Positions 1 through 64,000 of a stretch of 64,000 nt of DNA are shown here, piece by piece. How positions within the stretch are numbered: the stretch's first letter is position 1; the number at the start of each line of letters is the position of its first letter. Under the pieces are notes generated by a model. It was given only the letters and a program-made list of their open reading frames with translations. It was not told the DNA's origin and did not search any database. The stretch lies in contig NZ_JAGGKE010000004.1 in assembly GCF_017873555.1 (NCBI RefSeq), positions 124,001 through 188,000 of the forward strand, in the 5' to 3' direction. Position numbers and translations under genes: made by a program. The stretch is from Halorubrum trapanicum. GTDB taxonomy: Archaea > Halobacteriota > Halobacteria > Halobacteriales > Haloferacaceae.

Positions 1-1120
1 GGAGATCGAAGCCGAGATCGACGAGCGCGAGGACCTCCGCGACCTCACGACGTGGACCACCGACCCGATCGACGCGCAGGACTTCGACGACGCCATCTCG
101 ATCGAACGCGAGGAGGGCGCCTACCGGCTGTGGGTCCACATCGCCGACGTGACCCACTACGTCACCCCGGACACCGCGATGTGGGAAGAGGCGGTCGAGC
201 GCGCCAACACCGTCTACCTGCCCGACTACACGATCCACATGCTCCCGCCGGTGCTCGCCGAGACCGTCTGCTCGCTCGTCCCCGACGAGGACCGGCTGGC
301 GCACACCGTCGAGATGGAGATCGACGACGAGACGCTCTCGTTCGAGGACATCGACATCTACAAGTCCGTCATCAACTCCGACGAGCGGCTCACCTACTCG
401 GAGTGTGAGAACCGCCTCGAAGACCCCTCGCTCCCGCTGGGCGAGGAGAACACCCTCGCGTTCGAGCTCGCGGACCGCATGCACGAGCAGCGCAAGGCGG
501 ACGGCTCGCTCGTCTTAAACCCGCGCCGCGACCGCGCGCACACCATCATCGAGGAGTCGATGCTGAAGGCGAACAAGGCGGTGACGCACACGCTGATGTG
601 GGACCGCGGCGTCGAGGCGATGTACCGCGTCCACCCGCAGCCGACCCCCGACCAGTGGAACGAGGCGCTCAAGGAGATCCAGGAGCTGGACGGCGTCTCG
701 ATTCCCGGCGACGCGTGGGGAGACGACCCGCGGAAGGCGGTCAACGCCGCCCTCGAAGAGTCGCCCGAGCGCCAGCTCAACAAGATCCAGCGCGCCGTAC
801 TGAAGGTGATGCCACGAGCGAAGTACATGAACGACCCGTTCGGCGGGCACCACGCGCTCAACTTCGACATCTACGGTCACTTCACCTCGCCGATCCGACG
901 GCTCTCCGACACGATCAACCACTGGATCGTCCACGAGAACGACGTGCCCGAGAACCTCCTCGAGCTCTGCGACCACGCCAGCGACAAGCAGAAGGACGGC
1001 GAGACCGCAGAGCGGCTCTACAAGCAGTTCCTTCAGGAGGAGGGCCTCGACCCGCACGCGGTCAACAACCGCGGCGTCGAAGTCGTCGAGAGCCCCGAGG
1101 AAGCGAAGCATACGGCCTGA
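1..1120 (+). CDS. rnr: RNase R/RNase II-family 3'-5' exoribonuclease, 3' part (5' end outside window)
   Basis: This is the C-terminal part of a ribonuclease R/II (RNB domain) enzyme that degrades RNA processively from the 3' end. The frame is open from base 2, so the start and any N-terminal domain lie upstream of the window. The RNB signature TDPIDAQDFDDAIS lies at about residues 20-33 of the visible part and carries the acidic metal ligands. The downstream blocks HIADVTHYV and FGGHHALNFDIYGHFTSPIRR are typical of the family; the latter holds the substrate-binding arginines. No S1 domain follows the RNB domain: the protein ends about 80 residues after it in an acidic tail. Family assignment is firm; the physiological substrate is not visible. 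Confidence 0.9.
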   Translation, partial: EIEAEIDEREDLRDLTTWTTDPIDAQDFDDAISIEREEGAYRLWVHIADVTHYVTPDTAMWEEAVERANTVYLPDYTIHMLPPVLAETVCSLVPDEDRLAHTVEMEIDDETLSFEDIDIYKSVINSDERLTYSECENRLEDPSLPLGEENTLAFELADRMHEQRKADGSLVLNPRRDRAHTIIEESMLKANKAVTHTLMWDRGVEAMYRVHPQPTPDQWNEALKEIQELDGVSIPGDAWGDDPRKAVNAALEESPERQLNKIQRAVLKVMPRAKYMNDPFGGHHALNFDIYGHFTSPIRRLSDTINHWIVHENDVPENLLELCDHASDKQKDGETAERLYKQFLQEEGLDPHAVNNRGVEVVESPEEAKHTA

Positions 1121-1186
1121 AGCGTCGGGAAAGGGTCGTGAAGGGGGTCCGACGGCTGCCGCGGAGCGACCAGATTACTGCGGTCC

Positions 1187-2506
1187 TCAGTCCCGTCGCG
1201 TCGCGAAGCGCGTGACCGCGGTCGCCGACAGCGCGCCGAGCGCCGCGATGAGGGCCAAGACGACGAACAGCTCTCGGGGACCGGCCCGAGTGAGGACTGT
1301 CCCGGCCAGCGTCGAGCCGAGCGCGCCGATCCCGAAGATCCCGACGTACGTGTAGCCGAAGGAGAGACCGCGCGCCTCGCTCGGCGAGTACGCCGCGACC
1401 GTCGCCTGCGAGAGCGGCTGGACCGTGAACAGCGCGACGCCGAGCGCGAGCGACACCGCGACGAAGGTGCCGACGCTCCCGGTCGCGGGGATGAAAAGCA
1501 GCGCGAGCACCGACAGCGTCCCCATCAGCGCCATCAGCCCCCACTCCGGCGGGACGCGGTCGGCTATCCGCCCGCCGAGGTACTGGCCGAACACGCCGAC
1601 CGTGAGGACCGCGACGTACAGGTACCGGCCCACGTCGAACTGATCGGCGTACGGGCTGTCGGGGTCGACGAACTGGAAGTCGACGAGACCGCCGAGCACG
1701 TCGCCGAGGAGGTCGGGCAGGAACGTGAGGAACGTCCGGTAGTAGAGCCCGCTGAACGTGACGAACGCGAACACGATCAGGAAGCCGCCGGCGAGGAGCA
1801 CGCGCGTGTCCGCCGCGATCGACGACAGCGAGACCTCGCCGTTCGTGTCCGCGGACGAGTCGGCGTCCGGATCCGGTTCGCCAGCCGAATCCCTCTCGCC
1901 AGCCGAATCCCTCTCGTCAGCCGAACCACCCCCGTCGGCGGTCTCGGGCGAGAGCGCCGCGTCGACGTCGACGGTGACGCCGTACGCGGCGACGACGACC
2001 GCCGGGAGCGCGAGCGCCGCCGTGACCAGCCGCCAGTCGAACGCCAACAGGAGCAGCGCGGTCGCCAGCGGGCCGAGCGCGATCCCGAGGTTCCCGCCGA
2101 TCCCGTGGTAGCCGAGCGCGGTCCCGCGCCGCTCGACCGACTTCGAGAGCAGCGACAGCCCCGCCGGGTGGTAGACGCTCGCGGTGACTCCCCAGACCGC
2201 GATCGCCGCGGCGAGGACGGGGAGCGTCGGCGCGAGGCTCACGAGCAGGAACGAACCCCCCATCCCCGCGAGGCAGGCGAGGATGAGCGGCTTCGACCCG
2301 AACCGGTCGACCAAGATACCGCCCGGCAGCGCGCCGACCCCGAACAGCCCGTAGCCGAGCGTGACGACGACGCCGAGCGCGGCGGCGGTCGTGGAGAACT
2401 CTCCCACCCACACCGTCAACAGGATCGGGATCGACAGCTCGTAGGTGTGGACGAGTCCGTGCGCTCCCGCGGTGAATCCGACGATCCGTCGCTCGGCGGT
2501 GTCCAT
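1187..2506 (-). CDS. MFS transporter (12-TM type)
   Basis: A major facilitator superfamily permease of about 439 residues with two blocks of six hydrophobic segments. They are joined by a long acidic loop rich in D, E, S and A. The loop contains a short tandem duplication (DSAGERDSAGE), mirrored by an 18-bp DNA repeat near 1883-1920. The N-terminal half has the usual loop-2/3 signature region (GGILVDRFGSKPLI). I chose the ATG at 2506 (MDTAERRIVGF) because a TATA-like GTTATGG lies about 30 nt upstream; an in-frame ATG at 2536 would add ten residues. The substrate cannot be read from the sequence. The gene converges with the RNase R gene. Confidence 0.85.
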   Translation of the reverse strand: MDTAERRIVGFTAGAHGLVHTYELSIPILLTVWVGEFSTTAAALGVVVTLGYGLFGVGALPGGILVDRFGSKPLILACLAGMGGSFLLVSLAPTLPVLAAAIAVWGVTASVYHPAGLSLLSKSVERRGTALGYHGIGGNLGIALGPLATALLLLAFDWRLVTAALALPAVVVAAYGVTVDVDAALSPETADGGGSADERDSAGERDSAGEPDPDADSSADTNGEVSLSSIAADTRVLLAGGFLIVFAFVTFSGLYYRTFLTFLPDLLGDVLGGLVDFQFVDPDSPYADQFDVGRYLYVAVLTVGVFGQYLGGRIADRVPPEWGLMALMGTLSVLALLFIPATGSVGTFVAVSLALGVALFTVQPLSQATVAAYSPSEARGLSFGYTYVGIFGIGALGSTLAGTVLTRAGPRELFVVLALIAALGALSATAVTRFATRRD

Positions 2507-2734
2507 GCGAACCGGGGGTTCGGCGGGTCGGACCATAACCTCGGGGGTAGCCGTCGCGGTTGCCGAGGTCCCGGAGCAGCGACGCCGGCCTCGCGGGGGC
2601 CGCGGCCGCGACGAGGATCTCCACGGCGTCGACGCCGTGTGCTGCGCTGTCGCGTACTACACAGACACCGACGGCGACCGACGAAGATGGGGGTTGCGCT
2701 CGCGGCCCGACCGCCGGATCGGTTGCGTCGGCGG

Positions 2735-2863
2735 TTACAACGACGACGTGTACAGCAGGAGACCGACGGCGACGGCCGAGACGAGCAGGATCCACGCGAC
2801 CATGATAGCCCCCATCTGACGGTGCGTGAGGTTCGTCCCTTCGAGTATCTCGGAGATGCCCAT
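2735..2863 (-). CDS. Small single-span membrane protein, 42 aa
   Basis: A short ORF (MGISEILEGTNLTHRQMG...) consisting of about 20 polar residues, one hydrophobic helix of about 20 residues (AIMVAWILLVSAVAVGLLLY) and a TSSL tail. A good TATA box (CTTATATACT on the minus strand, near 2884-2893) sits 27 nt before the ATG, as expected for a leaderless haloarchaeal transcript, so it is probably expressed. I do not recognise a function. The 200 bp between its stop and the MFS start show no convincing gene. Confidence 0.65.
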   Translation of the reverse strand: MGISEILEGTNLTHRQMGAIMVAWILLVSAVAVGLLLYTSSL

Positions 2864-2883
2864 ACGACGCCAAACTTACTCGG

Positions 2884-2893
2884 AGTATATAAG
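2884..2893 (-). promoter_or_regulatory. TATA box of the 42-aa membrane peptide gene
   Basis: The minus-strand sequence CTTATATACT ends 21 nt before the ATG at 2863 and is centred about 26 nt upstream, consistent with a leaderless promoter. It stands out as an AT-rich block in a GC-rich intergenic stretch. Confidence 0.6.
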
Positions 2894-3072
2894 CGGTCTG
2901 GGTCCGGGAGCGGTCGATCGGGACCGGAGCGTGTGCCGAGCAGATACCGCTCACGGACAGAAGGCGATCGATTACGACCGTGCGACGCTCGCGACGTTGC
3001 TCGCGGCGCGAAAACACGGACTCGCGGGGGTCCCGCGAGGGAACGACTGAACGACCGAAGGGAGTGAAAGAG

Positions 3073-3144
3073 TGGACTCGCGGGGATTTGAACCCCGGGC
3101 CTCTTCCTTGCGAAGGAAGCGATCTGCCGCTGATCTACGAGCCC
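3073..3144 (-). tRNA. tRNA-Ala (anticodon CGC)
   Basis: The minus strand folds into a full cloverleaf. The acceptor stem is GGGCTCG/CGAGTCC (one G-U pair) with discriminator A. The D arm is GATCAGCGGCAGATC, and the anticodon stem CTTCC/GGAAG encloses the loop TTCGCAA (anticodon CGC, reading GCG). The T arm contains GGTTCAAATCC. No intron is present and CCA is not encoded. A TATA-like GTACAAATAC lies about 28 nt upstream (3168-3177). GCG is likely to be a much-used alanine codon at this GC content. Confidence 0.95.
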
Positions 3145-3400
3145 GCATCACGAAGCAATCGCCGTTCGTATTTGTACCTTACCTTTCGGCGACCGGTGCG
3201 AGAGTGGCTCCCACCCGCTAACCGAACTGATTCGGCTGATCGGCGGAGACACCGCGAAGCCGGCCGGCACCGACGGGGTTAGGTATCCGGCGAAAGAACG
3301 CTCTGGTCAGGCGGTCTTCGGTCGGCTCCTTCCAAATAACGTTTCTGAGACGCTTCCCACATCCGTTACCCTTTTGCCCGCGGACGACCGAGTGTCTCGC

Positions 3401-4159
3401 ATGTCAGACGCGACGGCGACCGACGCGAACGCCGACGTGGACCCGGCCGCGCTCGCGGCCCTCAAACACGTCGGCCTCGTCGGCGGTCTCTCCGAGACGA
3501 AGGTGTCGTGTGCGGCGCTCGGCGACCGGCTCGACGCCTCCACGCAGACCGCCTCCCGACGCCTCCAGACGCTCGAATCCGCGGGCTACGTCGAGCGCGA
3601 CGTGGTCAGCGACGGACAGTGGGTTCGGGTGACGGACGCGGGCGAGGCCGCGCTCCGCGCGGCGTACGCCGACTACCGCCGGCTGTTCGAGTCGGATGTC
3701 GAACTCGCGCTCCGCGGGTCAGTAACCGGCGGGATGGGCGAGGGGCGCCACTACATCACGCTTTCGGGCTACGCCGAGCAGTTCCGCGAGCGACTCGGCT
3801 ACGACCCGTTCCCGGGCACCCTCAACGTGAACCTCACCGAGGAGAGCGTCCGCCGCCGCGGCGAGATGGCCGGCATCGACGCCGTCCCCATCGACGCGTG
3901 GGAGGGCGAGGACCGCACCTACGGCGCGGCCACCTGCTACGGGGTCACCCTCGTCGCGGGCGACGAGCGCTACGAGGAGGTCCACGCCATCGTCCCCGAC
4001 CGGACCCACCACGACGACGACCAGCTCGAACTGATCGCGCCGGACCGTCTGCGCGACGCGCTCGACCTCGACGACGGCGACGGCGTGGAGGTCCGCGTCG
4101 AGCCGACGAGCCGAGCCGACGACCCCGAGTCGACCGCGGTCGAGACGGAGGTCGCCTGA
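3401..4159 (+). CDS. rbkR: CTP-dependent riboflavin kinase with N-terminal winged helix (RbkR type)
   Basis: The C-terminal 130 or so residues match archaeal CTP-dependent riboflavin kinase (DUF120), which makes FMN. The motif block [16 protein letters not shown], then [14 protein letters not shown], is diagnostic. The N-terminal 90 residues form a MarR-like winged helix ([23 protein letters not shown]). This HTH plus kinase fusion is the architecture described for RbkR, a riboflavin-biosynthesis regulator in archaea; that role here is inference. I chose the ATG at 3401 ([10 protein letters not shown]); an in-frame start at 3374 would add nine residues. It overlaps ribB by ATGA, which supports a flavin operon. 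I saw no clear operator palindrome upstream. Confidence 0.92.
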
Positions 4160-4896
4160 TGCGCGCCGACGTCGACCCCGACCCGAAAACTGGCGCCGCC
4201 GAGACCGCCGAGTCGGCCGAAACCGCCGAGACCGCCGACTCCGTCGAGCGCGCGCTCGACGCCTTCCGGGCCGGCGACCCCGTCTGCGTCCACGACTTCG
4301 CGGACCGCGAGGGCGAGACGGACATCGTCTACCCGGCCGGCGCGGTCGACGAGACCGCGGTCGCGCACATGCGCAACGACGCCGGCGGGCTGATCTGCGT
4401 GGCCGTGAGCGACGCGGTCGGCGACGCGTTCGACCTGCCGTTCCTCGCGGACGCCATCGACCACCCCGCGGTCGACGACGATCCCGACTACGACGACCGC
4501 TCCTCCTTCTCGCTGCCCGTGAACCACCGCGAGACGTTCACCGGGATCACCGACGCGGACCGCGCGAAGACCATCGTCGAGGTGGCGAACGCCGCCGGCC
4601 GCGTCCGCGACGACCCGACCGGCTACGGGCCGGCGGACTTCGCGGCGGAGTTCCGCGCGCCGGGTCACGTCCACGTCCTCCGCGGCGACCGCGACGGACT
4701 CGCGGGGCGGACCGGCCACACCGAACTCGGCCTCGCGATGGCCGAGGCCGTCGACGCCGCGCCCGCCGCCGTGGTCTGCGAGATGCTGGACGACGAGAGC
4801 GGCGACGCGCTCGCGCCCGCGGACGCCGCCGCCTACGCGGCCCGCCGCGATATCCCCTACGTCGAGGGCGCCGCGCTCGTCGAGGCGCTTCAATAA
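4159..4896 (+). CDS. ribB: 3,4-dihydroxy-2-butanone 4-phosphate synthase
   Basis: Converts ribulose 5-phosphate to 3,4-dihydroxy-2-butanone 4-phosphate and formate for riboflavin synthesis. The protein has 245 residues. The usual EDRENEGDL-type acidic motif appears in the archaeal form FADREGETDIVYPA, followed by MRNDAGGLICVAV. Later blocks include the catalytic-loop region FTGITDADRAKTI and GHVHVLRGDRDGLAGRTGHTE (given here in two motif pieces of one stretch). The first 30 residues are an acidic, A/E/T-rich extension. The ATG overlaps the rbkR stop (ATGA), so translation is coupled. The ribE gene for a later step lies separately at 13.2 kb. Confidence 0.92.
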   Translation: MRADVDPDPKTGAAETAESAETAETADSVERALDAFRAGDPVCVHDFADREGETDIVYPAGAVDETAVAHMRNDAGGLICVAVSDAVGDAFDLPFLADAIDHPAVDDDPDYDDRSSFSLPVNHRETFTGITDADRAKTIVEVANAAGRVRDDPTGYGPADFAAEFRAPGHVHVLRGDRDGLAGRTGHTELGLAMAEAVDAAPAAVVCEMLDDESGDALAPADAAAYAARRDIPYVEGAALVEALQ

Positions 4897-4899
4897 TCG

Positions 4900-5280
4900 A
4901 CTGCCGCTGCGGTCGGCGCGCGCCTGCGAGCGGTCGCCCCCGGCGACCGCGAGCCAGCATGCGCGAGGGAGTCGCGAACGCCCGCAGGGCGTGAGCGACG
5001 AGGCTGGGGAGGCGTGAGGCTGCGGTCCCGCGAGCGACCGCAGGGAGCGAGCGGGAGCACGGAAGTCGCAGCCCGCGCAGCGAAGCGAGCAGGAACGTCT
5101 TCCGGCGGTGCTGTGCGGGGCGGGACTCAAAGGGGCAGTCGCGAGGACAGCGCACGCTCGCTGCGCGCTTCAGTCGCTCACTTCGTTCGCTCCTTCCAGT
5201 GCTTGCGTCGCCTGCGCTGTCCTCGCGACTGGGGCTTTGGAAGCGTTCTCCGCCGATCAGTGGTTGAGTATTTATAAATA
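4900..5280 (+). repeat. Structured repeat element, copy A (full length)
   Basis: Non-coding stretch between ribB and ilvE. In order it has a hairpin GCGGTCGCC-CCC-GGCGACCGC, the block GCGCGAGGGAGTCGC closed by GCGACGAGGCTGGGGAGGCG, an extra G/C-rich insertion (about 5015-5100), GGGACTCAAAGGGGCAG, and a long hairpin ending CTGGGGCTTTGG. In the last hairpin 5139-5154 pairs perfectly with 5213-5228. It is extended by CAG/CTG (5136-5138 with 5229-5231), a GGG/GGG internal loop and CAAAG/CTTTG (5128-5132 with 5235-5239). TTTATAAA lies 30 nt after the end (5271-5278). The six-frame ORFs across it look random. Same family as the copies at 13.9, 50.7, 56.7 and 63.7 kb. Confidence 0.8.
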
Positions 5281-5340
5281 GGCAGCTGGGGCTTTGGCGG
5301 TGTTCGCTGTCGATCCCTCAGTGGACTCGGATCTTGTTTC
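5281..5340 (+). repeat. Solo 3' tail of the structured repeat family
   Basis: Directly after copy A, a second CAGCTGGGGCTTTGG (to 5297) is followed by CGGTGTTCGCTGTCGATCC. This matches the 3' tail of the family (compare CTGGGGCGTTGGAGGTGTCC in copy D) but lacks all upstream blocks. The CAG and CTG arms abut, as if the intervening hairpin had been deleted. It ends upstream of the ilvE promoter. Confidence 0.55.
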
Positions 5341-5369
5341 CTCGCGACAGTCCCGACCGCTTGTCACAG

Positions 5370-5376
5370 TTTTAAG
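5370..5376 (+). promoter_or_regulatory. TATA box of ilvE
   Basis: TTTTAAG lies about 29 nt before the ATG at 5400, the normal spacing for a leaderless haloarchaeal transcript. Confidence 0.55.
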
Positions 5377-5399
5377 CCCGCCGACCGCAACGACCGAGT

Positions 5400-6329
5400 A
5401 TGGGATTCGACGAGATGGACGTGGACACGATCTGGAAGAACGGGGAGTTCCTCGACTGGGAGGACGCGACGACCCACGTTCTGACCCACGCGCTCCACTA
5501 CGGGAGCGGCGTGTTCGAGGGCGTTCGCTGCTACGACACGGAGCGTGGCCCGGCGGTGTTCCGGTGGGAGGAGCACCTCGACCGGCTGTTCGACTCCGCG
5601 AAGATGTACGACATGGACATCGAGCACTCGCGCGAGGAGATCACCGAGGCCACCCTCGAACTCCTCGACCGGCAGGACCTCGAGTCCTGTTACATCCGGC
5701 CGATCGCCTACTACGGGTACGACTCGCTGGGCGTCTCGCCGAAGGACTGCCCGACCGACCTCGTGCTCGCCGCGTGGCCGTGGGGCGCGTACCTCGGCGA
5801 GGAGGCGCTCGAAGACGGCGTCGACGTGATGGTCTCCTCGTGGCGGAAACACGCCTCCTCGCAGGTGCCGACGAACGTGAAGACGACCGGCCTGTACGTC
5901 AACTCCATGCTCGCGGGCGAGGAGGCGCGCCGCAACGGCTACGTCGAGGCCATCGTCCTCAACAAGGAGGGCAACGTCGCGGAGGGTCCCGGCGAGAACG
6001 TCTTCATGGTCAACGACGGCGAGATATACACCACCGGGCCGGCCCAGTCCATCCTCGAAGGGATCACCCGCGACACCGTGATCACCCTCGCGGAGGAGCG
6101 CGGCTACGAGGTCCACGACGAGGCCGTCATCTCGCGCGGACAGCTGTACACCGCCGACGAGCTGTTCTTCACCGGCTCCGCGGCCGAGGTCACCCCGATC
6201 CGCTCGGTCGACGACACCGAGATCGGCGCGGGCACCCGCGGCCCGGTGACCGAAGAGCTCCAGAGCGCCTTCTTCGACCTGGTCGAGCGCCGCACGGACG
6301 ACCACGACGAGTGGTTCACCTACCTGTAG
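5400..6329 (+). CDS. ilvE: Branched-chain amino acid aminotransferase
   Basis: Class IV PLP-dependent transaminase, 309 residues, the normal length for IlvE. It interconverts Val/Leu/Ile with their 2-oxo acids. The N-terminal block HALHYGSGVFEGVRCY is characteristic. The PLP lysine is K161 in NVKTTGLYVNSM. It is followed by GYVEAIVLNKEGNVAEGPGE and NVFMV and then by the phosphate-binding region TGSAAEVTPIRSVD. D-amino-acid transaminase and ADC lyase belong to the same fold, but the FEGVR and GPGENVF spacing favours IlvE. It is monocistronic, with its own TATA box. Confidence 0.94.
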   Translation: MGFDEMDVDTIWKNGEFLDWEDATTHVLTHALHYGSGVFEGVRCYDTERGPAVFRWEEHLDRLFDSAKMYDMDIEHSREEITEATLELLDRQDLESCYIRPIAYYGYDSLGVSPKDCPTDLVLAAWPWGAYLGEEALEDGVDVMVSSWRKHASSQVPTNVKTTGLYVNSMLAGEEARRNGYVEAIVLNKEGNVAEGPGENVFMVNDGEIYTTGPAQSILEGITRDTVITLAEERGYEVHDEAVISRGQLYTADELFFTGSAAEVTPIRSVDDTEIGAGTRGPVTEELQSAFFDLVERRTDDHDEWFTYL

Positions 6330-6402
6330 CCCGCGTCACCAGCGTTCCTCGATCCGCGCCGCCGATTTACGATCGAACCGCGCCGCCGACTCTCTCGAAC
6401 CG

Positions 6403-7116
6403 CTACTCGCCGGAACCGCTTCCCTCGGCCGCCGACCCCTCCGCGTCGCCCGGGGTCCCGTCGGTGCGGACGTGTCCGTAGCCGTCGGGGGTCCCGGTGC
6501 CGTCGCCCTCCGTCGGGTCCTCCTCGTGAACGGGGACCTGGTGAGCCGACTCCGCGAAGCCGGCAGAGAGGACCCGCGTCATCCCCTCCTCGACGGTCTC
6601 GCCGGTCTCCTCGATGCGCTCCGGCTCGACCTCGATGACGAAGCCGGTAGTGATGTTCGGTGCGGTCGGCATGAATAAGACGATCTTGCCGTCGCGGGTC
6701 TTCTTCCCGGTCCGGAAGGCGGTCATCCGGATCCCGGGCCACGTCTCGATGTACACCGGACTCTGAAGCTCGTCGGTGCCGGAGATGGCCGTCTCGATCG
6801 CGAGCTTCGAGGCGTTGTACACCACCCGAAGGGCCGGAATTCGGTTTATCGTGTCGTCGACCGCCGCCTCCGCCAGCCGGCCGAGCGTGGTCCGCATGAA
6901 GTACCCGACCGCGAGCACGACCGTCGCGAACACCGCGAACGCGATGACGACCCGGGAGACGGGTTCTAAGGGCCCCGGAATGATCGTGGGTTGGAGGTCC
7001 TCGATGAGCGGGATCGACGCGATGTACTGGTAGATCCAGCGGAGGACGAGCAGGAGAACGAGGAGCGGCGCCAGCACGATGAGGCCGCTGGCGAAGTCGC
7101 GTTTCCACGTGGACAT
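6403..7116 (-). CDS. DUF502 family membrane protein
   Basis: A 237-residue protein with two N-terminal membrane segments (FASGLIVLAPLLVLLLVLRW and VVIAFAVFATVVLAVGYFM) and a soluble domain typical of DUF502 (FPTAPNIT-type motif here MPTAPNITTGFVIEVEPERI). The last 60 residues are acidic and low in complexity. The molecular role of DUF502 is unknown to me. It starts at the ATG at 7116, and the region between it and proline dehydrogenase, also on the minus strand, is about 100 nt. Expression as a single gene is likely. Confidence 0.82.
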   Translation of the reverse strand: MSTWKRDFASGLIVLAPLLVLLLVLRWIYQYIASIPLIEDLQPTIIPGPLEPVSRVVIAFAVFATVVLAVGYFMRTTLGRLAEAAVDDTINRIPALRVVYNASKLAIETAISGTDELQSPVYIETWPGIRMTAFRTGKKTRDGKIVLFMPTAPNITTGFVIEVEPERIEETGETVEEGMTRVLSAGFAESAHQVPVHEEDPTEGDGTGTPDGYGHVRTDGTPGDAEGSAAEGSGSGE

Positions 7117-7220
7117 CTATCGCGTTGGTATGCGTGGGCGACCCTTAAGAGGGCTTCCACGCGGCGACGATGCCGGGAGTGGATCCCGCCGCGACGACGG
7201 ACCGGGGTCCGCTTCCGGGG

Positions 7221-8060
7221 CTACCGTCCCAACACCGCCCGGAGCGCGAACGTCACGTTCTCCTTGCGCTCGCGAACGCGCCGGTAGAAGTACGAGAGCC
7301 ACTTGTCGCCGTACGGCGCGTACTGGTACACGTCGACCCCCTGCGCGGCGAGGTCCCGCTGCGCGTCCTCGCGGACCCCCATCAGCATCTGGACCTCGTA
7401 GTCGGCGCCGTGCTCGCGCGCGAGGCGGTCCGCCAGCGAGATCATCTCGGGGTCGTGGCTGCCGACCGCGATCCCGCGGTCGCGCCGCTCGAAGAGGAAG
7501 GTCAGGTCGTCGCGGTACGCCTCGTCGACGTCCGCCTTGTCGGTGTACGCGATCGACGACGGCTCGTCGTACGCCCCCTTCACGAGCCGGATCTTCCCGG
7601 GGACATCGACGAGGCGGTCGAGGTCGTCGGCGGTGCGCCGGAGGTTCGACTGGACGCACTGGCCGACGCTCCACGGGTAGTCGGCGGCGATGGACTCGAA
7701 TGCGTCGAGGGTGGCGTCGGTGGTGTCGGCGTCCTCCATGTCACACCAGACGAATGCGTCGAGCTCGTCGGCGCGGGCGACGATCTCGCGGTAATGCTCC
7801 TCGAAGAGGTCCGGCGAGACGTCCATCCCGATCTGGGAGGGCTTCACCGAGACGCAGGCGTCGAGACCGCTGTCGGCGACGTCGTCGAGCAGGTCGAGGT
7901 ACGCGTCGGCGTCCGCGCGGGCGTCCGCGGGATCGTCGTAGTGTTCGCCGAGCAGGTTCAGGATGACCGCGACGCCGTCCTCGTTCGCGGCGCGGGCGTG
8001 ATCGAGGGCGGCCGGGACGCTCTCGCCGGCGACGAACCGCCGGGCGATCGGGGGGATCAT
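7221..8060 (-). CDS. Proline dehydrogenase (FAD-dependent)
   Basis: A TIM-barrel proline oxidase of about 279 residues that converts proline to pyrroline-5-carboxylate and feeds electrons to the respiratory chain. Motifs match the single-domain PutA/PRODH family: SVKPSQIGMD, NLRRTADDLDRL, IRLVKGAYDEP, VGSHDPEMI, and the C-terminal YAPYGDKWLSYFYRRVRER that binds substrate. I chose the ATG at 8060 (MIPPIARRF). The in-frame start at 8153 would run through the 20-bp tandem repeat region and the promoter. P5C dehydrogenase is not next to it here. Confidence 0.9.
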   Translation of the reverse strand: MIPPIARRFVAGESVPAALDHARAANEDGVAVILNLLGEHYDDPADARADADAYLDLLDDVADSGLDACVSVKPSQIGMDVSPDLFEEHYREIVARADELDAFVWCDMEDADTTDATLDAFESIAADYPWSVGQCVQSNLRRTADDLDRLVDVPGKIRLVKGAYDEPSSIAYTDKADVDEAYRDDLTFLFERRDRGIAVGSHDPEMISLADRLAREHGADYEVQMLMGVREDAQRDLAAQGVDVYQYAPYGDKWLSYFYRRVRERKENVTFALRAVLGR

Positions 8061-8140
8061 ACTGAGAGTTGCGGACGGGGCGAACTTTACGTTTGGCGAC
8101 TCGGCGGCGGTGGCCGCGAAACCGTCACCGGAGCGACGGC

Positions 8141-8180
8141 GAACCGTCGGCACGGATCCGGAACCGTCGGCACGGATCCG
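8141..8180. repeat. Perfect 20-bp tandem duplication in the carS upstream region
   Basis: The 20-mer at 8141-8160 (starting GAACCGTCGG, ending ATCCG) is repeated exactly at 8161-8180. It lies between proline dehydrogenase and carS, immediately before the TATA box of carS. Each unit contains CCGTCGG; an additional imperfect CGACGGCGAACCG precedes it. Confidence 0.9.
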
Positions 8181-8183
8181 GGG

Positions 8184-8190
8184 TTTATAA
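8184..8190 (+). promoter_or_regulatory. TATA box of carS
   Basis: TTTATAA begins 32 nt before the carS ATG and directly follows the 20-bp tandem repeat, placing the repeat at the BRE/upstream regulatory position. Confidence 0.65.
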
Positions 8191-8215
8191 CACTCCGGGC
8201 GCCGCCCGTGAGGAC

Positions 8216-8758
8216 ATGATCGGTGCGCTCGTCGCGACCGCGTTCTGGGCGATGCTCCCGGCGTACGTCCCGAACAACGCCGCGGTGCTGGCCGGCGGGG
8301 GACGCCCGATCGACGGCGGCCGCGAGTGGCGCGGTGCGCGGCTGCTCGGCGACGGGAAGACGTGGCGCGGCACCGCGGTGGGAACCCTGGTGGGCGTCTG
8401 CCTCGCGCTCGGACTCAACGCGCTCGCCGACCCCGCGAGCGCCGCGGTCGGGGTCGACCTCCCGACGTTCGCGCTCCCGGCCGCGTTCGCGCTCGCGTTC
8501 GGCGCGATGTGCGGCGACATCGGCGCCTCCTTCCTCAAGCGGCGGTCCGGCCGCGAGCGCGGCGCCGCGTTCCCGGGACTCGACCAGCTCGACTTCGTGG
8601 TCGGCGCGCTGGGTCTCGCCTTCGTCGTCGACACCGACTGGGCGCTCGCGGTGTTCACGCCGCGCGTCCTCGCCGTCGTCCTCGTGATGACACCCGTCCT
8701 CCACGTCGTCACGAACGTCGCGGCCTACGCGCTCGGCGTCAAGAACGAGCCGTGGTGA
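8216..8758 (+). CDS. carS: CDP-archaeol synthase (CDP-2,3-bis-(O-geranylgeranyl)-sn-glycerol synthase)
   Basis: Membrane enzyme that activates unsaturated archaeol phosphate with CTP in archaeal polar lipid synthesis. The 180-residue protein has about five hydrophobic segments. The CarS/DUF46 motifs are visible: YVPNNAAVL near the N-terminus, [14 protein letters not shown], and the cytidylyltransferase-like [20 protein letters not shown], followed by [13 protein letters not shown]. The start at 8216 fits the TATA box at 8184. Another lipid gene, GGGP synthase, lies at 14.3 kb but is not in the same operon. Confidence 0.92.
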
Positions 8759-8876
8759 CCGGGATCGAAGTTCCGTTAACGACGTTATATCCGTCCGAAA
8801 GTTCGGGATTCTTTCCTATCCGATCGAGAACTGATCGTTTCTCCGTAGAATTCCCAGCGACGAGAACGGCAGAAAG

Positions 8877-8884
8877 ATATATAT
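8877..8884 (+). promoter_or_regulatory. TATA box of the small zinc-finger gene
   Basis: TATATATA sits about 26-33 nt before the ATG at 8910, inside a relatively AT-rich 120-bp intergenic region. The box favours the start at 8910 over the one at 8901. Confidence 0.55.
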
Positions 8885-8909
8885 GCTGGTGTGCCATACC
8901 ATGGCACGC

Positions 8910-9092
8910 ATGTCCAGTAGTGCACCCAGCTCGGACGACGACGTGTTCGACGAGTTCCTCTCCGACCACGGCCACGAGACGGAGATCGTAGGCTGGGAGC
9001 GATCCTATAACAAGCTCCAGTGTCCCGACTGTGGTGCGCTTCACGAGGAGGGAACAGCGCGGTGTTCGGTCTGCGACTGGCGGCCGAGCTGA
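8910..9092 (+). CDS. Small zinc-finger protein (HVO_0416-like)
   Basis: A 60-residue acidic protein ending in a two-CPxC/CxxC zinc ribbon (LQCPDCGALHEEGTARCSVCDW). The N-terminal part (FDEFLSDHGHETEIVGWERSYNK) looks like a family I remember as HVO_0416-type haloarchaeal zinc-finger proteins. Such micro-proteins are common in haloarchaea, with mostly unknown roles. The start could also be the ATG at 8901 (MARMSS...); the TATA spacing favours 8910. Confidence 0.75.
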   Translation: MSSSAPSSDDDVFDEFLSDHGHETEIVGWERSYNKLQCPDCGALHEEGTARCSVCDWRPS

Positions 9093-9172
9093 CGGATCCG
9101 ACGCGCGCACGGCGTTTTCTTTCCGTCATACTCCCCGGTAGTATTATGTGGAATTACTCGGTAGTGGGAACC

Positions 9173-9331
9173 ATGCCGACCTGTCAGAACTGCGGCTCGT
9201 TCGTCACGACCGATTACGTTCGGGTGTTCACGCCGAACGAGGTCGATCGGCCCCGCGTCTGCCCGGCCTGTGAGGATCTGGTCCGCGACGGCGCAGACGT
9301 CCGCGAAGCGCGCGCGACGCGGAGCACCTGA
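9173..9331 (+). CDS. Small zinc-ribbon protein, 52 aa
   Basis: MPTCQNCGSFVTTDYVRVF carries one CxxC and PRVCPACEDL a second, so the protein should bind one zinc in a ribbon fold. A TATA-like GTATTATG lies about 27-32 nt before the ATG. It resembles a haloarchaeal family I recall as DUF7563, but I cannot confirm that. It lies downstream of another zinc-ribbon micro-protein on the same strand; each has its own promoter. Function unknown. Confidence 0.72.
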   Translation: MPTCQNCGSFVTTDYVRVFTPNEVDRPRVCPACEDLVRDGADVREARATRST

Positions 9332-9438
9332 CGAACCGGCCGCGCGATGACGCGCCGGACCGTCGCGGTCGAACCGAGGCTCGCGTCGAGGGCGGTCGAG
9401 CCACGGCGTTTAAGGAGAACCGGAATCTGGGAGTAATA

Positions 9439-11283
9439 ATGACCGATACCACGGTGACGCGGCTGTTCGGGGGGCCGGGGAGCGGGAAGACGACCGCTCT
9501 CTTGGACCGCGTCGAAGAGATACTGGAGACCGAGGACGCCGACGTCCGCGACGTGCTCGTCGTCTCGTACACGCGCGCGGCCGCCGCCGAGATCCGGGAG
9601 CGGCTCGCCGAGCGGCTCGACGTCTCGCCGCGCAGCCTCCAAGGGAACGTGAGCACGATGCACGCGAAGGCGTACGAGCTGCTCGACCTCTCGCGGGGCG
9701 ACGTGGTCGGCGAGGACGACAAGGAGGCGTTCTGCGAGGAGTACGGCATCGAGTTCGAGGACCAGCACGGCGGCGCCGGCCGCCGGACCGCGCGGTCGAC
9801 GACCATCGGCAACAAGATCATCGCCACCTCGCAGTGGCTCCAGCGCACCGAGCGCGACGTGGCCGACTGGTACGACGTGCCCTTCCAGTGGAACGTCGAG
9901 GAGGTCCGGCTCCCGCCCGAGGAGGACCCGAACGCTCAGGAGGGCAACAAGTACACCCCGACGTGGCCCTCCGACGACGAGCGGATCGACATCCCGGAGA
10001 CGATCCGGGCGTGGCGCGGCTACAAGGGCGACAACGACCTCGTCGGCTTCGCCGACATGCTCGAACGGGTCGCGCAGCGCTCGCTCGTCCCGAGCGTCGA
10101 CTACCTGATCATCGACGAGTTCCAGGACATCACGACGCTCCAGTACAACGTCTTCGAGGAGTGGCGCCCGCACATGGAGAAGGTGCTGATCGCCGGCGAC
10201 GACGACCAGGTCGTCTACGCGTGGCAGGGCGCCGACCCCGACCTCCTCCTCGACACCGACGTCGACGAGGACGTCGTCCTCCCGAACTCCTACCGGCTTC
10301 CCTCGGAGATCCTCAACGTCGTCAACGCCGAGATCCGCCACATCGACAAGCGCCAGGAGAAGGACCTCCACCCGCGCAAGGAGGGCGGGACCGTCGAGGC
10401 GATCGAGTCGCCCTCGATGATCGAACTCGTCCGGAACGTCCGGTACACCGTCGAGGACGACGAGGGCGACATCATGTGCCTGTTCCGGGCGCGCTACCAG
10501 ATGTTCGACTTCATCGACGAGTTCATCGACCACGGGATCCCCTTCTCGATGCTCACCGACGGGCGGATGTGGACCGACCGGGTCCAAGACTACGTCAGCG
10601 CCATCGAGAAGGCGGAGGCCGGCGACCCCGTGAACGGGCTGGAGGCCCGGCGGCTGGCCGACATGCTCCAGGACTCGGCGTTCGGGACCCACGACCGCGA
10701 GGAGTTCTACGACTTCCTCGACGACCGCGAGGAGGCGGCCGACGCCGACGACGTCTCGCTGATCGAGGTCCAAGCCGACACCCTCGACGAGTACATCCCC
10801 TTCATGCCGGACACCGACAGCGCCGACGACATGGTCCGGAAGGTGACGAGCTTCCAGCGCAAGTCGATGGGCGCGTACTTCGAGGGCGACTATCAGGAAA
10901 CCGACCCGACCCGCGTCCGCGTCGGCACCATCCACTCGGCGAAGGGCCGCGAGGCCGACCACGTGTTCGTCGCGACCGACCTCACCGAGAAGGTGGTCGA
11001 GCAGATGGCCGCCTCCATCGACGACCCGACGGACGTCGACGGCGTCGAGGAGTTCACGAAGTCGACCAGCCCCGTCCCCCTGCTCACCGACAACGAGCGC
11101 CGCGTGTTCTACGTCGGGATGTCCCGCGCCCGCGAGCGGCTCGTGATCATGGAGAGCCTGATCAGCGGCGCGCCGACGCTGCCGATCAGCGTCCTGCTGT
11201 TCAACGAGCTCCGCGAGGAGCCGGCACAGGACCTCGTCGAGGAGGTCCAAGCGGAGCTGGCGGTGCCAGAGCCGGAGCCGTGA
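9439..11283 (+). CDS. UvrD/Rep-type superfamily 1 DNA helicase
   Basis: A 614-residue ATP-dependent DNA helicase. Motif I is GGPGSGKTTALL (residues 11-22), motif Ia YTRAAAAEI, motif II LIIDEFQDITTLQ (about 223-235), motif III AGDDDQVVYAWQGAD, motif V VGTIHSAKGREADHVFV (about 495) and motif VI YVGMSRARERL (about 558). It is shorter than bacterial UvrD and lacks a long C-terminal extension. The start fits a TTTAAGG box 29 nt upstream. It overlaps the following peptidase gene by GTGA, so the two are translationally coupled although their functions look unrelated. A repair or replication-restart role is likely. Confidence 0.9.
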   Translation: MTDTTVTRLFGGPGSGKTTALLDRVEEILETEDADVRDVLVVSYTRAAAAEIRERLAERLDVSPRSLQGNVSTMHAKAYELLDLSRGDVVGEDDKEAFCEEYGIEFEDQHGGAGRRTARSTTIGNKIIATSQWLQRTERDVADWYDVPFQWNVEEVRLPPEEDPNAQEGNKYTPTWPSDDERIDIPETIRAWRGYKGDNDLVGFADMLERVAQRSLVPSVDYLIIDEFQDITTLQYNVFEEWRPHMEKVLIAGDDDQVVYAWQGADPDLLLDTDVDEDVVLPNSYRLPSEILNVVNAEIRHIDKRQEKDLHPRKEGGTVEAIESPSMIELVRNVRYTVEDDEGDIMCLFRARYQMFDFIDEFIDHGIPFSMLTDGRMWTDRVQDYVSAIEKAEAGDPVNGLEARRLADMLQDSAFGTHDREEFYDFLDDREEAADADDVSLIEVQADTLDEYIPFMPDTDSADDMVRKVTSFQRKSMGAYFEGDYQETDPTRVRVGTIHSAKGREADHVFVATDLTEKVVEQMAASIDDPTDVDGVEEFTKSTSPVPLLTDNERRVFYVGMSRARERLVIMESLISGAPTLPISVLLFNELREEPAQDLVEEVQAELAVPEPEP

Positions 11284-12689
11284 GCGGGGACGGCGCGGAA
11301 CCGAGCGATACCCCGGCGCCGGACGCCGCCGATGAGGCGTCTGCCGCCCTGCGGACCGACCTCCGCCCCGTCGTCGAGGCGGTCCGCGCGGCCGACGCGG
11401 CCGCGTTCGTCGCCGTCGGCGACCGCTTCGACGACGACCTGCGCTACCTCACGCGCTTTTCCGGACCGGACCGACCGTACGCGCTGGTCGTCGTCCCGGG
11501 CAACGGAGCGACCGACGGGAGCGACGAGGCGACGGCGGAGACCGACGCGCCCGCCGGACGGGCCGACCTCTGTGCCCCCGCGCTGTTCGGCGAGCAGGCG
11601 GACCGGGAGTTCGTCTCGAGCGCGCGCGGCGCGGCCGCGGACCCTGCGAGCGACGACGACCGGTTTCACGACGGGGTCGTCCGCGAGGTCCGGACCGAGA
11701 ACGTCGGAGACCACGCCGGCGAGCGCGCGGCCGCGGCCGTGGCCGACCTCACCGACGGCGGGGGGGAAGACGAGACCGGAACCGCCGACAGAACCGTTCT
11801 CACCCCCGCGTCGGTCCCGCACGACGCCGCGGTGTACCTGGAGCGCGCGGGCAACGATCTGGCGTCGACGGACGCGGTCGCGGCCGCCAGGGCGCGCAAG
11901 ACGCCGGCGGAAGTCGACCGGATCCGGCGCGTCCAGCGCGCGGCGGTCGCCGGTCTCGCCCGCGCCGAGGCGGTCCTCGCCGAGAGCGAGGTCACCGATG
12001 ACATCGACGGGGAGGCGGAAGCCGACGGGACCACCGACGGCCGGCGACCGCCGCTCCGCCGGGCGGGCGAACCGCTGACGACCGAGCGGCTCCGCCGAGA
12101 GGTGAACGCCGTCCTCGCCGGTCGCGGGGTCCGCGACGCCGGCAACACGGTGATCGGCGCCGGCCCGTCCGCGGCCGACCTCCACTACGTCGGCGACGAC
12201 CCGATCCGGCCCGGCGAGACGGTGCTGCTCGACGTGTCGCCGCGCGGCCCGGACGGGTACTACGGCGACGCCACCCGGACGTTCGTCGTCGACGGCGACG
12301 GCGGCTGGGAGCGCCGCGCGTCCGTCGCGGTCGAGGCCGCTCGAGAGGCCGCGCTCGCCGAGGTCGAACCGGGCGTCCCGGCCAAGACCGTCCACGGCGA
12401 GGCGGCCGCGGAGCTAACCGCGTACGGCTTCGACCCGAACGCGGACGAGGGTGAGACCGGATTCACGCACGGCACCGGCCACGGCGTCGGCGTGAGCCTC
12501 CACGAGTCGCCGTCGCTGTCGGGCGCCGGCGAGCTGCGGCCGGGACACGTCGTGACCGTCGAGCCGGGGGTCTACGACCCCGAGATCGGCGGCGTCAGGC
12601 TGGAGGACCTAATTCTCGTCACCGAAGACGGGTACGAGATTCTGGCCGAGTACCCGTTCGGGATCGTTCCCGGGTCGGACTCAGCCTGA
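11280..12689 (+). CDS. pepQ: M24 family metallopeptidase (Xaa-Pro peptidase-like)
   Basis: About 469 residues. The C-terminal pita-bread domain holds the five expected metal ligands: two Asp in LLDVSPRGPDGYYGDATRT, His in GTGHGVGVSLHESP (about residue 401), and Glu in VTVEPGVYDP and GGVRLEDLIL. The N-terminal half is the creatinase-like domain, expanded by acidic low-complexity inserts (around residues 80-95, 155-170 and 240-255). I chose the GTG at 11280, which overlaps the helicase stop as GTGA; the frame stays open upstream but there it only shadows the helicase. Probably cleaves Xaa-Pro dipeptides in amino-acid recycling; exact substrate unknown. Confidence 0.87.
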   Translation: MSGDGAEPSDTPAPDAADEASAALRTDLRPVVEAVRAADAAAFVAVGDRFDDDLRYLTRFSGPDRPYALVVVPGNGATDGSDEATAETDAPAGRADLCAPALFGEQADREFVSSARGAAADPASDDDRFHDGVVREVRTENVGDHAGERAAAAVADLTDGGGEDETGTADRTVLTPASVPHDAAVYLERAGNDLASTDAVAAARARKTPAEVDRIRRVQRAAVAGLARAEAVLAESEVTDDIDGEAEADGTTDGRRPPLRRAGEPLTTERLRREVNAVLAGRGVRDAGNTVIGAGPSAADLHYVGDDPIRPGETVLLDVSPRGPDGYYGDATRTFVVDGDGGWERRASVAVEAAREAALAEVEPGVPAKTVHGEAAAELTAYGFDPNADEGETGFTHGTGHGVGVSLHESPSLSGAGELRPGHVVTVEPGVYDPEIGGVRLEDLILVTEDGYEILAEYPFGIVPGSDSA

Positions 12690-12714
12690 CTCGGCGGCGC
12701 GGTACTTCGGCGCG

Positions 12715-13035
12715 TTACTTCGGCGCGTCGCCGCCGTCGACCGCGGCGCCGTCCGTCGACTCGGACTCGTCGGTCCCTCCCGTCGAACCGGCGTCCGCGC
12801 CGTCCGAGTCGGAGCGCAGTTGCCGGGGTAACAGCCCGGAGAGGAGTTCGCGCGCGATCCGGGCGGGGTCGAGGAAGTACTGCGGGAGGACGACCATCGC
12901 GACGGCGACCACGAGCAGACCGGCGCCGAGCGCGACCTCGCCGGCGACCAGCCGGATCACGGCGTAGTTCGCGAGCGGGAGCGCGAAGACGAGCGAGGCC
13001 GCCAGCCCGATCATGTCCGTCAGTCCGAGTCGCAT
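12715..13035 (-). CDS. Small two-span membrane protein (haloarchaeal, unknown function)
   Basis: The first 60 residues contain two hydrophobic helices (MIGLAASLVFALPLANYAVI and GAGLLVVAVAMVVLPQYFL). An amphipathic DPARIARELLSGLLP segment and an acidic S/D/G-rich tail follow. It resembles a short haloarchaeal family I recall as DUF7533. It lies convergent to the M24 peptidase and divergent from ribE. No function can be inferred. Confidence 0.72.
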   Translation of the reverse strand: MRLGLTDMIGLAASLVFALPLANYAVIRLVAGEVALGAGLLVVAVAMVVLPQYFLDPARIARELLSGLLPRQLRSDSDGADAGSTGGTDESESTDGAAVDGGDAPK

Positions 13036-13166
13036 CGACCCTCCGTTGATCCCCGGGGGGCAAAAGGAACGCGGCGGAGCGACGCGGCGACGGCGCGCCG
13101 CGTGACCGGTCCGCCGAGCACGCCCGGACCCAGAACCGATATCCGTCGCCCGCCCCCAGTTCCGGT

Positions 13167-13787
13167 ATGTTCACCGGCATCGTCGAGGACACCGGCACGG
13201 TCCGCGCGCGGACCGAGACCGACGACGGACTCCGGCTGCGGATCGGCGTCGGCGGGTTCGACGACCTCCACCACGGCCAGTCGATAAGCGTGAGCGGCGT
13301 CTGCCTGACCGTCGAGGAGTACGGGAGCGACGCAGCCGACGCCACCGACGCCGGCGGCGACTGGTTCGAGGTGTTCCTCGCGAGCGAGACGGTCGCGAAG
13401 ACGTACCTCAGGGCGGTCCGGGAGGGCGACGCGGTCAACGTCGAGCGCGCGATGCCCGCCGACGGGCGGTTCGACGGCCACGTCGTCCAGGGCCACGTCG
13501 ACACCGTCGCCGAGGTGACCGGTATCGAGCGCGTCGGCGAGGACTGGCGGTTCGCCTTCTCGATCCCCGAGGGGCACGGCGACTACCTCGTCGACAAGGG
13601 CTCCGTGACGCTCGACGGGATCTCGCTGACGGTCGCCGAGAAGCGCAACGGGGAGTTCGACGTCGCGGTCATCCCGACGACGTACGACCTGACGACGCTC
13701 TCGGAGAAGTCGGTGGGCGACCCGGTCCACCTCGAGGTCGACGTGATCGCGAAGTACGTCGAGAACATGCTGGAGGGGTACGCCTGA
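13167..13787 (+). CDS. ribE: Riboflavin synthase (alpha-type, two lumazine-binding domains)
   Basis: Catalyses dismutation of two 6,7-dimethyl-8-ribityllumazine molecules to riboflavin. The N-terminus MFTGIVEDTGTV is the family hallmark. The two repeated barrel domains each show their motif set: SISVSGVCLTVEE with VERAMPADGRFDGHVVQGHV in the first, and GSVTLDGISLTVAEK with YDLTTLSEKSVGDPV in the second. At 206 residues it has the usual length. Many archaea use an unrelated RibC, so the bacterial-type enzyme fits haloarchaea. The spacer to the divergent small membrane gene is about 130 nt. Confidence 0.94.
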   Translation: MFTGIVEDTGTVRARTETDDGLRLRIGVGGFDDLHHGQSISVSGVCLTVEEYGSDAADATDAGGDWFEVFLASETVAKTYLRAVREGDAVNVERAMPADGRFDGHVVQGHVDTVAEVTGIERVGEDWRFAFSIPEGHGDYLVDKGSVTLDGISLTVAEKRNGEFDVAVIPTTYDLTTLSEKSVGDPVHLEVDVIAKYVENMLEGYA

Positions 13788-13823
13788 GAGGCGGGACGGC
13801 GGGGCAACGATTCGAAGCCGTCA

Positions 13824-13888
13824 TTTATAAACGGTTGTCGCAAGAGTAACTGAGAACGATTCCGGAAGCCCGGCCGGTTGTTTATAAA
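13824..13888. repeat. Pair of TTTATAAA palindromes flanking copy B
   Basis: TTTATAAACGG at 13824 and GGTTGTTTATAAA ending at 13888 bracket a 49-bp GC-rich spacer after ribE. The first 11-mer recurs at 56717 beside copy D; GTTG(T/C)TTATAAA recurs at copies D and E. Confidence 0.6.
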
Positions 13889-14250
13889 GGGATAGAGCGG
13901 CTCAACGGAGAACATCCCCAAAGCCCCAGCCGCGAGAACTCGCGCGGCTTGCTGTCGCCCGAAAATCTTCGATTTTCGGGATGACGAGAGAGCTTCGCTC
14001 TCTCGAACCACGCGCCTTGCTCAGTCGCTCGCGCTGCTCGCTCCTTCGCTGCGGTGCTTACTGCGCCGTGCTTCGTCCTCGCGACTGCCCCTTTGAGTCC
14101 CGCCCCGAAACGCACAGCACCTCACGCCTCCCCAGCCTCGTCGGGCGCACCTTCGGGCTCCCTTCGGTCGCCCTCGTTGCGCCCGACTCCCTCGCGCGTG
14201 CTCCTCGCGCCCGACGGGCGCTCGGAGGCACGCGCCAACCGCATCACCGA
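13881..14250 (-). repeat. Structured repeat element, copy B (minus strand, full length)
   Basis: Read on the minus strand it starts with GGCGCGTGCC (near 14236). A hairpin GCGCCC-GTC-GGGCGC follows, then AGCACGCGCGAGGGAGTCGGGCGCA closed by TGCGCCCGACGAGGCTGGGGAGG (each block cited in part), GGGACTCAAAGGGGCAG (CAAAG at 14095-14091), a variable arm, and CTGGGGCTTTGG (13929-13918). The terminal stem TCGCGAGGAC pairs with GTTCTCGCGG through two G-U pairs. The variable arm contains two further perfect hairpins, CCCGAAAATC/GATTTTCGGG and GAGAGAGC/GCTCTCTC. TTTATAAA lies 29 nt beyond the end. Confidence 0.8.
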
Positions 14251-14341
14251 TCGTCTCTAGTAGATCGATTGGCTCCCGAACGGAGTCATCCGCGGACGAA
14301 GCGAACGAAGCGGGCGACAGAATCCTGCGACTGAAAGACGT

Positions 14342-15049
14342 TTAGGCGTCGTGCGCGTCCTTCGCGCCCTTCACCGTCTCGCGGACGGCGTCGACGCCCT
14401 CGTCGTGGAGCAGGTCGCCGACGACGATCACGTCGCTGTGGGCGGCCATCTCGTTGGCCGACTCGTAGTCGCCGATGCCGCCGCCGTAGAAGAGGGTGGC
14501 GTCGTCCAAGGCGTCGTGGGCGGCCGCGACCTTCTCCGTGTCGCCGAAGGTGCCCGAGTACTCGACGTAGACGATCTCCTGGCCGAACATGCGCTCGGCC
14601 ACCTTCGCGTACGCCGCCACGTCGTCGGCGCTGAGGTCGCAGTCGGCCTCCGTCAGTTGGGCGACCGACGCCTCGGGGTTCATGACGATGTACGCCTCGG
14701 TGTGGGTCCGGCTCCAGTCGAGATCGTCGATGCGGACCCACTCCTTGTGCGCGCCGGTGATCCAGAAGGGACCGCCCGCGTTGAACACGGTCGGGATCAG
14801 GTAGCCGTCGAGCGCCGGCGAGTCGATCACGACGCCCGGGTTCGACGGCTCCTGGTACAGCGGCACGTCGTACTCCGCGGCGGCGTCGACGACGCGCGTC
14901 ATCTTCTCCGCGGTGACGTCGAGGGTCCCGCCGATCTCGATCGCGTCCGTCCCGGTCCGGCAGACGTCCTCGAAGGTCTCGCCCGACCGGAGGTCCTTGT
15001 CGGGGTCGACCTTCAGGACGTGGTCCCAGTCGTCCCACGGGTTGGTCAT
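14342..15049 (-). CDS. Geranylgeranylglyceryl phosphate synthase
   Basis: TIM-barrel prenyltransferase joining sn-glycerol-1-phosphate and geranylgeranyl diphosphate, the first committed step of archaeal lipid synthesis. Of 235 residues, the diagnostic blocks are [44 protein letters not shown] and [14 protein letters not shown] with [10 protein letters not shown] (phosphate-binding loops). The ATG at 15049 (MTNPWDDW) matches the family N-terminus. It shares the minus strand with cetZ upstream, about 90 nt away. CarS for a later step lies at 8.2 kb. Confidence 0.93.
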
Positions 15050-15141
15050 CGGAATCGACTCCACCGGCGGGAACCAAAAAGGTGCGGAACCTGTCCCGCG
15101 AGGGAACGACGCGAGCGCCGAGACGACGGCAGGTCGTGAGG

Positions 15142-16221
15142 CTACAGCAGGTCGTCGAGCTCGTCGTTCTCGAACGCGGCCGCCGGGTCGGGCGTCTCCT
15201 CGCGCTCGTCCCGGACCGCCTGTCGAGCGCGCTCCAAGAACGCCTCGACGCGCTGTGACCGCTCGACGCCCGCGAGGAGGACCAAGGCGGCGATCCGGTC
15301 GGAGTCGAGCGGGAAGTCGCCGCCGCGGACCTGCATCGACCCCGTCTCCTCTTGGAGCCACTTGCGGGCCTTCTCCGCGCCCTTCCGCGAGATCCGGTCC
15401 GGGTCGCCGGCGACCGCGACGAGGGCGGCGTCGGCGTCGGTGGCGCTCGGCAGCGAGAGACCGGTCATCACCGCGCTGCGGACTGCGCTCGTCACGGTCG
15501 TGACGTTCTCCTGCGGGTCCTCGGCCGCGGGCGCCGACGCGAACCCGACCGCGGCCATCCCGCCCGCGCGGAGCGTGTTGATCACCTCGCTCGTGTCGAC
15601 GACGGACTCGCCGACCCCCTCGACCGCCTCGCCGGCGGCCAGGAGGAGACCGATCCGCTTCGCCATCGAGGCGTTGATCGCCTCGTAGCCCCCCTCGACG
15701 GACTCGCCCGCGGAGCGCCACGCGTCGTTGTCGAGCAGGATCGTCGCGTCCGCCTCGCGGACCAGCGTCTTGAGCGACCGGCCGGCGTTCACCTGGTACA
15801 TCGTCCCCTCGTCGCGGCCGGGAAGGATGCCGACCGCGTAGACGGGCACGTCGTACACGCGGTTCAGTTCGCGGACGAGGACCGGCGCGCCGCCGGAGCC
15901 GGTGCCGCCGCCCAGCCCGGCGACGACGAACACCGCCTCGGCCGCCGCGGTGACCTTCGGCGCGAGCGCGTCCAGCACCTCGACGACGTCCTCGTCCATC
16001 ACTTCCGCGCCGAGTTCGTTGTCGCCCCCGACGCCGTGGCCGTTGACGCGCGACTGCCCGACGAGGACCGTTTCGAGCGGGAGGGGATCGAGGTCGGCGG
16101 CGGCCGTGTTGACCGCGAGGGCGTCGAGGACCGCACCGTAGCCGGCGTCGGCGTCGAACTGCGCGAGGGCGGTCGTGAGCTTGCCGCCCGCCTGTCCGAC
16201 GCCGAGGAGGACTGCTTTCAT
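15142..16221 (-). CDS. cetZ: CetZ-family tubulin-like GTPase
   Basis: A 359-residue FtsZ/tubulin superfamily protein of the archaeal CetZ group. The glycine-rich nucleotide loop is [15 protein letters not shown] and the tubulin signature GGGTGSG is at residues 104-110. The T7 loop region (around [16 protein letters not shown]) is present, and the C-terminus is an acidic peptide ending NDELDDLL, a possible partner-binding tail. CetZ proteins affect cell shape and motility in haloarchaea; this paralogue cannot be placed more finely by eye. The start at 16221 excludes a 22-residue upstream extension that crosses the divergent promoter region. Confidence 0.9.
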
Positions 16222-16264
16222 GCGAGGACGTACCAGTCCCCTCGACAATACCCTTTCCCCGACG

Positions 16265-16270
16265 TTTAAG
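16265..16270 (+). promoter_or_regulatory. TATA box of the coiled-coil gene and pilus-like operon
   Basis: TTTAAG lies 31 nt before the GTG at 16296, in the short divergent region with cetZ. The box argues for the GTG at 16296 rather than the upstream GTG at 16272. Confidence 0.5.
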
Positions 16271-16295
16271 AGTGAAAGCGCGACCAACCGGTCGC

Positions 16296-16850
16296 GTGAC
16301 TGATCACGTACGGGACTCCGACCCGTCGGAGACGGGAACGGAGTCGGCTTCGGCGGAAGCGAACGGATCGGACGGTCGGATCGAGTCCCGGCTCCGCGCC
16401 GTCGAACGCGCGGTCGCGGGGAACGACGCGCGACCGGCCGACCTCGCCGCCGACGCGGAGGCGACGGCCGAGCGCGAGCGGCTCGAATCGCGGATCGCGG
16501 ACCTCGAAGAGCGCGTCGCGGAACTGGAAGCCGCGACGCAGGCGATCCGCGGCTACGCCGGGTCGGTCAGGGCCGTCAACCGCGAGGTCGAGCGCCGGGC
16601 CGACCTCGCGCTGGCGCGGGCGACCGAGGCCGAGCGAGAGAGCGACCGAGCCGTCGAAAGCGACGGCGTCAGTCGAAGCGTGAGCGACGGGGAAAGCGCC
16701 GTGCCCTCGGAGAGCGCCCTCGACGCCGCGCTCCCCGACGACCGACCGGCGTCCGGACCGGGGACCGGCAGCGACGGCGGCGGCAGAAACGACGGCGACG
16801 ACGGGGCGTGGGCGACGGACGCGCTGGACCGCCTCCGGGAGTCGCTGTGA
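16296..16850 (+). CDS. Coiled-coil protein at head of the Tad-like operon
   Basis: An acidic protein of about 184 residues with a central heptad-rich coiled coil (about residues 35-100: [20 protein letters not shown]) and a disordered S/D/G-rich C-terminal half ending in [13 protein letters not shown]. It resembles a haloarchaeal family I recall as DUF7310. It is seven nucleotides from the next gene, so it is probably part of the pilus-like operon. It could tether or regulate the ATPase, but that is only inference from position. Confidence 0.68.
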
Positions 16851-16857
16851 CCGGGCC

Positions 16858-17322
16858 GTGATCCGGGTGGTCCTCACCGTCCTCGTGGCGGTCGCGCTGC
16901 TGACGGCGTCGATGCCGGCGATCGAGACGGCCCGAACCGCGACGACGGCGGAGCGGATCGGCGCCGAGACCGATCGGCTGGAACGCGCGATAGGCGGCGT
17001 CGTCGCCGGATCGACGCCCGTGAGCGATCCAGCGATGGCGGCGCAGACGACCGCGCTCGTCCGCGCTCCGACGGGGTTCGCCGCGGCGGACCTCGACCGC
17101 GTCGCGCTCGTCGAATCGGCGGATCGGCCGGGCGAGGTCGCGCTCGCGTATCGGATCGACGGCGGGCCGGAGCGTGAGTTCCGGATCGGGACGGGACCGA
17201 CGCGGACGGCCGTCGACCTCGTCGACGCGCCGATCGAACTCCGACCGGACGGGGCGAGCCGGGTTCGCGTCCGATACGTCGACGACGGCGAGCCGACGGT
17301 CCGGATTAGCCGGGTCGGGTGA
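16858..17322 (+). CDS. Secreted/anchored pilus-operon protein, 154 aa
   Basis: Starts with GTG (VIRVVLTVLVAVALLTASMPAIETARTATTAER): one N-terminal hydrophobic helix followed by a helical neck, the layout of a bitopic pseudopilin, then a small beta-rich domain (VALAYRIDGGPEREFRIG). No archaellin-type class III signal peptide is obvious. It resembles a family I recall as DUF7311. It lies between the coiled-coil gene and the ATPase, which has its own TATA box. Role in the machine unknown. Confidence 0.66.
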   Translation: MIRVVLTVLVAVALLTASMPAIETARTATTAERIGAETDRLERAIGGVVAGSTPVSDPAMAAQTTALVRAPTGFAAADLDRVALVESADRPGEVALAYRIDGGPEREFRIGTGPTRTAVDLVDAPIELRPDGASRVRVRYVDDGEPTVRISRVG

Positions 17323-17365
17323 GCCGTCGGAGAGCACGGCGAAATCGGCGCCTGAGCGAGCGATC

Positions 17366-17374
17366 TTTTATATA
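17366..17374 (+). promoter_or_regulatory. TATA box of the Tad-like ATPase gene
   Basis: TTTTATATA is centred about 27 nt before the ATG at 17397, indicating an internal promoter that can drive the ATPase-TadC pair independently of the two upstream genes. Confidence 0.65.
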
Positions 17375-17396
17375 CCATGCCGCGGTCACGCCCGCC

Positions 17397-19376
17397 ATGA
17401 ACCTCGATCTCACCGCGCGAATCGCCGACGGCGTCGGCGAGACGCCGCTGCGGGCGCTCCCGTGGGTCGACGAGGCCCCCGGCGAGTGTCGGTGCGACCT
17501 GACGTTCCGCGAGCCCGTGGGGACGGGCGTCGAGGACCGAGCCGTTCTCGGCGTCGACGCGGACGACTGTCCCGGTCGCGGCGACCTCGCCGCGAGCGCG
17601 GACTGCCTCGCGACCGTCGTCGAGGCGCTGAGCGACCGCGATGTCGACGTGATCAGAACTCGACACCGCGGGCGGGAGCGGTCCTACGCCGACACCGCGG
17701 CCGACCTCCTGGTCGCGGCGGGGCGGTTCCGTGAGCGGATCGAGTTCCACGAGGAGCGGCTCGCCGACCGAGTGACCCGCGATCCGCTCGGTGCGGCGAG
17801 GGAGGCGAGCGGACGCGCCGGGGCCGCAAAGCGGATCGCGACCGAAACGGGCCTGCTGTCTGCGAGCGAGGAGATCACAGGGAGAACGGTCGAATCCGAC
17901 AAGGACCCCGACGTGGAGGAGACCCTGCGGGCGCACGTCGGTCCGACGGCCGCGACCGCTCGCGTCGCGGCCGCACCGCCGCCGAGCGCGGCGCTGGTCG
18001 ACCGCTGGACGGTGCCGACCGGGGCGACAGTCCGGCTGTACGAGGGCGACGACTCGCTCCGGACGTACCACCTCACGCCGCCGACCGCCGACATGGACGC
18101 CGATAGCGTGGCGACGCTGGCCGCCGCCCGGGAACGGCTGCTCGACGATCCGGCCGGCGGCGACAGGGCACCGGGGCGGGCGGTGCGAGCGGCGGCGGAC
18201 CCCGGCGATCCGGTCGCGGACCTCACGGAGGTCCTACGGCGACACACCCACGGCTACGGCGCATTCGAGCACGTCTTCGCGGACGACAGGGTGAGCGACG
18301 CGACGGTGACGGCGCCGGTCGGAGAGAACCCGCTGCGCGTGGTCCTCGACGGTGAGCGGTGCCGGACGAACGTGCGGCTCCCGCCGGAGGGAGCCGCCAC
18401 GCTCGCGTCGCGGCTCCGCCGGTCGAGCGGGCGCGCCTTCTCGCGGGCGACCCCGACGCTCGACGCGACGATCGAGTCCGAGACCGGTCGCGTCAGAGTC
18501 GCCGCGGCCACGGCGCCGGCCAGCGACGGTCTCTCGTTCACCTTTCGGCGCGGCGACCCGGAGGCGTGGACGCTCGCTCGGCTGGTGTCCGTCGACACGC
18601 TCACGCCCGCGGCGGCCGGGCTGTTGTCGGTCGCCGTCGAGCGCGGCGTGACCGGGCTGATCGCCGGCGGCCGAGCGGCCGGGAAGACGACTGCCCTCGG
18701 ATCGCTGCTGTGGGAACTACCCGCCCAGACGCGAGCGATCGCCATCGAGGACACGCCGGAACTCCCCGTGGATGCGCTCGCCGACGCCGGACGGGACGTC
18801 CAGCGGCTCCGCGTCGGAGACGGGGCGGAACTCGCGCCGGCTGACGCGGTCCGAACGGCGCTCCGCATGGGCGGCGGCGCGATCAGCGTCGGGGAGGTGC
18901 GCGGCGAGGAGGCAGAGGCGCTGTACGAGGCGATGCGCGTCGGTGCCGCCGGAGAGACGGTTCTCGGGACGATCCACGGCGAGGACCCCGCGGCGGTCGA
19001 AGAGCGCGTCGTCACAGATCTCGGGGTCGCCCGCTCGTCGTTCGCCGCGACCGACCTGATCGCGGTCCTCGATTCCCACCGCGTCGAATCGATCGTGGAG
19101 GTCGGCGACCACGACGGCGGCGTGAGCTTCGATCCGCTGTTCGAGCGGACAGAACGGGGACTCGTCGGAACGGGGCGGATCGACCGCGGCGAGAGCCGGC
19201 TGATCGACGGGCTCGCGGAGCCGGACGAGTCGTACGCGGCGGTTCGGGAGGCCGTCCACCGTCGGAGCGACCGAATCCGCGAGGCGGTTCGAGCGGGACG
19301 GATCGCGCCGAGGCGGTACGCCGGAGGCAACGAGTCCGGCGATGGGAGCGGCGGACCCGCCAGGGGGGAACGATGA
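17397..19376 (+). CDS. Type II/IV secretion (Tad/CpaF-like) ATPase
   Basis: A 659-residue GspE/VirB11-family ATPase that would power assembly of a pilus-like filament. Walker A is GGRAAGKTTAL (K430), the Walker B/Asp box region is AISVGEVRGEEA (E500), and the His box GTIHG contains H527. The large N-terminal half (about residues 1-300) is poorly conserved and carries Cys pairs (GECRCD, DDCPGRGDLAASADC) that could bind metal. The ATG at 17397 fits the TATA box at 17366. It overlaps the TadC-like gene by ATGA. Substrate filament unknown. Confidence 0.88.
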   Translation: MNLDLTARIADGVGETPLRALPWVDEAPGECRCDLTFREPVGTGVEDRAVLGVDADDCPGRGDLAASADCLATVVEALSDRDVDVIRTRHRGRERSYADTAADLLVAAGRFRERIEFHEERLADRVTRDPLGAAREASGRAGAAKRIATETGLLSASEEITGRTVESDKDPDVEETLRAHVGPTAATARVAAAPPPSAALVDRWTVPTGATVRLYEGDDSLRTYHLTPPTADMDADSVATLAAARERLLDDPAGGDRAPGRAVRAAADPGDPVADLTEVLRRHTHGYGAFEHVFADDRVSDATVTAPVGENPLRVVLDGERCRTNVRLPPEGAATLASRLRRSSGRAFSRATPTLDATIESETGRVRVAAATAPASDGLSFTFRRGDPEAWTLARLVSVDTLTPAAAGLLSVAVERGVTGLIAGGRAAGKTTALGSLLWELPAQTRAIAIEDTPELPVDALADAGRDVQRLRVGDGAELAPADAVRTALRMGGGAISVGEVRGEEAEALYEAMRVGAAGETVLGTIHGEDPAAVEERVVTDLGVARSSFAATDLIAVLDSHRVESIVEVGDHDGGVSFDPLFERTERGLVGTGRIDRGESRLIDGLAEPDESYAAVREAVHRRSDRIREAVRAGRIAPRRYAGGNESGDGSGGPARGER

Positions 19377-21172
19377 CGGAGGATCCGTCGGGGACCGCGG
19401 GCGAGTCGACCGCGTCCGAGGAGCTACGCCGTGCGGTCGCGTTCCTCGGATGGGATGCCTCCGCGGAGTACGTCGTCGGCTTCGGGTACCGTGTCGGCGT
19501 CGCGGTCGGCGCGGTCGTCACGGTCGTCGCGGGGGTCGTCGCCGGCGCGGTCGCCGCCGCTCCGGCGGGGTTGGCCGCCGCCGTCGGCGGGGTACACGCG
19601 GTCCACCGGGCGCCGGTGTGGCTCGCCTCGCTCCGGCGGACGCGGGCCCTCGGCGCGGCGCCGGGACTCGTCGGGAGACTCGTGTTGCGGATGCGACTCG
19701 ACCCCTCGACGGAACGCGCGGTGGAGTTCGCCGCCCGGACGGGCGACGGACCGCTGGCCGCGGCGCTCTCCCGCCGCGAGCGCGGGAGCGCGGACGGCCC
19801 GACGAGCGGACTTCAGGCGTTCGCCCGCGAGTGGCGTCCCTGGTTCCCGGCGATCGATCGCGCTGCTGCGCTCGTCCGAACGGCGGCGACCGCGCCGCCG
19901 GAACGCCGCGGGCGGTGTCTGGACCGCGCGCTTGACGCGACGCTCTCGGGGACGACAGACCGGCTCGCGTCGTTCGTCGGCGCGGTACGCGGACCGGTCT
20001 CCGCGCTGTACGCGTTCGGCGTGCTGCTGCCGCTGGCGCTCATCGCGCTGCTGCCCGCGGGCGCCGCCGCCGGCGTCGCGATCGGTCCCGGAGTCGTCGC
20101 CGGCCTGTACCTCGTCGCGCTCCCCGGCGGGCTGGTGGCCGCCTCGGCGTGGCTGCTCTCGCGTCGGCCGGTCGCGTTTCCGCCGCCGGAGATCGGCGGG
20201 GACCACCCCGACGTACCGGATCGGCGCGGGAGAGCACTCCTCGTCGGCTGCGTCCTCGGTGCTGCGGCGGCCGTCGTCGCCGCGCGGGTCGTCGCGGCGT
20301 GGGCGTGGCCGGTCGCCGGGGTCGGCGTCGGCGTCGGGAGCGTGCTGTTCGTCCTCTCGCGGTCCCGCCGGGCGGTGCTGTCGGACGTCCGCGAGGTCGA
20401 GCGGGGGCTTCCGGACGCGATGACGGTGATCGGCGGGGACGTGGCGGAGGGCGTCGCCGTCGAAACCGCGGTCGCGAACGCCGGCGAGCGACTCGACGGC
20501 GCGACCGGCGACGTGTTCGAGCGCGCCGGACGCCGCAGCGACACGCTGCGGGTCGGCGTTCGCGAGGCGTTTCTCGGGCGGGGCGGACCGGCGGCAACGA
20601 TTCCGTCTCCCAGACTCCGCGGTGCGATCGCGCTGCTCGCCGTCGCCGCGCGAGAGGGCCGTCCCGCCGGCGACGTCCTGTTGGAACTCGCGGACCAGCT
20701 GGAGGCGCTCCGTGATCTCGAACGCGACGCTCGTCGCCAGCTGGCGACCGTGACTGGGACGCTATCGAACACGGCAGCAGTGTTCGCGCCGCTCGTCGGC
20801 GGGGCGACAGTCGCGCTCGCGACGGGGATCGACGCCACTGACGTCGGAAGCCTCGGCGCCGGGGCGGCCGCGGGTGCGGACGCGCTCGGCGGGGGCGGCC
20901 TTGGCGCGGAAGGCGGGATGACAGCCGGCGGAGGCAGTGCGACCGGCGGGGAAAGCGGTGCGGCCGGCGGCGCGGGAGCGCTGTCGGTGCCGGTGCTCGG
21001 ACGGATCGTGGGAACGTACGTGCTGCTGCTCGCCGCGCTCCTCACCGGATTAGCGACCGGCTTGGAACGCGGATTCGACCGGACGCTGGTGGCCTACCGT
21101 ATCGGCATCGCGCTGCCGACCGCCACCGCGACGTTCCTCGTCGCGTTCGCCGGCGCCGGACTCCTGTTTTGA
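19373..21172 (+). CDS. TadC/type II secretion F-domain membrane protein
   Basis: A 599-residue integral membrane platform protein with about nine hydrophobic segments. Two cytoplasmic stretches resemble the T2SSF repeats, around residues 100-195 (RLVLRMRLDPSTERAVEFA) and 340-465 (LPDAMTVIGGDVAEGVAVE, LRDLERDARRQLATVTGTL). A glycine-rich insert of about 40 residues (near 510-550) separates the last membrane helices. Such proteins partner the Tad/archaellum-like ATPase, and here the genes overlap by four bases. One fused protein in place of separate TadB and TadC is typical of archaeal systems. Confidence 0.86.
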   Translation: MTEDPSGTAGESTASEELRRAVAFLGWDASAEYVVGFGYRVGVAVGAVVTVVAGVVAGAVAAAPAGLAAAVGGVHAVHRAPVWLASLRRTRALGAAPGLVGRLVLRMRLDPSTERAVEFAARTGDGPLAAALSRRERGSADGPTSGLQAFAREWRPWFPAIDRAAALVRTAATAPPERRGRCLDRALDATLSGTTDRLASFVGAVRGPVSALYAFGVLLPLALIALLPAGAAAGVAIGPGVVAGLYLVALPGGLVAASAWLLSRRPVAFPPPEIGGDHPDVPDRRGRALLVGCVLGAAAAVVAARVVAAWAWPVAGVGVGVGSVLFVLSRSRRAVLSDVREVERGLPDAMTVIGGDVAEGVAVETAVANAGERLDGATGDVFERAGRRSDTLRVGVREAFLGRGGPAATIPSPRLRGAIALLAVAAREGRPAGDVLLELADQLEALRDLERDARRQLATVTGTLSNTAAVFAPLVGGATVALATGIDATDVGSLGAGAAAGADALGGGGLGAEGGMTAGGGSATGGESGAAGGAGALSVPVLGRIVGTYVLLLAALLTGLATGLERGFDRTLVAYRIGIALPTATATFLVAFAGAGLLF

Positions 21173-21225
21173 GGGTTCGACGCCGGGAACGGGACGCGAG
21201 CGGGCGCCACCGCTCCCGGCGATCA

Positions 21226-21232
21226 TTTATAT
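21226..21232 (+). promoter_or_regulatory. Internal TATA box in the pilus-like operon
   Basis: TTTATAT lies about 29 nt before the ATG at 21256, so the downstream four genes may also be transcribed separately. Confidence 0.6.
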
Positions 21233-21255
21233 GCGAAGCCGCGGCCAGCCGCCCC

Positions 21256-21750
21256 ATGTTCGAGACGAACCTCGACGCCACGTACGCGTGGCTCGGCCTG
21301 GCCGTCGTGAGCGTCGCGACCGCCGGCGTGGCCGCGTCGTTTCCGGCCTCGCCGCCGCCCGACGCCGACGGCGTCGCGTACACCGTCGACTCGGTGGCCG
21401 ACGGAGAGTACCCCGCGACAGCCGAACACGGAATCTCCGCGGATCGGATCCGGCTCACGGACGGTTCCGTCTCGCTCGGCGACGAGCGGGGGACGGCGCG
21501 GGCAGCGCTCGACGCCCCGCGGATCACGCCGGTGATTCGTTCGGGAGCGACAGCGAACGTGACGACTGACGCGCGGCTTCGACGCGTGCTCGACGGCGTT
21601 CCCCCCGACGCCGCGTTCGACGATCCGGCGTCGTTCGCGGCGGCGGCCGAACGCGCGAGAGCGACCGACCCGGAGTGGATCTCGGCCCCGGACCGGATCA
21701 CGGTTCGGCGGGTCCACTACGGGGAAGTCCGGGTCACGCTCGTCGGGTGA
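21256..21750 (+). CDS. Pilus-operon anchored protein, 164 aa
   Basis: MFETNLDATYAWLGLAVVSV begins a single N-terminal membrane helix followed by an extracytoplasmic alpha/beta domain. I chose the ATG at 21256 from the TATA box at 21226; the open frame back to 21169 overlaps the promoter. It resembles a haloarchaeal family I recall as DUF7283. The bitopic layout suits a minor pilin or anchor, which is inferred from context only. Confidence 0.68.
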   Translation: MFETNLDATYAWLGLAVVSVATAGVAASFPASPPPDADGVAYTVDSVADGEYPATAEHGISADRIRLTDGSVSLGDERGTARAALDAPRITPVIRSGATANVTTDARLRRVLDGVPPDAAFDDPASFAAAAERARATDPEWISAPDRITVRRVHYGEVRVTLVG

Positions 21751-21774
21751 TCGCGCGTGTCACGCGACCGTTCG

Positions 21775-22221
21775 ATGTCGAACGCACCTGGGGCTGCCGA
21801 GGATCCGACCGCATCGTTCACCGCTGCCGACCGCGCGGCCGTCGAACCGATCGCCGCGCTCGTCGCGGTGATGGTCGTCGGTCTCGCGCTGGGGCTGTAC
21901 GCCGGCGCGCTCGACGACGCCGCGCCCGACCGATCCCGGCAGACCGCGGAAACGACGCTCGACCGCGCCGAGCGAGCGACCGCCGTCGGGGGCATCGTCG
22001 ACCCCGGTCGGCTGCGAAAGGTGGAGGTCCCGGGGACCGCGACCGCGGTCGAACTGGAGGCGGACGGCGAGCGATGGCTGGTCGCGTCGGGTCCGGACGC
22101 ACCGGGACCGCCGGGGATCCGGTCGCCGGAGGCGGTCGCGGTCTCAGAGCGACGGGTGACGGTCCGGGTGGCGCCCGGAAGGAACGTGCGCGGAACGCTC
22201 CGGGCGGTGGTGTGGCGATGA
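21775..22221 (+). CDS. TadE-like pseudopilin-type protein, 148 aa
   Basis: The N-terminus AAVEPIAALVAVMVVGLALGLYAGALDDA has the Glu-Pro followed by a long hydrophobic helix that is typical of TadE/TadF-like pseudopilins in haloarchaeal Tad operons. A helical neck and a compact beta-rich domain follow. The start is either the ATG at 21775 or the GTG at 21757 (six more residues); neither has a clear ribosome-binding site. It overlaps the next ORF by ATGA. I recall this family as DUF7285, unconfirmed. Confidence 0.66.
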   Translation: MSNAPGAAEDPTASFTAADRAAVEPIAALVAVMVVGLALGLYAGALDDAAPDRSRQTAETTLDRAERATAVGGIVDPGRLRKVEVPGTATAVELEADGERWLVASGPDAPGPPGIRSPEAVAVSERRVTVRVAPGRNVRGTLRAVVWR

Positions 22222-22871
22222 CAAGCACCGTTCTCGACGTGACCGTGCTGCTGCTCTGCGTCTCCGCCAGCGTCGTCGCGCTCGGTGCGAGCGACGCCGG
22301 GGGTCCCGACGGCCCGACCGCGAGCGACGCGGCGGACCGACTCGTCACCGAGACCGCGACTGTGACGTACGCCGACGCCGACGCGCCGAACGGAACGCGA
22401 CGGGTTCACGCGACCCGTGCGGAGCTACTCGCGCTGCTCGTCGATCGGGACGTGGAGGGCGCGTTCGACCGCCGGGCCACCGAGTCCGTCCGAAGCGGTC
22501 TCGGACCGTGGACGCGGGTCGACGTAACCGTAGAGACCGACGGCGAGTCCGGCGCAGGTGACGCGGACGATTCGACGGGAGATGGGAGTGCGTGGAACTC
22601 CTCGGATGCTCCGACGGCGTGGGGCAGGCGGGCGTCGTATCCGCACCCGATCGTCGGCGAGGCGATCCCGACGTGGGGCGTCGACGGACGAGAGCGAGGA
22701 GACGACACGAACGCCCACCGAAACTCGGTCGCCGTCGGACCCGAACCGCCGCGGAACGCAAACGTCGGCGTCGCGGTCGTCCGACAGCCGGTCCCGGAGC
22801 GAGTCGACCGCAAGGATAGCGGGCACGGAGCGTCGGAAACCGTCGTCCGGATCGTCGTCCGGAGGTGGTGA
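22218..22871 (+). CDS. Pilus-operon secreted/anchored protein, 217 aa
   Basis: MTSTVLDVTVLLLCVSASVVALGASDAGG gives a short N-terminal hydrophobic segment that could be a signal peptide or anchor. An acidic domain with a disordered G/D/S insert (about residues 110-150) follows, ending VGVAVVRQPVPERV and a basic tail. The ATG overlaps the previous stop (ATGA) and the stop overlaps the next GTG (GTGA), so it is translationally coupled on both sides. It resembles a family I recall as DUF7284. Function unknown. Confidence 0.66.
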   Translation: MTSTVLDVTVLLLCVSASVVALGASDAGGPDGPTASDAADRLVTETATVTYADADAPNGTRRVHATRAELLALLVDRDVEGAFDRRATESVRSGLGPWTRVDVTVETDGESGAGDADDSTGDGSAWNSSDAPTAWGRRASYPHPIVGEAIPTWGVDGRERGDDTNAHRNSVAVGPEPPRNANVGVAVVRQPVPERVDRKDSGHGASETVVRIVVRRW

Positions 22872-25800
22872 GCGTGGGGAGCAAACGCCGCGATCGGTCG
22901 CGGGCGGGGCGGCACCCGCGGACGTTCGTCGTCGACGAGCGGGCCCGAGTCCCCTTCGCGCTCGTCGGCATACTGTTGCTCGTGACGAGTTCGGCGTACG
23001 CCGCGGGCCTCGCCGATCAGGGACTCGTCGGTGAGGACCGTCGCGTCGAACGCGCCGTCGAACGAGTCGAAGCCGACGCCACGGCCGCGCTCAGGAGCGC
23101 GGCGCGGGAGACCGCCCACGACGCGGCGGCGGAGCCGGTGACGCGCGCGCCGAAGGGATCTGGACCGGGGGCGCGCGCGGTCCGCGAGGAGTCCGCGTTC
23201 GAGGACGCCTTCCGGGTCCGGCTCGCGATCGCCGGATCCGAGGCGCTGAGCGCGGTCGAGAGCGACGTCGGCGGCGTCGAGGCGAACGCCACGCTCCCGG
23301 CCGTCAAGTCGGCGGACGAACTCGCTGCCGCGCGCGAGCGAGTCCGGGTCGAACCGGCCGCCAACGGGACCGCGACGCGGGTGACCTTCGAAGGCGTCGC
23401 GACGACCGCGACGCGGAACGGCCGGACCGTCGTGAACCGGACGCGACAGCGGACCGTCACCGTCGCCGTACCGACGCTGGCCGCCCACGAGCGCACCGAG
23501 CGGTTCGAGGCGCGCCTCGACCGCGGGCCCGTCGAGGGACCGGGACTCGGTCGACAGATCACCGCGAGTCTCTACGCGATGGCGTGGGCCCGCGGTTACG
23601 GGCAGTACGCCGGCGCGCCCGTCGAGAACGTCGTCGCGAACCGCCACGTGGAGCTGTCGACGAACGCCGGAATCGTGCGCGTCCAACGAGACGTGTTCGG
23701 GACCAGCGACCCCGACGCGCGCGGCGGCGTCGCCCGCGCGACCGCCCGGACGGGCGTGACCGATCTGCTGTCGCCGACGGGCGTCCACGAGGCCTCCTGG
23801 ACGGACGCCGTCCTCGGAGCGCCGACACCGACGAGGGGAAGCGACGGAGGAGATACGGCGTCCGGGGGAGACCGGACCGCGAGCGAAGACGCGGCGTTCG
23901 ACCCCTCGACGGATCCGACGGACGAGACCGCGTCGGTCGAGGTCGGGCAGGCGGCCGACCGCGCCGCGACCGCCGTCCACGACGACCTCGCCGAGATCGT
24001 GCGACGGAGCCATCGCGTCGAGGCGACCGCAGAGACCGAGACGACGAGGATCCGCGATGGGGGGCGCGTAAGCCCGGATCGTCCCCGGTCGCTGCTCGCG
24101 GAACCCTGGCGGCGGATCGACTCGTCGCGGACGGAGCGGATCCGCGTCGTGGACGGGAGCGATCCCAGGTTGGGGACCGACAGCGAGACGGTGTCGGCCG
24201 GCGAATCGGTGTCGTTCGGCGGCGCGACCCGGGAGGTCGTCGTCGAGCGCGCGGCGACGGCGACGTGGGAGCGACGAATCGTCGAACGGGGACCGAACGG
24301 AACGGTACAGGACGTGAGTGTCGACCGGACCGTGACGCGCGACGAGGCGACGGACCGGTACCGCGTCCGCGTCTCGGTGACCGGAACGTACGCGCCGCGG
24401 GATGACGCGCCAGACAGACAGACGGCGACGTTCGGCGCCGCGGACGGCCACGACGTCGACGGGCCGGATCTCGCCGACACACCGGCGGCCGCCGGAGCGG
24501 ACCTGAACGTCGAGACGGACAGCGACATCGACCGGCTGGCGCGCGACGCCGTCGAAGACGGGGACGAAACGCGGTCGACCGTCGTGTACGGCGACCGCTC
24601 GGGCGCGGACCTCGATCGGATCGCGGCCGACGTGTCGTCGCTGTCGGAGCGCGTCCGCGACCTGAACACCGAGGCGTCGATGGCCGACGCCGCGGTCGGC
24701 GAGTCGACCCCGTACCGGGACCTCGCGGCGACCGTGCGCGACCGTCGCGACGCGCTCCGGGACGCTCCTTCGAGGTACGACGGCGCGGTCGACCGCGGAC
24801 GTGTCGCCGCTCGCGTCGCGTACCTCGACGCCGTGATCGAGGAACTGGAATCAGCGGCGGATGACAAGGAGGCGGCGACGGACGGCGTACTGGACCGAGT
24901 GAACGACGCGTTCGGCGGACCGCCGGTGGGCGAGGTGATCGCCAGCCGCGAGGCCGCCCGCGATCCGGGGACCTACGCCGTCGGCGACGGGGGACCGGGC
25001 GGCGAGGTCACGTTCGCGCCGGATGGGTCTCCCGGCTACCTCCCGCGGACGGCTGTCGACGGCGAGCGCGTCGAGGGCGTCGACGGCACGACGACGCGGC
25101 CGCTCGCGACCCGGAACGTGAACTACGTCACGCTCCCGTACAGCGACGTCTCCGGCGGTATCGCCGATCGGATCCTCGGCACCGACGACACGGTCCGTCT
25201 CGGCGTCGCCGGACGGTCGCTCCTCGCCGCCGACGAGGCGCTCGCGGCGGCCGACGACGACGATCTGCGCGACGATCGGCGCGCGCTCGCCGGTCGGATC
25301 GACGCCTCGCTGCGGCGCGTCGACGACGCGCTGGCGGAGCGACTCGCGGACCGAACCGACCTCTCTCGCGAACAGCGACGGGTGGTGCTGGACAACGCCG
25401 CGGCCGAATACGACTCGCTCGGCGACAGAGCGGTCGCGGTCGGCGAGGGCGAGTATCCGGACCGCGTCGCGAGCGAGGCGGCCCGAGTCGGATCGCTGTC
25501 GGGAGCCGAACGGATCGGTCTCGCGGCGCATCTCCGGGTGGAGACGCGGACGGCGGCGGGACGCGACGCGGTCCGGATCCCCGCCCGCTTCGTCGACGCG
25601 ACCACGTCCGCGTCGCGGACGATCCGCCGAGACGAGGTCGAGTCGGCGATCGAAGGCCGCGCGAAGGAGGCGGTCGCGTCGGTGCCGGACGACCGGGTTC
25701 CGAAGCCCGTTCGGAGCGTCGGAGCGGGACTCCCGGTCGCACCCGTTCCCGGGTACTGGGTGGCGACGGTCAACGCGTGGAACGTCCAGGTGCGCGGCGA

Positions 25801-26089
25801 GTACCCCCGGTTCGCACTTCGGGCGAACGTCGGGACGCCCGATCGCCCGTTCGAGTACGTCAGGACGGAGGGCGAGGTCAGCGTCGACGTGAACGGCGAG
25901 ACGGTCGCGCTCGGCGCCACGGAACCGGTCGCGTTCGAGACGCGGACGGTCGTCGTCGTGGCCGTCCCCGCCGGGCCGCCGGGCGTCGGCGACGTCGACG
26001 GGACGCGCGACGAGACGTCCGGCGGGTGGCCGTGTCCGGGACCGCTGACCGCGTCGCCGGCGGCGGGAGACGAGTGTACCGGGACGTGA
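22868..26089 (+). CDS. Giant anchored surface protein of the Tad-like operon, about 1073 aa
   Basis: After a short basic cytoplasmic stretch, one membrane helix (VPFALVGILLLVTSSAYAAG) precedes a helix of the neck type (VERAVERVEADATAALRSAA). About 1000 extracellular residues follow, rich in D, E, R, T and G, with several V/T beta stretches and coiled-coil parts near residues 560-660 and 800-860. The GTG at 22868 overlaps the previous stop (GTGA); GTG codons at 22865 and 22874 are alternatives. It resembles a family I recall as DUF7286. A surface adhesin or tip subunit of the filament is plausible but unproven. Confidence 0.75.
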   Translation: MSVGSKRRDRSRAGRHPRTFVVDERARVPFALVGILLLVTSSAYAAGLADQGLVGEDRRVERAVERVEADATAALRSAARETAHDAAAEPVTRAPKGSGPGARAVREESAFEDAFRVRLAIAGSEALSAVESDVGGVEANATLPAVKSADELAAARERVRVEPAANGTATRVTFEGVATTATRNGRTVVNRTRQRTVTVAVPTLAAHERTERFEARLDRGPVEGPGLGRQITASLYAMAWARGYGQYAGAPVENVVANRHVELSTNAGIVRVQRDVFGTSDPDARGGVARATARTGVTDLLSPTGVHEASWTDAVLGAPTPTRGSDGGDTASGGDRTASEDAAFDPSTDPTDETASVEVGQAADRAATAVHDDLAEIVRRSHRVEATAETETTRIRDGGRVSPDRPRSLLAEPWRRIDSSRTERIRVVDGSDPRLGTDSETVSAGESVSFGGATREVVVERAATATWERRIVERGPNGTVQDVSVDRTVTRDEATDRYRVRVSVTGTYAPRDDAPDRQTATFGAADGHDVDGPDLADTPAAAGADLNVETDSDIDRLARDAVEDGDETRSTVVYGDRSGADLDRIAADVSSLSERVRDLNTEASMADAAVGESTPYRDLAATVRDRRDALRDAPSRYDGAVDRGRVAARVAYLDAVIEELESAADDKEAATDGVLDRVNDAFGGPPVGEVIASREAARDPGTYAVGDGGPGGEVTFAPDGSPGYLPRTAVDGERVEGVDGTTTRPLATRNVNYVTLPYSDVSGGIADRILGTDDTVRLGVAGRSLLAADEALAAADDDDLRDDRRALAGRIDASLRRVDDALAERLADRTDLSREQRRVVLDNAAAEYDSLGDRAVAVGEGEYPDRVASEAARVGSLSGAERIGLAAHLRVETRTAAGRDAVRIPARFVDATTSASRTIRRDEVESAIEGRAKEAVASVPDDRVPKPVRSVGAGLPVAPVPGYWVATVNAWNVQVRGEYPRFALRANVGTPDRPFEYVRTEGEVSVDVNGETVALGATEPVAFETRTVVVVAVPAGPPGVGDVDGTRDETSGGWPCPGPLTASPAAGDECTGT

Positions 26090-26170
26090 GGAGCGGGACA
26101 AGCGGAAGTGCCGAACGGCCGGAACGCGTCCGACCGCAGGCGTTTTGAGACGCGGCGACCGAGTGGGAGT

Positions 26171-26623
26171 ATGTTCCACGAGGTCGTCGACGGCGGCGAG
26201 CCCGGACCCGCCGTCGACGCCGACGAGCCGGCGGCGGCGGACCTGCTCGCCGCCTTCGAGGCATTGGTGTCAGAGGCGGCGTCGGGCTTCGAGACCGACC
26301 GACTCGTCGGCGAGATCGGACTTGCCGAGGCGGACGTGACCGCCGTCCGCAACGGCGAGATCGAGGGAATCGCGGTCGCGGACGCCGCGGCCGTCCTCGC
26401 GGCGGCGAATCCGGACCGCGACGCCGACGCGATGGTCGCGGAGGTCCGCGACCACCTGCTGATGGGGATGGCGACCGCCGTCCTCGACGTCGACGCGATC
26501 GCCGCGAAGATCGACGCCGACCTCACCGGGCAGGAGGTCCAGCAGGCGTTGGAGGGCCGGACCGCGATGACGCTCGGACAGCTCGCCGAGATCCTCGCAG
26601 TCATCGAGCGCCGGAAGCCATGA
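26171..26623 (+). CDS. Conserved haloarchaeal protein, 150 aa (unknown function)
   Basis: An acidic, all-helical protein (MFHEVVDGGEPGP...). Its middle has repeats of short helices around VGEIGLAEADVTAVRNGEIEG, which look like a small HTH-like bundle, and it ends MTLGQLAEILAVIERRKP. I recall similar proteins under DUF5791 but cannot verify that. It overlaps the following oxidoreductase by ATGA, so the pair forms an operon. The ATG at 26171 is chosen because it lies about 27 nt after a GTTTTGAG stretch. No enzymatic motif is visible. Confidence 0.72.
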   Translation: MFHEVVDGGEPGPAVDADEPAAADLLAAFEALVSEAASGFETDRLVGEIGLAEADVTAVRNGEIEGIAVADAAAVLAAANPDRDADAMVAEVRDHLLMGMATAVLDVDAIAAKIDADLTGQEVQQALEGRTAMTLGQLAEILAVIERRKP

Positions 26624-27522
26624 GGGTCGTCGTCGTCGGCTGCGGCTACGTCGGACTGGCGCTGGCGGAACAGCTCGACGCCCGCGGCCACGCGGTGACC
26701 GGCGTCCGGCGGTCCGACGCCGGACTCGACGCGGTCGACGCACTCGGTCCCGACGTCGAGGCCGTCAGTGCGGACGCGACCGACCCGGAGTCACTCTCGG
26801 CGCTGCCGGACGCGGACGCGGTCGTCTTCGCGGCCAGTTCGGGCGGGCGCGGCGCCGACGCGGCGCGGGAGGTGTACGTCGACGGACTGGCGAACGTCGT
26901 CGACGAGTACGGCTCGCGCGCCTCCCCGCCGGACCGGTTGGTGTACACCTCCTCGACGGGCGTGTACGGCGACCACGACGGCGACTGGGTCGACGAGGAG
27001 ACGCCGGTCGAACCCACCACGGAGAAGACCCGCGTCCTCGCCGAGGCCGAACGGATCGCGACGGCGCGAGCGGCCGACGCCGGGATCGACGGGACGGTCG
27101 TTCGATTCGCCGGGCTGTACGGCCCGGACCGGTATCGGCTGGAGCGGTACGTGGAGGGACCGGTGACGGCCGGGTATCTGAACATGGTCCACCGCGACGA
27201 CGCGGCGGGGGCGATCCGACACCTGCTGGAGGCGGATCGCGCGCGAGACCGGGTCGTCCTCGTCGTGGACGACGAGCCGGTCGACAAACACGCGTTCGCC
27301 GACTGGCTCGCCGACGCCTGCGGCGTCCCCCGTCCGGAGAAGCTGTCGAAAGACGAGCGAATCGCGGCGGGCGACCTGTCCCCGGCCGCGGAGCGCCGGA
27401 TCCGGACGAGCAAGCGGTGTTCGAACGCGCTGCTCCGCGACCTCGGCTACGAGTTCGCCCATCCGACGTTTCGATCGGGATACCGCGACGCCGTGCGCGC
27501 GTATCGGGCGCGGACCGAGTAG
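26620..27522 (+). CDS. NAD(P)-dependent SDR-family epimerase/dehydratase-like protein
   Basis: Atypical extended SDR of 300 residues. The Rossmann motif is VVVVGCGYVGLALAEQL (GxGxxG type), the active-site region YTSSTGVYGDHDGDW holds the Ser/Tyr area, and VRFAGLYGPDR is the usual substrate-loop block. The canonical YxxxK is not obvious (EKTRVLAEAERIA takes its place), as in the YeeZ-like subgroup of SDRs that may not be epimerases. The gene is coupled by ATGA to the helical protein upstream. Substrate unknown. Confidence 0.82.
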   Translation: MRVVVVGCGYVGLALAEQLDARGHAVTGVRRSDAGLDAVDALGPDVEAVSADATDPESLSALPDADAVVFAASSGGRGADAAREVYVDGLANVVDEYGSRASPPDRLVYTSSTGVYGDHDGDWVDEETPVEPTTEKTRVLAEAERIATARAADAGIDGTVVRFAGLYGPDRYRLERYVEGPVTAGYLNMVHRDDAAGAIRHLLEADRARDRVVLVVDDEPVDKHAFADWLADACGVPRPEKLSKDERIAAGDLSPAAERRIRTSKRCSNALLRDLGYEFAHPTFRSGYRDAVRAYRARTE

Positions 27523-27645
27523 CGCGCCTCGGCTGAACGGCACCCGCATCGGCACGGAGTCGCCCGATCACGTTCGGTTCCGTCGGTTTCAGTCGGTCGG
27601 AACGGCAACGAAGCTTCATGTGTCGGGAGCGATTTGCCACAACGC

Positions 27646-28821
27646 ATGCGAGCGATGAGCGCGGCCGATGACGGATTCTCGCAGGCGGAAGCCGTGCTTC
27701 GGGAGAACCCGGAGATCGCCGTCGGCGTGGCGCTCGTCGCCCTGATCACCGTCGCGGTCGTCCTCGTCGTGCTCCGCGCCCGACGCACGCCGGGCGTCAG
27801 GTTCCGACGGCTTCTGGCCGACGAAGAGGAGGTCACGGTGCTGATGCATCCGAATCCGGATCCGGACGCGATGTCGGCGGCCGTCGGGGTGGCCTCCCTC
27901 GCGGACCAGGTCGACGTCGACGCGACCGTCCAGTACCCCGGGCAGATCCGCCACCAAGAGAACCGCGCGTTCCGGACCGTCCTCGACCTCGAACTGGAGC
28001 CGATAGAACACGTGAGCGACCTGGCGGCCGAGTCGGTCGTCCTGGTCGATCACAACGAGCCACGGGGGTTCGCCGGCGCCGACGGCGTGTTGCCGATGGC
28101 CGTCGTCGACCATCACCCCGGCGACGGCGCAGGGGAGTCGTTCACCGACGTGCGGACCGACTACGGCGCGACCGCGTCGGTCGTCGCCGAGTACTTCCAA
28201 GACAACGACGCGGTCCCCGTTCCGCCCGATAAACACGCGAGCGAGACGGCGAGCGACCTAACGCTGTCGACCGACACCGCGACGGGACTGCTGTACGGGA
28301 TCCTGGCCGACACGAAACATCTCACCGTCGGCGCCAGCGAACCCGACTTCGCGGCGGCCGCGTATCTCTACCCCGGCGTCGATCAGGACCGACTCGATCG
28401 GATCGCGAACCCCGCTGTCGACGCGGAGGTACTGGAGGTGAAAGCCCGAGCGATCGCTGGACGGCGCGTCGAGGGGTCGTTCGGGGTCGCCGACGTCGGC
28501 GGGGTGAACAACGTCGACGCGATCCCGCAGGCCGCGGACGAACTGATCCAGCTGGAGGGGGTCAGCGCGGTCGTGGTGATCGGCGAACGGGAGGGAACGG
28601 TTCACCTCTCTGGACGGTCGCGAGACGACCGAGTTCACATGGGGAACGCGATAGCAGCGGTGCTGGACGACATCGACAACGGGAACGGCGGCGGACACTC
28701 CCGGATGGGCGGCGGAACGATCGAACCGGAGATCGATCCCACGGGAGAGGAGGAATCATCGACCGTCGACCGCGACGCGCTCGCGGACGGACTGTTCCGG
28801 GCGATGGCCGGCGACGTGTGA
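27646..28821 (+). CDS. Membrane-anchored DHH/DHHA1 phosphoesterase
   Basis: About 391 residues: one N-terminal membrane helix (EIAVGVALVALITVAVVLVV) followed by a DHH domain with metal-binding motifs HPNPDPDAMSAA, VVLVDHNEP and VVDHHPG. A DHHA1 domain ends with the glycine-rich GNGGGHSRMGGGTIE. DHH enzymes act on small phosphoesters such as pAp, oligoribonucleotides or cyclic dinucleotides; which one applies here is open. The layout of anchor plus DHH-DHHA1 recalls the catalytic half of GdpP but without PAS or GGDEF domains. The start is the ATG at 27646 or 27655. Confidence 0.86.
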   Translation: MRAMSAADDGFSQAEAVLRENPEIAVGVALVALITVAVVLVVLRARRTPGVRFRRLLADEEEVTVLMHPNPDPDAMSAAVGVASLADQVDVDATVQYPGQIRHQENRAFRTVLDLELEPIEHVSDLAAESVVLVDHNEPRGFAGADGVLPMAVVDHHPGDGAGESFTDVRTDYGATASVVAEYFQDNDAVPVPPDKHASETASDLTLSTDTATGLLYGILADTKHLTVGASEPDFAAAAYLYPGVDQDRLDRIANPAVDAEVLEVKARAIAGRRVEGSFGVADVGGVNNVDAIPQAADELIQLEGVSAVVVIGEREGTVHLSGRSRDDRVHMGNAIAAVLDDIDNGNGGGHSRMGGGTIEPEIDPTGEEESSTVDRDALADGLFRAMAGDV

Positions 28822-28857
28822 ACGCAGAGTTAAGTTCCGGGCCGCGGAGAGTCCGGT

Positions 28858-28989
28858 ATGAGCATCGCTGATGGGGTCGACGACGGCTGGCTGGCGCTCG
28901 TCGGAGTGGGTGCCGGCTACGGGATCGCGGTCGGTCTGGTGTTCCTGCTGTTCTTCGTCGCGCCGTATCTGGCGGTCGCGGCGCTGTAG
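28858..28989 (+). CDS. Small single-span membrane protein, 43 aa
   Basis: MSIADGVDDGWLALVGVGAG begins a 43-residue protein whose C-terminal 30 residues are almost entirely hydrophobic (one or two short helices). A TTAAG box at 28830-28834 sits 28 nt upstream, the normal leaderless spacing, so expression is likely. It lies between the DHH phosphoesterase and the convergent PAN gene. Function unknown. Confidence 0.65.
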   Translation: MSIADGVDDGWLALVGVGAGYGIAVGLVFLLFFVAPYLAVAAL

Positions 28990-29057
28990 CGGAAGCGTTC
29001 CGATCGCGGGCGGATAGACAAAAGGCGACTCGGGGGCGGAGAACGGCCGGGACCGAA

Positions 29058-30275
29058 TCAGGCGAACGCCAGCGAGTCGTCGGCGCTCGTCTCCTCGTCC
29101 TGCCGGAGCTTCTCGTGGGCTTCGAGGAAGTCGTCGAGCGTGACCTCCGTGCGGTCGTCGCGGATGGCGAACATCCCGGCCTCCGTACAGATCGCCTTGA
29201 TGTCGGCCCCGGAGGCCTCGGGGGTCAGCTCGGCCAGTTCCGCGAAGTCGACCCCGTCGGCGAGGTTCATGTTTCGGGTGTGGATCTGGAAGATGATCTC
29301 GCGGCCGTCGGTCTCCGGTTTGGGAACCTCGATGAGCCGGTCGAAGCGGCCGGGACGGAGGATGGCAGGGTCGAGCATGTCGAAGCGGTTCGTCGCGGCG
29401 ATGATACGGACATCGCCGCGCTCGTCGAACCCGTCCATCTCGGAGAGCAGCTGCATCATCGTCCGTTGGACCTCGGCGTCGCCCGACGTCTTCGAGTCGG
29501 TCCGCTTCGAGGCGATCGCGTCGATCTCGTCGATAAAGAGGACAGCGGGCTGGTTCTCGCGGGCGACCTCGAAGAGATCGCGGACGAGCTTCGCGCCCTC
29601 GCCGATGAACTTGTGGACCAGCTCGGAGCCGGCCATCTTGATGAACGTCGCGTCCGTCTCGTTGGCGACGGCCTTCGCGAGCATCGTCTTGCCGGTGCCG
29701 GGCGGGCCGTACAGCAGGACGCCGCTCGGGGGCGTGATGCCCACGTCCTCGAACATGTCGGGGTGTTCGAGGGGCATCTCGACGGTCTCGCGGACCTCCT
29801 GCATCTGGTCTTCGAGCCCGCCGATGTCGGCGTAGGTGACGTCCGGCGAATGCTCGACTTGCATCACGCGGGCGCGCACGTCTGTCTCCTTCTCCAACTT
29901 CTTGACCACCGACAGCGAGTTGTTGACCGCGACGCGGTCGTCGGGGTCGAGCTTCTCGCGCAGCTCGTCGGTGATCTCGGTGAGCGCCTCCTGGTTGTTG
30001 CCGTGCTGTTTGATCACGGCGCCGTCGGGCGTTATCTCCTGGACCGTCGCCACGAACAGCGGGGACTGCTTCAGCTTCTTGTTCTCGTGGGTGAGCCGTT
30101 CGAGCTTCTGTTGGTACTTGTTGTTCTCCGCGTTGGCGTCGAGGAGTTTGTCGCGCATCTCCTCGTTTTGGGACTCGAGAACGTCGAGCCGCTCCTGTAA
30201 GGAGTCGATCTTCTCCTGTTTCGACGCCGAGCCTTCGTCGTAAGGCATGTCGACGTCGTCGACCGTGTCGCTCAT
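29058..30275 (-). CDS. pan: Proteasome-activating nucleotidase (PAN AAA-ATPase)
   Basis: Hexameric AAA+ unfoldase that feeds proteins to the 20S proteasome; 405 residues. An N-terminal coiled coil (residues 18-70, EKIDSLQERLDVLESQNEEM) leads to an OB domain. The AAA module has Walker A GPPGTGKT (190-197), Walker B LFIDEIDAIA, and the SRH with arginine fingers ATNRFDMLDPAILRPGRFDR. The C-terminus reads SLAFA: an A-F-A end in place of the canonical HbYX (hydrophobic-Tyr-any) gate-opening motif. A minus-strand TATA (CTTATCC, near 30300) fits the start at 30275. Confidence 0.93.
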   Translation of the reverse strand: MSDTVDDVDMPYDEGSASKQEKIDSLQERLDVLESQNEEMRDKLLDANAENNKYQQKLERLTHENKKLKQSPLFVATVQEITPDGAVIKQHGNNQEALTEITDELREKLDPDDRVAVNNSLSVVKKLEKETDVRARVMQVEHSPDVTYADIGGLEDQMQEVRETVEMPLEHPDMFEDVGITPPSGVLLYGPPGTGKTMLAKAVANETDATFIKMAGSELVHKFIGEGAKLVRDLFEVARENQPAVLFIDEIDAIASKRTDSKTSGDAEVQRTMMQLLSEMDGFDERGDVRIIAATNRFDMLDPAILRPGRFDRLIEVPKPETDGREIIFQIHTRNMNLADGVDFAELAELTPEASGADIKAICTEAGMFAIRDDRTEVTLDDFLEAHEKLRQDEETSADDSLAFA

Positions 30276-30472
30276 TGTGTTTATTAAAGCGTCTCGCGGA
30301 TAAGAGGCTTCGGGTGGGGGAACGACACCGCCCGTTTCACCGGCGTCGACGGCGGACGGCGTCGGAGCGCATCGCCGACAATCCGAGGAAGCCCGAGGGG
30401 TAGATAATTCCCTATAGTAATTAAAATGGATAGTAAATATTATCACTCGGCATGCCAAGGATCGAGACACGC

Positions 30473-30736
30473 ATGAGCACGACCGATGCCGTCACCGCCG
30501 ACGACGGGACCGCAGACCGCTGGGCGGCCGTTCGAGATCTCCCCCCGAGCGCGAAGCTGGTCGCGAAGGTACTGGACTACAACGACACGCTCACCCAGAG
30601 CGAGCTGGCGGAGGAGACGCTGCTCCCGCCGCGGACCGTTCGGTACGCGCTGTCGCGGCTCGAAGAGGAGGGTGTCGTCGACTCTCGGTTCTCCTTCACA
30701 GACGCGCGTAAGCGACTGTACTCGCTGGGGATCTGA
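30473..30736 (+). CDS. Small winged-helix DNA-binding protein (MarR/TrmB-like)
   Basis: An 87-residue wHTH protein: LPPSAKLVAKVLDYNDTLTQ, then the recognition part SELAEETLLPPRTVRYALSRLEEEGVV, then the wing (DSRFSFTDARKRLYSLGI). No sensor domain is present. It is divergent from pan across a 200-bp AT-rich region (AATTAAAATGGATAGTAAAT near 30418-30437), so both could be controlled from there. Similar small regulators are frequent in haloarchaea. Its target is unknown; pan or itself is a guess from position. Confidence 0.78.
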   Translation: MSTTDAVTADDGTADRWAAVRDLPPSAKLVAKVLDYNDTLTQSELAEETLLPPRTVRYALSRLEEEGVVDSRFSFTDARKRLYSLGI

Positions 30737-30789
30737 GCGAACGACACGGGAATCGCCGGCCGCCGCGTCGAAGGGGGCGTCCGCGACGG

Positions 30790-30795
30790 TTTATA
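30790..30795 (+). promoter_or_regulatory. TATA box of the mre11-rad50 operon
   Basis: TTTATA (followed by CCC) lies 29 nt before the GTG at 30819, which starts the small gene that leads into mre11 and rad50. No other promoter-like box is seen before mre11. Confidence 0.6.
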
Positions 30796-30818
30796 CCCGA
30801 TACCGCGCCAGTCCGCCC

Positions 30819-31205
30819 GTGGTCTCGACTACCGCTGTCAAGCGCGCGCTGTCCGCGCTCGCGACGCGCACCGACACCGCGAGACGCCCGTACGTCGCCG
30901 TGATCGACGAGGCCGACGCCGCGCGTTCCGATCTGCGCCGCGCCGCCGGGTTCGTCGACGCCGTCGGTCTCGACCGTCTCGCAGAGGCGGTCGACGCCGC
31001 GAATCACGCGGGCGACGAGGCCGCCGCCGAGCGCGGACGCGACGCGCTCGCGGCGTACCGAGGGTTTCGACGGGCGGCGGCGGACGGATCGGCAGACCAC
31101 CGTGACCGTACCGACCGCGACGCCGAGACGGAGCAGAGGTGTGACCACTTCCGCACCGGCCCCGGAATCCCTAAGCCGGACACCGGCCAAGGCACGGACA
31201 GATGA
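30819..31205 (+). CDS. Small helical protein preceding mre11, 128 aa
   Basis: GTG-started ORF (VVSTTAVKRALSALATRTDT...). It has a helical N-terminal 95 residues (RPYVAVIDEADAARSDLRRA, AGDEAAAERGRDALAAYRGF) and a charged, disordered tail. The TATA at 30790 and the ATGA overlap with mre11 make it the first cistron of the mre11-rad50 operon. I do not recognise a domain. Translational coupling suggests a repair-related or expression-setting role, by context only. Confidence 0.7.
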   Translation: MVSTTAVKRALSALATRTDTARRPYVAVIDEADAARSDLRRAAGFVDAVGLDRLAEAVDAANHAGDEAAAERGRDALAAYRGFRRAAADGSADHRDRTDRDAETEQRCDHFRTGPGIPKPDTGQGTDR

Positions 31206-32620
31206 CACGGGTGATCCACACCGGCGACACCCACATCGGGTACTCGCAGTACCACTCGCCGGTCAGACGCCAGGACTTCCTCGACGCGTTCGAGACCGTG
31301 GTCGACGACGCGGTCGACGACGCGGTCGACGCCGTCGTCCACGCCGGCGACCTCTTCCACGACCGCCGCCCCGAACTCCGCGACCTGATGGGGACTATCT
31401 CCGTCCTCCGTCGGCTCGACGACGCCGGAATTCCCTTTCTCGCGGTCGTCGGCAACCACGAGTCGACGCGGGGCGGCCAGTGGCTGGACCTCTTCGAGCG
31501 GCTCGGACTCGCGACCCGGCTGGGCGACGAGCCGGTCGTGGTGGGCGACACCGCCTTCTACGGACTCGACCACGTCCCCGTCTCGCGACGCGACGACCTC
31601 GACTACGCGTTCGCCGACCACGACGCCGAGTACGCCGCCCTCGTCGCGCACGGTCTCTTCGAGCCGTTCGGCTACGCCGACTGGGACACCGAGACCGTGC
31701 TGACCGAGAGCGACGTCGCGTTCGACGCGATGCTGCTCGGCGACAACCACACCCCCGATACCGCGCAGGTCGCCGACACGTGGGTGACGTATCCGGGATC
31801 GACAGAGCGCGCGAGCGCGAGCGAACGCGAGGGGCGCGGCTACAACCTGGTCGTCTTCGACGCCGACGCGGCGGGCGGCGACGACCGCGTGGAGATCCGG
31901 CGCCGGGCGCTCGACACGCGCCCGTTCGTCTTCGTCACCGTCGAACTGCGCGAGGGGGAAGGCGAGTCCCGAGTTCGCGAGCGCGTGCGCGAGTACGACC
32001 TCACGGAGGCGGTCGTCCACGTCGAGATCACCGGCGAGGGGGATCCGGTGACGCCGGCCGCCGTCGAGGAGTTCGCGACCGACGAGGGCGCGCTCATCGC
32101 GCGCGTCACGGACCGGCGCGAGGTGGAGACCGACGGCGAGGTCGACGTGAGCTTCGCCGACCCGGAGGACGCCGTCCGCGACCGACTGGACGAGATGTCG
32201 CTCTCGACCGCCGCGCGCGACGTCGAGAGCGCGGTCCGCGCGGACACCGTCCCCGACGCCAACGTCCGCGAGACGGTGAAACGCAGAGTCGAGGAGCGGC
32301 TCGACGAGGAGGGAGATCTCGATGCGTTCGAGCCGGTCGATTCCGCCGACAGCGACTCCGACGACGACAGCGACTCCGACGACGACAGCGACTCCGACGA
32401 CGACAGCGACTCCGACGACGACAGCGACTCCGACGACGACAGCGACTCCGATGAGCAGCCGGACGGTGACGAATCGGATGCTGACGGAGCGGACGGTGAC
32501 GAATCGGACGCCGATAGAGCGGGACCCGGTGAAGTGGACGCCGAGTCCGATCCCGCGGAAACCGCGGACCCCGACCCGGCGGCGACCGACGGACAGGTCT
32601 CCATGGAGGACTACCTGTGA
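31202..32620 (+). CDS. mre11: DNA double-strand break repair nuclease Mre11
   Basis: Calcineurin-like phosphoesterase of the Mre11-Rad50 complex. All metal motifs are visible: HTGDTHIGY, VVHAGDLFHDRRP, VVGNHES, VAHGLF and LLGDNHTPD. The catalytic part occupies about residues 1-250, and a Rad50-binding helical region follows to about residue 380. The C-terminal 90 residues are a disordered acidic tail with a tandem DSDSDD repeat and a final QVSMEDYL. ATGA overlap with the upstream gene and GTGA overlap with rad50 show a tightly coupled operon. Confidence 0.95.
   Translation: MTRVIHTGDTHIGYSQYHSPVRRQDFLDAFETVVDDAVDDAVDAVVHAGDLFHDRRPELRDLMGTISVLRRLDDAGIPFLAVVGNHESTRGGQWLDLFERLGLATRLGDEPVVVGDTAFYGLDHVPVSRRDDLDYAFADHDAEYAALVAHGLFEPFGYADWDTETVLTESDVAFDAMLLGDNHTPDTAQVADTWVTYPGSTERASASEREGRGYNLVVFDADAAGGDDRVEIRRRALDTRPFVFVTVELREGEGESRVRERVREYDLTEAVVHVEITGEGDPVTPAAVEEFATDEGALIARVTDRREVETDGEVDVSFADPEDAVRDRLDEMSLSTAARDVESAVRADTVPDANVRETVKRRVEERLDEEGDLDAFEPVDSADSDSDDDSDSDDDSDSDDDSDSDDDSDSDDDSDSDEQPDGDESDADGADGDESDADRAGPGEVDAESDPAETADPDPAATDGQVSMEDYL
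32348..32451 (+). repeat. 18-bp tandem repeat inside mre11 encoding (DSDSDD)n
   Basis: The unit GACAGCGACTCCGACGAC is repeated almost six times with no base change until the end, giving a run of alternating Asp and Ser in the Mre11 tail. Perfect identity at DNA level indicates recent slippage expansion. Confidence 0.9.
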
Positions 32621-35310
32621 AGTTCGACCGCGTCCGCCTCGCGAACTTCAAGCCGTACGGCGACACCGACCTACGGCTGACCGAGGGAGTGACGGTCATC
32701 CACGGTCTCAACGGTAGCGGGAAGTCGTCGCTGCTCGAGGCCTGTTTCTTCGCCTTATACGGGTCGAAAGCGCTCGACGGCACCCTCGAAGACGTCATCA
32801 CGAACGGCGAGGAGGAGACGGAGGTCGAACTCTGGTTCACCCACGACGGCGTCTCCTACCGCGTCGAGCGACGGCTCAAGTCCTACGACGACCGGATCGA
32901 CCACCAGTGTACGCTCGAAGCAACCGACGGGAACGACGTGACCCGCGACGGCGCGCGAGCGGTTCGCGAGTTCGTCACGGAACTGCTGCGGATGGACGCC
33001 GAGGCGTTCGTCAACTGCGCGTACGTGCGGCAGGGCGAGGTGAACAAGCTGATCAACGCCACGCCCCGCGAGCGACAGGACACGATCGACGACCTGCTCC
33101 AGCTGGGGAAGTTAGAGGAATACCGCGAGCGCGCGGGCGACGCCCGGCTCGGCGTCGAGGACGTGCTGGAGAACCGGCGCGGCCGGCTCGACCAGCTCGA
33201 CGAGCAGATCGCCGCGAAGGAGGACCGCGACCTCCACGGGCGGCTCAACGAGCTGGAGAGCGAACTCGCCGAGGTCGCCGACGAGATCGATCGGTACGAG
33301 ACCCAGCGAGAGCAGGCGAAGGAGACCCGAGAGGCGGCCGCCGAGACCTTGTCGACCCACGCGGAGAAGCGAGAGAAGCTGGAGGCAGTCGAGACCGAGA
33401 TCGACGAGATCGAAGCGGCGATCCGGACCGCCGAGCGCGAGCGCGACGACCACCGCGACGCGATCCGCGAGACGCGCGAGCGGATCGGAGAGATCGAAAG
33501 CGAGATCGACGACCGGCTCGGCGACGCCGGCCTCGACGCGGCGAGCGAGGCGGCGATCGCCGACCGCCGCGCGGCGCTCGACGATCGGGAGGAAACGGTC
33601 CGCGAGGAACTCGACGACGAGCGGGTGAACGCCGAGGCGCTTCGCAACCAGGCGACGAACCTCGCCGGAAAGGCGGACGACCGGACCGACCGCGCCGCGG
33701 AGATCGAGTCCGAGGCCGACGAGCTCGCCGACGAGGCCGAGGCGACGGCCGAGGAGGCGGACGAGGCCGAGGCGTCGGTCGCGGACCTCCGCGAGGAGGC
33801 CGAGGAGCTTCGCGAGCGGTTCGCGGCCGCGGAGGCCGACGTCGACTGCGACGGCGTCGCCGACGAGTTGGACGTGCTGCGGGACGAGCGCGCCGAGGTG
33901 CGCGAGCGGATCGCCGAGCTGTCGGCGGAGCTGAAGAACGCTCGAGAACGCGTCGCGGAGGCCGAGGAGCTGCTCGCGGCGGGGAAGTGTCCCGAGTGCG
34001 GCCAGCCGGTCGAGGACTCGCCGCACGCGAGCGGGATCGAGGCGGACCGCGAGCGCGTCGAAGAGCTCGAAGCGGAGCTGGCGGACGCCCGCGAGCGCGA
34101 GGACGACCTCGACGATCGGATCGCGGAGCTGGACGGGCTCGCGAGCGCCGCGGACCGGCTCGACGAGATCGACGAGCGGGTCGAGACCCTCGAGGAGCGG
34201 GTCGAGGAGAAGCGCGACGAGGCGGACCGGAAGCGGGAGGCGGCCGAGGAGAAGCGCGAGCGCGCGGCGGAGCTCCGTGGGGAGGCCGAGGAGACCCGCG
34301 AGGTCGCGGCGCGGAAGCGCGAGGAGGCCGAGGAAGCCGCGGCGCGCGTCGAGAAACTCGAGGCGTCGCTGTCGGCGATCGACGACGCCCGCGAGGCGGT
34401 GACGGCGGTCGAAGAGCGCCTGTCCGCCGTCGCGGACGCGGAAGACGAGATCGAACGTCGTCGAGAGAAGCGCGAGAGCCTGACGGAGGTGAACGACGAG
34501 CGGCGCGACCGACTCGCGGACAAGCGCGAGCGACGCGACGAGCTCGCGGACGCCGTCGACGAAGACGCGGTCGAGAACGCGAGAGAGCGGAAGGAGGACG
34601 CTGAGCAGTACCTCGAACAGGTCGCCGAGGAACTCGACCGCCTCGACGAGCGGCGGGAGGAGCTCCGGAACGCGATCGGCGCGGTGAAAGGCGAGCTCAG
34701 CGAGATGGAGGCGCTCCGCGAGGAGCGCGAGGCGCTCGGCGAGCGCGTGGCGGCGCTCGAGACGCTCCACGAGGAGACGAGCGAGCTGGAGTCGATGTAC
34801 GGCGACCTGCGCGCGGAGCTCCGCCAGCGCAACGTGGCCGAGTTGGAGCGCACGCTGAACGAGACGTTCGATCTCGTCTACGGCAACGACGCCTACTCGC
34901 ACATCGAGCTGGACGGCGAGTACGTCCTCACGGTCTACCAGAAGGACGGGGAGCCGCTCGACCCGGAGCAGCTCTCCGGCGGCGAGCGCGCGCTGTTCAA
35001 CCTTTCGCTGCGCTGTGCGATCTACCGGCTGCTCTCGGAGGGGATCGAGGGCGCGGCGCCGACCCCGCCGCTCATCCTCGACGAGCCGACCGTCTTCCTC
35101 GATGCCGGCCACGTCTCGCGGCTCGTCCGGCTCGTCGAGGAGATGCGCGGGTTCGGCGTGGCGCAGATCGTCATCGTGAGCCACGACGACGAGCTGGTGG
35201 GCGCGGCCGACGAGCTGGTCACCGTCGAGAAGGACCCGCGCTCGAACCGCTCGACCGTCCGCCGGGAGGACGCGGCGGAACTCGACGTCGCCGAGCTCGC
35301 CGACAGCTGA
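32617..35310 (+). CDS. rad50: DNA double-strand break repair ATPase Rad50
   Basis: SMC-like ATPase of 897 residues. Walker A is GLNGSGKSSLLEACFFALYG near residue 30 and the Q-loop region VRQGEVNKLI lies near 135. Two long coiled coils flank the zinc hook KCPECGQPV with C458 and C461. The C-terminal half has the ABC signature QLSGGERALFNLSLR and Walker B PLILDEPTVFLD. The coiled coils are unusually rich in E, R, D and A. It starts with a GTG overlapping the mre11 stop, so Mre11 and Rad50 are made in coupled fashion. Confidence 0.95.
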   Translation: MKFDRVRLANFKPYGDTDLRLTEGVTVIHGLNGSGKSSLLEACFFALYGSKALDGTLEDVITNGEEETEVELWFTHDGVSYRVERRLKSYDDRIDHQCTLEATDGNDVTRDGARAVREFVTELLRMDAEAFVNCAYVRQGEVNKLINATPRERQDTIDDLLQLGKLEEYRERAGDARLGVEDVLENRRGRLDQLDEQIAAKEDRDLHGRLNELESELAEVADEIDRYETQREQAKETREAAAETLSTHAEKREKLEAVETEIDEIEAAIRTAERERDDHRDAIRETRERIGEIESEIDDRLGDAGLDAASEAAIADRRAALDDREETVREELDDERVNAEALRNQATNLAGKADDRTDRAAEIESEADELADEAEATAEEADEAEASVADLREEAEELRERFAAAEADVDCDGVADELDVLRDERAEVRERIAELSAELKNARERVAEAEELLAAGKCPECGQPVEDSPHASGIEADRERVEELEAELADAREREDDLDDRIAELDGLASAADRLDEIDERVETLEERVEEKRDEADRKREAAEEKRERAAELRGEAEETREVAARKREEAEEAAARVEKLEASLSAIDDAREAVTAVEERLSAVADAEDEIERRREKRESLTEVNDERRDRLADKRERRDELADAVDEDAVENARERKEDAEQYLEQVAEELDRLDERREELRNAIGAVKGELSEMEALREEREALGERVAALETLHEETSELESMYGDLRAELRQRNVAELERTLNETFDLVYGNDAYSHIELDGEYVLTVYQKDGEPLDPEQLSGGERALFNLSLRCAIYRLLSEGIEGAAPTPPLILDEPTVFLDAGHVSRLVRLVEEMRGFGVAQIVIVSHDDELVGAADELVTVEKDPRSNRSTVRREDAAELDVAELADS

Positions 35311-35374
35311 GCGGGCGCTCCCGTCGCCGGCACGGGCTGGAACGGAGACGAGGCCCGAACCTTCAACGTCGGCG

Positions 35375-35485
35375 CGCCCGCGAGCGCCCGGAGGGCGCGA
35401 GCGGACCGCGAGGGAGGCGGCGGGTCGGCGCGGCACCGCCCGCGCCGACCCGCCCGCCGAGGCTGGGGAGGCGCGAGGCACATGC
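35375..35485 (+). repeat. Half copy (F) of the structured repeat family
   Basis: Between rad50 and the next gene there is CGAG-hairpin(GCGCCC-GGA-GGGCGC)-CGAG, then CGCGAGGGAGG, a stem CGGGTCGGCGCGG pairing with CCGCGCCGACCCG, and GAGGCTGGGGAGGCGCGAGG. These are the 5' blocks of the family in the same order, but the CAAAGGGGCAG...CTGGGGCTTTGG hairpin and TTTATAAA are absent. The rest of the 35311-35561 gap holds nothing else I can name. Confidence 0.65.
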
Positions 35486-35561
35486 TCGGTCGAACGAAGA
35501 GAGGGAGGGAGAGAGAAGACGCGAGCGTCAGCGAACGGTCACGGGCCGGTGTCGCAGAGGA

Positions 35562-36035
35562 CTACTCGCCGCCCTCGCCGTCCGACCCACTCCGCAGCAG
35601 TCCCATCGCCTCGACCGCGACCGCGGTCGCCTCGTAGCCGCGTCGCCCCGCGACGTCGACCTCGTCGACCAGCCCGGCCGCGCGGAACTCCGTGATCGCG
35701 CCGTGGAGGTCGGACTCGCACATGTCCGCGGCGTCGAGGAGGTCGATCGCGGCGATCGGTCCCTCGTCGACGACCACCGCGAGCAGGCCGAGCGACCGGT
35801 CGTCGCGGACCGCCCCGAGCGTCCGACGGACGGGTTCCGGAACGCCCGAAGCCGCGGTCGCCAGCACCGACTCGCCGTCCACGACCCGAAGGTCGTCGTT
35901 GTCGACGTACCGCTCCGCGCCGGTGGCCGGGTCCCGCACCCGGCTCGACTCGGCGGAGCGTTTCACGAGGAGGTACGTCTCGCCGTCGCCGTCGCGAACC
36001 GTTTGCATAGGTGAAAGAGCGCGGGCGTCGGACAT
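35562..36035 (-). CDS. Conserved haloarchaeal wHTH-like protein, 157 aa
   Basis: MSDARALSPMQTVRDGDGET leads into a short beta-rich part (YLLVKRSAESSRVRDPATGE-like, here ATGAERYVDNDDLRVVDG). The C-terminal 70 residues look like a winged helix (PIAAIDLLDAADMCESDLHG, ITEFRAAGLVDEVDVAGRRG). The ATG overlaps the stop of the upstream gene as TAATG, so the two are coupled; an internal ATG at 36008 is an alternative. I recall this type as DUF7346 but cannot confirm. A regulatory role is possible. Confidence 0.72.
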   Translation of the reverse strand: MSDARALSPMQTVRDGDGETYLLVKRSAESSRVRDPATGAERYVDNDDLRVVDGESVLATAASGVPEPVRRTLGAVRDDRSLGLLAVVVDEGPIAAIDLLDAADMCESDLHGAITEFRAAGLVDEVDVAGRRGYEATAVAVEAMGLLRSGSDGEGGE

Positions 36036-36451
36036 TACGCTTCCGGGGGCGTCGAGTCGGGATCGGCGTCCGGCTCGTCCGTCTGTCCCTCCGAATCCTC
36101 CGCCTCGTCCCGCGAACGCTTCCACGCGCGGTACGTCTGGTAGGTCCGAATGCCCGCCAAGAGTCCGCCGCCGAACAGGGCCAGTCCGACCCGTAATCGA
36201 CCCTCGAAGAACCACACCATCGGCCCGAGCGCGACGAGGAGGACGGCGGCGTTGGCGTAGATGACGGCGACGACGAACGCGCGGAGAGTCGCCTGATCCA
36301 CGTCGCTCGCGCCCTCGAAATCGGCGTCACCGCCGTCGTCGAACGTCTTCACCGAGGGCGCCTCGGGGGGATCCGGAGTCATCTCTCGCTCGGCCTCGGA
36401 ACTCTCTCCGAAGGAGACCTCGCCCTCGTCGTCCTCGTCGAGGCTGAACAC
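36035..36451 (-). CDS. Two-span membrane protein, 138 aa (unknown function)
   Basis: The N-terminal 60 residues are very acidic (VFSLDEDDEGEVSFGESSEA). Two hydrophobic helices follow (AFVVAVIYANAAVLLVALGP and VGLALFGGGLLAGIRTY) and then an acidic C-terminal tail. I chose the GTG at 36451 because an AAAGG-type promoter stretch is about 27 nt upstream; the frame stays open back to 36556. It resembles proteins I recall as DUF7322. Its stop overlaps the next gene's start. Confidence 0.68.
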   Translation of the reverse strand: MFSLDEDDEGEVSFGESSEAEREMTPDPPEAPSVKTFDDGGDADFEGASDVDQATLRAFVVAVIYANAAVLLVALGPMVWFFEGRLRVGLALFGGGLLAGIRTYQTYRAWKRSRDEAEDSEGQTDEPDADPDSTPPEA

Positions 36452-36510
36452 GCTCGGGAGTACGCCGCGCCGGGGCAAAGGGGTTCCGTCTGGAGGGGGT
36501 GCGACCGCGA

Positions 36511-36684
36511 TTAGACCGCGTCGGCGAGCCGCACCGTTCGGCTCGCTTCGACCCACGCGAGGGGGTTCGTCGCGTCGAAAAGCACCACGTTCCCGTCGTC
36601 TTCGTACGCCTCCACCTCGGCGTCGACCGCGTCGGAATCGGCCGGGCGAGCCACCTGGGGTTCGGAACGTGGGTCCGAAGACAT
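36511..36684 (-). CDS. Small acidic haloarchaeal protein, 57 aa
   Basis: MSSDPRSEPQVARPADSDAV leads into EAYEDDGNVVLFDATNPLAWVEASRTV. The pattern of an acidic stretch followed by NVVLFD..NPLAWV matches a short haloarchaeal family I recall as DUF7331. It is divergent from polB, with the AT-rich ACATTAAATGCC between them. No function can be inferred. Confidence 0.68.
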   Translation of the reverse strand: MSSDPRSEPQVARPADSDAVDAEVEAYEDDGNVVLFDATNPLAWVEASRTVRLADAV

Positions 36685-36755
36685 AGACCGTGGTAAGTCA
36701 TCACACATTAAATGCCTTTCCGTGGCGGGAGACCTCGCCGGACCCGAAAGCCGAG

Positions 36756-36763
36756 TTTTTTAG
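36756..36763 (+). promoter_or_regulatory. TATA-like box of polB
   Basis: TTTTTTAG is 24-31 nt before the ATG at 36787, supporting a leaderless polB transcript starting at MTQSGLSDF rather than the upstream in-frame ATG at 36712. Confidence 0.55.
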
Positions 36764-36786
36764 CCGGGTGCCGCCGAAGGACGGGT

Positions 36787-39700
36787 ATGACTCAGTCGGG
36801 GCTGTCGGACTTCTCGTCGACCGGCGCGGCGGACGACGGGACGGACGGCGGCACGGAAACCGAACGAGAGGATCTGGCCGCCCAGGAGGCGGCCGTCGTC
36901 GCCGGCGGCGGGCGGGGCCGCGTCAGCGACGTCGTCGACGTCGACGAGGCGAAGTTCCCGGAGTCGACGGGGACCGTCGAGCTGATGATCACCCAGATCG
37001 ACTACGCCGTCGAGGGGTACGGCAGCGACGAGTATCCGGTCGTCCACGTGTTCGGTCGACGACCGGCCGAGAACGTCGACGACGCCGACCGCGACACCGT
37101 CGAACACCTCCGCGTGCTCGGCGTCGAGCCGTACTTCTACGTCCCCACGGCCGACCTCGACCGCGACCCGGTCGAGGAGTACGACGTGGTGATCGGCACG
37201 CGCGAGGAGAACGCGGAGGGAGAGCCGTACGAGAGCATCCGCGGCGAGCCGCTCACCCGGATCGTCACTCGGACGCCCCGCGACGTGGGGAACATCCGCG
37301 ACGACTTCGCGACGAGCTTCGAGGCGGACATCCTCTTCCCGAACCGCTTCCTGATCGACAACGGGATCAACGGCGGGATCCGCGTCGAGGAGCGCCGCCT
37401 CGACGACCGGGAGGGGACGATACAGGTCCACGAGGGGATGCTCGAACCCGCGGCGGTCGACGCCGAGATGCGGGTGAACACCTTCGACATCGAGGTCGAC
37501 GACCGACGCGGCTTTCCCGAGGACGGCGAGGAGCCGATCATCTGTCTCACCAGCCACGACTCCTACGACGACCAGTACGTCGTCTGGCTGTACGACGCGC
37601 CGGAGACCGAGATCCCGCCCCCGGAGGACCTCCCCGACTACGAGGGGATCGTCGGCGATGGGGACGGGGAGCTCGACTTCGAGGTCCGCACCTTCGAGGA
37701 GGAGGCCGCGATGCTCGACGCGTTCGTCGAGTACATCGACGACACCGACCCGGACCTGCTGACCGGGTGGAACTTCGAGGACTTCGACGCGCCGTACGTC
37801 CTCGATCGGCTGGAGGTCCTCGACGACGGGAGTCAGTACGACCTCTCCGTCGACCGCCTCTCCCGGATCGGCGAGGTGTGGCGCTCCGGCTGGGGCGGTC
37901 CCGACGTGAAAGGCCGGGTCGTCTTCGACCTGCTGTACGCCTACAAGCGGACGATGTTCACGGAGCTGGAGTCGTATCGGCTCGACGCGGTCGGCGAGCG
38001 CGAGCTCGGCGTCGGCAAGGAGCGGTACACGGGGGACATCGGCGACCTCTGGGAGCAGGACCCCGAGCGCTTACTGGAGTACAGCATCCGCGACGTGGAG
38101 CTGTGCGTCGAGATCGACCGGAAGCAGGACGTGATCGCCTTCTGGGACGAGGTGCGCACCTTCGTCGGCTGCAAGATAGAGGACGCGCCGACGCCGGGCG
38201 ACACCGTCGACATGTACGTCCTCCACAAGGCGTTCGGGAAGTTCGCGCTCCCGACGAAGGGCCAACAGGAGTCGGAGGAGTTCGAGGGCGGCGCCGTCTT
38301 CGACCCGATCACCGGCGTCAAGGAGATGGTGACGGTCCAGGACTTAAAGAGCCTCTACCCGATGTGCATGGTGACGATCAACGCCGGCCCGGAGACGAAG
38401 GTCGACCCCGCAGAGTACGACGGCGAGACGTACGTCGCGCCCAACGGGACGCACTTCCGGAAGCAGCCGGACGGGATCATGCGCGAGATGGTCGACGAGC
38501 TGCTCTCGGAGCGGGAGGAGAAGAAGGCGCTCCGGAACGACCACGAACCGGGTACCGAGCCGTACGAGCAGTACGACCGACAGCAGGCGTCCGTCAAGGT
38601 CATTATGAACTGCTTCACTCCGGACACCGAAGTCGTGACTCCCGACGGCGTTCGGTCGATTACGGACTTGGAGGTCGGTGACGCCGTGTACTCGCTCGAA
38701 CCCGATACGGAGGAGATGGAGGTGAAGACCGTCGAAGAGACCCACGCGTATCCGGATTACCGGGACGAACTCGTCGACATCGAAACGTCGAAGATCGACT
38801 TCCGTGTGACGCCGAATCACCGGATGCTCGTCCGGAAGAACGAGACGAACGGGATCACCGAAGACGGGTACAGTTTCGTGGAGGCGGGCGACCTCGACCG
38901 GGCGACCAACTACGAACTGCCTCACGACTGGGACGGGCCCGACGGCGAACGGATCGAGGAGGTCGACCTGACCGAGCTCGTCGACGGCGAGTACGAGGTG
39001 TGGGTCCGGCCGAGCGTCCACGGCCACACGTTCACCGCCGAACTCGGCTGGACGCCGCGACGCGTGCCGAAGGCGGACGTCGGCGAGACCGGCTACGTGT
39101 TCACGGCGGCCGAGTTCGAGGAACACCGCGAGTACGTCGAGTCGGTGTGCGAGACGAGCTACGTTCACCGCGAGTCCGGACGGAAGTGGATTCCGCGGAC
39201 CTACGACGGAGACGACTTTCTCGAACTGCTCGCGTGGTACGTCACGGAAGGGAACGTGTACACCTCCGAAGAGAAGCGGTTCGGCGACAACCTTCGCGGC
39301 TCCGCGACTACGATACAGATCGCACAGGACGCCGTGGCCGACGGCGGCGACTCCGACCACGAGACGATCGGCCAACTCCTCGATCGGATGGGGCTGGACT
39401 ACTACGTCGACGACCGCAGTTATCAGTTCACCTCGGAGCTGCTCGGCGACCTCCTCCGGGACCGCTGCGGCGACGGGAGTTTCGAGAAGCAGATTCCGGA
39501 CCGCGTATTCGAGGCGACGAGAACGCAGAAGCGCGCGTTCTTGGAGACCCTGATCGACGGTGACGGTAGCCGACAGACCGGGTCGTGGCGGTACACGACG
39601 TCAAGCGAGCGGCTTCGAGACGACGTGCTCCGCCTGTGTGCCCACCTCGGACTCACCGCGAGCTACAATCGGGACAGCGGGAGCTGGCGGATTTACGTCA

Positions 39701-42138
39701 CGGAAGACGCGAAGAACACGCTTCGAATGCACCGGAGCGGAAGTCGAACCGAGGCCGAAGACGGTGTCTACTGCGTGACCGTCGAGGACAATCACACGCT
39801 CCTCGCAGGGCGGAACGGGAAGTTCCAATTTGTCGGCCAGTCGTTATATGGAGTCACGGGATGGGACCGGTTCCGGCTCTACGACAAGGAGGGCGCGGCG
39901 GCCGTCACGGCGACCGGTCGGGAGGTCATCGATTTCACCGAGGAGGCAGCCAACGAGCTCGGCCACGACGTTGCGTACGGGGACAGCGTCACGGGCGACA
40001 GACCCGTCGTCGTGCGCGATCCCGAGGGCATCGTTCGAATCTTGCCGATTGACGATCTCTTCGAGCGCTCGGACGCGACTGCGAGCGAGGATCTGATCGT
40101 TACCGCCGACGGCGGGCCCGTCGCTTCGGTGTCGGTTGAGAAGGAACGGGGTCGCGTGGACGGGTGGGAGGCGCTTTCGGTGACCGGGGACGGCGAACCG
40201 GAGTGGCAGCCGATCGAGCAGGTGATCCGACACGAGACCGACAAATCGGTCGTCAATCTACAGCACAAGTTCGGCGAGTCGACGACGACCAGAGACCACT
40301 CGTACGTCGTCGAAGAAGACGGTGACCTCGTCGAGACGAAGCCAGAAAGCGTCGAAGAACCGCTCCGAGTGCCCGGTCTCCCCGAGGTCGAAACGGTGGA
40401 GAGGATCGACGTATACGCCGTGTTGGAGGGGTACACGCGCGAGTACGAGGACGGCCGAAGTGTCGGCAGCGAGAACGCGGCGACGAAGGTCAAACGAGTC
40501 CACGCGAACGACGAGTGGGTCTGGTTCGGACACAAGCATCACGATGCGATAGAGAGGAGTATCAAGGTACAGCGATACATCGATTTGGACTCCGAAGACG
40601 GACGGGCGCTCGTGCGGTTGCTCGCCGCGTACGTCACCGAGGGCAGTGCCTCGACGATCGAAACGGCCGAATCCAAGTTCGGCGCGAGCATCGCGGAATC
40701 CAGAACGGAGTGGCTCGAAGGGCTTCGAGATGACTACCAGCGCCTGTTCGACGGGGCGAGGGCGAGTGTCATCGCATCGGACACGTCCGACGAGCGGACC
40801 GTCGAGTACGGAACCGACGACGGGGATCAGTCGGTGACGTACGACGACGGCACCCACAAGCTCCAGATGATGAACGAGCTCTCGGCGGTGTTCTTCCGTG
40901 AGTTCGCCGGGCAAACGTCACGTGGGAAGCGTATTCCGGGGTTCGTGTTCAATCTCCCCGAAGATCTCCAACAGCTCTTCGTGGACGTACTCGTAGAGGG
41001 CGACGGCTCGCGCGAATTCCCGCGGTACTCGGCCGAGTACTGCGAGCGAAACTTCGACTTCGAGACGACGAGCCGGGAACTCGCGGCGGGCCTCTCGACG
41101 CTTCTCACCCAGCGCGGGGAGAAACACTCGCTGAAGTACAGGGAGAACAAGGGGAGCTACACGATTCGAACGTGTGATTACTACCGCAGTGGACGAGATC
41201 CGGTCGTCGAGGAAGTGGATCACGATGGGTACGTGTACGATCTCAGCGTCGCCGAGAACGAGAACTTCGTCGACGGCGTCGGGGGTATCGTGCTCCATAA
41301 CACCGATTCGGTCATGTTGTCTCTCGGCCAAGAGGTGGACAAAGAGGAGGCGATCGAGACCTCCTTCGAAATAGAGGACCACATCAACGAGCGCTACGAC
41401 GACTTCGCGCGCGACGAGCTAAACGCTGAGTTCCACCGCTTCCAGATCGAGTTCGAGAAACTCTACCGACGGTTCTTCCAGGCGGGCAAGAAGAAACGGT
41501 ACGCGGGCCACATCGTCTGGAAGGAGGGGAAAGACGTCGACGACATCGACATCACCGGCTTCGAGTACAAACGCTCGGACATCGCCGGGATCACGAAGGA
41601 GGTCCAGCAGAACGTCATCGAGACGATCGTCACGGGCGACGACATCGACGAGGACATGGGGGAGGTGAAAGAGTACCTCGTAGACGTCATCGCGCGCGTA
41701 CTCGACGGCGAGGTCGACGTGGAGGAGATCGGGATCCCGGGCGGGATCGGCAAGAAGCTCGACGCCTACGACACGCCGACCGCGCAGGTCCGGGGGGCGA
41801 AGTACGCGAACCTCATGCTGGGGACGAACTTCGGGAGCGGGTCGAAGCCGAAGCGGCTCTACATCGAGAAGGTCCACCCCGACTTCTGGCAGCGGATGGA
41901 AGCGGAGGAGGGACTCGACCCGCAGCGCGATCGCCTGTACGGGGAGTTCAAACGCGATCCGGACGTGATCTGCTTCGAGTACGCCGACCAGGTCCCGGAG
42001 GAGTTCGAGGTCGACTGGGAGAAGATGCTGGACAAGACGCTGAAGGGGCCGATAGAGCGCGTGATCGAGGCGCTCGGGATGTCGTGGGAGGAGGTCAAGA
42101 CCGGACAGGAGCAGACAGGGCTCGGCTCGTTCATGTAG
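36787..42138 (+). CDS. polB: Family B DNA polymerase with two inteins
   Basis: Precursor of 1783 residues; without the inteins the polymerase is about 934 residues, the normal size for archaeal PolB. The exonuclease motifs are FDIEVDD (Exo I), LTGWNFEDFDAPY (Exo II) and YSIRDVEL (Exo III). Polymerase motif A is DLKSLYPMCM. Motif B (KVIMN then SLYG) is split by intein 1 and motif C (YGD then TDSVM) is split by intein 2; KKRYAGHIVW follows. The inteins must be removed for activity because both interrupt the active site. The first 50 residues are an acidic, low-complexity tail. It is the likely replicative polymerase, alongside PolD known in euryarchaea. Confidence 0.96.
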   Translation: MTQSGLSDFSSTGAADDGTDGGTETEREDLAAQEAAVVAGGGRGRVSDVVDVDEAKFPESTGTVELMITQIDYAVEGYGSDEYPVVHVFGRRPAENVDDADRDTVEHLRVLGVEPYFYVPTADLDRDPVEEYDVVIGTREENAEGEPYESIRGEPLTRIVTRTPRDVGNIRDDFATSFEADILFPNRFLIDNGINGGIRVEERRLDDREGTIQVHEGMLEPAAVDAEMRVNTFDIEVDDRRGFPEDGEEPIICLTSHDSYDDQYVVWLYDAPETEIPPPEDLPDYEGIVGDGDGELDFEVRTFEEEAAMLDAFVEYIDDTDPDLLTGWNFEDFDAPYVLDRLEVLDDGSQYDLSVDRLSRIGEVWRSGWGGPDVKGRVVFDLLYAYKRTMFTELESYRLDAVGERELGVGKERYTGDIGDLWEQDPERLLEYSIRDVELCVEIDRKQDVIAFWDEVRTFVGCKIEDAPTPGDTVDMYVLHKAFGKFALPTKGQQESEEFEGGAVFDPITGVKEMVTVQDLKSLYPMCMVTINAGPETKVDPAEYDGETYVAPNGTHFRKQPDGIMREMVDELLSEREEKKALRNDHEPGTEPYEQYDRQQASVKVIMNCFTPDTEVVTPDGVRSITDLEVGDAVYSLEPDTEEMEVKTVEETHAYPDYRDELVDIETSKIDFRVTPNHRMLVRKNETNGITEDGYSFVEAGDLDRATNYELPHDWDGPDGERIEEVDLTELVDGEYEVWVRPSVHGHTFTAELGWTPRRVPKADVGETGYVFTAAEFEEHREYVESVCETSYVHRESGRKWIPRTYDGDDFLELLAWYVTEGNVYTSEEKRFGDNLRGSATTIQIAQDAVADGGDSDHETIGQLLDRMGLDYYVDDRSYQFTSELLGDLLRDRCGDGSFEKQIPDRVFEATRTQKRAFLETLIDGDGSRQTGSWRYTTSSERLRDDVLRLCAHLGLTASYNRDSGSWRIYVTEDAKNTLRMHRSGSRTEAEDGVYCVTVEDNHTLLAGRNGKFQFVGQSLYGVTGWDRFRLYDKEGAAAVTATGREVIDFTEEAANELGHDVAYGDSVTGDRPVVVRDPEGIVRILPIDDLFERSDATASEDLIVTADGGPVASVSVEKERGRVDGWEALSVTGDGEPEWQPIEQVIRHETDKSVVNLQHKFGESTTTRDHSYVVEEDGDLVETKPESVEEPLRVPGLPEVETVERIDVYAVLEGYTREYEDGRSVGSENAATKVKRVHANDEWVWFGHKHHDAIERSIKVQRYIDLDSEDGRALVRLLAAYVTEGSASTIETAESKFGASIAESRTEWLEGLRDDYQRLFDGARASVIASDTSDERTVEYGTDDGDQSVTYDDGTHKLQMMNELSAVFFREFAGQTSRGKRIPGFVFNLPEDLQQLFVDVLVEGDGSREFPRYSAEYCERNFDFETTSRELAAGLSTLLTQRGEKHSLKYRENKGSYTIRTCDYYRSGRDPVVEEVDHDGYVYDLSVAENENFVDGVGGIVLHNTDSVMLSLGQEVDKEEAIETSFEIEDHINERYDDFARDELNAEFHRFQIEFEKLYRRFFQAGKKKRYAGHIVWKEGKDVDDIDITGFEYKRSDIAGITKEVQQNVIETIVTGDDIDEDMGEVKEYLVDVIARVLDGEVDVEEIGIPGGIGKKLDAYDTPTAQVRGAKYANLMLGTNFGSGSKPKRLYIEKVHPDFWQRMEAEEGLDPQRDRLYGEFKRDPDVICFEYADQVPEEFEVDWEKMLDKTLKGPIERVIEALGMSWEEVKTGQEQTGLGSFM
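38611..39840 (+). other. PolB intein 1 (410 aa, in motif B) with LAGLIDADG endonuclease
   Basis: Residues 609-1018 of the precursor. Extein KVIMN is followed by Cys1 of CFTPDTEVVTPDG (block A); block B is FRVTPNHRMLV. Endonuclease blocks are LLAWYVTEGN and LIDGDGS, both with the acidic residue kept. Block F is YCVTVEDNHTLLAGRNG. The C-terminal residue is Gln (FQFVGQ) instead of Asn, preceded by Gly instead of His, before the +1 Ser of SLYG. Removing it restores KVIMNSLYGVTGW. Confidence 0.93.
39985..41301 (+). other. PolB intein 2 (439 aa, in motif C) with LAGLIDADG endonuclease
   Basis: Residues 1067-1505 of the precursor. It begins with Ser1 (SVTGDRPVVVRDPEG), has block B TTTRDHSYVV, endonuclease blocks LLAAYVTEGS and LVEGDGS, and ends in the canonical VLHN followed by Thr+1. 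Excision rebuilds YGDTDSVM, the catalytic motif C. It is separated from intein 1 by only 48 extein residues. Confidence 0.94.
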
Positions 42139-42271
42139 TAGAGTCGTGTCTCGGAAAGCAGTTTTCGGTCGTCGGAAAAATTCTTAACGGATTCGAGAGT
42201 TTTGACGGGTAGATGCGTAACCATTAACCCCCTCAACCCCCACCGTCAAGGTACGAGGCACGAGAATACAC

Positions 42272-43192
42272 ATGGCTACTCTCGAAATCAACGATCTTCA
42301 CGCACGAGTGGCGGAAGAGGGCGGCGAACGCATCCTTCTCGGGGTCGACCTGACCGTCGAGTCCGGCGACATTCACGCGCTGATGGGACCGAACGGCTCG
42401 GGGAAGTCGACGCTCGCGAAGGTCATCGCCGGCCATCCCGCCTACGAGGTCACCGACGGCGAGATCCTGCTTCACCTCAGCGAGGAGGACGTCGCCGACA
42501 TCGACGCCGACCTGGACGACGAGGACTACCACTGGGAACTCCTCGAGCTGGAGCCGAACGAGCGCGCCGCGCTCGGCATCTTCCTCGGCTTCCAGTACCC
42601 CGCCGAGATCGAGGGCGTCACCATGACGAACTTCCTCCGACAGGCCCTCAACGCGAAGGCGGACGAGCGCGAGGAGCTGTTCGAGGACGAAGACGAGGAG
42701 TCGGCGGAAGCCGAAGAAGACGACGAGGGCTACGAGACCTCCCCGATGGAGGGTCCCGCGGACGACGGCGAGATCGGCGTCGCCGAGTTCCAGGAGATCC
42801 TCTCCGAGAAGATGGAGCTGCTCGACATGGACGAGAAGTTCATGCAGCGCTACCTCAACGCCGGCTTCTCCGGCGGCGAGAAGAAGCAGAACGAGGTCCT
42901 CCAAGCCGCGATGCTGGAGCCGAGCGTCGCCGTGCTCGACGAGATCGACTCCGGGCTGGACATCGACCGCCTGAAGGACGTCTCGAAGGGGATCAACGCG
43001 CTCCGCGACGAGCAGGGCACGGGCATCCTCCAGATCACCCACTACCAGCGCATCCTCGACTACGTCGAGCCGGACCACGTTCACGTGATGCTCGACGGCG
43101 AGGTCGTGAAAAGCGGCGGCGCGGAGCTGGCCGAGAAGCTCGAGGACGAGGGGTACGACTGGGTCCGCGAGGACGCCTTCGAGGCGGCGTAA
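42272..43192 (+). CDS. sufC: Fe-S cluster assembly ATPase SufC
   Basis: ABC-type ATPase of the SUF scaffold. Walker A is GPNGSGKST (residues 39-47), the Q-loop [20 protein letters not shown] is typical of SufC, the signature [13 protein letters not shown] follows, and Walker B is [12 protein letters not shown]. At 306 residues it is about 50 longer than bacterial SufC. The extra length is two acidic insertions (about residues 65-90 and 130-165, [16 protein letters not shown]), a usual haloarchaeal feature. It heads sufCBD; about 130 nt of upstream region contains ATTCTTAACGG and CCATTAACC as candidate boxes. Confidence 0.95.
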
Positions 43193-43244
43193 CCGAATGC
43201 GGGCACGCGACACACGTAAACACGGGAATCCGTAACAATACACT

Positions 43245-44675
43245 ATGAGTTCACAACAGGACGACCTCAAGGAGACAGACACCGAGGCCCGCTTCGAGTT
43301 CAAGAAGGAGGAGAAGTCCGCCTTCCAGACCGAGAAGGGTCTCACCGAGGAGACAGTCCGCGTCATCTCGGAGGACAAGGACGAACCGGAGTGGATGCTG
43401 GAGCGCCGCCTTCGCGCGCTCGAGCAGTTCCAGGAGATGCCGATGCCGACCGACTGGCCCGGACAGCCGGACCTCTCGGAGATCGACATCGAGGAGATCG
43501 TACCGTACATCCGGCCGGACATCGACAAGCGCGGCGGCGCAGACAGCTGGGAAGACCTCCCGGAGGAGATCCAGGACACGTTCGACAAGCTGGGCATCCC
43601 GGAGGCCGAGAAGAACGCGCTCTCGGGCGTCGGCGCGCAGTACGAGTCCGAGATCGTCTATCAGAACATGCAGGAGCAGTGGGAGGAGAAGGGCGTCATC
43701 TTCTGTGACATGGACAAGGCCGTCCGGGAACACGAGGAGATCGTCCGCGAGCACTTCATGACGAAGTGCGTCCCCCCGAGCGACAACAAGTTCGCGGCGC
43801 TTCACGGCGCCATCTGGTCGGGCGGCTCGTTCGTCTACGTCCCGGAGAACACCACCGTGGAGATGCCGATTCAGGCGTACTTCCGGATGAACTCCGAGGG
43901 GATGGGCCAGTTCGAGCACACGCTCATCATCGCCGAGGAGGGCTCGGAGGTCCACTACATCGAGGGCTGTTCGGCCCCGAAGTACTCGGCGTTCAACCTC
44001 CACTCGGGCGGCGTCGAAGTGTTCGTCGGCGAGGACGCCCACGTTCAGTACTCGACCGTCCAGAACTGGTCGAAGAACACGTACAACCTCAACACCAAGC
44101 GCGCAATCGCCGAGAAGGGCGGGCGCATGGAGTGGATCTCCGGCTCGATGGGGTCGAAGGCGACGATGCTGTACCCGTCGACGATCCTGAAGGGTCGCGG
44201 CGCCTCTGACAACCACATCACCATCGCCTTCGCGGGCGAGGGCCAGGACATCGACACGGGCGCGAAGGTGTACCACAACGCGCCGGACACGAAGTCCACC
44301 GTCGAGTCGAAGTCGATCGCGAAGGACGGCGGCCGCACCAACTACCGCGGTCTCGTCCACATCGCGGACGGCGCGGAGAACTCCTCGACCGCCGTGGAGT
44401 GCGACGCGCTGATGTTCGACAACGAGTCGACCTCCGACACGATGCCGTACATGGAGATCAACGAGTCGAAGGTCGACGTCGCCCACGAGGCGACCGTCGG
44501 CAAGATCGGCGACGAGGACATCTTCTACCTCCAGTCGCGCGGTCTCGACGACGACGACGCCAAGCAGATGATCGTCTCGGGGTTCATCGAGCCGATCACG
44601 GAGGAGCTGCCGATCGAGTACGCCGTCGAGCTGAACCGGCTCGTCGAGCTGGAGATGGAGGGTTCGCTCGGATAA
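43245..44675 (+). CDS. sufB: Fe-S cluster assembly scaffold protein SufB
   Basis: 476 residues, the core of the SufBCD scaffold. Family blocks include PPSDNKFAALHGAIWSGGSF, YVPENTTVEMPIQAYFRMNS, EGCSAPKYSAFNLHSGGVEV, a beta-helix repeat region, and the C-terminal IGDEDIFYLQSRGLDDDDAK. The first 90 residues are acidic. It is spaced about 50 nt from sufC and ends one base before the sufD start (stop then ATG at 44677), consistent with one transcript. Confidence 0.95.
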   Translation: MSSQQDDLKETDTEARFEFKKEEKSAFQTEKGLTEETVRVISEDKDEPEWMLERRLRALEQFQEMPMPTDWPGQPDLSEIDIEEIVPYIRPDIDKRGGADSWEDLPEEIQDTFDKLGIPEAEKNALSGVGAQYESEIVYQNMQEQWEEKGVIFCDMDKAVREHEEIVREHFMTKCVPPSDNKFAALHGAIWSGGSFVYVPENTTVEMPIQAYFRMNSEGMGQFEHTLIIAEEGSEVHYIEGCSAPKYSAFNLHSGGVEVFVGEDAHVQYSTVQNWSKNTYNLNTKRAIAEKGGRMEWISGSMGSKATMLYPSTILKGRGASDNHITIAFAGEGQDIDTGAKVYHNAPDTKSTVESKSIAKDGGRTNYRGLVHIADGAENSSTAVECDALMFDNESTSDTMPYMEINESKVDVAHEATVGKIGDEDIFYLQSRGLDDDDAKQMIVSGFIEPITEELPIEYAVELNRLVELEMEGSLG

Positions 44676-44676
44676 C

Positions 44677-45906
44677 ATGAGCACGCAAGCAATCGAGAGC
44701 CTCTCGGAGGACACGGTACGACGCATCGCAGACGAACGCGACGAGCCCGAGTGGCTCTTGGAGACCCGCCTGAACGCGCTTTCGGCGCTGGAGACGGCGG
44801 AGCTTCCCGACGTCATCCAGACGCCGGGGCGCCGCTGGACCGACCTGGAGTCGCTGGACTTCGAGGCGCTCGTCGACCCGCTGAACCAGGCTGACGAGAC
44901 CGAGCGGACCGCGGGCGACGACGAGGTCGTCGTCCTCCCCTTTACCGAGGCGCTCGACGAGTACGGGGACGTCATCGAGGCGAACTTCGGCTCCGTCCTC
45001 GATCCCGAGCACAACTACCTCACGGCGCTGTCCGTCGCGCTGTTCACCACGGGAACGTTCGTCTACGTCCCCGAGGGCGTCGACGTCGAGGACGTGACGG
45101 TGCGCGCGGAGATGAACTCTCGCTCGCTTTTCAGCCAGACGCTCGTCGTCGCCGAGGAGTCGTCGTCGGTGACGATCCTCGAGTCGATCGAGACCGGTGA
45201 CGGGGAGGCCGCCGCCTCGGGGGGAGGCGACGACCGGTACTTCTCGAACCTCGTCGAGGTCGTCGCGGGCGAGAACGCGAACGTCCAGTTCGGCTCGCTC
45301 CAGAACCTCGACGACGACTCGTACACCTACTCGCTGAAGCGCGGCGTGACCGACACGTACGCGACGGTCGACTGGATCGAGAGCAACTTCGGTTCGAAGC
45401 TCACCCGCTCGGACATCGAGACCGAGCTCAACGGCGACGGCTCCGAGAGCCAGATCGTCGGGACGTTCTTCGGCACGGACGACCAGCACTTCGACATCAA
45501 CGCCCGCGTGTGGCACCAGGCGGAGCAGACGACCGCCGACCTCGTCACGCGCGGCGTGCTCGACGACGTCGCCCGCTCCGTCTACGAGGGGGTTCAGGAC
45601 GTCGGCGAGGACGCGTGGAACACCTCCAGCTACCAGCGTGAGAACACGCTGATGCTGTCGGACGACGCCGAGGCCGACGCGTCGCCGAAGCTGATCATCC
45701 ACAACCACGACACCGAGGCCTCTCACTCCGCGACGGTCGGACAGGTCGACGCCGAGGACCTGTTCTACTTGGAGAGCCGCTCGATCGACTCGCGAACGGC
45801 CCGGAACATGCTCGTCGAGGGCTTCTTCGTGCCCGTCTTAGAGGAGATCGCGGTCGACGAGTTCCGCGACGACGTCGAGGAGCTCGTCTTGGAGCGTCTC
45901 CAGTAG
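44677..45906 (+). CDS. sufD: Fe-S cluster assembly protein SufD
   Basis: 409 residues, paralogous to SufB and its partner in the scaffold. It has the same beta-helix core (FVYVPEGVDVEDVTVRAEMN, VEVVAGENANVQFGSLQNLD) and the conserved end SHSATVGQVDAEDLFYLESR followed by TARNMLVEGFF. It shares a SufB-like N-terminus (LSEDTVRRIADERDEPEWLL), as is common in archaea. It starts directly after sufB. No sufS or sufU is in the window. Confidence 0.94.
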   Translation: MSTQAIESLSEDTVRRIADERDEPEWLLETRLNALSALETAELPDVIQTPGRRWTDLESLDFEALVDPLNQADETERTAGDDEVVVLPFTEALDEYGDVIEANFGSVLDPEHNYLTALSVALFTTGTFVYVPEGVDVEDVTVRAEMNSRSLFSQTLVVAEESSSVTILESIETGDGEAAASGGGDDRYFSNLVEVVAGENANVQFGSLQNLDDDSYTYSLKRGVTDTYATVDWIESNFGSKLTRSDIETELNGDGSESQIVGTFFGTDDQHFDINARVWHQAEQTTADLVTRGVLDDVARSVYEGVQDVGEDAWNTSSYQRENTLMLSDDAEADASPKLIIHNHDTEASHSATVGQVDAEDLFYLESRSIDSRTARNMLVEGFFVPVLEEIAVDEFRDDVEELVLERLQ

Positions 45907-46005
45907 GCCGTCGGCGCCGAGCGGATTTTTTCGACCCCGCCTCACCTCGCAGCGACCGGTCCGCGAGGGGAACGGCTTAAGAGCGACGGCGCCCGAGACG
46001 GAGGT

Positions 46006-46047
46006 ATGCGAACCCGTGTATCGCGCCGTCTCGGGTGGTCGCGGTGA
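46006..46047 (+). CDS. Possible 13-aa leader ORF coupled to the ferritin-like gene
   Basis: ATG CGA ACC ... CGG TGA encodes MRTRVSRRLGWSR, six of whose thirteen residues are arginine. A TTAAG box at 45977-45981 is 29 nt upstream of this ATG, so a leaderless transcript would begin here, not at the downstream gene. Its stop overlaps the GTG of the ferritin-like gene (GTGA). It could be a translated leader that hands ribosomes to the next start, or a chance ORF. Confidence 0.45.
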   Translation: MRTRVSRRLGWSR

Positions 46048-46529
46048 GCGTGAGCCAGCGGGTCGCCTCCGACGACCAACTCGCGCGGCTGCTCCAGATC
46101 GGAATCGTGCTCGAAGAGGTCGTCGAAGCGCGAACGCACCGCCACTACCAACAGCTGGACGCCGAACTCGACGAGGAGGTGGAGACGCTGCTCGCGGACG
46201 CGGCCGAGGAGTCGGCCGACCACCGCGAACGGCTGGAGGCCCTCATCGAGGGGTTGGGCGTCGACAGCGTCCCGTTCGGCGAGATCGAGTCGCTGGTCGA
46301 CGCCCGCTACGGGCGGACGCGACCGGAGGACTTCGACGACGTGTTGTACGACCAGCTGTGTAACGAGGAGACGGCCTACAAGTTCTACGACGACCTCATC
46401 GAAGCGATCGAGGACTCGGACGTGACGTTCTCGATCGACCGCGAGGAGCTGCTCGCGACCCTGACGACGATCCGCGACGAGGAGGCCGAGGGAGTGCGCG
46501 AGGTCACGGAGGTCATGGAGCGCCGATGA
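46044..46529 (+). CDS. Ferritin-like domain protein, about 161 aa
   Basis: An all-helical protein (VSVSQRVASDDQLARLLQIG, VLEEVVEARTHRHYQQLDAE, EESADHRERLEALIEGL). Glu and ExxH-like positions sit on the helices, as in ferritin/rubrerythrin-like proteins; a di-iron site is plausible. The GTG at 46044 is preferred because it overlaps the leader ORF; GTGs at 46035 and 46050 are alternatives. The stop overlaps the ATG of a 16-aa ORF that leads into sirR. Co-expression with a DtxR-type regulator suggests an iron or metal role. Confidence 0.75.
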   Translation: MSVSQRVASDDQLARLLQIGIVLEEVVEARTHRHYQQLDAELDEEVETLLADAAEESADHRERLEALIEGLGVDSVPFGEIESLVDARYGRTRPEDFDDVLYDQLCNEETAYKFYDDLIEAIEDSDVTFSIDREELLATLTTIRDEEAEGVREVTEVMERR

Positions 46530-46576
46530 ACCGGACAGACGAGTCGCCGACGAGCGCCGACGGAGGACAGCCGTGA
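46526..46576 (+). CDS. Possible 16-aa linker ORF between ferritin-like gene and sirR
   Basis: ATG AAC CGG ... CCG TGA encodes MNRTDESPTSADGGQP. The ATG overlaps the ferritin-like stop (ATGA) and its own stop overlaps the sirR GTG (GTGA). It thus bridges the two genes without a gap. It may serve only to carry ribosomes across the 44-nt spacer; a functional peptide is unlikely. Confidence 0.45.
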   Translation: MNRTDESPTSADGGQP

Positions 46577-47016
46577 ACACCGCAGATCAGTACCTCAAGA
46601 CGATATACGTCGTACAGGACAGCGAAGACGGCCCCGCGTCGACCGGGTCGATAGCCGACGCGCTCGGCGTCAGCCCGGCCAGCGCCAACGAGATGATCGG
46701 GAAGCTCGAAGAGCGCGGGCTCGCGGAACACGAGAAGTACAAGGGCGTCAAGCTCACCGACGACGGTATCGTCCGGGCGAGAGACGCCCTCCAGACCTAC
46801 TGTATCATCGAACGGTTCCTCGCGAACGTCCTCGCAGTCGAGGACTTCCAGTCCGAGGCCCGCGAGCTGGAGGCCGTCATCGACGACACGGTCGCGGAGC
46901 GGCTCGACACGATCATCGACCGCCAGCCGGAGTGTCCGGACTGCTTCGACCCGGAGACGGACGCCTGCGCGTGCCTAGAGATCGCGCCGGCGCCGGTCGA
47001 GCCGGAACAGCAGTAG
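46573..47016 (+). CDS. sirR: DtxR/SirR-family metal-dependent transcriptional regulator
   Basis: 147 residues. The N-terminal winged helix (YLKTIYVVQDSEDGPASTGS, IADALGVSPASANEMIGKLE) is followed by a dimerisation/metal domain with LQTYCIIERFLANVL and EARELEAVIDDTVAERL. The C-terminus has a Cys cluster (ECPDCFDPETDACACLEI) and no SH3-like domain. Such regulators repress iron or manganese genes when metal is bound. Two palindromes of DtxR type occur at 60.5 and 62.8 kb in this window and are candidate targets of this or a related protein. The GTG start is translationally coupled to the linker ORF. Confidence 0.9.
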   Translation: MNTADQYLKTIYVVQDSEDGPASTGSIADALGVSPASANEMIGKLEERGLAEHEKYKGVKLTDDGIVRARDALQTYCIIERFLANVLAVEDFQSEARELEAVIDDTVAERLDTIIDRQPECPDCFDPETDACACLEIAPAPVEPEQQ

Positions 47017-47042
47017 AAGTCGTAGGGACCGTTTTCGAGGGC

Positions 47043-48293
47043 TTAGACGCCCGTCGAGTAGCGCAGAATGCCCGCGATGCCGCCGAACGCGTCGAGCAGC
47101 TGTTCGCCCTTCTCGAAGTCCGTCGAGATGAACTTCGTGTCCGTCCCGCGCTGTTCCGCGATGGCCATCAGGTGTTCGATGACGTCCTCGCGCTCGTCGA
47201 CCGCGGCCTCCTCGCCGCACTCGCTACACTCGTGGTCGGGCGTCGAGTGTCGCGAGTCGATCACCTCGTACTCCTCGTGGTCGTTCGGACACTCGTAGAC
47301 GACGACGTCGGAGCGGAGGTCCTCGGAGATGAGCAGGCGGTCGACCGACCCCATGATCAGGTTCCGGCGAGTCTGTTCGAACCCGTAGGTCGCCTCCTCG
47401 CCGGTGTTGAGCTTCTCGAAGAACTCCTCCATGTTGCGTTTGTCTTCGACGATCTCCTGGTCGGCGAGCGCCTCGCTGGCGTTGTCGACGAGGTCCTTCA
47501 GGCCGGACTCGTCGGTGTACGCCACGTCGAACTTGCCGAGGACCTTGTCCTGGAGCTCGTGGTGGAGGTAGTCGCCGTCGAGGAACTCGTCTTTCGTCGG
47601 CGACGGGCCGCCGACCAAGATCCCGTCCAGCTCGTGACGCTTGTCGACGAACAGGTCGTCGGCCATCCCCGCGACCTCCTGATAGAAGTTGTCGATGGCT
47701 TCGAGACGCAGGCGGGCGAACCGCTGTGCGGACTGCCCGCCTTTCCGCTGTTTGCCGGGGACGAGCGAGGAGGCGGACTTGACCGGCTCGACGCGTTTCC
47801 CCTTCAGCCAGCCGACGTTCGCCTCGCGGCGGTCGAGGACGATGAGCCCGAACAGCCCGGAGTCTTCGAGCATGTGTTCGAGCGGCTCGGTGAGGAACTC
47901 CGAGTCGCAGTGGTAGCGGAACGACTCCACCGGCTGCGGGGGCGACTCCAGCGTCCGGGTGACCATGTCGGTCTGGCCGCCGCCGGCGTCGATGGCGCCC
48001 GAGAAGATCACGATGCCGTTGTCGGGCGGGAAGGTGTCGTAGTAGCGCAGACGGTCCTTGATCGACGTGAGCGCGTCTTGGACGGCCGTCCGCGTCTGCT
48101 TGGACTTGATGTTCGACGCCTCGCTGTGTTCCTGGGTGACGTGGGCCACCACGTCGGAGATCTGCCTGTCTTCGGGGATGTAGATGGTGACGAGCTGGGT
48201 GCCGGAGCCCTCGTACTCTTTGAGCTCCTCGATGACCTTGCGGAACTCGTACTTCCGGCGGTCCTCGTTCGCCTCCTGTGCGTCGCTGCTCAT
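47043..48293 (-). CDS. prf1: Peptide chain release factor aRF1
   Basis: Archaeal/eukaryal class I release factor, 416 residues. The stop-codon-reading motif NIKS is at residues 61-64 and the peptidyl hydrolysis motif GGQ at 185-187 (KQRKGGQSAQRF). The C-domain carries a CPNDH...CSECGEE zinc-like pair before the final LLDAFGGIAGILRY. It ends 26 nt from the convergent sirR stop. A minus-strand AGCTTACTTACC stretch about 35 nt before the ATG is the likely promoter region. Confidence 0.96.
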   Translation of the reverse strand: MSSDAQEANEDRRKYEFRKVIEELKEYEGSGTQLVTIYIPEDRQISDVVAHVTQEHSEASNIKSKQTRTAVQDALTSIKDRLRYYDTFPPDNGIVIFSGAIDAGGGQTDMVTRTLESPPQPVESFRYHCDSEFLTEPLEHMLEDSGLFGLIVLDRREANVGWLKGKRVEPVKSASSLVPGKQRKGGQSAQRFARLRLEAIDNFYQEVAGMADDLFVDKRHELDGILVGGPSPTKDEFLDGDYLHHELQDKVLGKFDVAYTDESGLKDLVDNASEALADQEIVEDKRNMEEFFEKLNTGEEATYGFEQTRRNLIMGSVDRLLISEDLRSDVVVYECPNDHEEYEVIDSRHSTPDHECSECGEEAAVDEREDVIEHLMAIAEQRGTDTKFISTDFEKGEQLLDAFGGIAGILRYSTGV

Positions 48294-48411
48294 TACCTAC
48301 AGTTCGCCCCCGTGCGGGTAAGTAAGCTTTGACCTCGGGGCTGTGGCCGGCGAGACGCCCCGTGTCGGCGGCGAGGACCCGCGTCAGTGGGGACCGTATC
48401 GCCTGGGGTCG

Positions 48412-48672
48412 CTACGCGTAGTGCGCTTCGAGGTACTCGACGATGTCGTCGCTCTCGTACATCGTGACGCCGCGATCGGTGTCGACGAGGTACGGGATCT
48501 GGTCTTCGCCGCCCGCGGTGAGCTCGTCGTGGGTCACCTCGTTGGTCACGTCGCCGCCGGCGTTCCCCGGGAGCCGCGGGTTGTGCGCGACGTACGAGAC
48601 CCCGAGCTCGGAGAGCGTCTCGCGGACCTTCGCGCAGTGCGGACAGCCTTCCGACTGGTAGAGTTCGAGCAT
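48412..48672 (-). CDS. Glutaredoxin/GST-N-like thioredoxin-fold protein
   Basis: An 86-residue thioredoxin-fold protein: MLELYQSEGCPHCAKVRETL holds the redox CPHC motif. QIPYLVDTDRGVTMYESDDI provides the cis-Pro and the ESxxI glutathione-transferase-like pocket. Haloarchaea use gamma-glutamylcysteine or other thiols in place of glutathione, so the physiological thiol is open. I chose the ATG at 48672; nine more residues are possible upstream. It is separated from argS by about 80 nt on the same strand. Confidence 0.87.
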   Translation of the reverse strand: MLELYQSEGCPHCAKVRETLSELGVSYVAHNPRLPGNAGGDVTNEVTHDELTAGGEDQIPYLVDTDRGVTMYESDDIVEYLEAHYA

Positions 48673-48754
48673 CGACCGACGGTACGGGACGCGGCACAAA
48701 ACCGTTTGCGGGCGGTGCGAAGCGAGCGCCGGAGCGAGACCGTCGATCCCGGCG

Positions 48755-50563
48755 CTACATCGACTCCGGCGCCTCGACGCCCAGCACGTCGAGCGCGTTC
48801 GCCATCGTGTGTTTCGCGGCCGCGACGACCGCGATCCGGGCGTCGCGCAGCTCGTCGGTCTCGGCGGTCACGACCGGGCACTCGCGGTAGAAGGCGTTGT
48901 ACGCGTCGGCGAACTCGCGGGTGAACGTCGCGATCGTGTGCGGCTCCAAGTCGTCCGCGGCGGCCTCGATCGCCGCGGGGAAGCGGGCGACCTCGCGCAG
49001 GAGGTCGCGGGCCGCCTCGGTCTCTAAGGCCCCCGCGTCCACGTCGAGCGCGTCGAGGTCGACGTCGCCGTCGGCGTCTTCCGTCACGCCCGGCACGTCG
49101 ATGCCGGCGGCCGCGGCCTCGCCGAGGATGCCGGCGCAGCGCGCGTGGACGTACTGGACGAACGGGGCCGACTGCGCCTCGAAGTCGAGCGCGTCCTCCC
49201 ACTCGAAGGTGATCGCCTTCGCGGGCTGTTTCGAGACGATGTCGTACCGGACCGCGCCGATCCCGACCTGATGGGCGATGCGCTCGACGTCCTCGTCGGT
49301 GAGGTCGTCGTCGCGGATGCGGTCGTCCATCCGGGACTCGACCGCCTCGCGGGCGCGGTCGATGGCCTCGTCGAGGAGGTCGTCGAGCATCACGCCCGTC
49401 CCCTTCCGGGTCGACATCTTCCCGTCGGGGAGGTTGACGTACGAGTAGATGACGTGGCCGAGGCGGTCGGCGTCGTTGCCGAGCAGTTCGAGGGTCGCGT
49501 CGAGCTGGTCGGCCTGTAGCTTGTGGTCCTCGCCGAGGACGGTGACGGCGCGGTCGTAGTTGGCGAACTTCCACTCGTGGTGGGCCAGGTCGCGGGTGGT
49601 GTAGAGGCTGGTGTCGTCCGAGCGCAGGAAGACGAGGTTCTTGTCGATCCCCCACGCGTCGAGTTCGAGCTGCCACGCGTCCTCCTCGTAGACGGCCTGA
49701 TCTGTCTCCTTGAGCCGCGCGGCGACCTCGTCGGTCGAGTCGTCGCGCATGAACCGCGTCTCCTTGACGAACTCGTCGAACTCGGCGGGGAGGCGGCCGA
49801 GACACTCCTTCATCCCGCCGAGGACGGTGTCGACGACCTCGCCGACGCGCTCGTACGTCTCCTCGTCGCCCGCCTCCAGCCCCTGGAGGATCGACTGAAT
49901 CTCTGCTTCCGCGGTCTCGACGGCGTCGGCGTCGGCCTCCTCCAGGAAGGCGTTCCCCTTGCGGTAGTAGCGCACGAGGTCGTACTCCGCGCGGTCGCGC
50001 GCGGGCTCGGCGTCGAGGTCGTCCTCGTCGAACCGCTCGTACGCCCACGTGAACACCGCCATCTGCCGGCCGGCGTCGTTGACGTAGTAGTGGCGGTCCA
50101 CGTCGTAGCCCGCGTACTCCAAGAGGTTCGCCACGGCGTCGCCGACGATGGGGTTGCGCGCGCGGCCGACGTGGATCGGCCCGGTCGGGTTCGCGCTGGT
50201 GTGCTCGACGACCACGCTCGTGTCTCGGTCGGGGAGCGCGCCGTAGTCGGCGTCGACGGCGGCCGAATCGAGCGTGTCCGAGAGGTAGCGCTCGTTCGCG
50301 TGGAAGTTGACGTACGGCCCGACGGTGTCGACGCTCGCGACGTAGTCGGCGCCCGCGACCGACACCGCCTCGGCGACCGTCGCCGCGACGTTGGGCGGCG
50401 CGTCGCCGACCTCGCCCGCGAGCCGGAACGCGACGCTGGAGGCGAGCGTCGCGTCCATGTCGTCGGGCGGGCGTTCGATGCCGAGGTCGTCGGTCGGGAG
50501 GTCGAGCGCGTCGAGCGCGTCCGCGAGCGCCGCCTCGACCTCCGACCGGAACTGCCTGAACAT
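48755..50563 (-). CDS. argS: Arginyl-tRNA synthetase
   Basis: Class I aminoacyl-tRNA synthetase, 602 residues. The HIGH motif appears as [15 protein letters not shown] and the KMSKS region as [10 protein letters not shown]. The N-terminal Add-1 tRNA-binding domain ([20 protein letters not shown]) and the C-terminal DALR domain ([19 protein letters not shown]) are both present. Standard length. The 5' side adjoins copy C of the structured repeat, which lies between this promoter and the epimerase gene. Confidence 0.96.
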
Positions 50564-50654
50564 ACCGTCCGTTCGACGGGCGGGTTAAAAGGCCCTTCCG
50601 AAGCGGCTCGGCGGGCGAGGCGGGGGATCGAACGGGACAGAAGTGAGACACTCG

Positions 50655-50938
50655 GGACTGCGGTGGCGCGTGCCTGCGAGGCCGCCGTGCGGCCGAGCCG
50701 CGAGGGACCGAAGGTCCCTCTGGAAGCCGGCGCGAAGCGCCGGCGACAGCACGCGCGAGGGAGTCGGGCGCTCCGAGGGCGACCGGAGGGAGCCCGAAGG
50801 ACGCGCCCGACGAGGCTGGGGAGGTGTGAGGCGCGGGGCTGTGCGGTGCGGGGTGGGACTCAAAGGGGCAGGCGCGAGTCCTCGCGCCTGGGGCTTTGGA
50901 GGTGCTCTCCGCTGCTCTCTGGTCAATCATTTATAAAT
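50655..50938 (+). repeat. Structured repeat element, copy C (full length, compact)
   Basis: Begins GCGGTGGCGCGTGCCTGCGAG (cited in two parts), hairpin GGCCGC/GCGGCC, then two extra hairpins GAGGGACC/GGTCCCTC and GCCGGCGC/GCGCCGGC with GAA loops. Next are AGCACGCGCGAGGGAGTCGG, a stem GTCGGGCG/CGCCCGAC, GAGGCTGGGGAGGTGTGAGG, and GGGACTCAAAGGGGCAG. The final stem is short: GCGCGA (50872) pairs with TCGCGC around a GTCC loop, inside CAG/CTG, GGG/GGG and CAAAG/CTTTG (50861-50865 with 50894-50898). TTTATAAA is at 50930-50937, 30 nt after the end. Confidence 0.8.
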
Positions 50939-50996
50939 GAGCGATCGAGACTCCGGAAGAATATCCCGGGAAAAAGCCGACAGCGTGAGCGTATTC

Positions 50997-51932
50997 CTAT
51001 GAGACGATCTCCTCGATCAGCTCTCGCGCGCTCCGCCGGACGGCCGCGTCGCTCTCGATAGACGGCTCCCAGCCGAGGCCCGCGAGCTTCTCGATCGACA
51101 GCCGCATCTTCGGCACGTCGCCGGTCCAGCCGCGGTCGCCGCCGGTGTAGTTGTACTCGGGGTCGACGCCGAGTTCGTCGCTCACGATGTCGGCGATCCG
51201 GGTCACAGAGGTCGTCGTCCGCGTCCCGAGGTTGTAGACGTTGTACGCGTCGTCCGCCTGCTCGACGACGTGCTGAATCGCGTCGACGCACTCGGAGACG
51301 TGCATGTACGACTTCTCCTGGCGGCCGTCGCCGAGGATCTCCAGTTCCGTCGGGTCGGCGTCGAGCTTCTCGATGAAGTCGGGGATCACGTTGCCGCGCT
51401 GGCGCGGGCCGACGATGTTCGCGAAGCGGAACACCCACGACTGAACGCCGTAGGAGTGCGCGAACGTCGATATCAGCGCCTCGTCCGCGAGCTTCGCGGA
51501 GCCGTACACGGAGATGGGCGCGAGCGGGGCGTAGTCCTCGGGCGTCGGCCGCGGCGCCTCGCCGTACACCGTCGACGAGGAGGTGAACGCGAACCTGTCG
51601 ACGCCGACCTCGCGCATTCGTTCGAGGACGTTGTACGTCATCGCGGTGTTATCCTCGAACAGCGCGCGGTCGTCGTCGTAGTTCGTGTCGGTGTACGCCG
51701 CGAAGTGGAAGACGACGTCGAGTTCGTCGGTGACCGCGCGGGCGACGTCGTCGGGGTCGGTCAGGTCCGCCTCGACGAACTCGGCCCCGTCGGGGACGCG
51801 GTCGCGGGTCCCCTTCGAGAGGTCGTCGGCGACGCGGACTGTCGCGCCGCGGTCGAGCAGGCTCGCGGCGAGGTGGCTCCCGACGAGACCGGCGCCCCCG
51901 GTCACGAGGACGCGCGAATCGGTGAGGTTCAT
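50997..51932 (-). CDS. NAD-dependent nucleotide-sugar epimerase (GalE-like)
   Basis: Extended SDR of 311 residues. The NAD motif is VLVTGGAGLVGSHLAASLLD, the catalytic YxxxK is YGSAK with the Ser in FTSSSTVYGEA, and the family blocks HFAAYTDTNY and FRFANIVGPRQRGNVI are present. These fit a UDP-glucose/UDP-N-acetylglucosamine 4-epimerase-type enzyme supplying sugars for S-layer or lipid glycosylation; the exact substrate is not visible. No glycosyltransferase cluster surrounds it. Confidence 0.88.
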   Translation of the reverse strand: MNLTDSRVLVTGGAGLVGSHLAASLLDRGATVRVADDLSKGTRDRVPDGAEFVEADLTDPDDVARAVTDELDVVFHFAAYTDTNYDDDRALFEDNTAMTYNVLERMREVGVDRFAFTSSSTVYGEAPRPTPEDYAPLAPISVYGSAKLADEALISTFAHSYGVQSWVFRFANIVGPRQRGNVIPDFIEKLDADPTELEILGDGRQEKSYMHVSECVDAIQHVVEQADDAYNVYNLGTRTTTSVTRIADIVSDELGVDPEYNYTGGDRGWTGDVPKMRLSIEKLAGLGWEPSIESDAAVRRSARELIEEIVS

Positions 51933-52068
51933 ACCGGCCTGTCGGCCGTCGCGGATAAGTACGTACGGGATCGGGTCGAAGCGATATTCGGCGGAGGGGA
52001 CGGGGGGTTCGGCGTCTCTCGCTCGGCGACGGTCTCGACGGTTCGCGGAGAGGTTCGGCCGTCGGAGG

Positions 52069-52698
52069 TCAGACGAGGAGTTGGATGTCCGCCTCGGCCA
52101 TGTCCCGAAGCGCCGTCGCGGCGCCGACGCCCGTGGTGACGCCGTCGTAGAAGTCGTCCTCGTCGTACCCCATCAGATCGATGGTCATCTGACACGCCTG
52201 AAACTCGACGCCCATGTCGAGGCTCGTCTCGAGGAGTTCCTCGATCGTGGCGGTGTCGTTGTCCGCGATCTTCTTTTCCATCATCTTCGTCGTCACGCGG
52301 TCCATACCGGGAAGCGCGGCGACGGCGTTCGGGACGGGCATGTTGGGGTTGCCGACGGAGCTGAGCTTGAGGTTCTTCGAGCGCTCCTCGTGGAGGATCT
52401 CGAGCCCCCAGAACGTGTGGAAGACGGTCACCTCGTAGCCGAACGCGGCCGCGGTGCTGGCGAGGATGAGCGGCGGGTACGCCATGTCCAGCGTCCCCTT
52501 CGTGGCGATGATGCTCATCTTCTTGCCGCCGTCGTCGGTGGTCTCGGCGAGCGCGGCCTCGAGCTCGTCGACGCGCGCGGCCAGCTCCGCGCGCGAGGGC
52601 GCCTCGCCGGCCGGAACGTCCTCGGCCGGCGCCTCGTCGGCCGGCACGTCCTCGGCCGGAACGTCCTCGGCCGACCCGTCGAGTGTGTCCGTGTTCAT
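52069..52698 (-). CDS. DsrE/DsrF/DrsH-like sulfur-carrier protein
   Basis: 209 residues. A low-complexity N-terminus with a repeated DVPAED/DEAPAED motif is followed by a DsrE-like domain (MSIIATKGTLDMAYPPLILA, YEVTVFHTFWGLEIL). The conserved cysteine is C-terminal in GVEFQACQMTIDLMGYDEDD. DsrE-like proteins pass persulfide sulfur between TusA and other carriers. tusA is two bases upstream on the same transcript. With the divergent rhodanese-MBL protein it forms the core of the sulfur cluster. Confidence 0.88.
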   Translation of the reverse strand: MNTDTLDGSAEDVPAEDVPADEAPAEDVPAGEAPSRAELAARVDELEAALAETTDDGGKKMSIIATKGTLDMAYPPLILASTAAAFGYEVTVFHTFWGLEILHEERSKNLKLSSVGNPNMPVPNAVAALPGMDRVTTKMMEKKIADNDTATIEELLETSLDMGVEFQACQMTIDLMGYDEDDFYDGVTTGVGAATALRDMAEADIQLLV

Positions 52699-52700
52699 CG

Positions 52701-52946
52701 TCACGCCGTCCTGCGGACGTAGTGTTTGTACACGTCGTCTCCTTCCGTCTGGTCGAGGAGTTCGACGCCCTCGGTACCGGCCGCCCAACCGTCGATGTCG
52801 CTCATGCTTCCGGGGTCGGTCGCCAGCACTTCGAGGACCGCTCCTTCGGCCAGGTCGTCGATCGCCCCCTTCGTCTTCACGACCGGCATGGGACACGATG
52901 CGCCTTTCACGTCGAGCGTCTCCGCGATGTCGTATTCGGCACTCAT
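52701..52946 (-). CDS. tusA: TusA-family sulfurtransferase
   Basis: 81 residues, the typical TusA size. The persulfide-carrying Cys18 is in the signature GASCPMPVVKTKGAI (CPxP). The protein relays sulfane sulfur, and in sulfur-oxidising clusters it partners DsrE, as here. The ATG at 52946 is chosen over the upstream in-frame start. A minus-strand CCAATACAAG about 25 nt upstream is a candidate TATA box, and the palindrome at 52985-53017 is just beyond it. Confidence 0.92.
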   Translation of the reverse strand: MSAEYDIAETLDVKGASCPMPVVKTKGAIDDLAEGAVLEVLATDPGSMSDIDGWAAGTEGVELLDQTEGDDVYKHYVRRTA

Positions 52947-52984
52947 ATGGTATCTGCTCCGTTGACTTGTATTGGAGCTACCGC

Positions 52985-53017
52985 ACAATATTCTTGCGAC
53001 AGTTAAAAGAATGTTGT
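52985..53017. promoter_or_regulatory. 33-bp palindrome in the sulfur-cluster divergent promoter
   Basis: ACAATATTCTT (52985-52995) and AAGAATGTTGT (53007-53017) are inverted repeats matching at 10 of 11 positions around an 11-bp spacer. The site lies upstream of the tusA promoter, in an AT-rich 237-bp divergent region. A dimeric regulator (activator or repressor) probably binds here. Confidence 0.6.
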
Positions 53018-53183
53018 TTCTTGGGTGTATTACGAACGACTATCTTACCTGAATACAGCTACGAGCGACATAAATGCGTGTTCAGCTCTGTATATCTCGT
53101 TTTACGATACTCTGTATTGTATAGTCTTTGAACTACTATCCGAACGCTTTTTTACACCCAACTGGTAGGACGGGGTGTACAAG

Positions 53184-54377
53184 ATGGACGCCGATGACTT
53201 CCCGACGCCGGACGTCGAAGTGGAAACGGTCGCACCGAACGAACTGAAAGATCGAATCGACGCGGGCGAAGACGTTACGCTCCTCGACGCGCGGATGAGC
53301 GCCGACTACGAGGAGTGGCGCATCGACGGCGAGAACGTCACCTCGATCAACGTCCCGTACTTCGAGTTCCTCGACGACGAGGTCGACGACAACGCCCTCG
53401 ATCGGATCCCCGACGACCGCGAGGTGACCGTCCTCTGCGCGAAGGGCGGCGCCAGCGAGTACGTCGCGGGCACGCTCGCGGAGCGCGGCTACGACGTCGA
53501 CCACCTCGAAGACGGGATGAACGGGTGGGCGAGGGTCTACGAGACCGTCGAGGTCGAGCGCTACGACGGCGCCGGCACGCTCCTCCAGTACCAGCGCCCC
53601 TCGTCGGGCTGTCTCGGCTACCTCCTCTACGACGACGGGGAAGCCGCGATCATCGACCCGCTTCGGGCCTTTACCGACCGCTACCTCGACGACGCCGACG
53701 ACCTCGGCGTCGACCTGACGTACGCGCTCGACACCCACGTCCACGCCGACCACATCTCCGGAGTGCGCGACCTCGACGACGAGGGCGTCGAGGGCGTCAT
53801 CCCCGAGGCCGCGGTCGACCGCGGCGTCACGTACGCCGACGAACTGACCACGGCCGAGGACGGCGACACCTTCGCGGTCGGCGACGGGACGATCGAGACC
53901 GTCCACACGCCCGGTCACACGACCGGGATGACCTCCTACCTCGTCGACGAGAGCCTGCTCGCGACCGGCGACGGGCTGTTCGTCGAGAGCGTCGCCCGTC
54001 CGGACCTCGAGGAGGGCGACGAGGGGGCGCCCGACGCCGCGCGCACCCTCTACGAGTCGCTCCGGGAGCGCGTCCTCTCGCTGCCCGACGACACGCTCGT
54101 CGGCGGCGCACACTTCAGCGATACCGCCGAGCCGGCCGACGACGGTACCTACACGGCGCCGATCGGCGAACTCGTCGCGGAGATGGACGCGCTCACGACC
54201 GACGAAGACGAGTTCGTCGACCTGATCCTCTCGGATATGCCCCCGCGGCCGGCCAACTACGAGGACATCATCGCGACGAACCTCGGGCAGAACGCCGTCG
54301 ACGACGAGGAGGCGTTCACCCTCGAACTCGGCCCGAACAACTGCGCCGCCAGCCGAGACTCGCTCGCGGGTGACTGA
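53184..54377 (+). CDS. Rhodanese-metallo-beta-lactamase fusion (persulfide dioxygenase-like)
   Basis: 397 residues. The N-terminal rhodanese domain (residues 1-125) has its catalytic Cys85 in VLCAKGGAS. The C-terminal metallo-hydrolase domain has H185-x-H187-x-D189-H190, then HTPGHTTGMTSYLVDE and LLATGDGLFVE, the ETHE1/persulfide dioxygenase type. It would move sulfane sulfur from a carrier to sulfite or a thiol. The domain order (rhodanese first) is the reverse of most bacterial fusions. The start is the ATG at 53184; a TTTTTTAC box (53147-53155) gives a short leader. It is divergent from tusA-dsrE and upstream of the transporter genes. Confidence 0.88.
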   Translation: MDADDFPTPDVEVETVAPNELKDRIDAGEDVTLLDARMSADYEEWRIDGENVTSINVPYFEFLDDEVDDNALDRIPDDREVTVLCAKGGASEYVAGTLAERGYDVDHLEDGMNGWARVYETVEVERYDGAGTLLQYQRPSSGCLGYLLYDDGEAAIIDPLRAFTDRYLDDADDLGVDLTYALDTHVHADHISGVRDLDDEGVEGVIPEAAVDRGVTYADELTTAEDGDTFAVGDGTIETVHTPGHTTGMTSYLVDESLLATGDGLFVESVARPDLEEGDEGAPDAARTLYESLRERVLSLPDDTLVGGAHFSDTAEPADDGTYTAPIGELVAEMDALTTDEDEFVDLILSDMPPRPANYEDIIATNLGQNAVDDEEAFTLELGPNNCAASRDSLAGD

Positions 54378-54385
54378 CGACGCAA

Positions 54386-54943
54386 ATGGTCGCTGACCCA
54401 CTACTACTTCAGGCGGTGGTCGACCTGTTCCCCAACGGGATCGGCCGCTACGCCGTCGGCGGGCTGTTCGTCGGGCTCGGGACCGTCCTGATCTACGCCG
54501 GGACGGGGATCCCGGCCGGGGCGAGCACGTTCCTCGAGTCGACGCTGTCGTACGTCTCAGACCGGTCGCGGTTCCAGCGGTACGTCGCCTCGCGGGACTG
54601 GCGGCTCGTGTTCACGGCCGGGATCGTCCTCGGCGGACTCGCGTTCGCCGCGACGTTCCAGTCCGGGCTGGTCACCAGCTCGCTGTACGAGCCCGGGACG
54701 ACCGGGCAGCTGTACGAGGTCGCCGGCGTGACGCTGTGGGCGACCGACGTCCAGCCGTGGCGGCTGTTCTTCGGCGGGATCCTGGTCGGGATCGGGACCC
54801 GGATCGGTAAGGGGTGTACGTCCGGACACGGCGTCTGCGGCGTCGGCTCGGCGTCGAGGACGTCGCTGATCGGCGTCGCGACGTTCCTGACCGTGGCGAT
54901 CGGGACGGCACAGGTCGTCGCCGCGCTGGGGGTGAGTCCGTGA
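54386..54943 (+). CDS. YeeE/YedE-type thiosulfate transporter, N-terminal-type half
   Basis: 185 residues with about five membrane helices. The conserved cysteine motif of sulfur transporters is GIGTRIGKGCTSGHGVCGVG, in which the two Cys form the transport path in YeeE. It starts eight bases after the rhodanese-MBL stop. A separate second half lies at 55074. In YeeE-type proteins both halves are usually in one chain; here they are two genes. Substrate thiosulfate is inferred from family and neighbours. Confidence 0.87.
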   Translation: MVADPLLLQAVVDLFPNGIGRYAVGGLFVGLGTVLIYAGTGIPAGASTFLESTLSYVSDRSRFQRYVASRDWRLVFTAGIVLGGLAFAATFQSGLVTSSLYEPGTTGQLYEVAGVTLWATDVQPWRLFFGGILVGIGTRIGKGCTSGHGVCGVGSASRTSLIGVATFLTVAIGTAQVVAALGVSP

Positions 54944-55073
54944 TGTGCGAGACGCGAGCGAGGCGAGGCGCGAGCGGAGTGAGCGCCTCGCAGGGCGAAC
55001 GGCGAACGGACGTGAGCCGTGAGCAGCGAGCGTCTCGAACCGCGCGAACGGAAGCGACCGGAGGGAGCGACAC
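54944..55073. other. Hairpin-rich spacer between the two YeeE genes
   Basis: A 130-bp non-coding spacer with a perfect hairpin GCGAGGCGC (54963-54971) / GCGCCTCGC (54983-54991), enclosed by GAGACGC (54949-54955) and GCGTCTC (55030-55036). It is rich in GAGCG/GAACG-type motifs like the variable arms of the structured repeat family, but lacks the conserved blocks. Confidence 0.55.
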
Positions 55074-55535
55074 GTGAGCGACGACCGCCATCCGCTGTTC
55101 AAGCCGCTGGTGTTCGTCGGCGGGCTGATCTTCGGGTTCGGGCTCGGGTTCAGTCACATGGCCCGGCCGGAGGTCGTGTTGAACTTCCTCCAGTTCGACG
55201 ATCTGGGGCTCCCGTTCGTGATGTTCGGGGCCGCGATCGTCTCCGGGATCGCGTTCGCGCTGCTGCCCCGGCTCCGGGACGCCGCGCCCCTCACGGGCGA
55301 CCCCTACGAGCGGCGCCTGAAACCGTTCGACCGGAACGTCCTCGTCGGCGGCGCCGTCTTCGGCGTCGGCTGGGGGCTGTCCGGTATCTGTCCGGGCGCC
55401 GCGTACGCCAGCCTCGGGGTCGGCAACGTCGCCATCCTCTGGGCGCTCGCCGGGATGTTCGTCGGCGCGTACGCGCAGGGGTACTGGCGGAGCCGGAGCG
55501 GGGCCCGCGACGGCGCCGCGGCGGGCGCGGACTGA
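55074..55535 (+). CDS. YeeE/YedE-type thiosulfate transporter, second half
   Basis: 153 residues, four to five membrane helices. FGFGLGFSHMARPEVVLNFL is the start of the repeat unit and GWGLSGICPGAAYASLGVGN carries its conserved Cys. It starts with GTG. Together with the 54386 gene it should form the two-subunit form of the transporter. The 12-nt gap to the PiT gene keeps it in the same operon. Confidence 0.87.
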   Translation: MSDDRHPLFKPLVFVGGLIFGFGLGFSHMARPEVVLNFLQFDDLGLPFVMFGAAIVSGIAFALLPRLRDAAPLTGDPYERRLKPFDRNVLVGGAVFGVGWGLSGICPGAAYASLGVGNVAILWALAGMFVGAYAQGYWRSRSGARDGAAAGAD

Positions 55536-55547
55536 CACACCAGCCCG

Positions 55548-56723
55548 ATGGACCCCGTTTTCATCGCCCTCTTCGTCGGCGCAGCGCTCGCCAGCCTGTT
55601 CATGGCGTGGGTCATCGGCGCCGGGTCGAGCGGCGCGACCCCGTTCGCCCCCGCGGTCGGCGCGAACGCCGTCGGGACGATGCGCGCCGCTCTCCTGGTC
55701 GGCGTCTTCGGCTTCGCCGGCGCCGTCACCCAGGGCGGCAGCGTCTCGGAGGCCGTCGGCAGCGGTCTCGTCGGCGGGATCAGCCTGCCCGTCGCCGGCG
55801 TCATCCTCGTGCTCGTCCTCGGCGCCGGGCTGATGGCGCTCGGTATCGCGACCGGGATTCCGATCGCGACCGCGTTCACCGTCACCGGCGCCGTCATCGG
55901 CGTCGGCCTGGCGCTCGGCGGGACGCCGGTCCCGTCGAAGTACGGGCAGATCGGCGCCGTCTGGGCGCTGACGCCGCTCGTCGGCGGCGGCATCGCGTTC
56001 GGGATCGCCGGCGTCCTCCCGCGGTCCGGCGTTCCCGAGCGGTACAGCGTCGCCGCCCTCGCCGGCCTCGTCGGCGCCGTCCTCGTGAACGTTCAGTTCA
56101 GCTTCCTCGGCGAGGGGGCCGCGTCGGGCACCCTCCGCGGCCTCGGACAGCGCGCGCTGGGGGTCGACGGACTCGCGTCGGCGGTCGCGATCACCGGTCT
56201 CGCCGCGCTGGCGGTCGGGGTCGTCGTCCGGTGGGACATCGCTCGCGACGAGGAGGGAGGCCTGCGGCGCGTGCTGCTCGCGCTCGGGTCGCTCGTCGCC
56301 TTCTCCGCGGGCGGGAGTCAGGTCGGACTCGCCGTCGGACCGCTACTCCCGCTGCTCGACGAGGTGGGGATGATCTCGACGACCGCCGTCCTCGTCGGCG
56401 GCGGGCTGGGGATGCTGGTCGGCTCGTGGACGGGCGCGCCCCGGATGATCAAGTCGCTCGCGCAAGACTACTCCTCGCTCGGGCCGCGGCGCTCCATCTC
56501 CGCGCTCGTCCCGTCGTTTCTGATCGCGCAGCTGGCCGTCCTCCTCGGCGTACCCGTCTCGTTCAACGAGATCGTCGTCAGCGCGATCATCGGGAGCGGT
56601 GCGGCCGTCGGCGGCCGCGACGCGGTGGACGCCCGGAAGATCCTCGTGACGGTCGGGGCGTGGGCGGGGTCGTTCGCCCTCTCGTTCGCGCTCGCGTACG
56701 CCGCCGCGGCGCTCGTTTTATAA
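55548..56723 (+). CDS. PiT-family anion permease (phosphate or sulfate/thiosulfate)
   Basis: 391 residues with about ten membrane helices. The PiT signature appears in both halves: MAWVIGAGSSGATPFAPAVG near the N-terminus and LVGGGLGMLVGSWTGAPRMI in the second half. The family includes phosphate transporters and the CysP sulfate permeases. The position at the end of a sulfur operon makes a sulfate/thiosulfate role plausible. The stop codon lies inside a TTTATAAA palindrome (56717-56724) next to copy D of the repeat. Confidence 0.85.
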   Translation: MDPVFIALFVGAALASLFMAWVIGAGSSGATPFAPAVGANAVGTMRAALLVGVFGFAGAVTQGGSVSEAVGSGLVGGISLPVAGVILVLVLGAGLMALGIATGIPIATAFTVTGAVIGVGLALGGTPVPSKYGQIGAVWALTPLVGGGIAFGIAGVLPRSGVPERYSVAALAGLVGAVLVNVQFSFLGEGAASGTLRGLGQRALGVDGLASAVAITGLAALAVGVVVRWDIARDEEGGLRRVLLALGSLVAFSAGGSQVGLAVGPLLPLLDEVGMISTTAVLVGGGLGMLVGSWTGAPRMIKSLAQDYSSLGPRRSISALVPSFLIAQLAVLLGVPVSFNEIVVSAIIGSGAAVGGRDAVDARKILVTVGAWAGSFALSFALAYAAAALVL

Positions 56724-56748
56724 ACGGAGTACGCCGCGGCGTCAGTTG

Positions 56749-57125
56749 CTTATAAAGAAACGAGGCGGTGGCGTCGCCGGCGGCCTGCCGCCGGCTGCAA
56801 GAGGCGCGTCGCGCCTCCCTGCGTGCCTGCGAGGCCGCTCCGCGGCCGAGCCGCGAGGGACCGAAGGTCCCTCTGGAAGCCGGCGCGAAGCGCCGGCGAC
56901 AGCACGCGCGAGGGAGTCGGTCGCCGAGCGAAGCGACGGCGACCGACGAGGCTGGGGAGGCGTGAGGTGCTGTGCTGTCGCGGTCGGGTGGGTCTCAAAG
57001 GGGCAGTCGCCGGCGACACCGCAGGAACGAGCGAAGCGAGTGACGAGGAGCGCAACGAGCGTCCGTCGTCCTCCCGGCTGGGGCGTTGGAGGTGTCCGTA
57101 GTCGATCCGCAGTCAACGATAGACA
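56749..57125 (+). repeat. Structured repeat element, copy D (partly degenerate)
   Basis: After CTTATAAA (56749) comes GCGGTGGCG, then the hairpins shared with copy C (GAGGGACC/GGTCCCTC and GCCGGCGC/GCGCCGGC) and AGCACGCGCGAGGGAGTCGG. The stem here is GTCGGTCGCC/GGCGACCGAC, followed by GAGGCTGGGGAGGCGTGAGG and CAAAGGGGCAG (56996-57006). The 3' side reads CTGGGGCGTTGG (57078), so the CAAAG/CTTTG helix has one mismatch and the terminal stem is weaker. At the place of the 3' TTTATAAA stands ATAGACAA. It looks like a decaying copy. Confidence 0.75.
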
Positions 57126-57357
57126 AGTGAGCGGCAGGAGCTTCTGGAGTTCGGCGACCGCAACGCCTACCGACGTTCCATGGAAGTCTCTGACCGCGAA
57201 AACGTCTCTGTAAGTTATCGGTACTCCGGCCGAGGTTACCCGAATATAGTATTGTACGATAGACCCAAAACCGTTATACGCACGAACCGGATAGGGGGAA
57301 TCGAGCAGAAATGTGCCAACAGCGAATTACCGTCGTCGAGAAGAGGAGGGGAGACCG
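57126..57357 (+). promoter_or_regulatory. AT-rich leader and promoter of the TSUP unit
   Basis: No gene is visible. TTATACG (57274-57280) is a candidate TATA box, giving a leader of about 57 nt. GGAGGGGAG (57345-57353) is a Shine-Dalgarno sequence just before the ATG at 57358. The block GTATTGTACGATAGAC (57249-57264) resembles GTATTGTATAGTC in the divergent sulfur promoter near 53114. Confidence 0.5.
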
Positions 57358-57522
57358 ATGCCAGGGTTAGCGGTCCCGACGTGGGACCCGGAGACGGCCC
57401 TGCTCATCGGGGTGATCCTCCTGGAAGCGGTCGCGTTGTACGCGGGCTACGGGGGTCTCGAACGGCTCTTCGGGCCGTATCTCATGGACCTCCTCGTCGG
57501 GGGTGAATCGAGTGCTCAGTAG
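57358..57522 (+). CDS. Small single-span membrane protein, 54 aa
   Basis: MPGLAVPTWDPETALLIGVI begins a membrane helix (TALLIGVILLEAVALYAGYG) followed by LERLFGPYLMDLLVGGESSA. I recall a family of this type (DUF7512) next to sulfite exporter genes in haloarchaea. A clear Shine-Dalgarno (GGAGG) is present, unlike most neighbours. Its 3' end overlaps the TSUP gene by 20 nt. It may be an accessory subunit of the exporter; that is inference. Confidence 0.72.
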   Translation: MPGLAVPTWDPETALLIGVILLEAVALYAGYGGLERLFGPYLMDLLVGGESSAQ

Positions 57523-58594
57523 TCTCGTGGGCGGGGGCGGCCTCCTCGGCACGAGCCCCGAGATGCTGGCGCTGTTCGTCGGGTTCGGTCTCGTCGTCGG
57601 GGTCCTGTTCGGGTTCTTCGGGATGGGCGGGTCGTTCCTCGTCACCCCCGCGCTGCTCATGCTGGACTACTCGGCGCCCGTCGCGGTCGGGAGCGGGATG
57701 GCGTTCGTCTTCGGGACGGCCGTCATCGCGACGCTGAAACACCATGACCTCGGGCAGGTGGACTACAAGCTCGGCGCGATCATGATCACCGGCACGACCG
57801 TCGGCATCGAGGCCGGGCGCGCGAGCGTCTACTACCTCGAATCGCTGGGTCTCGCGAGCGGGGTCATCAGCGTCGCGTACGTCGTCCTGCTCGGCGGCGT
57901 CGGCGCGATGGTCACCCGCGACGCCCTGACGGGCGGTGGCTGGGGCGGCGGCGGGGACGGCGGGGACGGCGGCGTCGACCACGAGGCGGCCGACAGGGAG
58001 CTCGACGAGTACGAGATACCCGAGATCGCGGAGACGATCCAACGGACCGTCCGGATCCCGCCGATGGTGACGCTCCGCGGCGACGTCCGCGTCTCCGCGT
58101 GGGTGATCACGGCCGTCGCGTTCGCGACCGGCGTCCTGTCCGGCTTCCTCGGCGTCGGCGGCGGCTTCATCCGAATGCCCGCGATGATCTACGCGATCGG
58201 CGTCCCGGTGCCCGTCGCGGTCGGGACGGACCTCTTCGAGATCGTCTTCTCCGGCGGACTCGGGAGCTACCTCTACGGGCAGGGCGGCGGCGTGAACCTC
58301 GGCATCGTCGCGCCGCTCCTGTTCGGGAGCGCGCTCGGCGCGCGCGTCGGCTCCGCCGCGACCGCCGTCGTCGACGCCGACGAGATCAAGGTGTACTTCG
58401 GCGGGATGCTGCTGGTCGGCTCCATCGCCGTGGGTATCGGCGAGGTCGGCTCCTACCTCGGCAACCCGACGCTCGAACTGCTCGGACTGGTGCTCGTGGT
58501 CGGCGCGGCGGTCGTCGTCGCGTTCGCGGTCCTCTACACGACGGTCACCTCGCTCCGCGTGACGCGCCAGCAGCGGACGTCCGCCGCGGACTGA
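57503..58594 (+). CDS. TSUP (TauE/SafE) family sulfite/sulfur-anion exporter
   Basis: 363 residues with about eight helices in two repeats: GVLFGFFGMGGSFLVTPALL and LSGFLGVGGGFIRMPAMIYA carry the glycine-rich motif of the family. A hydrophilic G/D/E-rich loop (about residues 145-175) joins the halves. TSUP proteins export sulfite or related anions. It follows the sulfur cluster but has its own promoter. The GTG at 57503 overlaps the small gene; the GTG at 57512 is an alternative. Confidence 0.88.
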   Translation: MNRVLSSLVGGGGLLGTSPEMLALFVGFGLVVGVLFGFFGMGGSFLVTPALLMLDYSAPVAVGSGMAFVFGTAVIATLKHHDLGQVDYKLGAIMITGTTVGIEAGRASVYYLESLGLASGVISVAYVVLLGGVGAMVTRDALTGGGWGGGGDGGDGGVDHEAADRELDEYEIPEIAETIQRTVRIPPMVTLRGDVRVSAWVITAVAFATGVLSGFLGVGGGFIRMPAMIYAIGVPVPVAVGTDLFEIVFSGGLGSYLYGQGGGVNLGIVAPLLFGSALGARVGSAATAVVDADEIKVYFGGMLLVGSIAVGIGEVGSYLGNPTLELLGLVLVVGAAVVVAFAVLYTTVTSLRVTRQQRTSAAD

Positions 58595-58757
58595 CCCGCG
58601 CTTTCGCCGTCGATCCGCGGCACCTGTGTTGCGTGTTTATGTCATAACCGCAGCATGACTCCGGTCTCTGTGTCCTGCCGGAGACGACGGAGATCGAGTC
58701 CGGCGTTCGACGCCGACGCGTACAGCCGAGCGGGGAGCCGGCGAAGAGTCTCCCCGC

Positions 58758-60368
58758 TCACAGCCCCTCTTGCCCGCCCTCCTGTGCGAGGAGGACGACC
58801 ATCGAGAGCCCGGAGATGAGGAGGAGGATGAGCGTCGGCACCACCGCGTACTGGTACAGCGCCGACTCCTGCGCGCGCCAGATCTGGGTGACGATCGTCT
58901 CGAACCCGGAGGGACGGAGGATCAGCGTGACTGGCAGTTCCTTCATCGTCGTGAGGAACACGAGCGCGGCGCCGGCGACGATCCCCGACCGCGTGAGCGG
59001 GAACGTGACCCGCCGGAACGCGCCCAGCGAGGACTCGCCGAGGGTCCGGCCGGCCTCCACGAGCCGCGGATCGACCTGGAGGATCGACGTCCGGCTCGAC
59101 CCGACCGCCTGCGGGAGGAAGCGCACGACGTACGCGAAGATCAGTAGCGGCAGCGTCTGGTAGATCCATGGCAGGTAGCCGGAGCCGAAGTAGACGAGCG
59201 CGAGCGCGAGCACGATGCCGGGCACCGCGAAGCCGACGTACGTCGCGCGCTCAAACAGCGTCGCGAGGCGGGAGTCGTGGTTGGCCGCGAAGTAGGCGAT
59301 GGGGATCGCCGCGAGCGCGGCGACGACCGCCGCGGCCGCGGAGACCGAGACGGAGTTGAGCACCTGGATCGGGTCGAAGGCCAACGAGGGGCGGCGACCC
59401 GACTCCGACCGGACCAGCCACAGCCCGAGGATCCACAGCGGCACGAGCAGCGCGACGGCGGAGACGCCGGCGGGCAGCAGCGTCGCGGGCCACCGAAGCC
59501 GCCCCAGCGACACGCGGTCCTCCGTCCGGCCGGCGTCGTCCCCGTGCGAGGAGGCGTCCGAGCGGACGAGCCACTCCAAGGCGAGCACGAACAGCACGAC
59601 GACGAGCAGCTGTAGGGAGAGCAGCGCGGCGTAGTCGCTCCCGAAGGAGTTGTACTCGACGTAGATCTGTCGGGTGAACACCGACAGCCGCATGATCGAG
59701 GGCGTCCCGAAGTCGGAGACCGCGTACAGCGCCGCGAGCAGCGAGCCGGCGGCGACCGCAGGGCGGATCGCGGGCAGCGTCACGCGGCGGAACGACGCCA
59801 GTCGGCCGTGGTTCAGCGTCCGCGCCGCCTCCAGCAGCGTCGTGTCGAACGACAGCAGCGCGGCCCGCGTCGTCAGGTAGACGTACGGATATGTGTACAG
59901 CGTGATGACGAGTATGGACCCGTGAAGGCCGTATATCTCCGGAATCCGCTCGATCCCGAGCGGCGCGAGGACCTCGTGGAACTCGCCGCGCGGCCCGAAC
60001 GCGGAGACGAACGAGAACGCGCCGACGTAGCTCGGCACGACGAGCGGGAGTGCGGCCGCGACTGCCCAGAACCGCCGGAACGGGAGGTCGGTCCGAGCGG
60101 TGAGGTACGCGAGCGGGACGCCGATCGCGATCGAGAACGCAGTCACGCCGACCATCAACAGCAGGCTGTTGAGGACGGTGTCCGCGGTGCGGAGGCTGAG
60201 GGTGAGGTCCGCGGCGCGCGCGGGGTCGACGGTGACCGCCTCGATCACGAGCCACGCGAGCGGGAAGACGAGCGTCGCCGCGATGGCGGCGCAAAGCAGC
60301 GTCAACCCCAGCGGTAGTCGGTCCTCCCCGTCGGTCAGCCGGTCGCGGATCCGGGTTATCGGGCACAT
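58758..60368 (-). CDS. Iron(III)-type ABC transporter permease (two fused permease domains)
   Basis: 536 residues with about twelve membrane helices, arranged as two BPD_transp_1 domains. Each has the EAA loop that docks to the ATPase: LLEAARTLNHGRLASFRRVT in the first half and LVEAGRTLGESSLGAFRRVT in the second. This is the FbpB/SfuB architecture for iron uptake. No ATP-binding or substrate-binding gene is adjacent, so its partners must be elsewhere. The 163-bp spacer downstream (58595-58757) shows no gene. It is divergent from the iron-box-controlled 60542 operon. Confidence 0.87.
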   Translation of the reverse strand: MCPITRIRDRLTDGEDRLPLGLTLLCAAIAATLVFPLAWLVIEAVTVDPARAADLTLSLRTADTVLNSLLLMVGVTAFSIAIGVPLAYLTARTDLPFRRFWAVAAALPLVVPSYVGAFSFVSAFGPRGEFHEVLAPLGIERIPEIYGLHGSILVITLYTYPYVYLTTRAALLSFDTTLLEAARTLNHGRLASFRRVTLPAIRPAVAAGSLLAALYAVSDFGTPSIMRLSVFTRQIYVEYNSFGSDYAALLSLQLLVVVLFVLALEWLVRSDASSHGDDAGRTEDRVSLGRLRWPATLLPAGVSAVALLVPLWILGLWLVRSESGRRPSLAFDPIQVLNSVSVSAAAAVVAALAAIPIAYFAANHDSRLATLFERATYVGFAVPGIVLALALVYFGSGYLPWIYQTLPLLIFAYVVRFLPQAVGSSRTSILQVDPRLVEAGRTLGESSLGAFRRVTFPLTRSGIVAGAALVFLTTMKELPVTLILRPSGFETIVTQIWRAQESALYQYAVVPTLILLLISGLSMVVLLAQEGGQEGL

Positions 60369-60510
60369 GGTCCGAGAAGCGGTCGGTCGGAGGATGGACG
60401 CAACCGCCGTTAGGGGTTCCGATCCCGCCGCGGAGGCGCGGCGGCGCTCCCCCCGAACGCGACCGACCGCGTCCGGCCGTAGCCCGCCGCAACCGACCGC
60501 GCTCCGACGG

Positions 60511-60535
60511 ATATATTAATTTAGGGTTGCCTAAA
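60511..60535 (+). promoter_or_regulatory. TATA box and DtxR-type palindrome before the GMC operon
   Basis: ATATATTA (60511-60518) is about 27 nt before the ATG at 60542. Immediately after it lies TTTAGG-GTTG-CCTAAA (60520-60535), perfect 6-bp arms. An operator between the TATA box and the start codon would block transcription when a metal-loaded DtxR/SirR-type repressor binds. Confidence 0.65.
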
Positions 60536-60541
60536 AAACAC

Positions 60542-61102
60542 ATGGAACTGACGCGGCGCGACGCGGCGGCGGCGCTGGCCGCGCTCGGCGCGAGCGGCGG
60601 GGTCGCGCTCGGCGCGCGGTTCGCCGCGGACCGCGGAGAGCGCCCTGAGGAAGACGGGAGTCGCGACGGCGACGACGTCCCGGCCGACGACGAGGCGGTC
60701 CGCGAGACCCTGACCGCCGTCGCGTCGGTCGTCTACCCCTCCGAGGTCGCCGGCGTGAGCGAGTTCGTCGAGGGGTTCCTCGCCGGGCGGCTCGACGGCT
60801 CCGCGCACGCGACGGGGGTCCGCGAGACCGTCGCGGAGCTGAACCACCTCGCGAACACGTGGCACGGCGCGCCGGTCGCCGACCTCGATTCCGCGGACCG
60901 CGACCGGCTCCTCCGAGAGGTCGGCGCCGACACCGCCGAGGAGGACCCCGGCGGGACGACCGCAGAGCGGGTCCGGTACTACGTCGTCAACGAGCTGCTG
61001 CTCGCGCTGTACGCCTCCCCGACCGGCGGGGAGCTGGTTGGTATCGAGAACCCGCAGGGCCACCCGGGCGGCGCGGAGAGCTATCAGCGGGGGCCGCAAT
61101 GA
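60542..61102 (+). CDS. Gluconate 2-dehydrogenase subunit 3-like protein with Tat-type signal
   Basis: 186 residues. The N-terminus MELTRRDAAAALAALGASGG has a twin-arginine followed by a hydrophobic stretch, so export by Tat is likely. The rest matches the small subunit 3 family of membrane-bound gluconate/GMC dehydrogenases (LTAVASVVYPSEVAGVSEFV, ELLLALYASPTGGELVGIEN). Its stop overlaps the GMC gene (ATGA), indicating a heterodimer. It is preceded by an iron-type operator. Confidence 0.85.
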   Translation: MELTRRDAAAALAALGASGGVALGARFAADRGERPEEDGSRDGDDVPADDEAVRETLTAVASVVYPSEVAGVSEFVEGFLAGRLDGSAHATGVRETVAELNHLANTWHGAPVADLDSADRDRLLREVGADTAEEDPGGTTAERVRYYVVNELLLALYASPTGGELVGIENPQGHPGGAESYQRGPQ

Positions 61103-62742
61103 GCGGCGCCGAGAGCGTCGGCGACGAGCGGTCGGCGCCCGACGGGGTCGACCGCACGCCCGTCACCGACGCGGACGTCTGCGTCGTCGGCGCCGGCCCC
61201 GCGGGGGCGCTCGTCGCCGACCGGCTCGCGGGCGAGCGCGAAGTCGTCGTGCTCGACGCCGGGCCGCGGTTCGATCCCGAAGACCGGCTCGCCAGACAGG
61301 AGCGGGCGATCCGCCCGTTCTACGACCGACCGGACGTCTGGGGCGTGGGCGGCGAGCGCGACGCCCACGAGAACGCCGGCGACCGCTCGTACCCCCTGAA
61401 CCACGCCCGCGTGAAGGGCGTCGGCGGGTCGACGCTCCACTGGCAGGGGATGGTGATGCGGCTCCACGAGGACGACTTCGACTCCGCGAGTGAGCGCGGC
61501 GTCGGCGCCGACTGGCCGGTCGACTACGCCGATCTGCGGCCGTACTACGCCGAGGCGGAGCGCGAGCTGGGCGTCGCGGGCGCGTCGGACAACCCCTACG
61601 CGCCGCCCCGCGAGGAGCCGCACCCGATGCCGGCGTTCCAGCCCTCCTACAGCGACTCGCTGTTCGCGGAGGCCTGCGAGTCGCTGGGGATCGACATGCA
61701 CTCGGTGCCGAACGCGCGCAACTCCGAGCCGTACGACGACCGGTCGCCCTGCGTCGGCTACGGCACCTGCCAGCCCGTCTGCCCGAGCGGGGCGAAGTAC
61801 GACGCGACGGTCCACGTCGAGCGCGCCGAGGCGGCGGGCGCGACCGTGATCGACCGCGCGCCGGTCGAGCGGCTGGAGCACGACGGCGACGACCGGGTGG
61901 CCGCGGCCGTCTACGCGACGCCCGACGGGGAGCGGCACCGGCAGGAGGCGGACGCGTTCGTCGTCGCCGCCGGAGGCGTGGAGACGCCGCGGCTCCTGCT
62001 CCTCTCGGCGTCCGACCGCTACCCCGACGGGCTCGCGAACGGGAGCGGCCACGTCGGCGAGTTCTTCATGGACCACCTGTTCGCGGGCGCGGGCGGCACG
62101 CTCGACGAGGAGACGAGACAGAACCACGTCGGCTTCTACACCAGCGCCTGCGACCAGTTCTACGACGAGGCCGACGAGAGTCAGGCCCCGTTCAAGCTGG
62201 AGTTCTTCAACTACGCCGGCCCGTCTCCCGTGGAGTCGGCGCTCACGGGCGACGACTGGGGCGACGCGCTCCGCGACCGCCTGCGGGACGAGTACGGGAA
62301 CCACGTCGCGATGGGCGCGCTCGTCGAGCAGCTCCCCGACGCCGACAGCCGCGTGACGCTCGCGGACGACCGCACCGACGACCGCGGGAACCCGGTGCCG
62401 CGGATCGAGTGGACGGTCGGCGACCGCGCGCTCGACACGATCGAGCGGGCCAACGCGATCCAAGTCGAGGTGCTGGAGGAGCTCGGCGCCGACGTCGAGT
62501 GGGTCGCCGGCCCGGACGCGACGGGACCGGCCTACCACCACATGGGGACGACGCGGATGAGCGACGACCCGGATCGGGGCGTCGTCGACGCCGACTGCCG
62601 GACCCACGACCTCGAAAACTGCTGGATCGCCTCCAGCTCCGTCTTCCCCACGAGCGGCGCGATGAACCCGACGCTCACCATCGCCGCGCTCGCGCTTCGC
62701 GTCGGCGACGACGTGGCCGGGTGGCTCGCAGACGAGTCCTGA
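61099..62742 (+). CDS. GMC family oxidoreductase (dehydrogenase large subunit)
   Basis: 547 residues. The FAD motif is VCVVGAGPAGALVADRLAGE (about residues 28-47), with the family block HARVKGVGGSTLHWQGMVMR and the C-terminal ACTIVE-site region AYHHMGTTRMSDDP and TSGAMNPTLTIAALALRVGD. A Cys-containing stretch PCVGYGTCQPVCPSGAKYDA is typical of the gluconate/sorbitol dehydrogenase type. It lacks its own signal peptide and would be exported with the Tat-type subunit. The electron acceptor, often a cytochrome c, is not encoded nearby. Sugar or alcohol substrate unknown. Confidence 0.87.
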   Translation: MSGAESVGDERSAPDGVDRTPVTDADVCVVGAGPAGALVADRLAGEREVVVLDAGPRFDPEDRLARQERAIRPFYDRPDVWGVGGERDAHENAGDRSYPLNHARVKGVGGSTLHWQGMVMRLHEDDFDSASERGVGADWPVDYADLRPYYAEAERELGVAGASDNPYAPPREEPHPMPAFQPSYSDSLFAEACESLGIDMHSVPNARNSEPYDDRSPCVGYGTCQPVCPSGAKYDATVHVERAEAAGATVIDRAPVERLEHDGDDRVAAAVYATPDGERHRQEADAFVVAAGGVETPRLLLLSASDRYPDGLANGSGHVGEFFMDHLFAGAGGTLDEETRQNHVGFYTSACDQFYDEADESQAPFKLEFFNYAGPSPVESALTGDDWGDALRDRLRDEYGNHVAMGALVEQLPDADSRVTLADDRTDDRGNPVPRIEWTVGDRALDTIERANAIQVEVLEELGADVEWVAGPDATGPAYHHMGTTRMSDDPDRGVVDADCRTHDLENCWIASSSVFPTSGAMNPTLTIAALALRVGDDVAGWLADES

Positions 62743-62758
62743 CAGACGGACACTACTA

Positions 62759-62776
62759 TTTTAGGTAAACCTAAAA
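62759..62776 (+). promoter_or_regulatory. DtxR-type palindrome before the glycosyltransferase gene
   Basis: TTTTAGGTAAACCTAAAA has perfect 7-bp arms around TAAA and follows the GMC stop by 16 nt. It is almost identical in arms and spacing to the site at 60520, so the same metal-dependent repressor probably recognises both. Confidence 0.7.
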
Positions 62777-62807
62777 ACTCAAGTGCCTGCGAGCGGAGGT
62801 GCGGGTA

Positions 62808-63608
62808 ATGAGCGACTCAGCGCACGCGACGAACGGGTCCGCGACCGCGGTCGAAAGCGGCGGCGGAGCGGACGAGGCAGGGGTCGAAGCCGACGCGGCG
62901 GGCGCGACCGCCGACGGCGGCGAGCCGTACACCTTCGACGACCTCAGCGTCGTGATGGGGACGTACAACGAAGAAGGGGCCATCGCGACGGTGCTCGAAG
63001 ACGTCGAGCGGGTCACGGATGGCAAGGCGGAGGTCGTCTGCGTCGACGGCTCCTCGGACCAGACCGCCGAGATCGCCCGCGAACACGGCGCGCGCGTGAT
63101 CGAGCAGGAGCCGCAGGGGTACGGGGTCGCGGTCCGCGAGGCGATACTGACCCCCGACCGCCCCGTGGTCGTCACCACGGACTGCGACGACACCTACCCG
63201 ATGGAGGCGCTCCCGGAGTTCCTCGCCGAGATCAACGACGGCGCGGACGTGGTGAGCGGCGACCGGCTCTACCACGGCGCCGAGGCGATGCCCGCGTTCA
63301 ACCGCTTCGGTAACCACGCGTTCGCCGCGCTCGCTTCCCTCCTGATGGGCGAGCGCGTCCACGACACCACGACCGGGATGCGCGCGTACCGCCGCGACGT
63401 GGTCGAGGAGATCGGCTGGACCGAGAACACCGGGCTCTCCGCCGAACTGCTGATCCGCCCGCTGATGCGGGGCTACGACGTGCGCGAGTGCCCGATCCGG
63501 TACGCCGAGCGCCTCGGCGAGACGAAGCTCGACCCGATCGGCGGCGGCGCCGCCATCGCGAAGTCGATCGTCACCGTCTGCCTCGAAGAGCAGCTGCGGC
63601 GGTTCTGA
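62808..63608 (+). CDS. GT2-family glycosyltransferase (dolichyl-phosphate mannose synthase-like)
   Basis: 266 residues. The GT-A fold begins after a 45-residue acidic tail: LSVVMGTYNEEGAIATVLED, VVCVDGSSDQTAEIAREHGA, the DxD-like TTDCDDTYP, and the acceptor-loop FGNHAFAALASLLMGERVHD with TTTGMRAYRR. No membrane helix is present, as in DPM1. It probably transfers a sugar to dolichyl phosphate for N-glycosylation; sugar unknown. The ATG at 62808 has a Shine-Dalgarno GGAGGTG (62794-62800). Transcription starts after a DtxR-type operator, which is unexpected for this function. Confidence 0.86.
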   Translation: MSDSAHATNGSATAVESGGGADEAGVEADAAGATADGGEPYTFDDLSVVMGTYNEEGAIATVLEDVERVTDGKAEVVCVDGSSDQTAEIAREHGARVIEQEPQGYGVAVREAILTPDRPVVVTTDCDDTYPMEALPEFLAEINDGADVVSGDRLYHGAEAMPAFNRFGNHAFAALASLLMGERVHDTTTGMRAYRRDVVEEIGWTENTGLSAELLIRPLMRGYDVRECPIRYAERLGETKLDPIGGGAAIAKSIVTVCLEEQLRRF

Positions 63609-63715
63609 GGCACCTCGTTCCCCGACGCGGCCGTCGGACGGCGGTCCGGACAGATACTGTGGGCACAGTAGGCCGCCGGCGACGTTTTTACACTCGTGAG
63701 CGACGGCGCTGATTG

Positions 63716-64000
63716 TTTATAAATAGACGCGGCGGTGGCGCGTGCCTGCGAGGCCGCTTCGCGGCCGAGCAGCACGCGCGAGGGAGTCGGGCGCGACGAG
63801 GGCGACCGAAGGGAGCCCGAAGGAGGCGCCCGACGAGGCTGGGGAGGCGTGAGGTGCTGTGCGGTGGCGGTTCGGGGCGGGACTCAAAGGGGCAGCCGTG
63901 AGGTGGGCGCAGGTGACGCAAGGACCACAAGGAGGGAGCGGTAGCGACCGACTGAGGACCGCAGCGAGCGTGCGCCCACCTCACGGCTGGGGCTTTGGCG
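63716..64000 (+). repeat. Structured repeat element, copy E (runs to the window edge)
   Basis: TTTATAAA (63716-63723), eight bases, GCGGTGGCG, then CGTGCCTGCGAG and a hairpin GGCCGC-TTC-GCGGCC. AGCACGCGCGAGGGAGTCGG follows with a stem GTCGGGCGC/GCGCCCGAC, then GAGGCTGGGGAGGCGTGAGG and GGGACTCAAAGGGGCAG. The terminal hairpin is perfect: 63896-63911 pairs with 63971-63986 (16 bp), plus CAG/CTG, GGG/GGG and CAAAG/CTTTG (63885-63889 with 63993-63997). The copy E stem differs from copy A at five positions, all compensated. Confidence 0.8.

Follow-up and report, generated by a model that had tools for sequence, protein, structure and literature searches.

A structured intergenic repeat with conserved G tracts in Halorubrum and other Halobacteriales

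A long hairpin lies close to the 3′ end of a 64,000-nucleotide stretch of the Halorubrum trapanicum genome (the window; contig NZ_JAGGKE010000004.1, positions 124,001 to 188,000), and three G residues face three others near its base. This raises two questions, namely whether the folded form is what has been selected and what kind of element the hairpin belongs to. The outermost pair, 63885 with 63997, closes a helix between CAAAG (63885-63889) and CTTTG (63993-63997). GGG at 63890-63892 then faces GGG at 63990-63992, and CAG (63893-63895) with CTG (63987-63989) opens a long stem carrying tandem G.A mismatches in its apical part (plus strand; arms CAGCCGTGAGGTGGGCGCA and TGCGCCCACCTCACGGCTG). 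We refer to this domain as P4 and to the element that contains it as copy A. Copy A matches R1, a covariance model of P4 built from 25 copies of its own genome, with 135 bits (E=9e-28), copy A being itself part of the training set; it scores 103 bits (E=9e-20) with R2, a model made from copies of nine other genera only. The match is thus far beyond chance.

Positions 63885-63997 form the 3′ domain of an intergenic element of about 270 nucleotides, which includes three further helices. Read from its 5′ end, copy A (plus strand throughout) has a TATA-like word, TTTATAAAT, at 63716-63724, followed by a segment (63734-63779) in which P1, with arms GCGCGTGC (63738-63745) and GCACGCGC (63772-63779), encloses the P2 hairpin (63752-63766). 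Next come the P3 hairpin, with GA/GA on its flanks (63786-63834), the conserved unpaired GAGGCTGGGGAGGCGTGAGG (63835-63854), a variable G-rich linker, the first two G tracts (GGG-C-GGG, 63875-63881), ACT and P4. The arms of P1 co-vary, GGCGCGTGC accompanying GCACGCGC in 47 of 64 own-genome copies and GGCGCGCGC accompanying GCGCGTGC in nine. P3 is represented by 52 distinct sequences among the same 64 copies, with 0.8% G-U in its outer stems. GAGGCTGGGGAGGCGTGAGG is near-constant across the own copies, and an equivalent is found in full copies of other genera. Beyond P4 there is a small hairpin-like segment, GGAGGTGTTCGCC, often followed by TTTATAA. The element shows no obvious terminal inverted repeat and no obvious coding gene, though its ends can be placed only approximately. 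Units of this 3′ type (CTGGGGCTTTGG...TTTATAA) also occur in tandem with a 57-nucleotide period (window 5285-5296; loci L020, L028, L161, L214 and L218), and similar units are seen in other genera (L170, L176).

The window contains several other copies. Copy E (4911-5296, plus strand) has its P4 at about 5124-5241, with arms CAGTCGCGAGGACAGCGCA and TGCGCTGTCCTCGCGACTG, and ends in a second 3′ unit at about 5285-5296. The apical part of its P4 runs the opposite way to that of the other copies: the P4 model gives it 113.6 bits on the minus strand and 68.4 bits on the plus strand. Such inversion of the apical part within its own arms, revealed by model matches on both strands, is seen at ten places of the genome, 5122-5245 of the window included. 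In a copy on the minus strand (13918-14240) the 3′ arm of P4 holds an insertion, and another (50662-50899, plus) combines a short P4 stem with a two-hairpin insertion. A degenerate copy with a broken P4 (56764-57091, plus) and a partial one limited to P1-P3 (35371-35479, plus) complete the set. The insertions represent a separate module, TCGCC-hairpin-CTGCCAGA-hairpin-TCGCTGG or its reverse complement, which has entered the element at differing points and in both orientations (window 50662-50899, 56764-57091 and 13918-14240; loci L013, L019, L032, L214 and L226). The window also has, at 32326-32469, an 18-base tandem repeat of the GACGACGACAGCGACTCC type, whose translation would be a stretch rich in Asp and Ser.

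Comparison of these copies bears on the sequence-only reading from which this work started. As it stated, the stems of copies A and E differ at five positions, the partner being altered in each case and pairing retained; the 13918-14240 copy keeps its pairing by means of two G.T pairs, and the stem of the copy ending at 50899 is short yet perfect. The further claim that all copies have the same base holds for the intact ones only, as the degenerate copy at about 56764-57091 has CGTTG in place of CTTTG and the one at about 35371-35479 has no P4.

Outside the window, R1 finds 129 matches in the H. trapanicum genome which, given ten places matched on both strands, correspond to about 119 loci. 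Three other Halorubrum genomes yield at least 114 matches each (from 114 to at least 150). Of 293 Halobacteriales genomes, 199 have R1 matches, and these represent 66 of 87 genera. With R2, 31 of the 247 genomes of a phylum-wide sample gave matches; all 31 belong to Halobacteriales and none of the matches in this sample falls outside the order. The repeat is therefore found across Halobacteriales and is strongly amplified in Halorubrum. Copies from other genera have CGGGTGGGACTGRAAGGGGC ... GGGGCTTYC as their core, and P1-P3 are often missing from them, leaving P4 by itself. In two genomes from another family of the order (G026 and G038), copies often form divergent inverted pairs about 300 bases apart. 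Beside one copy (L303, G000:C4:54200-57300) lies a long G-rich, low-complexity run that looks like an assembly or sequencing artefact.

Covariation in larger alignments, whose absence the sequence-only reading had named as refuting it, is present at all three levels considered. Among the 25 own copies, 98.9% of P4 pair cells hold standard pairs, and 121 cells are changed on both sides, against 31.9±4.2 in shuffled alignments. For 103 copies belonging to other Halorubrum species, two-sided changes number 575, compared with 161.5±16.4 after shuffling, and both sides have changed at 30 of 38 pairs; their alignment, being fitted to the model, leans towards it. When the structure was predicted afresh from 27 copies of nine other genera, two-sided changes were found at 25 of 34 pairs. 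Unpaired positions are conserved as well. The letters of the GGG/GGG loop, G34.G93 and the G.A columns are the same in 24-25 of the 25 own copies, and an A.A or A.C mismatch in P4 is also conserved. Given the covariation and the retained GGG/GGG and G.A mismatches, simple drift of the arms as an inverted repeat in DNA can be dismissed. Altogether, the structural claim is strong: the data support the folded single strand as what is conserved. The original proposal that the structure is selected, probably as RNA or single-stranded DNA, is upheld in part, by the covariation and by the mismatches, but some of the covariation may have arisen by exchange of whole hairpins between copies or by correction of one arm against the other.

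The facing G residues turned out to be part of a larger motif, GGG-Y-GGG-ACT-[helix]-GGG-[hairpin]-GGG-[helix], in which four tracts of exactly three unpaired G are found, other genera included. GGG-N1..3-GGG directly precedes the core in 39 of 44 own copies, 109 of 115 copies from other Halorubrum and 31 of 34 copies from other genera. Positions -8 to -6 and -4 to -2 are G in 93-100% of copies in every group, and position -5 varies, being mostly C or T; the -8 to -6 tract lies outside both the R1 model and the pattern used to select copies. Five of the 44 own copies have no perfect GGG-N-GGG. The G-G motif envisaged in the sequence-only reading is thus conserved and extended, the loop supplying two of the four tracts. 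Four tracts of at least three G around a duplex are the mark of a quadruplex-duplex hybrid, and the simplest reading of the motif would be a three-tetrad quadruplex set between two duplexes. We regard this as a good hypothesis. Such a quadruplex would be stabilised by potassium and would probably be a protein-binding site; alternatively, the tracts may serve simply as a sequence motif for recognition. Archaeal quadruplexes have been studied in Haloferax volcanii, and the intracellular potassium of halophiles is described as extremely high (PMC12873603, PMC12678505).

Copies are intergenic and flanked by genes in every orientation, divergent arrangements being the rarest (6/44). A cis-regulatory role tied to a single class of genes was rejected on this account. 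The RNase P RNA gene is followed immediately, at its 3′ side and on its own strand, by a copy in at least three Halorubrum genomes (G000:C3:220530-221151, G044:C9:319639-320252 and G004:C1:1408712-1409348). No copy was found on eight contigs of the H. trapanicum genome totalling about 383 kb, where some 15 were expected. The presence of TnpB genes on C12, C13 and C17 is part of the reason why these contigs (C12, C13, C15, C17, C18 and C21-C23) were taken as plasmid-like. In a plasmid collection, two records gave one partial match each, between ordinary metabolic and transport genes, and an exact match to the core was not found in viral contigs; a virus or plasmid element was rejected on these grounds. 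Even spacing along the chromosome is not claimed, since the best matches of one genome gave a CV of 0.73 against 0.98±0.11, unlike those of another.

Positions are partly shared between species. The site orthologous to copy A was judged by eye in the 22 species that allowed the gene end to be placed: the element is retained in 15, reduced to remnants in two and absent from five. The stems differ among the 15 species that keep it, and the orthologous site, compared between species, yielded no clean empty form. About 12-15 of 120 copies from other species have flanks in common with one of 46 own copies. Together with the depletion on plasmid-like contigs, these shared positions indicate that the repeat is old and mostly fixed, with real turnover.

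The explanation that we favour, tentatively and with a probability of roughly 0.4, is a chromosomal, intergenic, structured repeat with a quadruplex-duplex fold that a host protein recognises, in mostly fixed old copies. The two upstream tracts (GGG-Y-GGG) and the two facing tracts between the CAAAG/CTTTG helix and the long stem would make up its core. They would fold into a three-tetrad G-quadruplex held between two duplexes, a fold that the very high potassium of haloarchaea should favour. A host protein might recognise this fold in single-stranded or extruded DNA, or else in RNA transcribed from the repeat. The spread of copies would be ancient; most of those present today would stay where they are, while some are lost, some appear at new positions and stem sequences turn over rapidly. 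A more ambitious version, doubtful as it stands, would make these elements a chromosomal quadruplex-duplex family extending over the whole class, with a copy every 25 kb or so in Halorubrum. A haloarchaeal protein devoted to the family would bind them, their role would lie in organising or replicating the chromosome, and selection would act on the fold of the single-stranded DNA.

One alternative, possible if rather unlikely, is that the repeat is a non-autonomous transposon of the single-strand kind, related to IS200/IS605 elements and similar to PATEs. Here the hairpins would be the ends used by a Y1 transposase acting in trans, and the tandem 57-nucleotide 3′ units would be terminal-only remnants. 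High copy number, palindromes near the ends without apparent terminal inverted repeats, AT-rich flanks and the 57-nucleotide periodicity of the 3′ units all suit this idea, as does the similarity to Haloquadratum PATEs, which extends to their heterogeneity and 52-bp terminal-only forms (PMC3119063). The H. trapanicum genome also has four Y1 transposases and 13 TnpB genes. However, the element is missing from all 13 TnpB loci, where the best chance match to R1 scores 19.7 bits, and an origin as IS605/TnpB omega RNA was rejected for that reason. The four PF01797 (Y1) genes of this genome all adjoin TnpB genes; none stands alone, and a RAYT-like stand-alone transposase was rejected on that account. 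Furthermore, the repeat is missing from viral contigs and from plasmid-like contigs that carry several IS605 genes, and its positions are common to several species.

A trans-acting structured RNA family, with a promoter at the 5′ end and G-rich segments that bind an RNA-binding protein, is unlikely. Suggestive of such an RNA are the multi-domain fold, the conserved unpaired segments and the TATA-like words that precede GGCGCG by 17-27 nucleotides in 20 of 46 own copies, in a region enriched in AT; the spacing of the word varies, though, and Rfam offers no matching family. At gathering score, only a tRNA was matched in the window by Rfam covariance models, and one copy run against Rfam produced chance matches below threshold only. 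An apical part inverted in about ten own copies would also alter an RNA strongly. Finally, G-U pairs are few. 

Among the P4 pair cells of the H. trapanicum copies, G-U accounts for 1.2%; our own counts give about 1.6% for other genera (14 of ~890 cells) and, for the RNase P RNA of 18 Halobacteriales genomes, about 7% (102 of ~1,420 cells). The repeat thus has 3-6 times fewer than this RNA, a thin comparison with a single control RNA. The scarcity of G-U, the roughly ten inverted apical parts and the recurrence of hairpin types across loci suggest that the arms are kept alike as DNA no less than as RNA, the low G-U content pointing towards a single-stranded or cruciform form. If so, the covariation should not be read as independent compensatory mutations only.

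Maintenance of the arms as DNA does not make the elements plain DNA inverted repeats, with arms kept alike by template-switch correction or gene conversion and a fold that is not selected: the scarcity of G-U pairs, the large number of perfect palindromes, the reappearance of hairpin types from one locus to another and the inversions inside P4 would suit that account, yet arm correction would remove mismatches and GGG/GGG, G.G and tandem G.A are invariant or nearly so, while the unpaired GGG-Y-GGG is kept across genera, making it very improbable.

If the quadruplex-duplex reading is correct, haloarchaea possess a non-B DNA element, deeply conserved and in high copy number, with a G motif stabilised by potassium at its centre. 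It would provide a natural system for the roles of G-quadruplexes and extragenic palindromes at very high salt, with more than 100 natural variants per genome. That covariation in a repeat can partly reflect maintenance at the DNA level also matters for calling structured RNAs from covariation alone.

The repeat is real, widespread and apparently undescribed, no description having been found in Rfam or in the main text of the open-access papers searched. Known systems resemble it in part. Work on quadruplex-duplex hybrids and archaeal G-quadruplexes (PMC12873603, PMC7565180) deals, as here, with three-G tracts around a duplex hairpin and with a potassium-rich group of organisms; Halorubrum and a repeat of this kind are absent from the main text of these surveys, and the fold proposed here is a predicted one. 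Haloarchaeal omega RNAs of IS200/IS605 (sotRNA, RF02656/RF02657; PMC12558985) are likewise multi-hairpin and of similar size but, unlike them, the repeat has no Rfam match at gathering score and is not found at TnpB loci. REP/BIME sequences with their RAYT (PMC2817692, PMC8266576, PMC3733652) are also intergenic, chromosomal hairpins in about a hundred or more copies; REPs, however, are bacterial, 20-40 nucleotides long and in many cases tagged by GTAG or CGTC, whereas this repeat is archaeal, about 270 nucleotides long and has four helices. The PATEs of Haloquadratum (PMC3119063) share the most: they are haloarchaeal and non-coding, with many divergent copies, palindromes near an end, short terminal-only forms and small hairpin elements inside the palindromes, and they lack terminal inverted repeats, of which none is apparent here either. 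PATEs are targeted by SMR elements, which the two-hairpin module inside this repeat resembles. What sets the repeat apart from PATEs is its four-helix architecture, its conserved junction motifs and four G tracts, its near-confinement to the chromosome and its positions shared between species. While the link to IS605 that defines PATEs is absent at the resident genes, they are, compared by description, the nearest kind of element so far described.
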